Shown here one piece after another: positions 1 through 36,006 of a DNA stretch of 36,006 nt. Source of the stretch: a virus; the IMG/VR virus record IMGVR_UViG_3300007960_000074, positions 1-36,006 of that record; one strand, written 5' to 3'. Within the stretch, counting starts at the first letter, position 1; each line of letters begins with the position of its first letter. The translations under genes and the position numbers were made by a program. The notes beneath the pieces are model-generated. The model ran no database searches. It saw only the letters and a program-made list of their open reading frames with translations, and was not told where the DNA came from.

Positions 1-412
1 CTCAAGCTTCAGACTCTGTGGTCTTCTCAGACTCTGCGAGTCCAACAGCTACTTTAGAAGCTCAAGCTTCAGACTCTGTGGCCTTTTCAGACTCCGCAAG
101 TCCAACAGCTACTTTAGAAGCTCAAGCTTCAGACTCTGTGGCCTTTTCAGACTCTGCGAGTCCAACAGCTACTTTAGAAGCTCAAGCTTCAGACTCTGTG
201 GCCTTTTCAGACTCTGCAAGTCCAACAGCTACTTTAGAAGCTCAAGCTTCAGACTCTGTGGTCTTCTCAGACTCTGCGAGTCCAACAGCTACTTTAGAAG
301 CTCAAGCTTCAGACTCTGTGGCCTTTTCAGACTCCGCAAGTCCAACAGCTACTTTAGAAGTTCAAGCTTCAGACTCAGTGGTCTTCTCAGACTCCGCAAG
401 TCCAACAGCCTT
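1..412 (+). repeat. 60-bp coding tandem repeat, about 7 copies
   Basis: Six full 60-bp copies (period starts at 1, 61, 121, 181, 241, 301) and a seventh diverging after about 410 encode 20-residue units. Copies differ only at a few third positions. Positions 1-120 are identical to 241-360, so a 240-bp higher-order unit exists, consistent with recent unequal exchange or slippage. The array continues beyond the left edge. Confidence 0.95.
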
Positions 413-1250
413 CGCTGATATAGCTTCTTCAGACTCTGTGTCTTTCTCAGATTCAGCATCTCTACAAGCTACTGCTAATCTGTCGGCTACAGACTCCGCT
501 TCCTTTTCTATCTCAGCCAATCTTAGCTCAAATCAGACAGTGGCTGTTTTCGACTCAGTAGTATTTTCTAGCATAGCTAATCTTATAGCAGATGCTGATC
601 TATCAATAGCTGACTCGGTAATTTTCTCAGACTCAGCCAATATAGAAGGTATCTACGAATTAGCTTCAGCTGATTCTTTAATTTTCTCTGATAGTACTAC
701 TCTGATTGGTATAGCAGAAATTCAAGGTGTAGATACTCTAACATTCGCTGATTCAGCTACTTTATCTACTCTTACTTCTCTGAGTTTAACTGATTCTCTA
801 GTATTCTCTGACTCGGCTAATATAATAGCTACAGCTGATCTATCAATTACTGATTCTGCGGTTTTTGTTTCAATAGGAACCTTATCAGCTGGTGGAACAC
901 TAACTAGTTCGGATTCGGCCCAATTTACTGATTCAGCAACTTTAACTGCTACTATAGAAGTTGTAGCTACAGATAGCGTTATATTTACACTATCTAATCC
1001 AGCTCTGGTGTCAGATGCTCTAATTGTATCCGATCAGGTAGTATTTACAGACCTGGCCCAAGCTACAGGCACCTGGGATGCTGTAGCTTCAGACTCGGTG
1101 TTGTTTGTAGGGAGTGCCACCTTATCAACTATTAAACAGCCGACAAGTTATGGCACTAGAACGGTGGGAGTATATAACACAACTACAGAAGCAGATACTG
1201 TTATAGTGAATGTAATCGAAGAAGTCTCAATTATTAGAAGGCTTATTTAA
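1..1250 (+). CDS. Ser-rich tandem-repeat surface/tail-fibre-like protein, 3' part
   Basis: The reading frame is open at the window edge, so the gene is 5'-truncated here and its start is not visible; GTG codons inside the repeats are not convincing starts. About 415 residues remain. The first ~135 are near-identical 20-residue repeats of the type ASDSVxFSDSASPTATLEAQ. They grade into diverged repeats of similar period (DSxxFSDSAxLxA) up to about residue 390, and a short non-repeat tail ends in IIRRLI. The composition is Ser, Asp, Ala and Thr with no cysteine, as in fibrous or adhesin-like proteins. It is the only clear + strand gene and converges with nrdB (8-bp overlap), suggesting the edge of a structural module. 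The fibre role is inferred from repeat architecture; no enzymatic domain is visible. Confidence 0.75.
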   Translation, partial: QASDSVVFSDSASPTATLEAQASDSVAFSDSASPTATLEAQASDSVAFSDSASPTATLEAQASDSVAFSDSASPTATLEAQASDSVVFSDSASPTATLEAQASDSVAFSDSASPTATLEVQASDSVVFSDSASPTAFADIASSDSVSFSDSASLQATANLSATDSASFSISANLSSNQTVAVFDSVVFSSIANLIADADLSIADSVIFSDSANIEGIYELASADSLIFSDSTTLIGIAEIQGVDTLTFADSATLSTLTSLSLTDSLVFSDSANIIATADLSITDSAVFVSIGTLSAGGTLTSSDSAQFTDSATLTATIEVVATDSVIFTLSNPALVSDALIVSDQVVFTDLAQATGTWDAVASDSVLFVGSATLSTIKQPTSYGTRTVGVYNTTTEADTVIVNVIEEVSIIRRLI

Positions 1251-2199
1251 AAATATCGCCCCAGTTTCCTGTAGTACTGGCTTTGGCGTACTCAGTAGAG
1301 CGCCCTTCAAAAAAGTTCGTATGCTCTACTGCGTTAACCATGTAATCAATCCACTCTAATGGATTAGCCCCAGAATTGAATATTTTTTTCATTCCTAGTC
1401 CATTAAGTCTTTTATCTGCTATATACCTAATATATTCTTTCACTTCCTCAGGTGTTAGGTTCGGTATTGTACAATTAGAAAACGCTGTATCAATAAAAGC
1501 GTTTTCTAACTCAACTACTCTCTCAGCAGCACAGTAGATTTCATACTTTAACTCGTCATTCCAAATTTCAGGGTTTTCTCTGACATACGTTTTAAAGAGT
1601 TTTGACATACTTTCTACATGTAGACTTTCATCTCTTATAGACCAAGTAATGATTTGCCCCGCATTCTTCAACAGATTGTGTCTAGGGAAATTAAGTAGTA
1701 TAGCAAAACTACTAAATAACTGAACTCCTTCTGTGAAGCCACTGTATACTGCGACCGTCTTAGCTATATCCTTCTTACTACTCATATTAAAATTAGTCAG
1801 GTACTCATGCTTATCTGACATAGACTGTATTTCTAAAAACATCTGATACTCGGATTCATCGTATTCTAACGTATCTATAATTAGAGCATACGCGTGTTGA
1901 TGAACTGCTTCCATATTGGCGAAAGAAGCTAACATCATCCTTATTTCTGGGGGCTGAAAAGTAGGTAAATAATGCTTAGCATAACCACAACAAACATCTG
2001 TGTCACTCTGCACAAAAAATCTAAATATTTGAGTCAACAACCTCTTTTCGTCAGCACTTAATTTATCCCTAAAGTCTTTTAGGTCATCAGCCAAAGGTAC
2101 TTCTAGGGGGCTCCAGTGCATTTGGTTTTGTAGTTCATATGCTTGAAAAGCCCATTCATAGTCAAAGGGCTTGTAATAACTTCTTTCTTTAGTTAGCAT
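1243..2199 (-). CDS. nrdB: Ribonucleotide reductase class I small (beta) subunit
   Basis: 318 residues. This is the diiron-tyrosyl subunit that generates the radical used by NrdA to reduce ribonucleotides, supplying dNTPs for phage replication. Metal-ligand and radical residues are in the expected pattern: D66 or D68, E97 and H100 (MEAVH), Y104 four residues on (equivalent to E. coli Y122), E157 (TEGVQ), and E191/H194 (DESLHVE). The ATG at 2199 overlaps the stop of the upstream HNH gene by 11 nt. The expected neighbour nrdA lies upstream but is separated from nrdB by a small ORF and the HNH endonuclease. The 3' end overlaps the convergent repeat gene by 8 bp. Confidence 0.96.
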   Translation of the reverse strand: MLTKERSYYKPFDYEWAFQAYELQNQMHWSPLEVPLADDLKDFRDKLSADEKRLLTQIFRFFVQSDTDVCCGYAKHYLPTFQPPEIRMMLASFANMEAVHQHAYALIIDTLEYDESEYQMFLEIQSMSDKHEYLTNFNMSSKKDIAKTVAVYSGFTEGVQLFSSFAILLNFPRHNLLKNAGQIITWSIRDESLHVESMSKLFKTYVRENPEIWNDELKYEIYCAAERVVELENAFIDTAFSNCTIPNLTPEEVKEYIRYIADKRLNGLGMKKIFNSGANPLEWIDYMVNAVEHTNFFEGRSTEYAKASTTGNWGDIFK

Positions 2200-2869
2200 T
2201 TTTATAATTCTCCCATTCTTCCGGCATTTTGCTTCCTTTTATAGAGTTTTCTGTAGAGGTTAAGATTTGCCAGTTTTTATACCAATGTAGTCCTCCATTG
2301 GTTAAAGGTACTATATGATCTATATGGTATTTTTGTTCTGTTATTTGTTCTAATTCTCTGCACTGTTCAATCATTTCTTTATAAATAAAATCATCTAGCT
2401 CCCCATACCACCCAGGCACTGCTCTCTTCTCTCTAGCCCTCCTTTTGGCATTTCTTAGCCTCGCTAAGTCTTTATTATCTTTAGCCCATTTAGAGCTTCT
2501 TCTGATATCGCACGTTTTACAAGTGAATTGTATATTAGATGACTTATTATTTTTATTAGACCCAAAACTTTGTAAATCTTTTATTTTTGAACAGTCTGGG
2601 CAGTATTTTAGTCCAACCTCTTCTAAGACGAAAGTTTTCCACTTAGTGCTAGTTGATTTTTTATTAGTTATATCTAACTTATCTCTAAAGACTGATAACA
2701 TAACACTTCGATTACATTTTAACGCTACATGAATATTTTTTGCTTCCTCTGATAATATAGCTTCCAGGGCCTTATAAAAGGTGATCTTCTTTCTAGGAAA
2801 AATATAACTATTTGGGTTTAAGTGCCTATCCCGTAGAAATTTTATTATAATTCTTTCGCTAGTTAACAT
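2189..2869 (-). CDS. HNH homing-type endonuclease inserted at the nrdB start
   Basis: 226 residues. A central zinc-binding segment has two CxxC knuckles (CPDC and CKTC, roughly residues 93-120). The C-terminal HNH motif is YHIDHIVPLTNGG...NWQIL...N, near residues 180-210. The protein sits between the two ribonucleotide reductase genes, a common target of phage homing endonucleases. Its first codons (MLTSER) resemble those of nrdB (MLTKER) at the DNA level, and its last codons are read out of frame from the real nrdB start, so the gene looks dropped precisely into the nrdB start site. Cleavage specificity cannot be read from the sequence. Confidence 0.85.
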   Translation of the reverse strand: MLTSERIIIKFLRDRHLNPNSYIFPRKKITFYKALEAILSEEAKNIHVALKCNRSVMLSVFRDKLDITNKKSTSTKWKTFVLEEVGLKYCPDCSKIKDLQSFGSNKNNKSSNIQFTCKTCDIRRSSKWAKDNKDLARLRNAKRRAREKRAVPGWYGELDDFIYKEMIEQCRELEQITEQKYHIDHIVPLTNGGLHWYKNWQILTSTENSIKGSKMPEEWENYKNAN

Positions 2870-3094
2870 TTACTCATTTACTCCTGCTGAATAGTTTATG
2901 TGGTAGTACATCTCAAAAGGGTCATCCTCTTCGTAATTACCAAACCTTTCTTTATATATTTCTCTTAAATTACTTTCTTCTGGATTTCGTATGTATGTTT
3001 CAAGCTGTTTTACGTATATGTAAACAGCTTGATCTACTTCATATTGTTTATATATTCCAGAAGGCGTTAGTACACTTACATAATACTTACTCAT
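2870..3094 (-). CDS. Small hypothetical protein between nrdA and nrdB
   Basis: 74 residues, acidic, rich in Tyr and Glu, with no recognisable domain. The start lies just after nrdA, and the stop TAA is immediately followed by the ATG of the HNH gene. Before the HNH insertion this ORF would have abutted nrdB, so it was probably part of the nrdA-orf-nrdB transcript. Function unknown. Confidence 0.7.
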   Translation of the reverse strand: MSKYYVSVLTPSGIYKQYEVDQAVYIYVKQLETYIRNPEESNLREIYKERFGNYEEDDPFEMYYHINYSAGVNE

Positions 3095-3096
3095 TA

Positions 3097-4863
3097 CTAG
3101 CCCTCACAACTTAAGCAGGAGTCTTCTTCAAAATCGAATATATACTCTCGCAGTTTCTCATCAGATATAACCTCAGCTCTCTTAATCGCCTCACTTCGGA
3201 GGTAATATAACGTCTTAACTCCTTTCTTCCATGCCCTAAGATGAACGTTATGTAGTTCCTGCTTACTTACTGTAGGCGGAAAAAATAGATTTAAAGACTG
3301 AGATTGACATATATACTCTTGTCTATCCGCGGCAAAATCTATTAACCACTTCTGGTCTATTTCCGACGCGGTTTTAAAAACATCTTTCGTGTATTCATCT
3401 AAGAAATCAAGATGCTGAACGCTTCCATCATTAGTTATAATAGACTTCCATACTTCTGGGGTATCCATATCTAACTCTTGTAGAATATGCTCAAGATACT
3501 CGTTTTTAAGAAGCTCAGACCCTGTCTTACTTTTTTGCACAAAAGCACAACTACGATAAGGCTCAATAGAAGGAGAAGTATTACCACAAATGATACTACT
3601 GCTAGCATTAGGCGCAACAGCCAAGAGATGGGCATTACGAACAGTACCAGTAGAATCATCGGGGCAAGGGCCTCTTTCTTGCGCAAGGTCTCTAGTAGCT
3701 TTTTCTGCCTCTGCTTTGATATGAGAAAATATGCGCCGGTTAAGACCTTGTGCCATAGCACTCTCAAATGGTATGTGGTGTCTTTGAAGATAGGCATGAA
3801 ATCCTAGTGTCCCCAATCCAATGCTGCGTTCTCTCATAGCACTGTACTTAGCTTTATATAAAGACTCTGGAGCATTCTGAATAAAATATTCTAGAACATT
3901 ATCTAACATTCTTACTAAATCTGGAATAAACTGCTCATTATCCTTCCAAGAATCAAACTCTTCCAGATTGACACTCGACAGGCAACAAACAGCCGTTCTA
4001 TCCTCATTAGTAGGCAAGGTAATTTCAGAGCATAGGTTAGACTGATGTACTTTTAGGCCCAGATCTTTTTGAAACTGAGGAAGAGCATCATTTACTGTGT
4101 CACCAAACATTAAGTAGGGCTCTCCAGTTTCCATACGATTCTGAATTAGCTTAACCCATAGTGTTTTAGCAGGAACAGTTTTTACTACTTTCTTAGAATT
4201 AGGGTCTATTAAGTCCCAGCTATCATCAAATCCTGGCTGAAGGGTGGCTTTCTCTATAAGTTCCATAAACTTATCAGATATGACTACTCCATGATGAAGA
4301 TTAGTTGATTTTCTATTAATGTCCCCGCCAGTAGGCTTACGAATATCTAAGAATTCTTCTATCTCTGGGTGACTAATATCTAGATATGCTGCATAACTTC
4401 CTCTACGAGTAATCCCTTGGGAGAATGCTAGCATTTCTGCGTCTACTACTTTTAGAAACGGAATAACTCCAGTAGACTCACTCCCATGGCTTGTTTTAGC
4501 CCCTACTGGACGTAATTCACCCCAGTAACCTCCTACTCCACCACCGACTGAGGAGAGCCAGGCATTTTCTGTATAATGGTCTGTAATACCACCACGACTA
4601 TCAGGAACGTAATTAAGGTAGCAAGAGATGGGAAGGCCTCTTGATGTACCACCATTAGACAAAATAGGAGTACTAAACATAAACCATAAATTACTAACGT
4701 AGTCATACAGTCTTTGAGCATGTGCTTCATCGTCTGCAAAGAAAGAAGCTGCTCTAGCGAAAGCGTCTTGAGGGGAGCTTTCTCCCTCTACCATATATCT
4801 ATCCTCTAAGGTTTTTATACCAAAGGTAGATAATAGTCTATCCCTATTATAATTAATTTTCAA
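3097..4863 (-). CDS. nrdA: Ribonucleotide reductase class I large (alpha) subunit
   Basis: 588 residues, the catalytic subunit partnering NrdB. Active-site elements are present: C81 (ISCYLNY), the NLCSE loop with N276, C278 (thiyl radical) and E280, the second redox Cys C293 (VCCLSS), the paired radical-transfer tyrosines in TLYYLRSEA, and a C-terminal CLSC reducing tail. The N-terminal ATP-cone (overall activity site) is missing and the protein is shorter than E. coli NrdA (about 760 residues), so dATP feedback inhibition is probably absent; that is inference from family knowledge. The start is TTG at 4863, overlapping the exonuclease stop, with a GGAG Shine-Dalgarno 7 nt upstream. Confidence 0.96.
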   Translation of the reverse strand: MKINYNRDRLLSTFGIKTLEDRYMVEGESSPQDAFARAASFFADDEAHAQRLYDYVSNLWFMFSTPILSNGGTSRGLPISCYLNYVPDSRGGITDHYTENAWLSSVGGGVGGYWGELRPVGAKTSHGSESTGVIPFLKVVDAEMLAFSQGITRRGSYAAYLDISHPEIEEFLDIRKPTGGDINRKSTNLHHGVVISDKFMELIEKATLQPGFDDSWDLIDPNSKKVVKTVPAKTLWVKLIQNRMETGEPYLMFGDTVNDALPQFQKDLGLKVHQSNLCSEITLPTNEDRTAVCCLSSVNLEEFDSWKDNEQFIPDLVRMLDNVLEYFIQNAPESLYKAKYSAMRERSIGLGTLGFHAYLQRHHIPFESAMAQGLNRRIFSHIKAEAEKATRDLAQERGPCPDDSTGTVRNAHLLAVAPNASSSIICGNTSPSIEPYRSCAFVQKSKTGSELLKNEYLEHILQELDMDTPEVWKSIITNDGSVQHLDFLDEYTKDVFKTASEIDQKWLIDFAADRQEYICQSQSLNLFFPPTVSKQELHNVHLRAWKKGVKTLYYLRSEAIKRAEVISDEKLREYIFDFEEDSCLSCEG

Positions 4864-5704
4864 TTAAATACTCCATCAAATTCTTTCTAAAATCAGAAAG
4901 ATTGTCTTCGCCTATAGCCTCTTCACAGTGGTTTTCTAGGTCCATTAAACTAAAATTTATCATCAATTGTTCGCAGTTTTCATTAAGAGACTGAATATAC
5001 TTATATTTGCTCTCTATTGGGCAAGAGGAATAAATATCAAATACAGTGCCGTATGTCTCTATTAGCTGTTTTGCTTTTACTGGGCCAATGCCAGCAATAC
5101 CAGGAATATTATCTCCTGAGTCCCCAATTAAACACTTATATGATATGTAGTGCTCTCTATCTACATCGTAATGTTCATCCCAATTATGAATAGTTGTTTC
5201 TTTTCTAGTTACATACGAGAATCTAGAGCAAGTACTATCTACTAACAGGTCCCAGTCTCTATCGCTCGATACCATCCATATATTATAATTAGAAAAAGTT
5301 TTAGCGATATAAGCAGCTAAGTCATCCGCTTCCACGTTCTTATATCTACTGACTAGAAATTTATCTTTTAGGGACTCTAATGTGGTTTCATACTCTGAAA
5401 AGAAAAGTTCAAACTCTAACTTTTCTTTTTCTGTCTGATCTTTGAACTTTTCTTTTCTGTTTTCTTTGTATTCAGGATAGAGTTCTTTTCTATAGCTTGA
5501 GCTACCCCAGTCAGCTGTTATAACCACTTTTCCACAATCATAAGACTTAGCTAAGGACTCTACTGTACGAATATAATCGTACTCAAAATCTAACTTTCCC
5601 ATATGTTTCCAGCGAAAAGCCAGATTAAGGGCGTCCACCACCAGTATATTACCAGGGTTTTTATCTTTAGACTCTTCCTCTATCATAGAACTTAAACTAG
5701 TCAT
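4853..5704 (-). CDS. 5'-3' flap exonuclease (FEN/T5 D15-like)
   Basis: 283 residues, a structure-specific 5' nuclease removing RNA primers and flaps during phage replication. Metal ligands are visible in order: D24 (VVDALN), D65 (ITADWG), the helical-arch region YRKELYPEYKENRK (71-84), E125/D127/D128 (EADDLA), D148/D150 (SSDRD), and the GDSGDNIPGIAGIGPVKA helix-3-turn-helix (194-211). It has no polymerase domain; polymerase I is encoded separately at 14110-16398. Overlaps link it to the nuclease upstream (8 nt) and nrdA downstream (11 nt). The order SbcD, SbcC, nuclease, FEN mirrors T5 D12-D15 (from memory). Confidence 0.93.
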   Translation of the reverse strand: MTSLSSMIEEESKDKNPGNILVVDALNLAFRWKHMGKLDFEYDYIRTVESLAKSYDCGKVVITADWGSSSYRKELYPEYKENRKEKFKDQTEKEKLEFELFFSEYETTLESLKDKFLVSRYKNVEADDLAAYIAKTFSNYNIWMVSSDRDWDLLVDSTCSRFSYVTRKETTIHNWDEHYDVDREHYISYKCLIGDSGDNIPGIAGIGPVKAKQLIETYGTVFDIYSSCPIESKYKYIQSLNENCEQLMINFSLMDLENHCEEAIGEDNLSDFRKNLMEYLIEN

Positions 5705-6137
5705 TTAAAAATCTCACTTTTTCTTGTTTTAGCCAGTCTTCAGCTAGCATTATGTAACAGTCCAACCAGTTTATATACATATATTGGTCTAGCTTTTCCG
5801 GTTGTATAGAAGAGCCAGCGTATATTTTAGACCTACTATACTTAAATAACAATAGAGGCTTTTGCCCTTGCTGCTCTGATTGTTCACATAGCTTATCCCA
5901 CCACTTTAACAAATAGTTAGACTTATTTGTAAAAATTTTATCAGTAAGTGGGGATTCTAAATAGTTTTTGCACTCTATACAGAATATATTTTTTCTATTT
6001 GGGACATATAAGTCTCCTTTTAAATAAGAGAGAGCCCCTGAATTGGGAACTCTCTCAAAGGGCAGCCCTGTGTGTTTTCGTAATAAATCTCTCATTACAT
6101 ATTCACCTCTGGCCCCTTTTGCTCTGGAATCTACCAT
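5697..6137 (-). CDS. PD-(D/E)XK nuclease, Holliday-junction-resolvase-like
   Basis: 146 residues. The archaeal Hjc/RecB-type nuclease pattern is complete: N-terminal KGARGEYVMRDLL with E12, then D42 in LKGDL, and the E55-C-K57 dyad in FCIECKNY. Length fits single-domain resolvases. The position between the SbcC ATPase and the flap exonuclease matches a recombination module that resolves branched replication intermediates. The ATG lies exactly where sbcC ends. Resolvase rather than another branched-DNA endonuclease is inference. Confidence 0.8.
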   Translation of the reverse strand: MVDSRAKGARGEYVMRDLLRKHTGLPFERVPNSGALSYLKGDLYVPNRKNIFCIECKNYLESPLTDKIFTNKSNYLLKWWDKLCEQSEQQGQKPLLLFKYSRSKIYAGSSIQPEKLDQYMYINWLDCYIMLAEDWLKQEKVRFLND

Positions 6138-7939
6138 TAACCTAAATCCAATCTACTAATGTTTCCAGATTTAGTAATTTCTATTTTAGAAAGTAACGGA
6201 TGGCTCCAGCCGTGCGATACTAAGTAAGTATTTAGATCTTCCTCAAGTAATACCTCCACTAGCTTCTCTCTTCCTACATCGTCCAAAACATTTATTACCT
6301 CGTCAAGGAATAATACATTAATCTTTGAGTGAGATATACTACTCATTAGTTTTCTTATAGCTAATAAGGTAGAAGTATTAACTCTGGCTAGCTCTCCGCT
6401 GGAAAGAGCTAGAATATCTACTTCTACTTCATTATCTGTTATTTGTATATTCAGCTTATCATTTGTCACAACAAAAGCTAGTGTAAAACGCCCGCCGGAC
6501 ATTTCTGCTAAATATTCGTTTGTAAGACTTTCTAGCTCTTTCACTAGATTTTCTATCTTATACGCGATTAGGCCGTTTGTGGAGAACGACTTTTTAAGGA
6601 TTTCCAGATTAGAGTTTATAGCTTTTTCAGTCTCTAACTTTATATTAGCTTCTATAACTTTATCCGTCATCTCTTCGGTTTGTTCTTTAATTACCTCTAT
6701 TCTTGCATTATTACTAAGAACTTTAGAGTTATATGTCTCAGTATCTTTGATATCAGCTTTAATAGATTTTATTGTTGCAGTTAAGGCTTCAATTTCAATT
6801 TGAAGGTCACTTTCATTTTTTATTTCGGACGGAAGATTATTATCAATAGACCTATATAAATCTTCCCATTCTTTAATTGTTTCCTTAACTTTAACTACTT
6901 TCAAGTTATGTTCTGTTTTAGCTTTCAGCTCTTCAGTATGCTTTACTAGACTTTTCTCTTTCTCTTCTTTTCTAGAAGTTTCCTGCCTAATTAGAGAATC
7001 TCTAAATTCAGGGGATATGTCTTGCTCGCATGAATGACATTTATCTTCTAGTCTATTCATCTTCTGAATAAGATCAGCACTAGCTTTTATATCAGCTTTT
7101 AAGCCTCCAATAATTCCTTGAATCGTATGAACCTCTACAGGATCTGAAAACTCTCTGTTTCTTAAAGACGTTATATTTATTTGGCTCAACCGCTCTTTAT
7201 GTCTATTATTCGCAGAAATTTTTGAATTTATTTCATGGATATTTTTAAGCTCAGCCTGTAAAGAACGTAAAGTATTCTCTTCTTCTATCGGGCTATTTGG
7301 TACAATTTTTGGGGTCTGTACGTCACTATTGTTAAGTTTATTATTTTTAAGCCACGATTCCAAAGTATCAATTTCAGCTTGTATCTTTAATAGCTTATCC
7401 GAGCTTTCTTTGCTAAGAGTTTTAAATACCTCAAATAACTCTACATATGCGTCTAAATTCAATAGCTCTATTAGGAACTTCTTTCTATTAGTATCTGTAG
7501 CAGTTAAAAATTGTAAGCTAGAGTTAGTATTTTGGTATACAATCTGAGAGAATGTCTTAAATTCTATTCCAATAAGCTCTTGAATCTGCTTATACGTATT
7601 TGTAGCAGTATGACTAGAAATATCTTCTCCATTTTGTAGTAATACTACTTTAGAAGAGGCACCCTTTCTACGTACATCTATTGTGTAAGATTCACCATTC
7701 TTATCAAACTCAAGACTAATATTATACTCATTTCCTATATTTCTATTAGGAATATCAGCCTTCTTTACTCCCTTTGAGTTCTTATTATATAGTACTTCTT
7801 CCAATATTAGAGGAATTGAAGACTTGCCCACTCCATTAGTACCCAGTACTTGAGTCAGCGTATTTGAAGTCAGGTCAAGCTCGTTTCCACTTCCATAAGA
7901 GAAACAATTATCCCATCTCAATGTTTTTAGTACTATCAC
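6137..7939 (-). CDS. SbcC/Rad50/gp46-like recombination ATPase
   Basis: 600 residues. Walker A is GTNGVGKS at 33-40. Long coiled-coil segments flank a zinc-hook CHSC near residue 300. The C-terminal half has the ABC signature LSSGELARVN and Walker B NVLFLDE, followed by a D-loop and an H-loop (SHGW). It partners the SbcD-like nuclease encoded just upstream to process DNA ends. GTG start at 7939 lies inside the 3' end of the nuclease gene (32-nt overlap), so the two are likely translationally coupled. It is shorter than bacterial SbcC (about 1000 residues) and similar to T4 gp46. Confidence 0.93.
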   Translation of the reverse strand: MIVLKTLRWDNCFSYGSGNELDLTSNTLTQVLGTNGVGKSSIPLILEEVLYNKNSKGVKKADIPNRNIGNEYNISLEFDKNGESYTIDVRRKGASSKVVLLQNGEDISSHTATNTYKQIQELIGIEFKTFSQIVYQNTNSSLQFLTATDTNRKKFLIELLNLDAYVELFEVFKTLSKESSDKLLKIQAEIDTLESWLKNNKLNNSDVQTPKIVPNSPIEEENTLRSLQAELKNIHEINSKISANNRHKERLSQINITSLRNREFSDPVEVHTIQGIIGGLKADIKASADLIQKMNRLEDKCHSCEQDISPEFRDSLIRQETSRKEEKEKSLVKHTEELKAKTEHNLKVVKVKETIKEWEDLYRSIDNNLPSEIKNESDLQIEIEALTATIKSIKADIKDTETYNSKVLSNNARIEVIKEQTEEMTDKVIEANIKLETEKAINSNLEILKKSFSTNGLIAYKIENLVKELESLTNEYLAEMSGGRFTLAFVVTNDKLNIQITDNEVEVDILALSSGELARVNTSTLLAIRKLMSSISHSKINVLFLDEVINVLDDVGREKLVEVLLEEDLNTYLVSHGWSHPLLSKIEITKSGNISRLDLG

Positions 7940-8873
7940 TAAAGGTTCCTATTATGTTGTTGACTTTTTCTTCCGGCAGCTCTAAAATGAAAGTTAGATA
8001 TTCTGAGAGTTCTTCTACTATCGTCATATCTTTTCCTAGCATCAATGTTGCTTCAGTACTACGTTTAATTACCTTTTTATCTAATAGATCAGAGTTTTGT
8101 ACTTTAGACAGATCCTCTAAATCCCCTTCTATTTCATATATAATATGATCGTAAATACCAGGAACCATTTCTTCACTAGAGGTTACAGTTTTTCGTATTA
8201 ACTGAGGTAGCTTTAATTCCTCCCAGTACCACTCCCAATCATCTCTAATTACTATAACCCCAGTTTGTACTTTACTTCTATGAAAGCTAGTAGTCATAGG
8301 ACTTCCAGGATAGACTATATTGCCCTGACAATTATCATGCGAATGTAAGTCTCCTGCAAATACTACTGGAAAGCGTTCAAATCTAGATAGATCAACTTCT
8401 GGAGTTACGTGTGGAGGTATAGCTCCACGTACGTGTGTAAAGACTGGTAAACTTGTATTTAATTCTTCAATAGAGCCCTTTACGTGCAGATGAGAGTAGG
8501 GAAGAATAGAGAATCTCATTCCATTATCTTCCATCTCTACAGGTTCTGTAATGATGGTCACGTTATTATTACATATACGAGTAGCTTCCACTAAATGAGT
8601 AAAGAAAGTTTTATTCTTTCTTGTAGCCTCATGGTTGCCTGAGTATATTAAAGTAGGAATACTACATTTAGATATAAACTCAAAATAAAGCTCTAATTCT
8701 TCCATAGTGGGAATTCTATCAAATAAGTCTCCACCGATTATATGTAGATTAACGTCTTTTTCTAGGCGGGCAATTTGATCAAAGAAGCCCCTATATCTGG
8801 CAATCGCCCATTCCTTTGGAATATTCTTCTGCCCTAATTTTAAGTGAATATCAGCACTAAATAATATGCTCAT
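7908..8873 (-). CDS. SbcD/Mre11/gp47-like nuclease
   Basis: 321 residues, a calcineurin-like metallophosphoesterase acting as a double-strand exonuclease with its SbcC partner. All phosphoesterase motifs are present: D8-x-H10 (SADIH), D49 (GGDLFDR), GNHE at 79-82, and GDLHSHD near residue 170. The C-terminal part is a capping domain without clear motifs. The ATG at 8873 abuts the preceding small ORF. Confidence 0.93.
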   Translation of the reverse strand: MSILFSADIHLKLGQKNIPKEWAIARYRGFFDQIARLEKDVNLHIIGGDLFDRIPTMEELELYFEFISKCSIPTLIYSGNHEATRKNKTFFTHLVEATRICNNNVTIITEPVEMEDNGMRFSILPYSHLHVKGSIEELNTSLPVFTHVRGAIPPHVTPEVDLSRFERFPVVFAGDLHSHDNCQGNIVYPGSPMTTSFHRSKVQTGVIVIRDDWEWYWEELKLPQLIRKTVTSSEEMVPGIYDHIIYEIEGDLEDLSKVQNSDLLDKKVIKRSTEATLMLGKDMTIVEELSEYLTFILELPEEKVNNIIGTFSDSTKNIEMG

Positions 8874-9100
8874 TAACTATATTCCGTATCATTAATTGTT
8901 TTTATTCTCATCCCATAAATCTCAAAATTCTCTGGGTCTTCGTCATAAGGTAAATCCTGCCCTGCATCCTTAGCTCTTTTCATAAAACTATCCCATTCAC
9001 TTCTGTAGATAATAAAGGGACCTTCTGGTAGTCTTCCAAACTCCTCTATAAAGTCTCTTCTAGCCTGTCTAACTCTAGTGATTAAAACGTCACTATACAT
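8873..9100 (-). CDS. Small hypothetical protein
   Basis: 75 residues, charged, no recognised domain. It overlaps the SLOG gene upstream by 8 nt and the sbcD-like start by one base, so it is part of the recombination operon. Codon use resembles its neighbours. Function unknown. Confidence 0.65.
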   Translation of the reverse strand: MYSDVLITRVRQARRDFIEEFGRLPEGPFIIYRSEWDSFMKRAKDAGQDLPYDEDPENFEIYGMRIKTINDTEYS

Positions 9101-9434
9101 AATGTATATGTACAGGCTTTTCCAATTTTCTCATATTAAGTATCATATTAGAAGTACCGTTGCTCTTGCCGTCCCAGACAGCTATTAGAGAGTCGGCATA
9201 TTCCGCCATCTCTTGGTTTCTTACTGGCCCAGCAACTTTACCATACTTGCTCCAGTTAGCGGGAAATGACTTTATAGGAATTTCGTTTTTCATAGCATAC
9301 TCTTCTCCAAAAGTATCAACTCCATTAGCCTTACCACTTACTATTTCTGAAATAGTAAAAGTAGAGGAAGCAATAGCTTCCTCTACATCAGAATAGCTAA
9401 TCCCTTTTCTGGAACCGGCTATTATCACTATCAT
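9093..9434 (-). CDS. SLOG-superfamily (YspA/DUF2493-like) nucleotide-binding protein
   Basis: 113 residues with the Rossmann-like pattern of this family: an N-terminal beta strand with GSR (IIAGSR), a SGKANGVDTFGEEYA segment in the middle, PVRNQEMAEYAD near residue 70, and AVWDGKSNGT near 87-96. SLOG proteins bind nucleotides or nucleotide-derived ligands; the ligand here is not determinable. It lies between ssb exon 2 (4-nt overlap at its start) and a small ORF. Confidence 0.8.
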   Translation of the reverse strand: MIVIIAGSRKGISYSDVEEAIASSTFTISEIVSGKANGVDTFGEEYAMKNEIPIKSFPANWSKYGKVAGPVRNQEMAEYADSLIAVWDGKSNGTSNMILNMRKLEKPVHIHYV

Positions 9435-9690
9435 GAAATGTCGAATTCCTTACCGATAGTAGGGTCCACATTCTCTTCCTTTGAAGAAGAAAACATTTTG
9501 TCTAGGAACTCTTTTTGAGCATCTGCTGTTGGTCTAGGAAGAAGCTCATCTATAGGAGTCATTTCAGCTACAGCTGCTTTTTCTTCATCCGTAAGAGGTC
9601 TTTTACCATTCTGACACTTTAATGCTTGAACGGTATATTCCACATTATATACTTGTGGGCCTGTCTTTTCACGTTTAAAATGCACGTCCC
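9431..9690 (-). CDS. ssDNA-binding protein, exon 2 (C-terminal part)
   Basis: This segment is not an independent gene. Spliced after exon 1 it restores one frame: exon 1 ends ...GGG T, exon 2 begins GG GAC GTG, giving TGWDVHFKREKTG. Exons of 382 and 260 nt total 642 nt, i.e. 213 residues plus stop. The C-terminus is acidic (EENVDPTIGKEFDIS), as in phage SSBs where the tail contacts replication partners. The apparent GTG start at 9685 is an artefact of the intron. Confidence 0.85.
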
Positions 9691-10850
9691 CGATTACTTC
9701 TCAGTAGTCGACAGACTATATCTTATCAAAATTTCTGATTTTCTACTCATAGAGTAGGGGTTATAACAGAACATCTTAGCAAAAGATTCAACAGTACTCT
9801 TTTTCTTAGAACTAATTCTGGCTTTCCCTTCTCTTCTGTAGATATTCCAACCTAAAAAAGAATTAACTTGGTCTAAAAAGCTATATTGGTTAATATGTAA
9901 CTCTATTTCTACTTGAACAGTGTTTCTACCAGCTACTTTGGAAACTGAACCGTCGCCATTAAATAACCCTGTAACAAAGTAACCCATAAATTCCTGACTA
10001 TTTTTTATCCATTCTGGTATAGTATAGCAACTATAGGTTTTATTTGGAATTAAGTTAGTAGTTTTTTTAACTTTTTCTAAGTATCTATGGTCTTTAGCTG
10101 TAAAAGTGTAAAAAAGTCTTCCATCAGGCTTATTTATAATATTTAAGTTAGACCCAAAATAGTCACAACAGAACTGTATTAGTTCTATATCTTTAGATAC
10201 TGCGCTTATAGCCCCTTCTTTAGATATATTACCATCTGCCACTAAATACCCTATTATATAAGCTGTTTGCTTTGTAGGCTGTAATAACTTTTCAAAAGTT
10301 GCTTTTCTATGAGCTTCTTTTAAATTTATATTGCCGTTAGTTACCAAACGCATTTGTATATTTTTAGGTATATACTTTCTAACTGTTTGTGGAGCTTTTC
10401 CTATAGAAGCACAAGCTTTAACAAACCCTACTCCTTTGTTAGCCAAACTTTCTAACTCTTGAATTTCTTTTATAGTTAAAGGTTTAGAATTAGTCTTATA
10501 TCCAACTAAGTTAAAATATTTCTTTCTAGCCTTTATTGTAGTAATACTACACTCAAAATAATTGGCTAATTGTTCGTTTGTATAACCAGAGTCCAATAGA
10601 GATATTAGTTCTTCTTTAGTAATATTTTTCAATTTTGATTTTCCCGTTTCGAGCTTTTTTAGCCCTACTCTTTTCAGATAGTCGTTGAACCTTGCCCATA
10701 TATAATAACTTAGGGCCTTGGCTGCTGATTGTCTAATCCTAATATTTTCTTGCATTCGCGCTTACCTTTTCAAGTTACGCTGTAGCTATTAGGCTCTAAA
10801 GATATTCCAGCAATTAGAGAAATTTATACTGGGCAGGACTTATGCTGCAT
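9691..10850 (-). mobile_element. Group I intron in the ssb gene
   Basis: A 1160-nt intron. The 5' exon ACTGGGT (10857-10851) pairs with the internal guide GCCCAGT (10834-10828), leaving the canonical U.G wobble at the 5' splice site. A P-like element (AATTGCTGGAA) follows the guide, and the 3' end carries the classic S-type element AAGATATAGTC (about 9714-9724). The last intron base is G (9691). Removing it joins the two halves of the SSB in frame. It encodes a LAGLIDADG endonuclease whose 3' codons overlap the S element. Confidence 0.9.
9694..10755 (-). CDS. Intron-encoded LAGLIDADG homing endonuclease
   Basis: 353 residues. An N-terminal region of about 150 residues contains helix-turn-helix-like segments (TNEQLANYFECSITTIKARK). 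Two LAGLIDADG-type motifs follow: AYIIGYLVADGNIS (about 164-177) and FMGYFVTGLFNGDGSVS (about 256-272), each ending in the acidic catalytic residue. Two motifs imply a monomeric enzyme. It lies wholly inside the group I intron, ending three bases before the 3' splice site. Expected role: cleavage of intronless ssb alleles to spread the intron. Confidence 0.93.
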   Translation of the reverse strand: MQENIRIRQSAAKALSYYIWARFNDYLKRVGLKKLETGKSKLKNITKEELISLLDSGYTNEQLANYFECSITTIKARKKYFNLVGYKTNSKPLTIKEIQELESLANKGVGFVKACASIGKAPQTVRKYIPKNIQMRLVTNGNINLKEAHRKATFEKLLQPTKQTAYIIGYLVADGNISKEGAISAVSKDIELIQFCCDYFGSNLNIINKPDGRLFYTFTAKDHRYLEKVKKTTNLIPNKTYSCYTIPEWIKNSQEFMGYFVTGLFNGDGSVSKVAGRNTVQVEIELHINQYSFLDQVNSFLGWNIYRREGKARISSKKKSTVESFAKMFCYNPYSMSRKSEILIRYSLSTTEK

Positions 10851-11232
10851 ACCCAGTTTCAGGATCTGTCGGGTCTCCTAAACCCTCCTTAGAAAGATTG
10901 ATAATTTGCTGGAGCAATTTCTTCTTAAGATTGATAATCTTAACTTCTCCAGTTTCTAGGTCGATACCTTGCATTACGTATGCCCAAGAACATTTTAGAT
11001 CAGGAAAGAAATCTCTTACCCAATCTTTCTCTATGTTAGTAAATGCTTCTTTGTTTCTATCAAAGGATAGGCACTCTACAGGAATGTTCTTGTCATTTTC
11101 GCCCTGAATCCAGTAAATGTATCGTGGGACGATGTCTCCTACTAAACGAAGGACATTGTCCCCCATTTTGTATTGATATTGATTTAAAGATGATTTCTGA
11201 GCTTCGCCAGATGCTTGGTTAAATGCTACCAT
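10851..11232 (-). CDS. ssb: ssDNA-binding protein, exon 1 (N-terminal part)
   Basis: The first 127 codons plus one base of the SSB. The OB-fold-like region NVLRLVGDIVPRYIYWIQGENDKNIPVECL (about 26-55) followed by a helical part resembles phage replication SSBs. The unspliced frame stops 11 nt into the intron. The ATG at 11232 follows the upstream stop directly, with GGAG about 9 nt before it. The protein would coat single-stranded DNA at the fork, consistent with the surrounding replication and recombination genes. The SSB assignment rests on sequence pattern and recalled similarity, not on a search. Confidence 0.82.
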
Positions 11233-11631
11233 TTAGTTTTTCTCCGTTGGTCCTTCTAGCAAGAAGTGAATTTGATTTCCTTCAATACGTAGAAGTCTAT
11301 TGTTGTCAAGTGCGTCTTTATCAATGGGGGATTTGATTAAGTCTAGGGTTATTTTTCCGGTTGCTTTATACTCTGCGTAATTTCTACGACTTGCGAGCCC
11401 CACATATTCGGCAACCTCTTTATAGCCATATTCCTTTGCGCTCAAAGTAAATATAGCTTCCGGGTTGACTAGAAAGTTTTCACCACTCCAGTCAATTCCA
11501 TACCAATTATATACAACATCCTGTATATTATTGGGTATTCTGTGGTATGTTACATAGTGTAAAATATGCAAAATGGTTTTAGCGTTTCCATTTGCTTTTC
11601 TATATATTTTTTTCCATGAAAACAGAACCAT
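11233..11631 (-). CDS. Conserved-looking hypothetical protein, first gene of the recombination operon
   Basis: Up to 132 residues, no recognised domain; the middle contains VVYNWYGIDWSGENFLVNPEAIF. It is directly upstream of ssb (stop and ATG adjacent). The nominal ATG at 11631 begins only two bases after the TATAAT of the promoter, so it cannot lie on a transcript from that promoter. The real start must be internal (CTG at 11625 or TTG at 11571 are the only in-frame near-start codons early on) or transcription comes from elsewhere. Confidence 0.7.
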   Translation of the reverse strand: MVLFSWKKIYRKANGNAKTILHILHYVTYHRIPNNIQDVVYNWYGIDWSGENFLVNPEAIFTLSAKEYGYKEVAEYVGLASRRNYAEYKATGKITLDLIKSPIDKDALDNNRLLRIEGNQIHFLLEGPTEKN

Positions 11632-11632
11632 A

Positions 11633-11661
11633 ATTATACTATAGAAAATGTACTAAGTCAA
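11633..11661 (-). promoter_or_regulatory. Sigma70-type promoter for the ssb-to-nrdB operon
   Basis: TTGACT at 11661-11656, a 17-nt spacer, and TATAAT at 11638-11633, with an A-rich upstream tract just before the -35 box. It is one of six sites in the window with the same layout. Confidence 0.85.
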
Positions 11662-11678
11662 GTATTATTTTTTTTATG

Positions 11679-12965
11679 CTATTGGAAATACTGAACCTTA
11701 TAGCCCTGGCCAATATAGTGAATCAGTCTGTTCTTAGCCTGAGCTTTTGCTACATTTCCAAGTAAGTTTATATCCACTACTACAGGACTCAATTTGCCTT
11801 CTTTCAGTCTAACAATTCTTCCTATAAGCTGAGTTAACAAAGGTTCATTATTTATAGGAGTAGCTAGAATCAGACAGCTTAGTGCATTTACAGATACGCC
11901 CTCTGAGAATATAGACTGAGACCCAAAGAGAATTTGCTTCTCTTTCATGATTTCATCCATGTTCTCTCTTATTGCACCATCTGTCTGCCCATGAATATCT
12001 ACACATATGTCCTCTCCAATTAGCCGAGTACAATAGCGTATAAACTCTACTCTGTCTGACACAACTAGTACTTTATGTCCCTTGGCCGCGTATGTAGTAG
12101 CTAAAGTAGATATTAGCTCTCTATAGTCGTGGTTGCGTGTCAACTCATTAATCTTTAGTGCCCAGGGCATTCTATGGCCATCAGGCAAAGCTATTCTAGT
12201 CTTTATTATATGAACTGAGGCTTTCATCTTATTTTCAGATGGTGGCTGATACAGTTCACTTCCGAAGTAATCCTGGAATAAAACGTGCTTTCCGTCTTTT
12301 CTTTTTATTGTTCCTGATAAGCCTAATTTATGAGTAGCATAGCTCGCATCAATAATTCTTGAGAAAGTTGCACTAGGAACGTGGTGCATCTCATCCATTA
12401 TTAGGGTTCCAAACTCTTTGGATATTTTAGGTATATTTCTGTAAAGAGTTTGTGTGTTCCCAACACATATCGGCGCATCAAGATCTACTTTACCTGCGCT
12501 TATAATACCAGGAGATATGCCTAGAGTTTTTTCTATTTCTTTCACCCACATATTCAGTAGGCTTTTATTATGAACTACTATTAGGGCTTTCTTTCCGAAT
12601 TTAGTAGCTATAGCTATTCCTGAGAATGTCTTACCCCAGCTCACATCAGCATTGATAATCCCACCAGCTCTAATTTGATTGTATATTGCTTGTTGACTTT
12701 CTCTTAGAGTAAATTTAAACTCAGGAAACTCTACTGGAGCAAGTACACGGTTATCAATTATTTCGTAGTCATCTGGTATTAAGTCAAGTCTTCCAGAGGG
12801 GATAGATATAAGACCATCCTTTACTCTTGACATATTCTTAATAATCATAGGAGGATCATGAGGAATTCTAGAAGGTATACTATATGTTAATTCTTGATCA
12901 ATCTCTCTAGTTAGAAAGAAATCAGCATTCATATAGATTCTATTGCTAATTACAGCTTTGTTCAT
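11679..12965 (-). CDS. SF2 DNA helicase, UvsW/T5 D10-like
   Basis: 428 residues. Walker A variant ADVSWGKT (106-113), DEAH-box variant DEMH (191-194), SGTIKRK motif III region near 225, and motif VI QLIGRIVRLKEGK near 385. The layout matches phage UvsW-type branched-DNA helicases that rescue forks and dissociate D-loops. The ATG at 12965 overlaps the PhoH stop by 4 nt. No transcript end is evident before the next promoter, whose upstream A-rich tract adjoins the stop. Confidence 0.92.
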   Translation of the reverse strand: MNKAVISNRIYMNADFFLTREIDQELTYSIPSRIPHDPPMIIKNMSRVKDGLISIPSGRLDLIPDDYEIIDNRVLAPVEFPEFKFTLRESQQAIYNQIRAGGIINADVSWGKTFSGIAIATKFGKKALIVVHNKSLLNMWVKEIEKTLGISPGIISAGKVDLDAPICVGNTQTLYRNIPKISKEFGTLIMDEMHHVPSATFSRIIDASYATHKLGLSGTIKRKDGKHVLFQDYFGSELYQPPSENKMKASVHIIKTRIALPDGHRMPWALKINELTRNHDYRELISTLATTYAAKGHKVLVVSDRVEFIRYCTRLIGEDICVDIHGQTDGAIRENMDEIMKEKQILFGSQSIFSEGVSVNALSCLILATPINNEPLLTQLIGRIVRLKEGKLSPVVVDINLLGNVAKAQAKNRLIHYIGQGYKVQYFQ

Positions 12966-13633
12966 AATGTTGAGTACTTAGTTACCAAATATTCTTTTAC
13001 TAAATCACTTCTAACTATATCTTCTAAAGAGAACTCAACCAAATCGAAACTTGGCATCTTTCTTATTATCTTTAGAAAATCCTTTAATCCGCTCTGTTCT
13101 CTATATTTATTTAAGTCTGACTGTAAAAAGTCTCCACTAAATATTAGTCTGCAATTATCTCCTGCTCTAGTAATTATAGAGTCTAGCTCATGAAAGGTCA
13201 TATTCTGGCACTCATCAATAACAACAACACAATCTGATAGTGTTAAAGCCCTTATATAAGAAGTAGTCATAAACTTGAGTACTCCTTTATCTTTTAGGCC
13301 TTGATAAGCGTCTCCTCTTTGAAAAAGTTCAGTGGCTATTTGACTATAAGCAACCTCATATACTTTAGACTTTTCTTGCTCTGTTCCAGGCAAAAACCCT
13401 ATATCTCTAGTAGGTACTGCACTTCGTACCATAATAAGCTGCCGGTGTTCACCGTCACTTATAGACTGAAGTCCAAGATACATTGAGATAAAGGTTTTTC
13501 CAGTCCCTGCTGCTCCATGCAGCACTAAATTTTTATCGCTCTGAAAGGCTAGTTTCTGGGCCTCTGTTATAGGGCTAATAGGGTCTAAGCTAAAGTTAAT
13601 TTTTTCGAAAGGTTTTTTGACTTTTTTGGTCAT
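12962..13633 (-). CDS. phoH: PhoH-like P-loop ATPase
   Basis: The preferred start is the ATG at 13633 (MTKKVKKPFEKINF, 223 residues); the open frame extends to 13687, but the extra 18 codons lie within the preceding gene. P-loop GAAGTGKT and Walker B VVVIDECQNM followed by ELDSIITR and FSGD match the PhoH family, common in phages and linked to RNA metabolism or phosphate starvation. Role here unknown. It sits between a hypothetical gene and the SF2 helicase. Confidence 0.9.
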   Translation of the reverse strand: MTKKVKKPFEKINFSLDPISPITEAQKLAFQSDKNLVLHGAAGTGKTFISMYLGLQSISDGEHRQLIMVRSAVPTRDIGFLPGTEQEKSKVYEVAYSQIATELFQRGDAYQGLKDKGVLKFMTTSYIRALTLSDCVVVIDECQNMTFHELDSIITRAGDNCRLIFSGDFLQSDLNKYREQSGLKDFLKIIRKMPSFDLVEFSLEDIVRSDLVKEYLVTKYSTL

Positions 13634-13640
13634 GTACAAC

Positions 13641-14153
13641 TCATATCTTCTTTTTATGAGCAGACTTAAATGTCTCACTGTAATCATAAATTTTCCAAGG
13701 ATAATCTTTTAAATACAGTATACCTACCCACCCATAATAAGCTTGTGGCGGTCTTGCTATTAAAAAAGGTTCATTTACTCCTTCCGCCCATAGGAGAGAT
13801 GCTATTTCCTTTTTTTCTATCTTTCTAATCTTTTTGTATTTTACGTGACTAAACACGGTTTTTCGGTAATGAAAAACCTTTCCTCTGAAATCTATAAAGT
13901 TTAAATGGCCTGATTTTATTATATCAGCTATATCATATAAGGGCCGATTTAACCTTCTTAGTTTGTGAGGTGAATGGAGTCTACGTTTTCCTAGTGTATC
14001 ATAGGGCTGATTATGGTCGTCTAATACTAAGCTGCCGTCCATAAGTAGCCCATCTTTATAAGATAAATAATCTGCGCTTATTCTATACACCGGAAAAGTA
14101 ACATTAGTACTAAGCTGCTTGTAAGTTATACTCGGAACCATACTGCTTCTCAA
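13641..14153 (-). CDS. Hypothetical protein downstream of DNA polymerase
   Basis: Up to 170 residues, basic, no recognised domain. The open frame begins with TTG at 14153, but the ATG at 14141 (MVPSITYKQL), preceded by GAGAAG, is the likelier start. It overlaps the 3' end of the polymerase gene and extends into the region before phoH, so it is embedded in the replication operon. Function unknown. Confidence 0.7.
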   Translation of the reverse strand: MRSSMVPSITYKQLSTNVTFPVYRISADYLSYKDGLLMDGSLVLDDHNQPYDTLGKRRLHSPHKLRRLNRPLYDIADIIKSGHLNFIDFRGKVFHYRKTVFSHVKYKKIRKIEKKEIASLLWAEGVNEPFLIARPPQAYYGWVGILYLKDYPWKIYDYSETFKSAHKKKI

Positions 14154-16398
14154 ACTTTCCGAAAGAGTAATCGTCCCCTACATCCATATCGCACCCAATT
14201 GGAGTACCTGGAATAGTAAGCCCTCTATCAGTTTGAATATTTCTTAATAGAATCTCTGTATATTCATCTACAAGATCTTCCCTAACTTCGGCTAGAATAG
14301 AGTCATGCACAAGAGCGAATATGTGAGCATCTAATTTCTTCTCTTTAATTTCATTATGAGCATCTATAGCTCCCATTAAGTTAATATCTGACGCTACAGA
14401 TTGTACTAGGAAATTAAGTCCGGAACGAATTTCATGTGCTACTTGACCAGGATTTCCTTCCTTAACATTAGGAAGGCGACGCTTTCTGCCAAAGAATGAA
14501 TATACAAATCCATTAGAGGCAATAAAGGCGTTATTAGCATCAATCCATTTCTTAAGCTTAGGAAACGCTTTGAAGTAATCATCAATTACCTCTTGGGCCT
14601 CTCTAATGGTCATACGACCACCGTCTTGCTTAACCTGTTCTGCAATCTTATGGGCACCAGCCCCATAAAGAATACCAAACGAGATAGCTTTAGCTGCCTG
14701 TCTGTAACCCGAATAGAGTTCTGCAACTTCTTCAATTTCACATTCTAGGTTGAACACTTTATGAGCAATTGTAGAGTGAAAATTACCTCCAGATCTGAAA
14801 ACATCTTGTAAGTTTTCGTCTCCTGATAGTATAGCAGCATAATACATTTCAGCAGTTGTTAAGTCAACCGCTACTATTTTATATCCTTCTTTGGCTTTTA
14901 TACACCCTTTAACAATTGGATCGTCTCTAGGTATTTGCTGCATATTAAGTTTACCACTAGAGGAAAGTCTTCCAGAGGTAGTAGTATGTAGATTGAAATT
15001 AGTGCGTAAATACCCATCTTTATCAAGCTGAGGTATAATCTTATCTAAGTAAGTATTTTTTATTTTACCCTGTTTGCGTACATTTAGAATAAGTTGGGGA
15101 ATTTCATGCTCTTTTGCTAGAATTCCTAATACTTCCGCATCTGTAGAGTTCTGGCCTGTGCCAGTGGTTTTACCAGTTGGCTGTAGGCCTACATAATCGA
15201 ATAGTAGGCTGCGTAACTGTTTTACGCTATTAGGGTTGAACTCGCCAGTTATCTCTATGAACCTCTTAACAGACTCATGGGCTTGCAACATATCATTAGC
15301 TTCTTGAATCTTGGAGGTCATACGATCTCTACTCCATTCAAGTCTCTCAATATCGAAAGGCACTCCCCAGTCTTGAGCATCTGTTAAAAACCGTACGGCT
15401 GGAATAAGTATCTTCTTATAGACACCATATAGGCGGTCATTTTTAACAAGATAAGAGTCAAAAAATTCATAAAGAATAAAAGTTACTGCGGCATCTAGAG
15501 CAGCGTAGTCTTTCATTATATCAAAAGGAATCCATTCCCATCGGAAATCATCTTTCTTAATACCATGCTCTTTTCTATACTGGTCCATCCAGTCATACAT
15601 AGGTTTTTCATAGTCGCCATATTTAGTGTATTTTAGCGCCAAATCCTTAAGACCATGAGTACCAGGAGTTTCCTCAAGCATATAATGCATAAGCATGGTA
15701 TCTTCGAATCTTGGAAAAGTAAAGTTGAAATGGTACTCTAGCATAGCTAGGTCGAATTTAGCATTATGAAATACTACTACTTTCTTATTGAATATTTCTT
15801 GAAACTTTTCTTCTATGCGTTCTGAGATACAGTCTGTATTTATATATGCACCTGTATCTGGGGCACCGGATATAGAAATTCCTATGATATACCCATCTCT
15901 AGGGTATAGTCCAGCCGTCTCAGTATCTAGACCAATATATGAATAAGGTTGAGCTAAAACGCCACATAGGTAGTTGTAGGCTTCTTCTTCGTCTTCTATT
16001 CCTACGAAGTCGTCCCCATCTGGCTTAAATACAGATTTGGAGCCGGTCACATAACCTATAATATTATCTCTAGACTGTTCCCAGGTGGCCTTTGCTTCCT
16101 GCTTAAAATGTATAATAGCTGGATTTATGACTGGAAGGATATTATCTCCTATCATACGCCCACTAAACTTTGTTATAGCAGTTTCTTTAGTAAAGTGCTT
16201 TAGTGGCTCACTTCCGACTAGAATTACCCAGTCATATTCGTTTAGGTCTATTTTTAGAGTAACATCCTTCTTAAGGACCTTTTTTAGGGTTTCATCCTGA
16301 GATAGGCTGAATTGCTCAAACTCAAAAGAATCTTGAAACAACTGTCTATAGTTGTTTCTACTAGGTTTGGTTTCTATTAGAGCTACTTTAGCTGTCAT
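14110..16398 (-). CDS. polA: Family A DNA polymerase with 3'-5' proofreading domain
   Basis: 762 residues, the replicative polymerase. Exonuclease motifs: D158-x-E160 (GLDTETAG), HNAKFDLAML near 210 and YAALDAAV near 295. Polymerase motifs: TTSGRLSSSGKLNMQQIPR, motif A AVDLTTAEM, motif B RQAAKAISFGILYGAG, and motif C LVHDSILAEV. Motif B has Phe at the position of E. coli F762, as in dideoxy-discriminating enzymes. No 5' nuclease domain is present; that activity is encoded at 4853-5704. Residues 1-130 are a phage-specific N-terminal extension. The start overlaps the primase 3' end by 11 nt. Confidence 0.97.
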   Translation of the reverse strand: MTAKVALIETKPSRNNYRQLFQDSFEFEQFSLSQDETLKKVLKKDVTLKIDLNEYDWVILVGSEPLKHFTKETAITKFSGRMIGDNILPVINPAIIHFKQEAKATWEQSRDNIIGYVTGSKSVFKPDGDDFVGIEDEEEAYNYLCGVLAQPYSYIGLDTETAGLYPRDGYIIGISISGAPDTGAYINTDCISERIEEKFQEIFNKKVVVFHNAKFDLAMLEYHFNFTFPRFEDTMLMHYMLEETPGTHGLKDLALKYTKYGDYEKPMYDWMDQYRKEHGIKKDDFRWEWIPFDIMKDYAALDAAVTFILYEFFDSYLVKNDRLYGVYKKILIPAVRFLTDAQDWGVPFDIERLEWSRDRMTSKIQEANDMLQAHESVKRFIEITGEFNPNSVKQLRSLLFDYVGLQPTGKTTGTGQNSTDAEVLGILAKEHEIPQLILNVRKQGKIKNTYLDKIIPQLDKDGYLRTNFNLHTTTSGRLSSSGKLNMQQIPRDDPIVKGCIKAKEGYKIVAVDLTTAEMYYAAILSGDENLQDVFRSGGNFHSTIAHKVFNLECEIEEVAELYSGYRQAAKAISFGILYGAGAHKIAEQVKQDGGRMTIREAQEVIDDYFKAFPKLKKWIDANNAFIASNGFVYSFFGRKRRLPNVKEGNPGQVAHEIRSGLNFLVQSVASDINLMGAIDAHNEIKEKKLDAHIFALVHDSILAEVREDLVDEYTEILLRNIQTDRGLTIPGTPIGCDMDVGDDYSFGKFEKQYGSEYNLQAA

Positions 16399-17224
16399 AT
16401 AGTTGTCTCTTTAGTTTTGTTACTTCTACTTGTGATAATTTACCTGGGTCCATTCCCTCTGGCATTCTTACAGTTCTTGAGGGAATAGAGAGATCGTCTA
16501 GAACTTTCTTGATTTCCCTGGAGCCCTTCTCTCCAGCGTCATCTCCATCAAGCATGATATCGACCCCAGATATTCCTTGCATAGATAAATTAGTGGCTTT
16601 ATCTGAGTTAAACGAGTTAACTCCAAAAATACAAATAGTATTAGTTAGCCCCTTATCGTGAAGGTTAATCATATCAAATATGCCTTCCACTAAAATAACC
16701 CTGCCCTGTAGTGGCATGACTTTTGGGAACAGAGGTAATTGCACATGGGGTGGGTAGTTATAATACTTTTTCTTTAAAGTTCCCGTCTCGTCTCTGCCTT
16801 GAAATACTACTATACGTCCTGTTATATCTCGTATAGGAAAAACTATTCTTCCTATAAATTCAGGTTGATGGGATCTAAAGGCTTCGAACTTCACATAAGT
16901 TTCAGGTTTGATATTTCTCCAATTTCCAACATAGGGAGTAGCACCTTCAGGTATTTCTTGGCCGATACTATTAGCTCTCACTTCCGCTATCTTCCGTCTT
17001 AGAGATTCTCTCTGAATAGATATTTTATCAAAAGCTTCATCATAGTAAGTAAAGATATTACCTTTAAAACCACACGATAAGCAATTAAATATACCTAGTA
17101 CCCTATCAATTCTCATGCTAGGGTTATTATCATCATGTTCTGGGTTGAGGCATCTTATAACAAAATCACCTCCAGATTCTCTATAATCTACTTTCTTCTT
17201 ATCCAAAAGTTCCTGAACTATCAT
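16388..17224 (-). CDS. DNA primase, DnaG/T7 gp4-type, without helicase domain
   Basis: 278 residues. The N-terminal zinc-binding fold has C25, H30, C48 and C51 (RCLNPEH...FNCLSCG). A Toprim domain follows, with the acidic motif VILVEGIFD near 175-183 and DGDDAGEKG near 230. The protein ends after the Toprim fold, so no fused helicase is present; a separate DnaB-like helicase is encoded immediately upstream (4-nt overlap). It would synthesise primers for lagging-strand replication. Confidence 0.93.
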   Translation of the reverse strand: MIVQELLDKKKVDYRESGGDFVIRCLNPEHDDNNPSMRIDRVLGIFNCLSCGFKGNIFTYYDEAFDKISIQRESLRRKIAEVRANSIGQEIPEGATPYVGNWRNIKPETYVKFEAFRSHQPEFIGRIVFPIRDITGRIVVFQGRDETGTLKKKYYNYPPHVQLPLFPKVMPLQGRVILVEGIFDMINLHDKGLTNTICIFGVNSFNSDKATNLSMQGISGVDIMLDGDDAGEKGSREIKKVLDDLSIPSRTVRMPEGMDPGKLSQVEVTKLKRQLYDS

Positions 17225-18555
17225 AACTCTTGAACCTCTTCTCCTGTTGGCTCAGTTTCTCCAGGGACATATCCGTTGTCTGGGCCTATTTTAAGAGTAG
17301 CCCAGTCTATCTTAGATATAAAACCTACTTCTCCACCATTCCTCATCTTAGTGCATTTAAACTCTATTATACCGTCCTCTTTAGAGTGAGTATCCAGTGT
17401 GAATGCAGCGTCTGGAGCATCCAGAATTCCTTTAGCAAATCTTGCCTCTCCAGAGGCATCTATTTGGTAAGGAGATACCATTATGACTCCATAGTTTTGA
17501 GCCATTTGCTTTAAAGCCTTACTAACTTCTATCTGCTCCGACCAATCGTATTGACCAATCTTTGCAGCTCTACCATGTCTCTCTACCTGATTTATATAAT
17601 CCACTACCACTATCTTTGGCTGTAGAATTTTCACTTTCTTATCTAGCTCAGTTCTTATCTTACTAAGAGACAGAGAGGCATCATGAACAACGTCTATTTG
17701 GGTCTCTCTTAGAGGTTTTATATTTAGAGATGCGTGAAGTTCTTCAAAGTTTCTATGTCTTAGATACTCCTGATAGTCTTTCTCCCCCTCTTCAAATCTA
17801 GAAGACCACCAAGTGGCTACTCTTTCCCACTCGGATATAGATAAGTTTTTATGCATGATAGCAGTACTAGGCACTCCAGTAGCAATTGAGCATACTCTCT
17901 GCAAAATACTTCTAGAGTTCATTTCAATAGTAAAATATATAGTAGAATCTCCTTTAGAAAAAGATCTCTCTACTATATTAGCGCAGGTTACAGACTTACC
18001 ATGACCCCGCTTACCACCTATTAGTATTAAATCTCCTGGTCCAAAAGTAGTCTCTAAATCGTACTCTGAGTTTAGACCAAGAGGTACACTACGCTCTAGC
18101 ATCTCTTCTGGCTCGAATAAAGAGATTTTCTGCATATTTTCTTCTTCTGGAATTAGATCAATCTTATCCTCTAATTCTAAAACTATATCCTGAATAGCTT
18201 CTACTATCTCTTCGGCAGTACTCATTGCAACAGAAGTCTCTAAAAACTTCTCAATCAGATTCATACTCTCTGACTGGGCATACTCATTTTTTAGATACTC
18301 TAATAGCTGAGAACAAGCTATATCTACTTCTTCAGAAACCTCTATAGCATATAATTTCTCTCTTAGTCTTGCGTCTCTAATAGAGAGTTTCAAGTCCTCA
18401 AAAGTTGGAAGAGTTCCGTATAGAGTAGAGTGTTTCTCTATTAAATCATGTACCTTGTGATATTCTTTAGGAAGATAATGACGATGAAAAGCACCCCAGG
18501 TGTCACCATCCGAGTCTTTCAGTATCTTCCTAATTAATACACTGGCAAGGTTCAA
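17221..18555 (-). CDS. DnaB-like replicative helicase
   Basis: 444 residues. An N-terminal helical domain (1-150) is followed by a RecA-type ATPase with Walker A GGKRGHGKS (180-188), Walker B KIVVVDYINQVE, and the DnaB-type motif VIMVSPYQID. The start is TTG at 18555, with AAAGAG about 9 nt upstream. A terminator lies just upstream and no clear promoter was found between them, so expression may rely on read-through or a weak site. It would form the replisome with the primase and polymerase downstream. Confidence 0.92.
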   Translation of the reverse strand: MNLASVLIRKILKDSDGDTWGAFHRHYLPKEYHKVHDLIEKHSTLYGTLPTFEDLKLSIRDARLREKLYAIEVSEEVDIACSQLLEYLKNEYAQSESMNLIEKFLETSVAMSTAEEIVEAIQDIVLELEDKIDLIPEEENMQKISLFEPEEMLERSVPLGLNSEYDLETTFGPGDLILIGGKRGHGKSVTCANIVERSFSKGDSTIYFTIEMNSRSILQRVCSIATGVPSTAIMHKNLSISEWERVATWWSSRFEEGEKDYQEYLRHRNFEELHASLNIKPLRETQIDVVHDASLSLSKIRTELDKKVKILQPKIVVVDYINQVERHGRAAKIGQYDWSEQIEVSKALKQMAQNYGVIMVSPYQIDASGEARFAKGILDAPDAAFTLDTHSKEDGIIEFKCTKMRNGGEVGFISKIDWATLKIGPDNGYVPGETEPTGEEVQEL

Positions 18556-18589
18556 TCAAGTATTCTCTTTGTAAAAGGCAGCTTCTAAC

Positions 18590-18628
18590 AAGCAAGAAAA
18601 AGAGAGCGGAAGAAAATCTCCCGCTCTC
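18590..18628 (-). terminator. Intrinsic terminator after the HTH protein gene
   Basis: Minus-strand hairpin with an 8-bp perfect stem (GAGAGCGG at 18628-18621 pairing with CCGCTCTC at 18609-18602) around an 11-nt loop, followed by TTTTTCTTG. It lies 20 nt after the stop of the gene at 18649-19371. Confidence 0.9.
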
Positions 18629-18648
18629 AAAAGGCTATTTATAAAAAA

Positions 18649-19371
18649 TTAGCCTGCTGCTTTTTCTTTCTTAGCCGCACCATCGTAGTCAGAGGCAGTC
18701 AGACCACGACGAGTAAGCATCGTTTTAACTCCGCGAGGGCTTTTCTCAATAGCTTCTGCAATCTCTGTTACAGTCATTTTGCTAATGTCACCCAGTTCTT
18801 CAAGAGCATCAACTTTAGAAGATGCTTTGCGGTCACGTTGCTTAGGAATACTAGTAATTTGCTCTGCTTTCAGTAAAGAAAGAGCTTTACCGCGTGCGCG
18901 TGCTACTTCTACACCAAGATCTTCTGCGATTTCTTCGATGAAGGAACCACCATTAGCCAGTTCGATGAAACGTGCTTCTTGTGCATCCGTGAAAGTCTTA
19001 GCAGACTCAGGACGAGGAGCAGGACGAACGTGTTGGTACAGTTGCATAGACAGGATTTTACCCTGAATTTCTTTTGCTTTGAAAGCTCCGCCTTCAAAAA
19101 CGTCTGCAATATCTGCATAAGTAAACTTACCAGAGTTATCTTCTACAAGAGTACGCAGAAGTCCTTCTTGAGCTTCTGAGAATTTAGAAGGCTCTGCTGT
19201 TACAGGAGCTACTTCAAATTCCATTTTTCGGAGTTTAGATGCGATAGAACGAGAAGAAGTTTCAAGCAACTCTGCTGCTCCTTCTACTGTTGCACGTGAT
19301 ACAGGAGACTCATCTCCTACATAGTTTACAAGTGTTTCTGTTCGTTCTTCGGTCCATTTAGGGGTAGTCAT
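18649..19371 (-). CDS. Multi-HTH DNA-binding protein, possible T5 D5-type regulator
   Basis: 240 residues made of about four repeated helical units: WTEERTETLV..., FSEAQEGLLRTLV..., FTDAQEARFIELA..., and a C-terminal MTVTEIAEAIEKSPRGVKTMLTRRGL. Each looks like a Myb/HTH module followed by a recognition-type helix, and the tail is Lys/Ala-rich (AAKKEKAAG). The last unit is shared with the protein at 22557-23000. It lies directly downstream of ligase B and is followed by a strong terminator, as expected for an abundant DNA-binding protein. Similarity of position to T5 D5 is from memory. Confidence 0.8.
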   Translation of the reverse strand: MTTPKWTEERTETLVNYVGDESPVSRATVEGAAELLETSSRSIASKLRKMEFEVAPVTAEPSKFSEAQEGLLRTLVEDNSGKFTYADIADVFEGGAFKAKEIQGKILSMQLYQHVRPAPRPESAKTFTDAQEARFIELANGGSFIEEIAEDLGVEVARARGKALSLLKAEQITSIPKQRDRKASSKVDALEELGDISKMTVTEIAEAIEKSPRGVKTMLTRRGLTASDYDGAAKKEKAAG

Positions 19372-19378
19372 ATATTTA

Positions 19379-20128
19379 TTATCCTATTAGTTCATTAATG
19401 TTTGTGGTTATCACGATTCCAGTTTCTCTAGCCTTCTTAGTCTTACTGGATTCGACTTGGCTTTCATTTACTAAGTGAGTAGTATCTTTAGTTACAGTAG
19501 ACTTTACGGTATACCCTGCTGCTTCTAATGCTTTAGTGGCTTCTGCTTTGGTCTTGTAAGAAGTTAATCTTCCAGAAATACACACCACACCTAGCGATTT
19601 AGTAGGCTCTCTTACTTCTTCAGACTTGAAGGAGAAAGGTAGCGCATCTTTTATTAAAGGAAACTCACCATAAAACCAGTTTAACAAGTTAGATGTTACT
19701 GTTGGCCCTAGTCCCGCAGCAATACAAGCCTCTTCGCTCAACTCGTCTAGTGATGAAATTATAGAGCACAGCTTTTTAGAAGCTGTATTACCTACTAATG
19801 GAATACCAAATGCTGGCAAAACCTGATTTAGACTAGCATTCTTAGATCTCTCTATCTCTGCTGCTATCTTTTCAGCAAGTTTAGTACTGCCAAGAAGGTA
19901 TTCCATCTCATCTATGCGCTGATTATATAATTCTTCAACTGAGTTAATTTGAAGTTTTTTAATTGAAGCAGGCCCTAATCCTTTAATTTTAAGAGTTTTA
20001 CAAAAGTGCTCTACAGTTTTATGCTGTTGAGCTGTACAAGTCTTGTTTCTACAAAATAGTTGGTAATTATGAATCACCAACTCAGCATTACACGCTGGAC
20101 AGTTTGTAGGAATCTCAATTTTTGCCAT
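19379..20128 (-). CDS. ligB: NAD-dependent DNA ligase subunit B (Zn finger, HhH, BRCT)
   Basis: 249 residues matching the C-terminal half of bacterial LigA: a four-Cys zinc finger (C10, C13, C26, C31), helix-hairpin-helix repeats (KIKGLGPASIKKL; FGIPLVGNTASKKL; AAGLGPTVTSNLL), and a BRCT domain from about 175 (GVVCISGRLTSYKTKAEATKALEA). There is no adenylation domain; that is on the separate subunit at 20970-21908. The ATG at 20128 is 27 nt downstream of its own promoter's -10 box. Confidence 0.93.
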   Translation of the reverse strand: MAKIEIPTNCPACNAELVIHNYQLFCRNKTCTAQQHKTVEHFCKTLKIKGLGPASIKKLQINSVEELYNQRIDEMEYLLGSTKLAEKIAAEIERSKNASLNQVLPAFGIPLVGNTASKKLCSIISSLDELSEEACIAAGLGPTVTSNLLNWFYGEFPLIKDALPFSFKSEEVREPTKSLGVVCISGRLTSYKTKAEATKALEAAGYTVKSTVTKDTTHLVNESQVESSKTKKARETGIVITTNINELIG

Positions 20129-20155
20129 TTATAATATTTCTCAAATGTGACGTAT

Positions 20156-20184
20156 ATTATATGTAAAATCAGCTGCGAAGTCAA
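20156..20184 (-). promoter_or_regulatory. Sigma70-type promoter for ligB and the HTH gene
   Basis: TTGACT at 20184-20179, 17-nt spacer, TATAAT at 20161-20156, and an A-rich tract upstream of the -35 box. The expected transcription start lies about 20 nt before the ligB ATG. Confidence 0.88.
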
Positions 20185-20187
20185 GTA

Positions 20188-20553
20188 TTATTTTTTCTTT
20201 GATGGTACAGCTGAAATAATTTCATCTTTCAGTTCGAAGCACTCAGTGTGCCCTCCGAACGTAATAGAAGGAGTGTACTTATATTCTTTAAAATGTTCAT
20301 GAAGCAGTTGTTCTAGCTTCCAAACTTCATATAATGTGTCAATATAAGTTTTTTGAATTCGTATATCGTAGCCTTTAAATCCACCGCTACGCTTGATAAC
20401 ATTCTTAAAAGAAGTACCCTTTGCTATACCTATCTTCAGGCACTCTCGTTGCATAGTTTTTCTATTTACTAACACCACACAATACAAAATACCAGGCTCT
20501 TCTTTTTCTTCTGGGTTGTTTTTAAAGTAGGTGGCGTTATAAATACCCTTCAA
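20188..20553 (-). CDS. T5orf172/GIY-YIG-like nuclease
   Basis: 121 residues. LYCVVLVNR and LKIGIAKGTSFKNVIKRSGGF correspond to the GIY and YIG-like strands of the T5orf172/Mug113 branch. A helix WKLEQLLHEHFKEYKY and a FGGHTECFEL segment complete the family pattern. It sits between the two ligase subunit genes. Homing-type or structure-specific activity is inferred from the family. Confidence 0.75.
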   Translation of the reverse strand: MKGIYNATYFKNNPEEKEEPGILYCVVLVNRKTMQRECLKIGIAKGTSFKNVIKRSGGFKGYDIRIQKTYIDTLYEVWKLEQLLHEHFKEYKYTPSITFGGHTECFELKDEIISAVPSKKK

Positions 20554-20798
20554 TCTTTATCCTTGAAGTAATCTGCTATATCTACTACTTTACCAGTGAA
20601 CTCAGATTTTCTTTCTTTAGTTAGGTTATTAGAGTATTCTTGAAGCTTCTCTAAAGCTATTCCCCACCCAACTAGCATCTTCTCTCTAGTGGTCGGCTCT
20701 AGTTTCCAGAAAGCTTGATCTATAATTATACTAGATACATAACCTTGCCCATCTTCTGTAGGATAGAGTCCTACAGTACCAAAATCAACTGTCTTCAT
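20550..20798 (-). CDS. Small hypothetical protein in the ligase operon
   Basis: 82 residues with no recognised domain; mixed N-terminal half, charged C-terminal half (NLTKERKSEF...DYFKDKD). It overlaps the GIY-YIG-like gene by 4 nt and the upstream small ORF by 14 nt, so it is co-translated. Function unknown. Confidence 0.7.
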   Translation of the reverse strand: MKTVDFGTVGLYPTEDGQGYVSSIIIDQAFWKLEPTTREKMLVGWGIALEKLQEYSNNLTKERKSEFTGKVVDIADYFKDKD

Positions 20799-20973
20799 TA
20801 TTTAATATTTCTATTTCTGGAGTCCGGCTTTTTTCCTGCCTGTACTGGGCCTCTAATTGACCAAGGGCGTGTGAGTATCTTTTTACTATTCTTCTTAAAG
20901 TCTCTCTGCAATGCTCATCAGAAAGCTCTGATACAGTAACCTTTCCTGTAAATAATGATAATTCGTCGATCAC
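20785..20973 (-). CDS. Small hypothetical helical protein
   Basis: 62 residues, predicted largely helical (SDEHCRETLRRIVKRYSHALGQLEAQY), acidic C-terminus. Its ATG overlaps the ligA stop by 4 nt. Function unknown. Confidence 0.65.
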   Translation of the reverse strand: MIDELSLFTGKVTVSELSDEHCRETLRRIVKRYSHALGQLEAQYRQEKSRTPEIEILNNEDS

Positions 20974-21908
20974 TCTACTCTTCTCACTACTCTAGGTATT
21001 ATTTCTCCAGATCGTATAACTTCTACTTGGCACCCAAGCTCTAGGTTTAGCTCCTCAATATATTTAATATTGTGAAGAGTCGCTCTACTAACCTTAGCTC
21101 CGTCTATGTCTATAGGAGTTAGAATAGCTACTGGACTAACAATGCCAGATCTTCCTACTTGCCACTCTACGCTCTCCAGTGTAGTTATTACTCCTGCTTT
21201 ACGAGTTTTTAGGGCAAATGCACCTCTTGGGTGTTTGTTAGTGTACCCGAGAGACTCGAAAGTTTCATTATCATCTACCCTGAATACTACTCCATCTTTA
21301 GGAAACTCTGACCAATCACTTTGAAGAACGGTATTAAACCCCATAGCAACTAGACTATTAATATCTTCTGCCCAGGAGGGGTATGCTTTAGGAAATATGT
21401 CATACGCAATAAAAGTTAAATCTCTTTCAATAAATTCTTTTGAGTCTTTTAGACCTAACGCACCTGCGGCATAATTTCTTGAATTTTTTATCGTGATCGG
21501 CGCAACTATCTCTCCAACTATCTGTACTACAGGTTCATGGTCCCTTACTTTTATATACTTTGGGACTCCCTCTAAGCTAGAGATATTCTCTGTAATATCC
21601 TTTCCTCGTACCCCGTCCCCTCTAGTTAGAGCAAGGGACAAGTTACCATAAATATATATGATAGCTATAGCAGCACCATCTAGCTTGGGAGAGCCAATAG
21701 TAGGTTCGGGGAGTTTTATAGGCGGGTCACCGTAATACATCTTTTGTAAAGAGTATAGTTGGAAAGGCAGGGCTATAGACCCAGGTTCTTGAACTGAACC
21801 TACTCGTGAGTAATTAAACTCTTCGGCTATAGCATCAAAGGATTCATCCGACATAATGGGAGATCCTTCATAATATTTCTTACTAGCGTGGTCTAGTAGT
21901 TCTTTCAT
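20970..21908 (-). CDS. ligA: NAD-dependent DNA ligase subunit A (adenylation and OB fold)
   Basis: 312 residues. The N-terminal NMN-binding Ia segment is YYEGSPIMSDESFDAI (12-27). The nucleotidyltransferase domain has the adenylated lysine K75 in KLDGAA, then LTRGDGVRGKDITEN, VGEIVAP and FALKTR. A C-terminal OB fold begins around WQVGRSGIVSPVAIL and ends with SGEIIPRV. The polypeptide stops where one-piece ligases continue into the zinc finger, which is encoded separately at 19379-20128. Confidence 0.94.
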   Translation of the reverse strand: MKELLDHASKKYYEGSPIMSDESFDAIAEEFNYSRVGSVQEPGSIALPFQLYSLQKMYYGDPPIKLPEPTIGSPKLDGAAIAIIYIYGNLSLALTRGDGVRGKDITENISSLEGVPKYIKVRDHEPVVQIVGEIVAPITIKNSRNYAAGALGLKDSKEFIERDLTFIAYDIFPKAYPSWAEDINSLVAMGFNTVLQSDWSEFPKDGVVFRVDDNETFESLGYTNKHPRGAFALKTRKAGVITTLESVEWQVGRSGIVSPVAILTPIDIDGAKVSRATLHNIKYIEELNLELGCQVEVIRSGEIIPRVVRRVE

Positions 21909-22201
21909 CTAGTATATACGTTATTTATTAGTTCGCCAAAATACAGCTCTATTATTTCTTTAGACTCGGCCAAAGATAATATTTCTGCTGTCCCTTCAAA
22001 CAGAGATTTAGAGTTATCTAGGTCTAACGGCATAGATATACCTTCAGAGGAAGGCTTCCATACTTCGTCAAAGTCCAGATAGTACTTTCGTAGATGTAAA
22101 TACTCTACGCCTCTAAACTCATTAATAGTAAGTCTTACTTGTATATTTTTTTCTGTATCGTAATGTATGATACGAGAGTAGATCTCAAGAGAGCTATCCA
22201 T
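21905..22201 (-). CDS. Hypothetical protein
   Basis: 98 residues, acidic, no recognised domain. The stop overlaps the ligA ATG by 4 nt and the start follows the stop of the upstream ORF. Function unknown. Confidence 0.65.
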   Translation of the reverse strand: MDSSLEIYSRIIHYDTEKNIQVRLTINEFRGVEYLHLRKYYLDFDEVWKPSSEGISMPLDLDNSKSLFEGTAEILSLAESKEIIELYFGELINNVYTR

Positions 22202-22202
22202 T

Positions 22203-22469
22203 CTACTCTCCGTTTCTGAGAATCTTACTCAGCGGTACCACCGACTTTACAGTCTCTGCTTTCATTAGGCGATAAGAATCACAGTCCCAACAAAACATTA
22301 AAAGAGAGCCATCATCTTCTGAAGCCCTATTCTTTTTAGACTGTATGTGTTCGTTATCAAAGTCTAATGTGCAGACATTATACTTTAGCTTTTTTGAGTT
22401 GACGCTTCTGTAGGTTATTACCGCGTCACCGTACTCAAGTAATTTTTCTTTTAATTCTTCTTTCTTCAT
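22203..22469 (-). CDS. Hypothetical protein with a Cys pair
   Basis: 88 residues. It contains a CWDC motif in LMFCWDCDSYRLMKAETVK (about 59-77), with an additional Cys at residue 33, suggesting metal binding, but no family is recognised. It is the first gene after the terminator at 22524-22551. Confidence 0.65.
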   Translation of the reverse strand: MKKEELKEKLLEYGDAVITYRSVNSKKLKYNVCTLDFDNEHIQSKKNRASEDDGSLLMFCWDCDSYRLMKAETVKSVVPLSKILRNGE

Positions 22470-22486
22470 CCATTTCCCTTTGCTGG

Positions 22487-22551
22487 GTAGTAAAACTTAT
22501 TTTACTGAGCAGCAATTTAACGAATGAGAAAATGGGGGCTGTTCGCCCCCT
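22487..22551 (-). terminator. Intrinsic terminator plus second small hairpin
   Basis: Just after the stop of the gene at 22557, the minus strand forms GGGGGC-GAACA-GCCCCC (22550-22534) followed by ATTTTCTC. A second hairpin, AGTAAAA-TAAG-TTTTACT, lies at 22505-22488. The first is a good intrinsic terminator; the second may reinforce it. Confidence 0.85.
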
Positions 22552-22556
22552 GACTA

Positions 22557-23000
22557 TTAAGAATTTACTTTATTTAGTACTTCCGTAAAATAAACAGCAG
22601 CTTTACCTGTTAATTTAGAGATAATCTCTTCATCAACATCAGCCCCTGCATCTGTGATAGCTGCAATCAGAGCTTCCTGAGAAGCAGCTTTACTCACTCT
22701 GGTACCCCCAGTACTGGAACCACCGCCAGCAGCTGGCTTACTATTGGGAGTAACACGCACGTATACTCCAGCTTTAGTTAAGATTGATCTAACACCATTA
22801 GGCGATTGATCCATGTCCTCTGCGATTTGCTTTACAATTTCAGCAGAAGTCTCAGGCGTAGGCTCTGCAGCCTCGTATGCGTCTACTGCTTTTTGTTTAT
22901 CTTCATCAGTCCAAGGCACTCGTTTTCTCCGGTTTGTGTTAATTCGCCCAGGACATTGTCCTGTAGCTTCTAGTTGTTGTGTATAAAATCTATATGACAT
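22557..23000 (-). CDS. HTH-type DNA-binding protein, related to the 18649 gene product
   Basis: 147 residues. The segment IAEDMDQSPNGVRSILTKAGVYV (about 63-85) matches the last module of the larger HTH protein (IAEAIEKSPRGVKTMLTRRGL). The N-terminal VPWTDEDKQKAVDAYEAAEP is a Myb-like helix. A Gly/Ser-rich linker (AAGGGSSTGG) leads to a C-terminal helical region. It has its own promoter and terminator, implying an abundant or independently regulated protein, perhaps a regulator of phage transcription (inference). Confidence 0.8.
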   Translation of the reverse strand: MSYRFYTQQLEATGQCPGRINTNRRKRVPWTDEDKQKAVDAYEAAEPTPETSAEIVKQIAEDMDQSPNGVRSILTKAGVYVRVTPNSKPAAGGGSSTGGTRVSKAASQEALIAAITDAGADVDEEIISKLTGKAAVYFTEVLNKVNS

Positions 23001-23013
23001 TTTATTATAGGAT

Positions 23014-23042
23014 ATTATAGTGTAAAATAGTTACGAAGTCAA
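23014..23042 (-). promoter_or_regulatory. Sigma70-type promoter for the small HTH gene
   Basis: TTGACT at 23042-23037, 17-nt spacer, TATAAT at 23019-23014, A-rich upstream tract. It lies 14 nt before the ATG at 23000. Confidence 0.88.
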
Positions 23043-23052
23043 TAATTATTTT

Positions 23053-23286
23053 TCAATTACTATCTGTCAATAGCTCAATAATTGCCTCTTTATAAGCTTC
23101 TGGAAATATAAATACCCCTAAAACCATGATAGGAGCAGCTATTGCATCAATTAGAAATAATGCTGCCCAAAATAGTGGGCCTTTATAAGTCTCATTACTT
23201 CCTCTATACTTTAGTATAACTGGGGCTTGTACTCTAGTTATACACACAATAGCAGTAGCTATACAGAATATGAGGTAGTATATCAT
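23053..23286 (-). CDS. Small two-helix membrane protein
   Basis: 77 residues with two hydrophobic segments (about 2-18, and 39-62 WAALFLIDAIAAPIMVLGVFIF) separated by a short polar loop. No family is recognised. Its ATG overlaps the upstream HTH-like gene by 4 nt. Inner-membrane location is expected; function unknown. Confidence 0.7.
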   Translation of the reverse strand: MIYYLIFCIATAIVCITRVQAPVILKYRGSNETYKGPLFWAALFLIDAIAAPIMVLGVFIFPEAYKEAIIELLTDSN

Positions 23287-23957
23287 AGGTTAGCCACGTT
23301 CACCCCAAACTTAGCTAAGTGTTCTAGCTTTCCTAAGTCATAAGAGGGGCAAAAGGCATAAAATCCTCCGGCATTAGAAGACATATAGTAATTAGTATCA
23401 TCTTTCAAATTTACTTGCTCTTTTACCCATATTCTGTAGCAATTAGTATTATAAAGGCCATTATACTTTTCTGGTAATTGCTTTACTACTTCGCAAGCCT
23501 TATGATATATTGAAGACCAGGCTATTTCTCCTGGGGAGAACTCCTCTGCTACACAAGCGTCTGGTAATAGCTCATTCTCATGCCTATCAGAGCCGCTGAC
23601 TCGTAAAGGTACTCCCACATTTTCTATAACGTTCTTTACAAATCCTACTGATCTAAAGATTTTTCTGGAGATTTCCATAACTGAATCGCCTTCTAAGTAA
23701 TTTTCAACTATGAAAGCTATCTCAGAATTATCCGCAGGCTTTCCACGCTTTTCCTTTCTGCGCTTCTCTCTATACTCCTTATCTTCTATATGCTTTTCTA
23801 TAATAGAATTCAGTCTAGTAGTATTATACGCTATTCTTAGTATAGAACAGGCTTCCTTTTTGGTAATAGGCTTTTCTGCATTTAGAAGCTCTATCACCTT
23901 ATCTATATTAGCGTCGGTGAGATTCTCCGACTCTTTTTTCCTAATACGTTTAGCCAT
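23283..23957 (-). CDS. HTH-containing hypothetical protein
   Basis: The likely start is the ATG at 23957 (MAKRIRKK, 224 residues), overlapping the preceding stop by 8 nt; the frame is open to 23999 but the extra codons lie in the upstream gene. The N-terminal half is basic and includes helix-turn-helix-like segments (ITKKEACSILRIAYNTTRL; SVMEISRKIFRSVGFVKNVI). The C-terminal half contains CYRIWVKEQVN and GGFYAFCPSYD. Probably DNA-binding; role unknown. Confidence 0.7.
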   Translation of the reverse strand: MAKRIRKKESENLTDANIDKVIELLNAEKPITKKEACSILRIAYNTTRLNSIIEKHIEDKEYREKRRKEKRGKPADNSEIAFIVENYLEGDSVMEISRKIFRSVGFVKNVIENVGVPLRVSGSDRHENELLPDACVAEEFSPGEIAWSSIYHKACEVVKQLPEKYNGLYNTNCYRIWVKEQVNLKDDTNYYMSSNAGGFYAFCPSYDLGKLEHLAKFGVNVANL

Positions 23958-24330
23958 TCTTTTCTTGTTCCCACAGAGCCATGATAGTGTAATGAGCAAT
24001 TTTTAGGAGATCTTTTCTATTTTTACCGTTTTTCTTTCCGTATCTTTTGGCATACTTAATAATATTACCAACAAAGAAACCCTCTCCGTGTCCCCAATCG
24101 GAAATTACTTCTCCAGCTTCTAGCTCTCCATCTGCATAGTGTTCACCATATGTGCTATTAATGTACTTTTTAAGCTCCATAAGAATATCATCTTCTTCAT
24201 ACTTATATTCTATAGAATTAAGCAAAGATCTTTCAGTACTTTTAATTTCCTCTGGCGACCTAACCCAACTGTTGAAACCAAGTTGGTCGTTCTCTATATT
24301 TGTATTGTGCAAGCGCGGCTTTTTCTCCAA
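23950..24330 (-). CDS. DUF3310 / T7 gp1.7-like protein
   Basis: Up to 126 residues. The C-terminal half matches the DUF3310 pattern: HYADGELEAGEVISDW, FFVGNIIKYAKRYGKKNG and DLLKIAHYTIMAL. Family members include T7 gp1.7, a nucleotide kinase. The frame opens with TTG at 24330, 71 nt inside the upstream gene; an internal start is possible but no ATG before residue 51 exists, so the start is unresolved. Confidence 0.75.
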   Translation of the reverse strand: MEKKPRLHNTNIENDQLGFNSWVRSPEEIKSTERSLLNSIEYKYEEDDILMELKKYINSTYGEHYADGELEAGEVISDWGHGEGFFVGNIIKYAKRYGKKNGKNRKDLLKIAHYTIMALWEQEKNG

Positions 24331-24817
24331 TGTAATAATTCCTATATGCTGTTACTGGATCTTCGTTTTTATATTTGTCTGGCATAGCCTGGGCGAACTC
24401 AGTGAGGCCAATGTCTGCCATATTTTGTATATCTGGCAATTTATTAATATGCCCTATAGACTTATGTATTTTATTATATCTATAGGTATATTCTTCGCCC
24501 AGGCTTTGAGCGTACTCAAATAGCCAATAATGGTTCTCTATAGAATTCCTAGCCCAGATTGTACAAGGATGATTGAACATTGCAGGTAGATATGGGATAG
24601 GTCTATCGGCAGGTTCGAGAGAGCGATATTCTTCAGTAAAATTTCGTAAAGTTTCGATTTCATATTTATCTAGTTTTCCGGTTTGTCCAAGGGCTTGATC
24701 TATCCAAGTATTTGTGCAAAGCATTTGAGCAGCCTCAAGAGGCATCTTAACTACATGCTTATCTACATGATATTGAGCACAAGTGGGAATATCCAAGTCG
24801 AGTATAAAAATATTCAG
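24260..24817 (-). CDS. Conserved phage protein with a CTG start
   Basis: 185 residues when started at CTG 24817. The frame from the first conventional codon (TTG 24796) lacks the N-terminal strand, whereas the CTG gives (M)NIFILDLDIPTCAQYHVDKHVVKM, which matches the start I recall for this widespread phage family. CTG has GGAG 7 nt upstream and lies 24 nt after a promoter -10 box. Other family features: HPCTIWARNSIENHYWL, LGEEYTYRYNKIHKS, FAQAMPD and AYRNYYIGEKA. Biochemical role unknown to me; His-rich motifs suggest an enzyme. Confidence 0.8.
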   Translation of the reverse strand: MNIFILDLDIPTCAQYHVDKHVVKMPLEAAQMLCTNTWIDQALGQTGKLDKYEIETLRNFTEEYRSLEPADRPIPYLPAMFNHPCTIWARNSIENHYWLFEYAQSLGEEYTYRYNKIHKSIGHINKLPDIQNMADIGLTEFAQAMPDKYKNEDPVTAYRNYYIGEKAALAQYKYRERPTWFQQLG

Positions 24818-24840
24818 CTTTATTCTCCAATATTTTCAAT

Positions 24841-24869
24841 ATTATACTATGGCTCAGAAGGAAAGTCAA
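24841..24869 (-). promoter_or_regulatory. Sigma70-type promoter for the 24817-23053 gene block
   Basis: TTGACT at 24869-24864, 17-nt spacer, TATAAT at 24846-24841. It overlaps the 3' end of the small gene at 24847-25044. Confidence 0.85.
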
Positions 24870-25044
24870 AATATTTTTTACAGTAATTGCAAGGATAACC
24901 TTTTCGTATTATCTCTTTCTCGTTAGAGACTGGACAACCATGAGTTGAAAAATCTCCATATTCATACGGAATATTGTCCCACCTAAAGTAGTCATTGGTC
25001 ACATAATCATGAAACCAGCCATCATAGTAGTCTGTGTAAGGCAA
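24847..25044 (-). CDS. Small protein with a Cys pair (putative zinc binding)
   Basis: 65 residues, Tyr-rich, with one Cys near residue 37 and CNYC near residue 52, a possible zinc site. The start is TTG at 25044 inside the end of the glycosyltransferase gene, with GGAGG about 12 nt upstream. It is the last gene of the lysis/glycan transcript. Function unknown. Confidence 0.65.
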   Translation of the reverse strand: MPYTDYYDGWFHDYVTNDYFRWDNIPYEYGDFSTHGCPVSNEKEIIRKGYPCNYCKKYFDFPSEP

Positions 25045-25774
25045 GAATAACTTCCTCCGTAGTAATATTACCCAAAGCTTCTTTGCAATGGGGGCAAGAC
25101 TTCAATGAGCCGCATGAATATGCGGCTTTATATAAATTAATATGTCCCTCATATCCAGTTATCCCAGGACTTATATACCCACTAAATATAACTACTGCTG
25201 GTATGTTTAATGCAGCTGATATATGATGCATTCCACCCTCCATAGTTACCATAGCCTTGGCTTTAGAGACTATAAAAGCTGCTTCCCTAATATTTCTGGT
25301 CTTTATAGGAATAACATTATTAAGTATAGGTTTTCCATAATCGAACTGTATAAAAGGGGCCGCTCTTGTATCTACTACTTCCTGCATTCTTTCTACTGGC
25401 CATTGTTTATTATCCGCAGAAACGGTCTGTTTAGTATGTGGCTCTATAACAACAAAATTATCTGGAAAAGCCAAGCCTAAATCATCCTCTGGAGTAAAGA
25501 AAAATTCGCCTTTTTCAGCCTTAAAATCCTCATTCCATAGCATGTTGGAAGACGTATTAGACTTTATATATCCCCTAGAGCCAACACAAAAATTGTTCCA
25601 TACTACATCAGGTAAATCCGCATGACTAGCAATTTTAGGGTTATTTTTAAATATAAGATCTGACCATTGAGACTTTACTAGACTATTATTTCTACCAAAA
25701 GCAACTTTTTTACCCGTTTCTTTATGAAGTCTTTTGGCTATTCCAGTAGCCATAATTTCATCACCAAATCCCAT
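25022..25774 (-). CDS. Glycosyltransferase family 9-like (heptosyltransferase-type) protein
   Basis: 250 residues from the ATG at 25774 (MGFGDEIMATGIAKRL), chosen because AGGAG sits 5 nt upstream and the ATG follows the preceding stop; the frame is open to 25798. The N-terminal GDEIMATGIAKRLHKETGKKV and C-terminal MVTMEGGMHHISAALNIPAVVIFSG resemble the GT9 donor-binding region of ADP-heptose transferases. The short length suggests a reduced first domain. A Cys cluster (SCGSLKSCPHC) near the C-terminus is unusual. Confidence 0.75.
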   Translation of the reverse strand: MGFGDEIMATGIAKRLHKETGKKVAFGRNNSLVKSQWSDLIFKNNPKIASHADLPDVVWNNFCVGSRGYIKSNTSSNMLWNEDFKAEKGEFFFTPEDDLGLAFPDNFVVIEPHTKQTVSADNKQWPVERMQEVVDTRAAPFIQFDYGKPILNNVIPIKTRNIREAAFIVSKAKAMVTMEGGMHHISAALNIPAVVIFSGYISPGITGYEGHINLYKAAYSCGSLKSCPHCKEALGNITTEEVILALHRLL

Positions 25775-25775
25775 T

Positions 25776-26324
25776 TTATCTCCTAAAGAACATCCCATTA
25801 TTTTTAATAAAAGGCTTTCTCATAGTACTTAATTGTTTTATGTATTTGGTATCTTCCTCATCGTATGTATAACCTCTAGACTCAAAGATATCTATCCAAT
25901 ATTCCTTTTCTCTACAGTTTACATGATGATGCCCAGGAGTACCTGGAGGGGCTGCTGTACACATAATATACTTAGCTTTACAAAATATGGGTAAAAAGTT
26001 TTCCATGTATTCTTCCTCTACATGTTCTAAAAACTCCACAGACCAGGCTAAATCATACTCTCCATCCCACGCAAAAGGCTTCCTAAAATCATGGGCTATC
26101 ACAGGTATTCCCTCCCACCTGTCTGCTAAAGAGGTGTCTCCGTCTATACCTACTGCACGTATACCCATAGACTGAGCTTCTCGTACCATATCTCCTGGCC
26201 CACAACCAATATCTACCATGAAATTCACACCATATAAGGAGTTTATAGCCTTCAAACTTCCTAGGTCTACGTGAGTCTTATTTAAGTGACCCCCTAAGTG
26301 ACTAGTTTTTGATTCCAATTCCAC
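25776..26324 (-). CDS. SAM-dependent methyltransferase (class I)
   Basis: Motif I FMVDIGCGPGDM followed by the acidic AVGIDGD, then a LAWSVEFLEHVEEEYMENF motif and a YIMCTAAPPGTPGHHHVN segment. The open frame starts at 26345, but a GTG at 26324 preceded by AAGGAG 6 nt upstream is the likelier start (182 residues). It is one of three methyltransferases in this cluster; substrate unknown, plausibly a sugar or peptide group. Confidence 0.82.
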   Translation of the reverse strand: MELESKTSHLGGHLNKTHVDLGSLKAINSLYGVNFMVDIGCGPGDMVREAQSMGIRAVGIDGDTSLADRWEGIPVIAHDFRKPFAWDGEYDLAWSVEFLEHVEEEYMENFLPIFCKAKYIMCTAAPPGTPGHHHVNCREKEYWIDIFESRGYTYDEEDTKYIKQLSTMRKPFIKNNGMFFRR

Positions 26325-26877
26325 AGAAAACTCCTTCCGTATCATATATAGTGTTTAAAGTAATAGGTAGTACTGTATACCCGTATTTAATAAAAAACTG
26401 CCTCCACATATACCTAGTCCATCTTGTTATATGGGTGGGGTCTTTCTCAGATACCCTCAAAATAAAACTACCCCCTTCTCTATAACATACAGGAATTCTA
26501 AATACGAAAGTTTCAGGCTTCAAAGTTTCAAATAATTTTTCTAATTCTGAAGATTCTATGTGCTCAAGTACATCTAGGTAATAAACTAAATCATACTCAT
26601 TTGATGGAGGCTGTGAGAGTATAGAGTCTCCAAGTAGTTTCCTAGCCTGTTTACTAGCCCACTTAGATATATCATATCCGTAAGCATCTATTCCTTCATC
26701 CATCAAAGCATCAACTAAAAACCCCACTGCACAACCATAATCTAGAACTACATCGGTACTTCTACCAATACTGGTCAAAAGATTCAAAGTTTCATTAGCG
26801 AGTAGTTTATACCTATCCGCTCTATCCAAGTAGCTACCATAGTTATTTGTAGTATAATATTCTTTACCATACTTCAT
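26302..26877 (-). CDS. SAM-dependent methyltransferase (class I)
   Basis: 191 residues. Motif I VVLDYGCAVGFLVDAL, then AYGYDIS, and YYLDVLEHIESSELEKLFETL as the post-II region. It belongs to the Methyltransf_23-type group acting on small molecules. It starts with an ATG overlapping the stop of the radical SAM gene and overlaps the next methyltransferase. Confidence 0.82.
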   Translation of the reverse strand: MKYGKEYYTTNNYGSYLDRADRYKLLANETLNLLTSIGRSTDVVLDYGCAVGFLVDALMDEGIDAYGYDISKWASKQARKLLGDSILSQPPSNEYDLVYYLDVLEHIESSELEKLFETLKPETFVFRIPVCYREGGSFILRVSEKDPTHITRWTRYMWRQFFIKYGYTVLPITLNTIYDTEGVFCGIGIKN

Positions 26878-27965
26878 GGAAAGTTCTTATCCCCCATAGG
26901 TTGAGCCACTGTATGAAGTAACTTGTTATTAAATTTGTAGAAACAATACTTACAAGATTTATCCCACCCTGTGCCTTTATTTCCTCTAATCTCATATGGG
27001 TATCCTTTCTCTTGATAGGACTTATTCATTTTGTCCCATATACTAGGAATATCTTTCACGCTTCCTAACGAATACTCCAGATTATAAGTTCTGTGCTCTA
27101 GGACGTAGCTAGTACAGGTATAGACTTGATAATCGCCACCTTCTGGATGAGGGGCTATATATGGACGAATAGCACCAACATAACAGCCTTCTGTATAGGG
27201 GCCATCATCTTCTCCTATGTCTTTAATAAAAAACTTATTGTACTTATCTATTTTCTGTACGATTTCAGTATATTGGTCTTTAATTACTTGGTTATTCCCT
27301 TTAATTAGACAATTACCTGCTATTCTTACAAATTTAGTATCAGGATTTAGCTCTATAAGGCGAACCATTTTTTCTATAGATTCAGGAGAAGTGCCCCTGT
27401 AAATTTTATTAGTTCTAGATAGCTCATCTGGAGCATCTCCAGTTCCTGAGTAGACAATGTAGCTAAAACCTAATTTATTAGGCGGAAAACTGCCGAAATC
27501 ATAATCTTCTGGATTTTTACCTTCATCTAGTTTAATTAGACTAATACGTATCCAATTAATATAATCGTATATTTCTGGATTTAAGTGTCTTTCCAGTTTT
27601 TCTGTATTAGTAATTATTCCAATATCAAACCCCAGAGAACCAGCTAGCTTTATAATATCATTGATATCTTTTTTTGCCGTCTTATCACGATAAAGAAGAG
27701 GATTTCCGCCTCCTGTTATTTCTACGCTCTTAGCGCCCATTTGTCGAAAGCTTTTTAAAGCCTCCTCTATTTGTACAAATGGCATATAACTTTTAAGGGG
27801 GCGAGCAGCTACAGAACAGAAAGGACAGTCACTATCACACATCTCGCAGGGAGCAAGCTGCACAGTGATTGGGGCGAAGGCCCCGTGATTCTGTATTTTA
27901 TATAAGACATCTGTATGCTGTAGAAGCTTATCTCCCCAGGTACTATACTCTTGAGTTTTATCCAT
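26874..27965 (-). CDS. Radical SAM enzyme with likely C-terminal auxiliary cluster
   Basis: 363 residues. The radical SAM cluster motif CX3CX2C is C43-DSD-C47-PF-C50, followed by the SAM-binding segment ITGGGNPLLYRD near 85-95. The C-terminal third carries further cysteines (EGCYVGAI, YTCTSYV, CKYCFYKF), suggesting a SPASM/Twitch-like auxiliary iron-sulfur cluster. It lies between a GT2-like gene and two methyltransferases, pointing to glycan or peptide modification. Reaction unknown. Confidence 0.87.
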   Translation of the reverse strand: MDKTQEYSTWGDKLLQHTDVLYKIQNHGAFAPITVQLAPCEMCDSDCPFCSVAARPLKSYMPFVQIEEALKSFRQMGAKSVEITGGGNPLLYRDKTAKKDINDIIKLAGSLGFDIGIITNTEKLERHLNPEIYDYINWIRISLIKLDEGKNPEDYDFGSFPPNKLGFSYIVYSGTGDAPDELSRTNKIYRGTSPESIEKMVRLIELNPDTKFVRIAGNCLIKGNNQVIKDQYTEIVQKIDKYNKFFIKDIGEDDGPYTEGCYVGAIRPYIAPHPEGGDYQVYTCTSYVLEHRTYNLEYSLGSVKDIPSIWDKMNKSYQEKGYPYEIRGNKGTGWDKSCKYCFYKFNNKLLHTVAQPMGDKNFP

Positions 27966-28653
27966 AAAAATGCTTTAGTTTGTCCTCTATCTCTCTTTTT
28001 AATTCTGGGTGTAAGAACTGAGCGGTATCTGGTAACCCCTTTTTATAATTTACCCCATGGGCTCCAAAATGTTCTAATAAGCTATATTTAGGAAAAGCAA
28101 ATTTTCCACCTATACTTCTGTATCCTTTGTATATTATACCATCCCATTTAGGTATATCTTTCTTTGTAGCATTTAAGAAAAAATCATAAAATGGAATGTC
28201 TTTAGAGATAAATAAAGATACTCCGGAATTCAAAGAGTAAAAAGGTTCTTCTAGTTTATTTTCTAAATTATACTTACTAATATATAGTCCTACAGGCTCA
28301 TTGTATTTTATTAGAGACATAGCCTCTTGTAAAAAGTCTTTATGGTGGTAGCAATCATTATCAGTAAAATACGCGTATTTAAATTCAGATGCTTTAAAAT
28401 GATCTAACTGTTGTCTAATTATGTTTAAAAGCCTAATTTGAGGAGTTCGTTCACTATTGCCTGATAAATATACCTCGTCAGCAAATCCTTTTAGCCACTC
28501 TACAGAATATTCTTTGGAGTGGTCATCAACTACTACTATGTAAGCTCCTGTCTCTTTCAACCTAGTCAAGCATAATTCTGTTACAGCTTTTCTATCTTTA
28601 GTAGAGACGTAAATTACAATAGAGGTTTTAAATGCTCCCACGGCAGCCCCCAT
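27958..28653 (-). CDS. Glycosyltransferase family 2-like (GT-A fold)
   Basis: 231 residues. IVIYVSTKDRKAVTELCL, then IVVVDDHS as the nucleotide-binding edge, and AYFTDNDCYHH as a DxD-like metal site. GVSLFISKDIPFYDF and the acceptor-side region follow. The 40-nt overlap with the upstream gene suggests coupling. Donor and acceptor cannot be deduced. Confidence 0.8.
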   Translation of the reverse strand: MGAAVGAFKTSIVIYVSTKDRKAVTELCLTRLKETGAYIVVVDDHSKEYSVEWLKGFADEVYLSGNSERTPQIRLLNIIRQQLDHFKASEFKYAYFTDNDCYHHKDFLQEAMSLIKYNEPVGLYISKYNLENKLEEPFYSLNSGVSLFISKDIPFYDFFLNATKKDIPKWDGIIYKGYRSIGGKFAFPKYSLLEHFGAHGVNYKKGLPDTAQFLHPELKREIEDKLKHFYG

Positions 28654-29507
28654 GATATTTCTTCAACATTCCACTGACAGTAGCTTAGATCATGCAACCA
28701 GTTAGATCTATCTGGTTTATGTACACTATTTATGTTAGATATAAACTTGGAGCTTATATCATAAGCAAAGTTAGCAGGGCTCCAAGCCACTGTAGGGCAA
28801 CCTGCTAGTACACTATCTACTCCCAGGCCGGAACTATAAGATACAGAACAATAGGCATCTCTAAGAGTAGGAATTAAGTTTTCTTTTGTTCCTTGTTGCA
28901 CAGAGATATCCCCTACATTCCCTATAATTTTTGGAAGGTCAAACTGCCTTTGAAGCTGAGGAGTTCTTACTATTATAGGATTTTTACTTATATTTCTTAT
29001 AGAAATAACTCTATTATACGCCCACTTATTAATATCTAAGCCACTAAGAGAGGCGTCTCCAGGTAGTTGAAGAGCTAGTATTATAGGACCATCCTTATTA
29101 TCAGTCCAAGGAAGAACTTCTACTCCTAGCTCTTTTTGAATCTTTCTCCATCTATCCCCCGGCCTATTCTTATTATTAAAATTACCTGTATTATTTAAGA
29201 ATCCATTTAACCCTATCCTGTACCAAGTGTCGGTCATTATCTCGTCTACTTTCTTTCGTCCAAGTATAGGAGTTTCTAGTACTATAAAGTTCTTTGCTTT
29301 ACTGACCACATCTCTTTTGACCTTATGCCAGGAGCTATTTCTATCTTTCCAGGAGCCAAAAATAATTGCACAGTCACATTCTTCGTAATGGTCTGCTTCG
29401 GATAAAGTGACTACGTCCCCACTTCTAGCAACCCCTTCGGCAAAGGATATCAATGTCTGCTTAAATCTATCATGGTTAGCACTTTTTAAAAATACTTTTA
29501 CTTTCAC
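28614..29507 (-). CDS. Putative glycosyltransferase, capsule-synthesis (KpsC-like) type
   Basis: 297 residues, GTG start at 29507. The C-terminal region AYCSVSYSSGLGVDSVLAGCPTVAWSP resembles the phosphate-binding loop of GT-B/KDO-transferase-like enzymes, in which a Ser-rich G-x-E/D loop is followed by G-x-PTV. The N-terminal region has alternating strands typical of the GT-B fold. Family placement is tentative. Confidence 0.6.
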   Translation of the reverse strand: MKVKVFLKSANHDRFKQTLISFAEGVARSGDVVTLSEADHYEECDCAIIFGSWKDRNSSWHKVKRDVVSKAKNFIVLETPILGRKKVDEIMTDTWYRIGLNGFLNNTGNFNNKNRPGDRWRKIQKELGVEVLPWTDNKDGPIILALQLPGDASLSGLDINKWAYNRVISIRNISKNPIIVRTPQLQRQFDLPKIIGNVGDISVQQGTKENLIPTLRDAYCSVSYSSGLGVDSVLAGCPTVAWSPANFAYDISSKFISNINSVHKPDRSNWLHDLSYCQWNVEEISWGLPWEHLKPLL

Positions 29508-30004
29508 TTATATAATCTTACGTGTAAATTCTTAGGTAAATCTTTAACTTGTTCTACTGAGGCAAAACCTGTTTCTGATGCCATAGTTTGTAATAACGAT
29601 ATAGAATAGCCACTTTTGTGAATATCCCATATTCGGCCTTTATCGGTTTCTCTTTGTTTCCCCCAAAAACCTAATATAGCCAAATCTTCTTCTCCTCTTT
29701 TCCACTGGTCAATATGATAGGATATATTTGGCACTATTATGGCACAATATCCGTCAGTGGAGAGAATTGAATACCAAGCCTCTAACGTCTTTCTAGCATC
29801 ATAAAAAGTCAAGTGCTCTAAAAAATGTCTAGAATATATGTAAAATATTGAGTTATTTTCTACGTATTTTGGAAGGTCCCAGGCGTTACAAACATAATCT
29901 ACACTAGGAATATCTCTTATGTCGCACTGAAGAAATTCTGGGTGTTTTGGAGTCTCTCCACCTCCAACCTCTATGCAGTTGCTTCGTTTAAATAACTCTG
30001 CCAT
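29504..30004 (-). CDS. SAM-dependent methyltransferase-like protein (COG4627 type)
   Basis: 166 residues. CIEVGGGETPKHPEFLQCDIRDIPSVDYV replaces motif I, followed by FYIYSRHFLEHLTFYDARKTLEAWYSILSTDG and CAIIVPN. This compact form occurs in polysaccharide clusters. The degenerate glycine loop (GGGE) is typical of the subgroup. Confidence 0.78.
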   Translation of the reverse strand: MAELFKRSNCIEVGGGETPKHPEFLQCDIRDIPSVDYVCNAWDLPKYVENNSIFYIYSRHFLEHLTFYDARKTLEAWYSILSTDGYCAIIVPNISYHIDQWKRGEEDLAILGFWGKQRETDKGRIWDIHKSGYSISLLQTMASETGFASVEQVKDLPKNLHVRLYK

Positions 30005-30609
30005 AACTCTACTAAGTCCTGTCTGGGATGTGGTTTATGTATTAGGCCCTTAGCAGCCCCCCAAGCGGGCTTCCAAGGCTGTGTAGGCATAGATGTAAAA
30101 TGTAAATGCCAAATATCCTCTATAGGTCGATTCTCCCCATCTAGACAATTCCATCTAGGATCAAAATGGTATGACTGCCTAAGAATGCTCCAATATATGC
30201 TTGTGCCATACTTTGCATTAGATTTAATTTGGTCGATCGGGGCTAAGATTTCTTGCATTTTTTCATTGTCGAATACCATAACACACAGGCGGTTTTCGCG
30301 TGAGGCGAAGGGCTTTCCTTGCATATTCACATTATATAATTCGGATATATCCCTTAGGTTAAGCTGATCAACATCCATGTATATAGCCCTTCCTTGGTAC
30401 TCACAATAAGCCGGTATAGCCCACCTTAGATTAGTGAAAGGAGTAGCCCACCCAGATGAATTGAAATCTCCCATAAAAGAGGGGTCTCCATTTCTCATAA
30501 AGTGTATTTCTAGGGGTTCTGAGGAATGCTTTAGTAAAGAATATTCTAAAGCTTTTTCGGCGGGTAGGTCATCTGTTCCTGGAGATGTACCTATAAAAAT
30601 TTTAATCAT
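29971..30609 (-). CDS. Glycosyltransferase, GT8-like
   Basis: 212 residues. KIFIGTSPGTDDLPAEKALEYSLLKHS resembles the GT8 N-terminus, and AIYMDVDQLNLRDISELY carries the DxD metal site. HLHFTSMPTQPWKP near the C-terminus fits the family's late His motif. It overlaps the methyltransferase gene by 34 nt. Confidence 0.8.
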   Translation of the reverse strand: MIKIFIGTSPGTDDLPAEKALEYSLLKHSSEPLEIHFMRNGDPSFMGDFNSSGWATPFTNLRWAIPAYCEYQGRAIYMDVDQLNLRDISELYNVNMQGKPFASRENRLCVMVFDNEKMQEILAPIDQIKSNAKYGTSIYWSILRQSYHFDPRWNCLDGENRPIEDIWHLHFTSMPTQPWKPAWGAAKGLIHKPHPRQDLVELWQSYLNEATA

Positions 30610-31247
30610 AAAGCTTTTAAAGCCTCTTCAAGTGGTATGTATTTAAAGAAAGTAAGAGCACTATTAGGAGTGCAATTTATTATTGTTTCTTTTATGTTAT
30701 TAGGTATAGTAGCAAAAGCTTTCAGAAACTTATCATACGGACTAGTATTAGCTAGTCCTGCAGGATGGTCCCCAAAGTAGTGAGATTTTCCATCTACAGG
30801 CTGCATATTATATCCGACTAATAGAAACCTACGAATTCCATAATGATAAGCTAAGTTTAATTGCTGGTACCCAGAGTTGGAACCATAATGTATATGATCC
30901 GGTTTATCTAAGCAAAGTCCTTTGTTATGAGAGCCTTTTATATAGTTTATGCCCAAGGCTTGAGCTGTTCTGACTTCCTGAGTCCATACATGACAATCCG
31001 GCGGAAGAGTACTTAATACATTAGGATGCTTATCCCACCAAGCTCCATCACAAGCGTAATGAACATCTAAATAGTCTACTACACTATAAGTATCATTACA
31101 GCCAAATACTTTGACTTTATTCTTATACTTACGTACAGTATCTATCACCTCAGGAGTGAGTGAGGGCCCTGTGGCCATAAGAACCGCAGTTTCCCCAGAA
31201 AACATGCAAGGTACCTTCTGACTAGTCGGCCTCTGAGACACCTTCAA
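30606..31247 (-). CDS. Maf/DUF115 (MptE-like)-type putative glycan transferase
   Basis: Up to 213 residues. The ETAVLMATGPSLTPEVID loop, KVFGCNDTYSVVDYLDVHYACDGAWW and GSNSGYQQLNLAYHYGIRRFLLVGYNM match the Rossmann-like fold shared by DUF115/Maf proteins and GT42 sialyltransferases. Maf proteins attach nonulosonic acids to Ser/Thr of flagellin. The frame opens at TTG 31247; GTG 31241 with AGGA 8 nt upstream is an alternative start. It follows the holin-like gene with overlap. Confidence 0.75.
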   Translation of the reverse strand: MKVSQRPTSQKVPCMFSGETAVLMATGPSLTPEVIDTVRKYKNKVKVFGCNDTYSVVDYLDVHYACDGAWWDKHPNVLSTLPPDCHVWTQEVRTAQALGINYIKGSHNKGLCLDKPDHIHYGSNSGYQQLNLAYHYGIRRFLLVGYNMQPVDGKSHYFGDHPAGLANTSPYDKFLKAFATIPNNIKETIINCTPNSALTFFKYIPLEEALKAL

Positions 31248-31425
31248 GGTCCTTATTAGCTATAAAGTACTGCATTATTCCAACTAGGATAGTCTGTGTT
31301 GCAAGTGCTGGCTCTGCTGGCACCACAATACCAGTAGCAGCTGTAAAAATCCATACTACTAGAAACGCTACGGCTCCTATAAAAGCCCCAACGGTAACTT
31401 TTCTCTCAATCGGTTTGTTCATCAT
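31222..31425 (-). CDS. Holin-like small membrane protein
   Basis: 67 residues: basic N-terminus, transmembrane segment 12-33 (GAFIGAVAFLVVWIFTAATGIVV), a second hydrophobic segment 40-55 (ATQTILVGIMQYFIAN), and an acidic charged tail. This is the two-helix holin/superinfection-type topology, and it sits directly downstream of the two spanin genes. No endolysin is recognisable in the window. Confidence 0.72.
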   Translation of the reverse strand: MMNKPIERKVTVGAFIGAVAFLVVWIFTAATGIVVPAEPALATQTILVGIMQYFIANKDLEGVSEAD

Positions 31426-31759
31426 TCTGACTCTCTGCGTCTTTCTGGTAGTCTATAGCTTCTCTATAAAATACTAGCAGATTTTGTAGCTCTAGAATGT
31501 ACCTACGCAGTTTTTGTACATTCTCTGCCAGTTCCTGGTACCCAGTGGCACTGACAGCAAAGAAAGCATCTTCTGAAGTTTTAAGAAAGACACTTTCGCA
31601 GTTTAATTCCGTGATTACATAAAATTTAGGGGGTGAAAGGTCTACAGAGGTTGGAAGAGGTGGATGAACAGGAACAGGAGAAATATATTTACTCTCTGTT
31701 ATAACAATGGGGTCAGAAGCACATCCTGCTAATAGTAGACCTAGAAATAATACTCTCAT
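31406..31759 (-). CDS. o-spanin (Rz1-like outer-membrane lipoprotein)
   Basis: 117 residues. A lipoprotein signal ends in the lipobox LLLAGC with C13 as the lipidated residue. A Pro-rich stretch (ISPVPVHPPLP) follows, as in Rz1 proteins, then a helical C-terminal half. It directly follows the i-spanin gene, the usual order, and would be the outer-membrane half of the complex that disrupts the outer membrane at lysis. AAGGAA precedes the ATG. Confidence 0.78.
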   Translation of the reverse strand: MRVLFLGLLLAGCASDPIVITESKYISPVPVHPPLPTSVDLSPPKFYVITELNCESVFLKTSEDAFFAVSATGYQELAENVQKLRRYILELQNLLVFYREAIDYQKDAESQNDEQTD

Positions 31760-32178
31760 TGATTATTTCCTTTGAAATCCTGGGTTTCCTTTTCTATCTC
31801 TTCAAAGACTTTAATAGTAGCAGTATTAACCTTACGTTCTATTAGTCCTGGCTTTTTAGCCGCTAGGCTTTTTAGTCGTTCTCCTTCGAATACCTTTAGT
31901 TTCTCTTTAACATCTACAGAAATGGCTTCCTGCTTTTCAAAAAGTTTCTTAGTTTCTTCGGAGGTTCTAGTAACAGAGTTTTCTATTTTAAGAACAGAGT
32001 CCTCAAGGGAGGAAATCTGTACCTGCTTAGCCAGTACCTCTTTCTCTAATCTAGTAAGAGAATCTGTAAGACTCGTTATTCTTGAAGCCTGCATATGATA
32101 TATTCCATAGAGGACTCCGCTAAGAATAAGAATAACTATTCCAGCAAGTACGTTTTTATTTAATAGGAAAGCAGGCAT
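31756..32178 (-). CDS. i-spanin (Rz-like inner-membrane protein)
   Basis: 140 residues from the ATG at 32178 (MPAFLLNKN). The frame is open to a TTG at 32205, but that codon lies 3 nt after the promoter -10 box, so the transcript excludes it. A single N-terminal transmembrane helix (VLAGIVILILSGVLYGIYHM) is followed by a long periplasmic coiled coil with heptads (SLTDSLTRLEKEVLAKQ...). Topology and adjacency to the lipoprotein gene identify a two-component spanin pair. Confidence 0.8.
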   Translation of the reverse strand: MPAFLLNKNVLAGIVILILSGVLYGIYHMQASRITSLTDSLTRLEKEVLAKQVQISSLEDSVLKIENSVTRTSEETKKLFEKQEAISVDVKEKLKVFEGERLKSLAAKKPGLIERKVNTATIKVFEEIEKETQDFKGNNQ

Positions 32179-32207
32179 TTTTTGACTCTCTTTTTTATCA
32201 TCCAAGT

Positions 32208-32236
32208 ATTATATATGGGAAGATACTTCAAGTCAA
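32208..32236 (-). promoter_or_regulatory. Sigma70-type promoter for the lysis and glycan cluster
   Basis: TTGACT at 32236-32231, 17-nt spacer, TATAAT at 32213-32208, A-rich tract upstream. No other promoter of this type was found in 32.2-24.9 kb, so it probably serves the whole lysis/glycan block. Confidence 0.88.
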
Positions 32237-32249
32237 GGAATTTTTTTGC

Positions 32250-32561
32250 TTAGTAGAAGTCCTGGGGGAGTAGGATGGGTTTTTCTATGGCTTCTTGCAG
32301 TTGAGACATATGGCGAAGTACCTCAAAAGACATCTTTTCTCTTAATTCGTCATGTGTGGTATCTTCTAGATCTAGCCCATCTAACATGATTGGCGCTGTG
32401 TGCGCCCAGCTATGTGGAATATCATTCTCGTAATAAACCTCTACGAAAATTAGATCAAATGCGTCTGGGTCTAGCGCATCTTCAAGTGGCAGCCTCATCA
32501 GCCGGAAGTTCCAGTATTCTTTCCTCTGAGTTGATACATACCCTATTTCGTCTCCAGACAT
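32250..32561 (-). CDS. Hypothetical protein
   Basis: 103 residues from ATG 32561 (MSGDEIGYVS), preferred because AAAGAGG lies 6 nt upstream; an ATG at 32585 has a poorly spaced ribosome site. Acidic, with no recognised domain. It overlaps the Bfd-like ORF by 80 nt in another frame. Function unknown. Confidence 0.65.
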   Translation of the reverse strand: MSGDEIGYVSTQRKEYWNFRLMRLPLEDALDPDAFDLIFVEVYYENDIPHSWAHTAPIMLDGLDLEDTTHDELREKMSFEVLRHMSQLQEAIEKPILLPQDFY

Positions 32562-32667
32562 TAAATTCCTCTTTACATATTCCACAAGATGAACCGACCA
32601 CAGAACATAGTCCTGGGTCGGCTTCTAGGTCGGTTTCACTTATATTGTTACAAATACATATAATCAT
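32482..32667 (-). CDS. Bfd-like [2Fe-2S] ferredoxin, short form
   Basis: 61 residues from ATG 32667. CICNNISETDL at the N-terminus and GSSCGICKEEF at 25-35 give C4, C6, C28 and C31, the cysteine pattern of bacterioferritin-associated ferredoxin (C4, C6, C38, C41 in E. coli), with about 10 residues deleted between the pairs. Such domains transfer electrons, for example for iron release. No Shine-Dalgarno is visible; coupling to the preceding small ORF is possible. The 3' third overlaps the next gene. Confidence 0.6.
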   Translation of the reverse strand: MIICICNNISETDLEADPGLCSVVGSSCGICKEEFNVWRRNRVCINSEERILELPADEAAT

Positions 32668-32776
32668 AGCGGTTTTGAGGGTGGGGAATCCCATCAGGAT
32701 TACCGCAAACCTGGCCGAACAAGGAATGTCGCTTCAGTCGGCAATTAGCGTCCGATCTATGTTTACCCTGCCTCAC
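32648..32776 (-). CDS. Possible small basic protein between tRNA-Trp and the Bfd-like gene
   Basis: A GTG-started 42-residue frame with N-terminus MRQGKHRSDANCRLKRH and a C-terminal HPQNRYDYMYL. It fills the gap between tRNA-Trp and the Bfd-like ORF and overlaps the latter's start by 20 nt. No clear ribosome site. The DNA can also form hairpins (e.g. GCGGT/ACCGC near 32670-32710), so an RNA function is an alternative. Confidence 0.35.
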   Translation of the reverse strand: MRQGKHRSDANCRLKRHSLFGQVCGNPDGIPHPQNRYDYMYL

Positions 32777-32792
32777 GGAAGTGGCAGATATT

Positions 32793-32867
32793 TGGCGAAG
32801 GGACAGGGACTCGAACCCCGATCTACGGTTTTGGAGACCATCGTTCTACCAATTGAACTATCCCAAC
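32793..32867 (-). tRNA. tRNA-Trp (CCA), CCA end encoded
   Basis: The anticodon stem ATGGT/ACCGT flanks loop CTCCAAA (anticodon CCA); D-stem GTTC/GAAC; T-arm CGGGG-TTCGAGT-CCCTG; 3' GCCA encoded. The acceptor stem GTTGGGA/TCCCTTC has two adjacent U-U mismatches (positions 2 and 3), so function may be impaired. A GIY-YIG endonuclease ends 12 nt upstream. Confidence 0.85.
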
Positions 32868-32878
32868 AATTTTTAAAG

Positions 32879-33544
32879 CTATACCCACTTAGAAAACTTT
32901 TTATTTATTAAATTTTCAGCTTTTGCCCTTACTTTTTTATTAATTGGAGGGTAGTCTTCTATATACTTTTTAAAAATTTCTAAAACTTCGACTTCTGTTT
33001 GTAGATTTACTAAGTATCCATGAGGACTTAAAGCCTTTAATCCTAATAAAATTATTAGTTTTTGTTCTTCAAAAAGGGCTTCTTTTTCTGTTAAATTATC
33101 AAGTATTTTATATACTTGAGCCTCTTGACCTTGTTCACGTATAGAAGTTCTTAATTTTCTGTGCGAGTCGTTTCTGTTAAGATTATAACATCTATCTCCC
33201 TTTCCCTTACCCACATAAAAAGGTTTATGCTGTAAGAAATAATTAGTAGCTAAATAAGTGTCTCTAATATCATGCAGTACTTTTAATGGTTGTAAGGGAT
33301 TACAATGTACATATACATAGTATTCTCCTCTATCTGTTAAAGATACCCCAGGACAGGGAATACTACGAAAATAATTTAACAAGTCTAAAATATCTGGAGC
33401 ATTTAATCTTTCACTGTTCCCATACTTAATAGGAGCGAATTTGTATTTCTGTCTAATTAACTCTTTTCTTCGTTTTTGTAATCTGCTTATAGTTTTAGAT
33501 AAATCAGATATATCATTCCAATTTACGGGTATCTCTTTTATCAT
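32879..33544 (-). CDS. GIY-YIG homing endonuclease
   Basis: 221 residues. An N-terminal basic helical region (SRLQKRRKELIRQKYKF) is followed by the GIY-YIG core: EYYVYVHCNP, FYVGKGKGDRCYNL, SIREQGQEAQVYKILDN and the catalytic Glu in EALFEEQKLI. The gene sits between the tag-coding half of the tmRNA and tRNA-Trp. There is no good ribosome site before the ATG. Confidence 0.87.
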   Translation of the reverse strand: MIKEIPVNWNDISDLSKTISRLQKRRKELIRQKYKFAPIKYGNSERLNAPDILDLLNYFRSIPCPGVSLTDRGEYYVYVHCNPLQPLKVLHDIRDTYLATNYFLQHKPFYVGKGKGDRCYNLNRNDSHRKLRTSIREQGQEAQVYKILDNLTEKEALFEEQKLIILLGLKALSPHGYLVNLQTEVEVLEIFKKYIEDYPPINKKVRAKAENLINKKFSKWV

Positions 33545-33551
33545 ATTAATA

Positions 33552-33582
33552 ATTGGGGAATTTTATAAGAAGGCTCCCCAAT
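33552..33582 (-). other. Hairpin at the 3' end of the tmRNA coding piece
   Basis: A perfect 8-bp stem ATTGGGGA/TCCCCAAT with a 15-nt loop, followed by TATTAAT. It lies 17 nt after the tag stop codon and may mark the 3' boundary of the RNA or act as a weak terminator before the GIY-YIG gene. Confidence 0.6.
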
Positions 33583-33712
33583 AGACCCCCATCTTAGCTT
33601 ATGCAGCTAGAGCGTAAATTTCATCATTTGCATTTACATTTAGTCATTTTTACGTCTTCGTTGACGAACTCTAAGAATTCCTATTATCATCCTGTCGAAA
33701 CCTTACTCGCCC
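33583..33712 (-). ncRNA. ssrA: tmRNA coding piece (tag ANDEIYALAA), permuted ssrA
   Basis: The 5' end GGGCGAG (33712-33706) leads into AAGGTTTCGACAGG, the hallmark tmRNA 5' sequence. A small PK1-like hairpin (TTCGTCAACGAA) follows. The tag frame starts at GCA 33631 and reads ANDEIYALAA with TAA at 33601-33599, very close to the E. coli tag ANDENYALAA. A short P5-like stem TAGCT/AGCTA spans the tag stop. The matching acceptor half is encoded upstream at 33819 and beyond. The exact 3' end (33583 to about 33552) is uncertain. Confidence 0.9.
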
Positions 33713-33818
33713 CTCAGAAGTAGACTAGTATACACCATAGTGTATAAGCACGAAGAATGTATCCATTCAAACCTCTTTTAGCGACTAGCGCGGGCCGTTC
33801 ACCTGTCTAATCTACTTT
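33713..33818 (-). ncRNA. Intervening segment of the permuted tmRNA
   Basis: 106 nt joining the acceptor piece (after its CCA) to the coding piece. It is closed by AAGTAGA (33817-33811) pairing with TCTACTT (33724-33718) next to the acceptor stem and contains an ATACAC/GTGTAT hairpin. Known permuted tmRNA precursors have such a segment removed during maturation. Confidence 0.7.
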
Positions 33819-33955
33819 TGGTGGACGAGAGGATATTGAAATCCTGTCCAGTATGTTTTAATGTCCTCTATTATAGAGTTAATAGTGAGGCCCACTATCA
33901 GAGGTTGAAACGCCTCACCACGCTTTCCAACTTGAAAAGATAACTATAAGGAGAG
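33819..33955 (-). ncRNA. ssrA: tmRNA acceptor piece, permuted ssrA
   Basis: The 3' end is CTCGTCC-A-CCA (33829-33819), complementary over 7 bp (one G.U) to GGGCGAG at the start of the coding piece. Before it lies a T-arm-like AGGAT-TTCAAT-ATCCT, then a helix CCTCT/AGAGG enclosing ATAGTG/CACTAT, and GTGAGGC able to pair with GCCTCAC to form a pseudoknot. The 5' boundary is estimated. No anticodon arm is present, which excludes an ordinary tRNA. Confidence 0.85.
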
Positions 33956-33959
33956 TTTT

Positions 33960-34071
33960 CTTTTTAAAGCACATCTAATTTCTTACCAGAGGATCGCTAC
34001 TCGCTCATGAAACTATCAATAACCGGCTACGATTAAAGGCTTCGCGCAAAGCATTGATGTGCTTTAAAAAG
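33960..34071 (-). ncRNA. Structured RNA segment closed by a 16-bp perfect stem
   Basis: CTTTTTAAAGCACATC (34071-34056) is the exact reverse complement of GATGTGCTTTAAAAAG (33975-33960), enclosing 80 nt with an inner GCTT...AAGC hairpin. It lies between the repeated RNA domains and the tmRNA acceptor piece. Confidence 0.75.
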
Positions 34072-34159
34072 AGCCCAGTTGTTCACTAGGTCGGGGCCTG
34101 AATTTTCCGGTGTCCAACACTTTGATATGCGTGTCTATTCACCACCCGTTTATCACTCT
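34070..34159 (-). ncRNA. Repeated RNA domain, copy B
   Basis: About 90 nt homologous to copy A. On the RNA strand it runs from AGAGTGATAAA through GAATAG, ATATCAA, TTGGAC and AAATTCAGG to GGGCTCTTT. Helices: AGAG/CTCT, CGGG/CCCG, GTG/CAC and CCTAGT/ACTGGG. The last three differ from copy A by compensatory changes. No coding frame fits. Confidence 0.8.
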
Positions 34160-34220
34160 TCTCAATTGGAACCTTATAGGAGACACCTGATGTTACTCAG
34201 CCAATTTATGTCTTTTTTAA

Positions 34221-34309
34221 AGAGCCTAGCTGTTGGCTAGGAAGCGCCCTGAATTTCCCTGGGTCCAGCCTATTGATATTTCAGCCTATTCCCAACGCTT
34301 TATCACTCT
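34221..34309 (-). ncRNA. Repeated RNA domain, copy A
   Basis: 89 nt with the same order of conserved blocks as copy B. Helices: AGAG/CTCT, AAGCG/CGCTT, GGG/CCC and CCTAGC/GCTAGG with a CAACA loop. The 61-nt linker to copy B is itself closed by AATTGG/CCAATT. Confidence 0.8.
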
Positions 34310-34336
34310 TTCTCTGCTGATGTTTTATCATATTAA

Positions 34337-34383
34337 ACTACTCCCTGTTAAGGAGGCTGGAATCAAACCAGCATATCAGTAGT
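34337..34383 (-). ncRNA. Three-way-junction element with a T-arm-like hairpin
   Basis: ACTACT/AGTAGT closes two hairpins: GCTGG-TTTGATT-CCAGC, which looks like a tRNA T-arm, and CTCC-TTAACA-GGGAG. No cognate tRNA body surrounds it, so it is interpreted as part of the larger structured RNA or as a tRNA relic. Confidence 0.6.
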
Positions 34384-34705
34384 TATTAGCAAATACCGTT
34401 GTTAGTGCGGCAAAGAATTCCGGTCCTCAGGCTTTGCAGGCCCTACTTACCCCTCCAAGTTTGCTAAGGCTTTAATGTCCTGAAGGGGGAGCCATGTCCT
34501 TCAGTAATACGGTGGAGTAAGTGTCGCCGTAATCACTATTTTGCCTATGTTATTTAGCGAGTTCTCTAGACATGCTCGACAGCTTTCCTTTACGGTAGTT
34601 CTGTGCCTTTGGTTTAAAGTGCGGGTCAACACTTAAATTATGCTCACCTGACCGAAGATTGCGATTCTACCGGAATTACTGACACTAAGTGTATGATGAG
34701 CAAAC
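34384..34705 (-). ncRNA. Non-coding, hairpin-rich 5' part of the structured RNA region
   Basis: No coding frame of note. Several stems are visible on the minus strand: CTGAAGG/CCTTCAG around 34480-34505, TACGG/CCGTA around 34509-34532 and AAGTG/CACTT around 34617-34635. Together with 33960-34383 this makes about 740 nt of RNA-like sequence between tRNA-Met and the tmRNA, the setting in which large phage RNAs such as GOLLD and ROOL occur. Assignment to either family is not possible by eye. Confidence 0.55.
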
Positions 34706-34796
34706 TGGTAGCAAGAGGTGGATTCGAACCACCGACCTACGGAATATGAGTCCGCCGTTCTGCCGCTCTGCCGCTCTGCCGCTGAACTATCCTGCT
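34706..34796 (-). tRNA. tRNA-Met (CAT anticodon) with expanded D-loop
   Basis: Acceptor AGCAGGA/TCTTGCT, anticodon arm GCGGA-CTCATAT-TCCGT, T-arm GGTGG-TTCGAAT-CCACC, and CCA encoded. The D-loop holds three tandem copies of AGCGGCAG where one copy would give a normal loop, making the gene 91 nt instead of 75. It could be elongator Met or Ile (lysidine-modified CAU). Confidence 0.85.
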
Positions 34797-34897
34797 ATAA
34801 TTAGTATTATCACTACTGCTACCATAATATCAACTATGGTAGGGGGTTCCCAAGATTCTTTAACATCCATTTTCCTCAAATGCCACATTTTAAACAT
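34787..34897 (-). CDS. Small single-pass membrane protein between tRNAs
   Basis: 36 residues, too short for usual gene finders. A perfect AGGAGG lies 5 nt before the ATG at 34897. The N-terminal half is polar/basic (MFKMWHLRKMDVKESWEPP) and the rest is a hydrophobic helix (IVDIMVAVVIILIIAG). The TAG stop lies inside the 5' part of tRNA-Met. Function unknown; possibly a small lysis or membrane effector. Confidence 0.65.
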   Translation of the reverse strand: MFKMWHLRKMDVKESWEPPTIVDIMVAVVIILIIAG

Positions 34898-34911
34898 AGA
34901 AACCTCCTAAC

Positions 34912-34989
34912 TGGTACGGGAACTCAGATTCGAACTGAGACTAACTGGTTGGAAGCCAGTCGTGCTTAGCCATTAAACACTACTCCCGC
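34912..34989 (-). tRNA. tRNA-Gly (TCC anticodon)
   Basis: Acceptor GCGGGAG/TTCCCGT, anticodon arm ACTGG-CTTCCAA-CCAGT, T-arm CTCAG-TTCGAAT-CTGAG, encoded CCA. It is the first RNA after the promoter at 35022-35050. Confidence 0.93.
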
Positions 34990-35021
34990 ACACTTTCTCT
35001 TTTTCCCAAATTTCAGAATAT

Positions 35022-35050
35022 ATTATAGGCCATTGAAGTTACAAAATCAA
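35022..35050 (-). promoter_or_regulatory. Sigma70-type promoter for the tRNA/ncRNA/tmRNA block
   Basis: TTGATT at 35050-35045, 17-nt spacer, TATAAT at 35027-35022, A-rich tract upstream. It precedes tRNA-Gly by about 30 nt. Confidence 0.85.
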
Positions 35051-35060
35051 GAACTATTTT

Positions 35061-35243
35061 TTAATATCTTCTAGTTTGACAGTTTAGATAATAGTTCTTC
35101 CCCTGCCCAGAAAGTAGGTCTAAACATTCTGAGCACCTATCTCCATATAAGATATCATACACAGGAGACTTAACTCCAACATGCTCAGCTAGTGTATCAA
35201 CAAACTCTGCCAACTCTAAAACCTTGATCTCCAAAAGTCCCAT
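35061..35243 (-). CDS. Small hypothetical protein
   Basis: 60 residues, helical N-terminal half (LLEIKVLELAEFVDTLAEHVG), with a CSEC motif and a later single Cys. It sits between tRNA-Arg and the promoter of the RNA block, with a weak ribosome site. Function unknown. Confidence 0.55.
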   Translation of the reverse strand: MGLLEIKVLELAEFVDTLAEHVGVKSPVYDILYGDRCSECLDLLSGQGKNYYLNCQTRRY

Positions 35244-35260
35244 AATAATCTCAAATAAAT

Positions 35261-35335
35261 TGGTAGGGGTGCAGGGAATCGAACCCCGATTTAAAGTTTA
35301 GAAGACTCTTGTCCTGTCCGTTAGACGACACCCCC
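35261..35335 (-). tRNA. tRNA-Arg (TCT anticodon)
   Basis: Acceptor GGGGGTG/CACCCCT, anticodon arm AGAGT-CTTCTAA-ACTTT, T-arm CGGGG-TTCGATT-CCCTG, encoded CCA. It reads the AGA/AGG codons that are rare in many gammaproteobacteria and common in AT-rich phages. Confidence 0.93.
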
Positions 35336-35343
35336 TCATCCTC

Positions 35344-35520
35344 TTATTTAGGGTAAATTGCCCTTAGTTGCTTTACTCTGACCTCTATAGCATCAATCTC
35401 TGCATTAATTTCTTCCATAGTCATATTTTTAGGTGTGGAAGACATATGGGGGTCAATAAGCCACCTACGAATGTTCTCTTTTCTAGCTCTTGCTATTGTA
35501 TCGGACAGTTTTTTACGCAC
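35344..35520 (-). CDS. Small coiled-coil hypothetical protein
   Basis: 58 residues, GTG start at 35520 overlapping the stop of the DUF5675-like gene, with AGGA 8 nt upstream. A basic N-terminus (MRKKLSDTIARARKENIRRW) is followed by a helical heptad-like tail (MTMEEINAEIDAIEVRVKQLRAIY). Function unknown. Confidence 0.6.
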   Translation of the reverse strand: MRKKLSDTIARARKENIRRWLIDPHMSSTPKNMTMEEINAEIDAIEVRVKQLRAIYPK

Positions 35521-35959
35521 TCTTAAAGTCCTGAATCTTTATTCGAACAGTGCTTCCTAGCTTATCTACCAAAGTAGCCCCGTCTCGCATTCCAGGAGTA
35601 ATATTGAAGCTCTCTTTTAAAAGCTCCATTGCTTGCGTAGAATTTACCACCTGTGGCACTTTCTTAATCATCTGCCAACCTAACCCTGGGGCGATGCAGC
35701 CATGTAGCTCACGAGCCCAGTTAGCTACATGAATATTGATCTGAGTGCGAGGCTCTGTTCCTCGCAGACGAGGAACATTTTTTACTCTTCCAGTAGTATC
35801 CCACTCTAGGGCATAAGTGCCACAAGGAATACAAGACACAAAAGGCTCATTTCTGAGCCAGGGACGTTCAATAGTATATAGGGTGAGGCCATTAGGAAGT
35901 GATAGCTCTCCTACTGTTCCTTCTGGCAAGTGTATAAATCTAGTTAGTATTAGTTGCAT
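35513..35959 (-). CDS. DUF5675-like phage protein
   Basis: 148 residues. LYTIERPWLRNEPFVSCIPCGTYALEW and ARELHGCIAPG match the DUF5675 pattern (ERPW, S-C-IP-G-Y, LHGC-APG), a phage family often found near lysis or tail genes. Conserved His and Cys hint at an enzymatic or metal site. The ATG at 35959 has AAGAGGA upstream. Confidence 0.78.
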   Translation of the reverse strand: MQLILTRFIHLPEGTVGELSLPNGLTLYTIERPWLRNEPFVSCIPCGTYALEWDTTGRVKNVPRLRGTEPRTQINIHVANWARELHGCIAPGLGWQMIKKVPQVVNSTQAMELLKESFNITPGMRDGATLVDKLGSTVRIKIQDFKSA

Positions 35960-36006
35960 TTTTCCTCTTCTTTTGGTCGCTTTCCCTGGTATCGCGCCAG
36001 GCTCTC
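35950..36006 (-). CDS. 3' end of an upstream gene (partial)
   Basis: The last 18 codons (ESLARYQGKRPKEEEKCN) of a frame open at the window edge, overlapping the DUF5675 gene start by 10 nt. Too short to identify. Confidence 0.4.
   Translation of the reverse strand, partial: ESLARYQGKRPKEEEKCN

Follow-up and report, generated by a model that had tools for sequence, protein, structure and literature searches.

On the minus strand of the viral record IMGVR_UViG_3300007960_000074 (36,006 nt; this 36-kb stretch is called the window below) positions 33902–33551 are occupied by a circularly permuted tmRNA gene, in which an acceptor piece is followed by an intervening sequence and then by a coding piece. 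The window represents part of a T5-like phage. Its DNA polymerase shares 45% identity with the enzymes of T5-like Escherichia, Proteus, Providencia, Pantoea, and Vibrio phages, and further genes encode a DnaB-like helicase, SbcC, a PhoH-like protein, and a spanin, together with the beginning of an NAD-dependent ligase. The tmRNA gene lies within a tRNA-rich stretch and is flanked by tRNAs. We infer that the source is a virulent T5-like phage; no integrase was recognised among the genes sampled in the window.

The acceptor piece, which comprises the tRNA-like 3' part and the 5' strand of the P2 helix, was placed by the Rfam models RF04321 and RF01850 at 33819–33902 with an uncertain 5' end (33880–33902). 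The initial annotation had located this piece correctly by its CCA end, but its true extent reaches further upstream, to about 33880–33902. The acceptor end CTCGTCC-A-CCA stands at 33829–33819 and consists of the 3' stem strand CTCGTCC with U70 (33823–33829) and of discriminator A73 with an encoded CCA (33819–33822, the CCA itself being 33821–33819). The 5' strand GGGCGAG with G3 (33706–33712) forms the 5' end of the coding piece, and the proposed 7-bp acceptor stem between the two pieces is borne out by the predicted fold of the precursor, where 7 of 7 pairs form with a probability of 0.96–1.00. The G-U third acceptor pair is the identity pair of alanyl-tRNA synthetase (AlaRS), and both alanine identity elements, G3-U70 and A73, are present here. 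Across the 109 distinct sequences in which the stem forms, G3-U70 was found in every one, pairs 1–3 and 7 were invariant, and pairs 4–6 covaried through G-C, C-G, A-U, U-A, and wobble types; the mean number of acceptor pairs was 7.0 versus 5.6 when partners were shuffled, a shuffle that ignores relatedness. The P2 helix is short, and both models pair AACTC with GAGTT. The T-arm AGGAT-TTCAAT-ATCCT (33830–33845) has a 6-nt loop and the closing pair T53-A61, as assigned from the sequence and by comparison with 109 other permuted sequences. A TATAAT motif in the acceptor piece was considered as a promoter and dismissed, since no promoter-like site was found there; the region as a whole shows no excess of such sites over shuffles.

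The 106-nt intervening sequence (33713–33818), which is expected to be removed, folds by itself at −30.3 kcal/mol. The helix AAGTAGA/TCTACTT, by which the initial annotation had closed this connector, is real, and the predicted fold lengthens it to 11 pairs. In the coding piece the GTTTCGACAGG segment occupies 33701–33691 and the conserved GGTTTCGAC of the tRNA-like domain, matched by RF04321, occupies 33694–33702; in the RF04321 alignment the stretch before GGTTTCGAC and the T-loop are each 1 nt below the consensus length. The tag frame (33599–33631), read from the sequence and RF01850, starts with the resume Ala codon GCA at 33631, encodes ANDEIYALAA with an intact tail ending in ALAA, and terminates with TAA. 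Thus the acceptor end, GGGCGAG, GTTTCGACAGG, the resume codon, the tag, and the stop codon were all recovered on the minus strand where the initial annotation had placed them. The coding piece ends with the 3' hairpin ATTGGGGA...TTCCCCAAT (33552–33582), aligned to the last RF01850 helix. The exact tag ANDEIYALAA was matched in neither viral nor genome contigs, and host inference via an identical tag was therefore dropped.

The Rfam model tmRNA_permuted (RF04321) matched 33880–33599 from end to end at 99.3 bits with E 2.2e-18 (all families, whole window), the gathering score being 47 bits, and thereby sustained the earlier proposal of a permuted gene order in a phage. From the three older clade models for the alpha, beta, and cyano forms (RF01849–RF01851) the best was beta_tmRNA (RF01850), whose 66.8 bits fall short of its cut-off of 84. 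The one-piece model RF00023 had no match at its cut-off of 47 in the whole record, its best score being 18.9 bits on a tRNA and its score at the permuted gene itself 15.1 bits; the one-piece reading was accordingly rejected. ARAGORN run on the whole window reported only tRNAs and missed the permuted tmRNA, which might speak for a chance assembly of tmRNA-like motifs; with the RF04321 match at E 2.2e-18 such an assembly is already refuted and has a negligible probability. The circularly permuted two-piece phage tmRNA is supported as the correct reading by the covariance model, the pairing of the acceptor stem and of the intervening sequence, and about 110 other viral permuted tmRNAs.

A pattern scan of IMG/VR for TCCACCA...GGTTTCGAC gave at least 120 matching stretches; among the matches listed nearly all had a T-arm and an acceptor stem and most had an intact tag, while a handful, such as L016, L055, L077, L078, L087, and L092, were chance matches. 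Permuted tmRNAs with varied yet intact tags occur commonly in viral contigs. Of 44 viral records whose DNA polymerase is related, one record of 106 kb contained a permuted tmRNA above the cut-off (93.7 bits); the absence in the others means little, because they are mostly short fragments. This record (IMGVR_UViG_3300032288_005212, L203) is, like the window, T5-like, with a 60% identical DNA polymerase and a tRNA cluster near the permuted tmRNA; it differs in the tag ANDDVYFEDIRLAA, which is also intact, in a 7-nt T-loop, in GGATTTGAC replacing GGTTTCGAC, and in a CCA that is not fully encoded. No close homologue of the window's own tmRNA was found, BLAST for isolate phages with this tmRNA gave no credible match, and a search through flanking glycosyltransferase-like or GIY-YIG genes revealed no relatives.

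Because ssrA genes are common integration sites, the locus could be a passive relic, namely host DNA picked up by the phage or a copy of an attachment site, in either case unused by it, and the lack of a close phage homologue of this copy fits such an origin. Nevertheless, both pieces are complete, the sampled genes of the window are T5-like with no recognised integrase, and in viral contigs varied intact tags are common and acceptor pairs covary, which makes a relic highly improbable.

The gene shares with the permuted tmRNAs of RF04321 and RF01849–RF01851 the order of pieces, G3-U70, CCA, GGTTTCGAC, and a tag ending in LAA, but differs from the known forms in the 6-nt T-loop with T53-A61, the long 106-nt intervening sequence, the short P2, and the score below the beta cut-off. 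A 7-nt T-loop with G53-C61 is usual, though not strictly defining, for permuted tmRNA, whereas here the 6-nt loop TTCAAT is closed by a T-A pair. A scan for the 6-nt-loop geometry detected 21 viral contigs, 20 of which resemble permuted tmRNAs and one (L213) does not. The 13 distinct 6-nt-loop sequences, the window among them, are without exception closed by a pyrimidine-purine pair Y53-R61 (7 C-G and 6 T-A), while in deduplicated 7-nt-loop sequences the closing pair was G-C in 96 of 96. Since the 6-nt form is common to 12 other distinct viral permuted tmRNAs, it was treated as a variant and not as a ground for exclusion. The 6-nt loop was also rejected as the cause of the ARAGORN miss, since ARAGORN does detect 17 of the 20 further viral contigs with such a loop.

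Across about 85,000 species genomes the 6-nt pattern with a gap of 70–100 bases (92–122 bases in the viral scan) had only two matches: one arose by chance in a contig of Myxococcales lacking a tmRNA, and the other is a short contig that carries a permuted tmRNA, tRNAs, and a gene resembling ClpP and that may itself be phage. For rough calibration, 82 of 380 genomes from a single phylum with small genomes matched the 7-nt form when the second half was omitted. For bacterial gaps of 70–100 bases, a range that differs from that of the viral scan, these data suggest that the 6-nt form is restricted to phages. It is conceivable, albeit rather doubtful, that the 6-nt loop and the flipped closing pair mark a phage-restricted sub-lineage of permuted tmRNA whose tRNA-like elbow is altered, perhaps so as to diverge from host tmRNA in recognition by SmpB, EF-Tu, or processing enzymes.

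The atypical T-loop is also what might be expected of a decoy, a phage RNA that titrates SmpB or AlaRS and thereby shuts off or diverts trans-translation in the host, a role suggested for the tmRNA of mycobacteriophage DS6A, which has only the tRNA-like part; molecules of the DS6A type inhibit tmRNA (PMC4131195; PMC11915505). However, the intact resume codon, tag, stop codon, and 3' hairpin retained here would be dispensable for a decoy, and an intact tag is also kept in the related T5-like record L203, so that this role appears very unlikely.

The surroundings of the gene contain several further features. An open reading frame with a weak GIY-YIG match (Pfam E 1.5e-4, below the cut-off) begins 7 bases past the 3' hairpin. 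Four genes resembling endonucleases of distinct types (HNH, LAGLIDADG, T5orf172/GIY-YIG-like, and LEM-3-like GIY-YIG) were observed at 2189–2869, 9694–10755, 20188–20553, and 32879–33544 (minus strand), several of the matches being near or below the Pfam cut-off, and the last gene adjoins the tmRNA directly downstream. The only long plus-strand open reading frame (18–1250, at the record edge) encodes a serine-rich repeat protein with SDSASPTATLEAQASDSV units and had no PHROGs match.

On the other side about 740 gene-free bases (33959–34700, minus strand) separate the tRNAs from the tmRNA and contain a perfect 17-bp inverted repeat (33959–33975/34056–34072). This stretch might be one large non-coding RNA; no Rfam family reached the cut-off in it, and its folding energy is mildly below that of shuffles (z −1.4). 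Within it, directly upstream of the tmRNA (34053–34310, minus strand), two tandem copies of a non-coding motif are 70% identical over 98 aligned nt at a spacing of 151, each with a hairpin CCTAG...CTAGG or CCTAG...CTGGG followed by CTCTTT and A/T runs; the motif had no match in viral contigs. The gene-free stretch also includes, at 34296–34393 (minus strand), a sub-threshold match to YrlA, a Y RNA-like family (35.9 bits, cut-off 69, E 5e-6), with a T-arm, a closed acceptor-like stem, and a D-arm, i.e., a permuted tRNA-like module; the YrlA model also matches many control genomes, this fold is no more stable than shuffles, and no TROVE/Ro gene was found in the window. The CAT-anticodon tRNA at 34709–34791 (minus strand) bears a triple GCGGCAGA repeat in the D-arm region, apparently a slippage expansion; it was missed by ARAGORN and matched by Rfam only over 34709–34775.

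Neither the window nor 14 further viral records, 13 of which derive from loci that match permuted tmRNA, yielded an SmpB gene, though most records are incomplete; host SmpB would therefore be needed. The locus is very probably a complete, functional-looking permuted ssrA gene that belongs to a T5-like phage and would rescue ribosomes together with host SmpB. While sequence and pairing are directly established, processing, charging, tagging, and benefit to the phage are expected from established tmRNA biology. Host tRNA-processing enzymes would cleave a single precursor at 33712/33713 (RNase P) and again after the CCA at 33819, the intervening sequence would be discarded, and the two RNAs would be held together via the acceptor stem and P2. 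After charging by AlaRS via G3-U70 and A73 the RNA would enter, with host SmpB, ribosomes stalled on stop-less mRNAs, which abound during host mRNA degradation, add ANDEIYALAA, and free the ribosome for phage translation. Thus trans-translation with host SmpB is the most likely function. The beta-like character of the tmRNA hints at a betaproteobacterial host, though it proves nothing.

Published proposals on the role of phage tmRNA, translation upkeep or tagging of host proteins for recycling, match those of the initial annotation. The novelty that it implied is not supported. Phage tmRNAs were described earlier in phage G and mycobacteriophages (PMC4131195), the 2025 tmRNA database lists 79 unique bacteriophage sequences (PMC11915505), and in the 2022 study of methylophage Melnitz 53 two-piece tmRNAs were reported among phage isolates, 50 being of marine or aquatic origin (PMC9004378). 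Like the window, Melnitz and other marine phages carry a permuted tmRNA with no evident integration role; Melnitz, however, is a myophage whose alphaproteobacterial-type tmRNA is linked to a glutamine riboswitch (PMC9004378), whereas the window is T5-like, is nearest to the beta form, and yielded no riboswitch in an Rfam scan.

In summary, permuted phage tmRNA is already known and common in environmental viral DNA, and the new element is one more example: a T5-like fragment and a second related record join the phages known to carry it, with a gene missed by ARAGORN yet found by RF04321. The T-loop variant is a small structural lead, which, if confirmed, would show that the tRNA-like domain of phage tmRNAs evolves in its own right and that these RNAs are more than copies of host genes.
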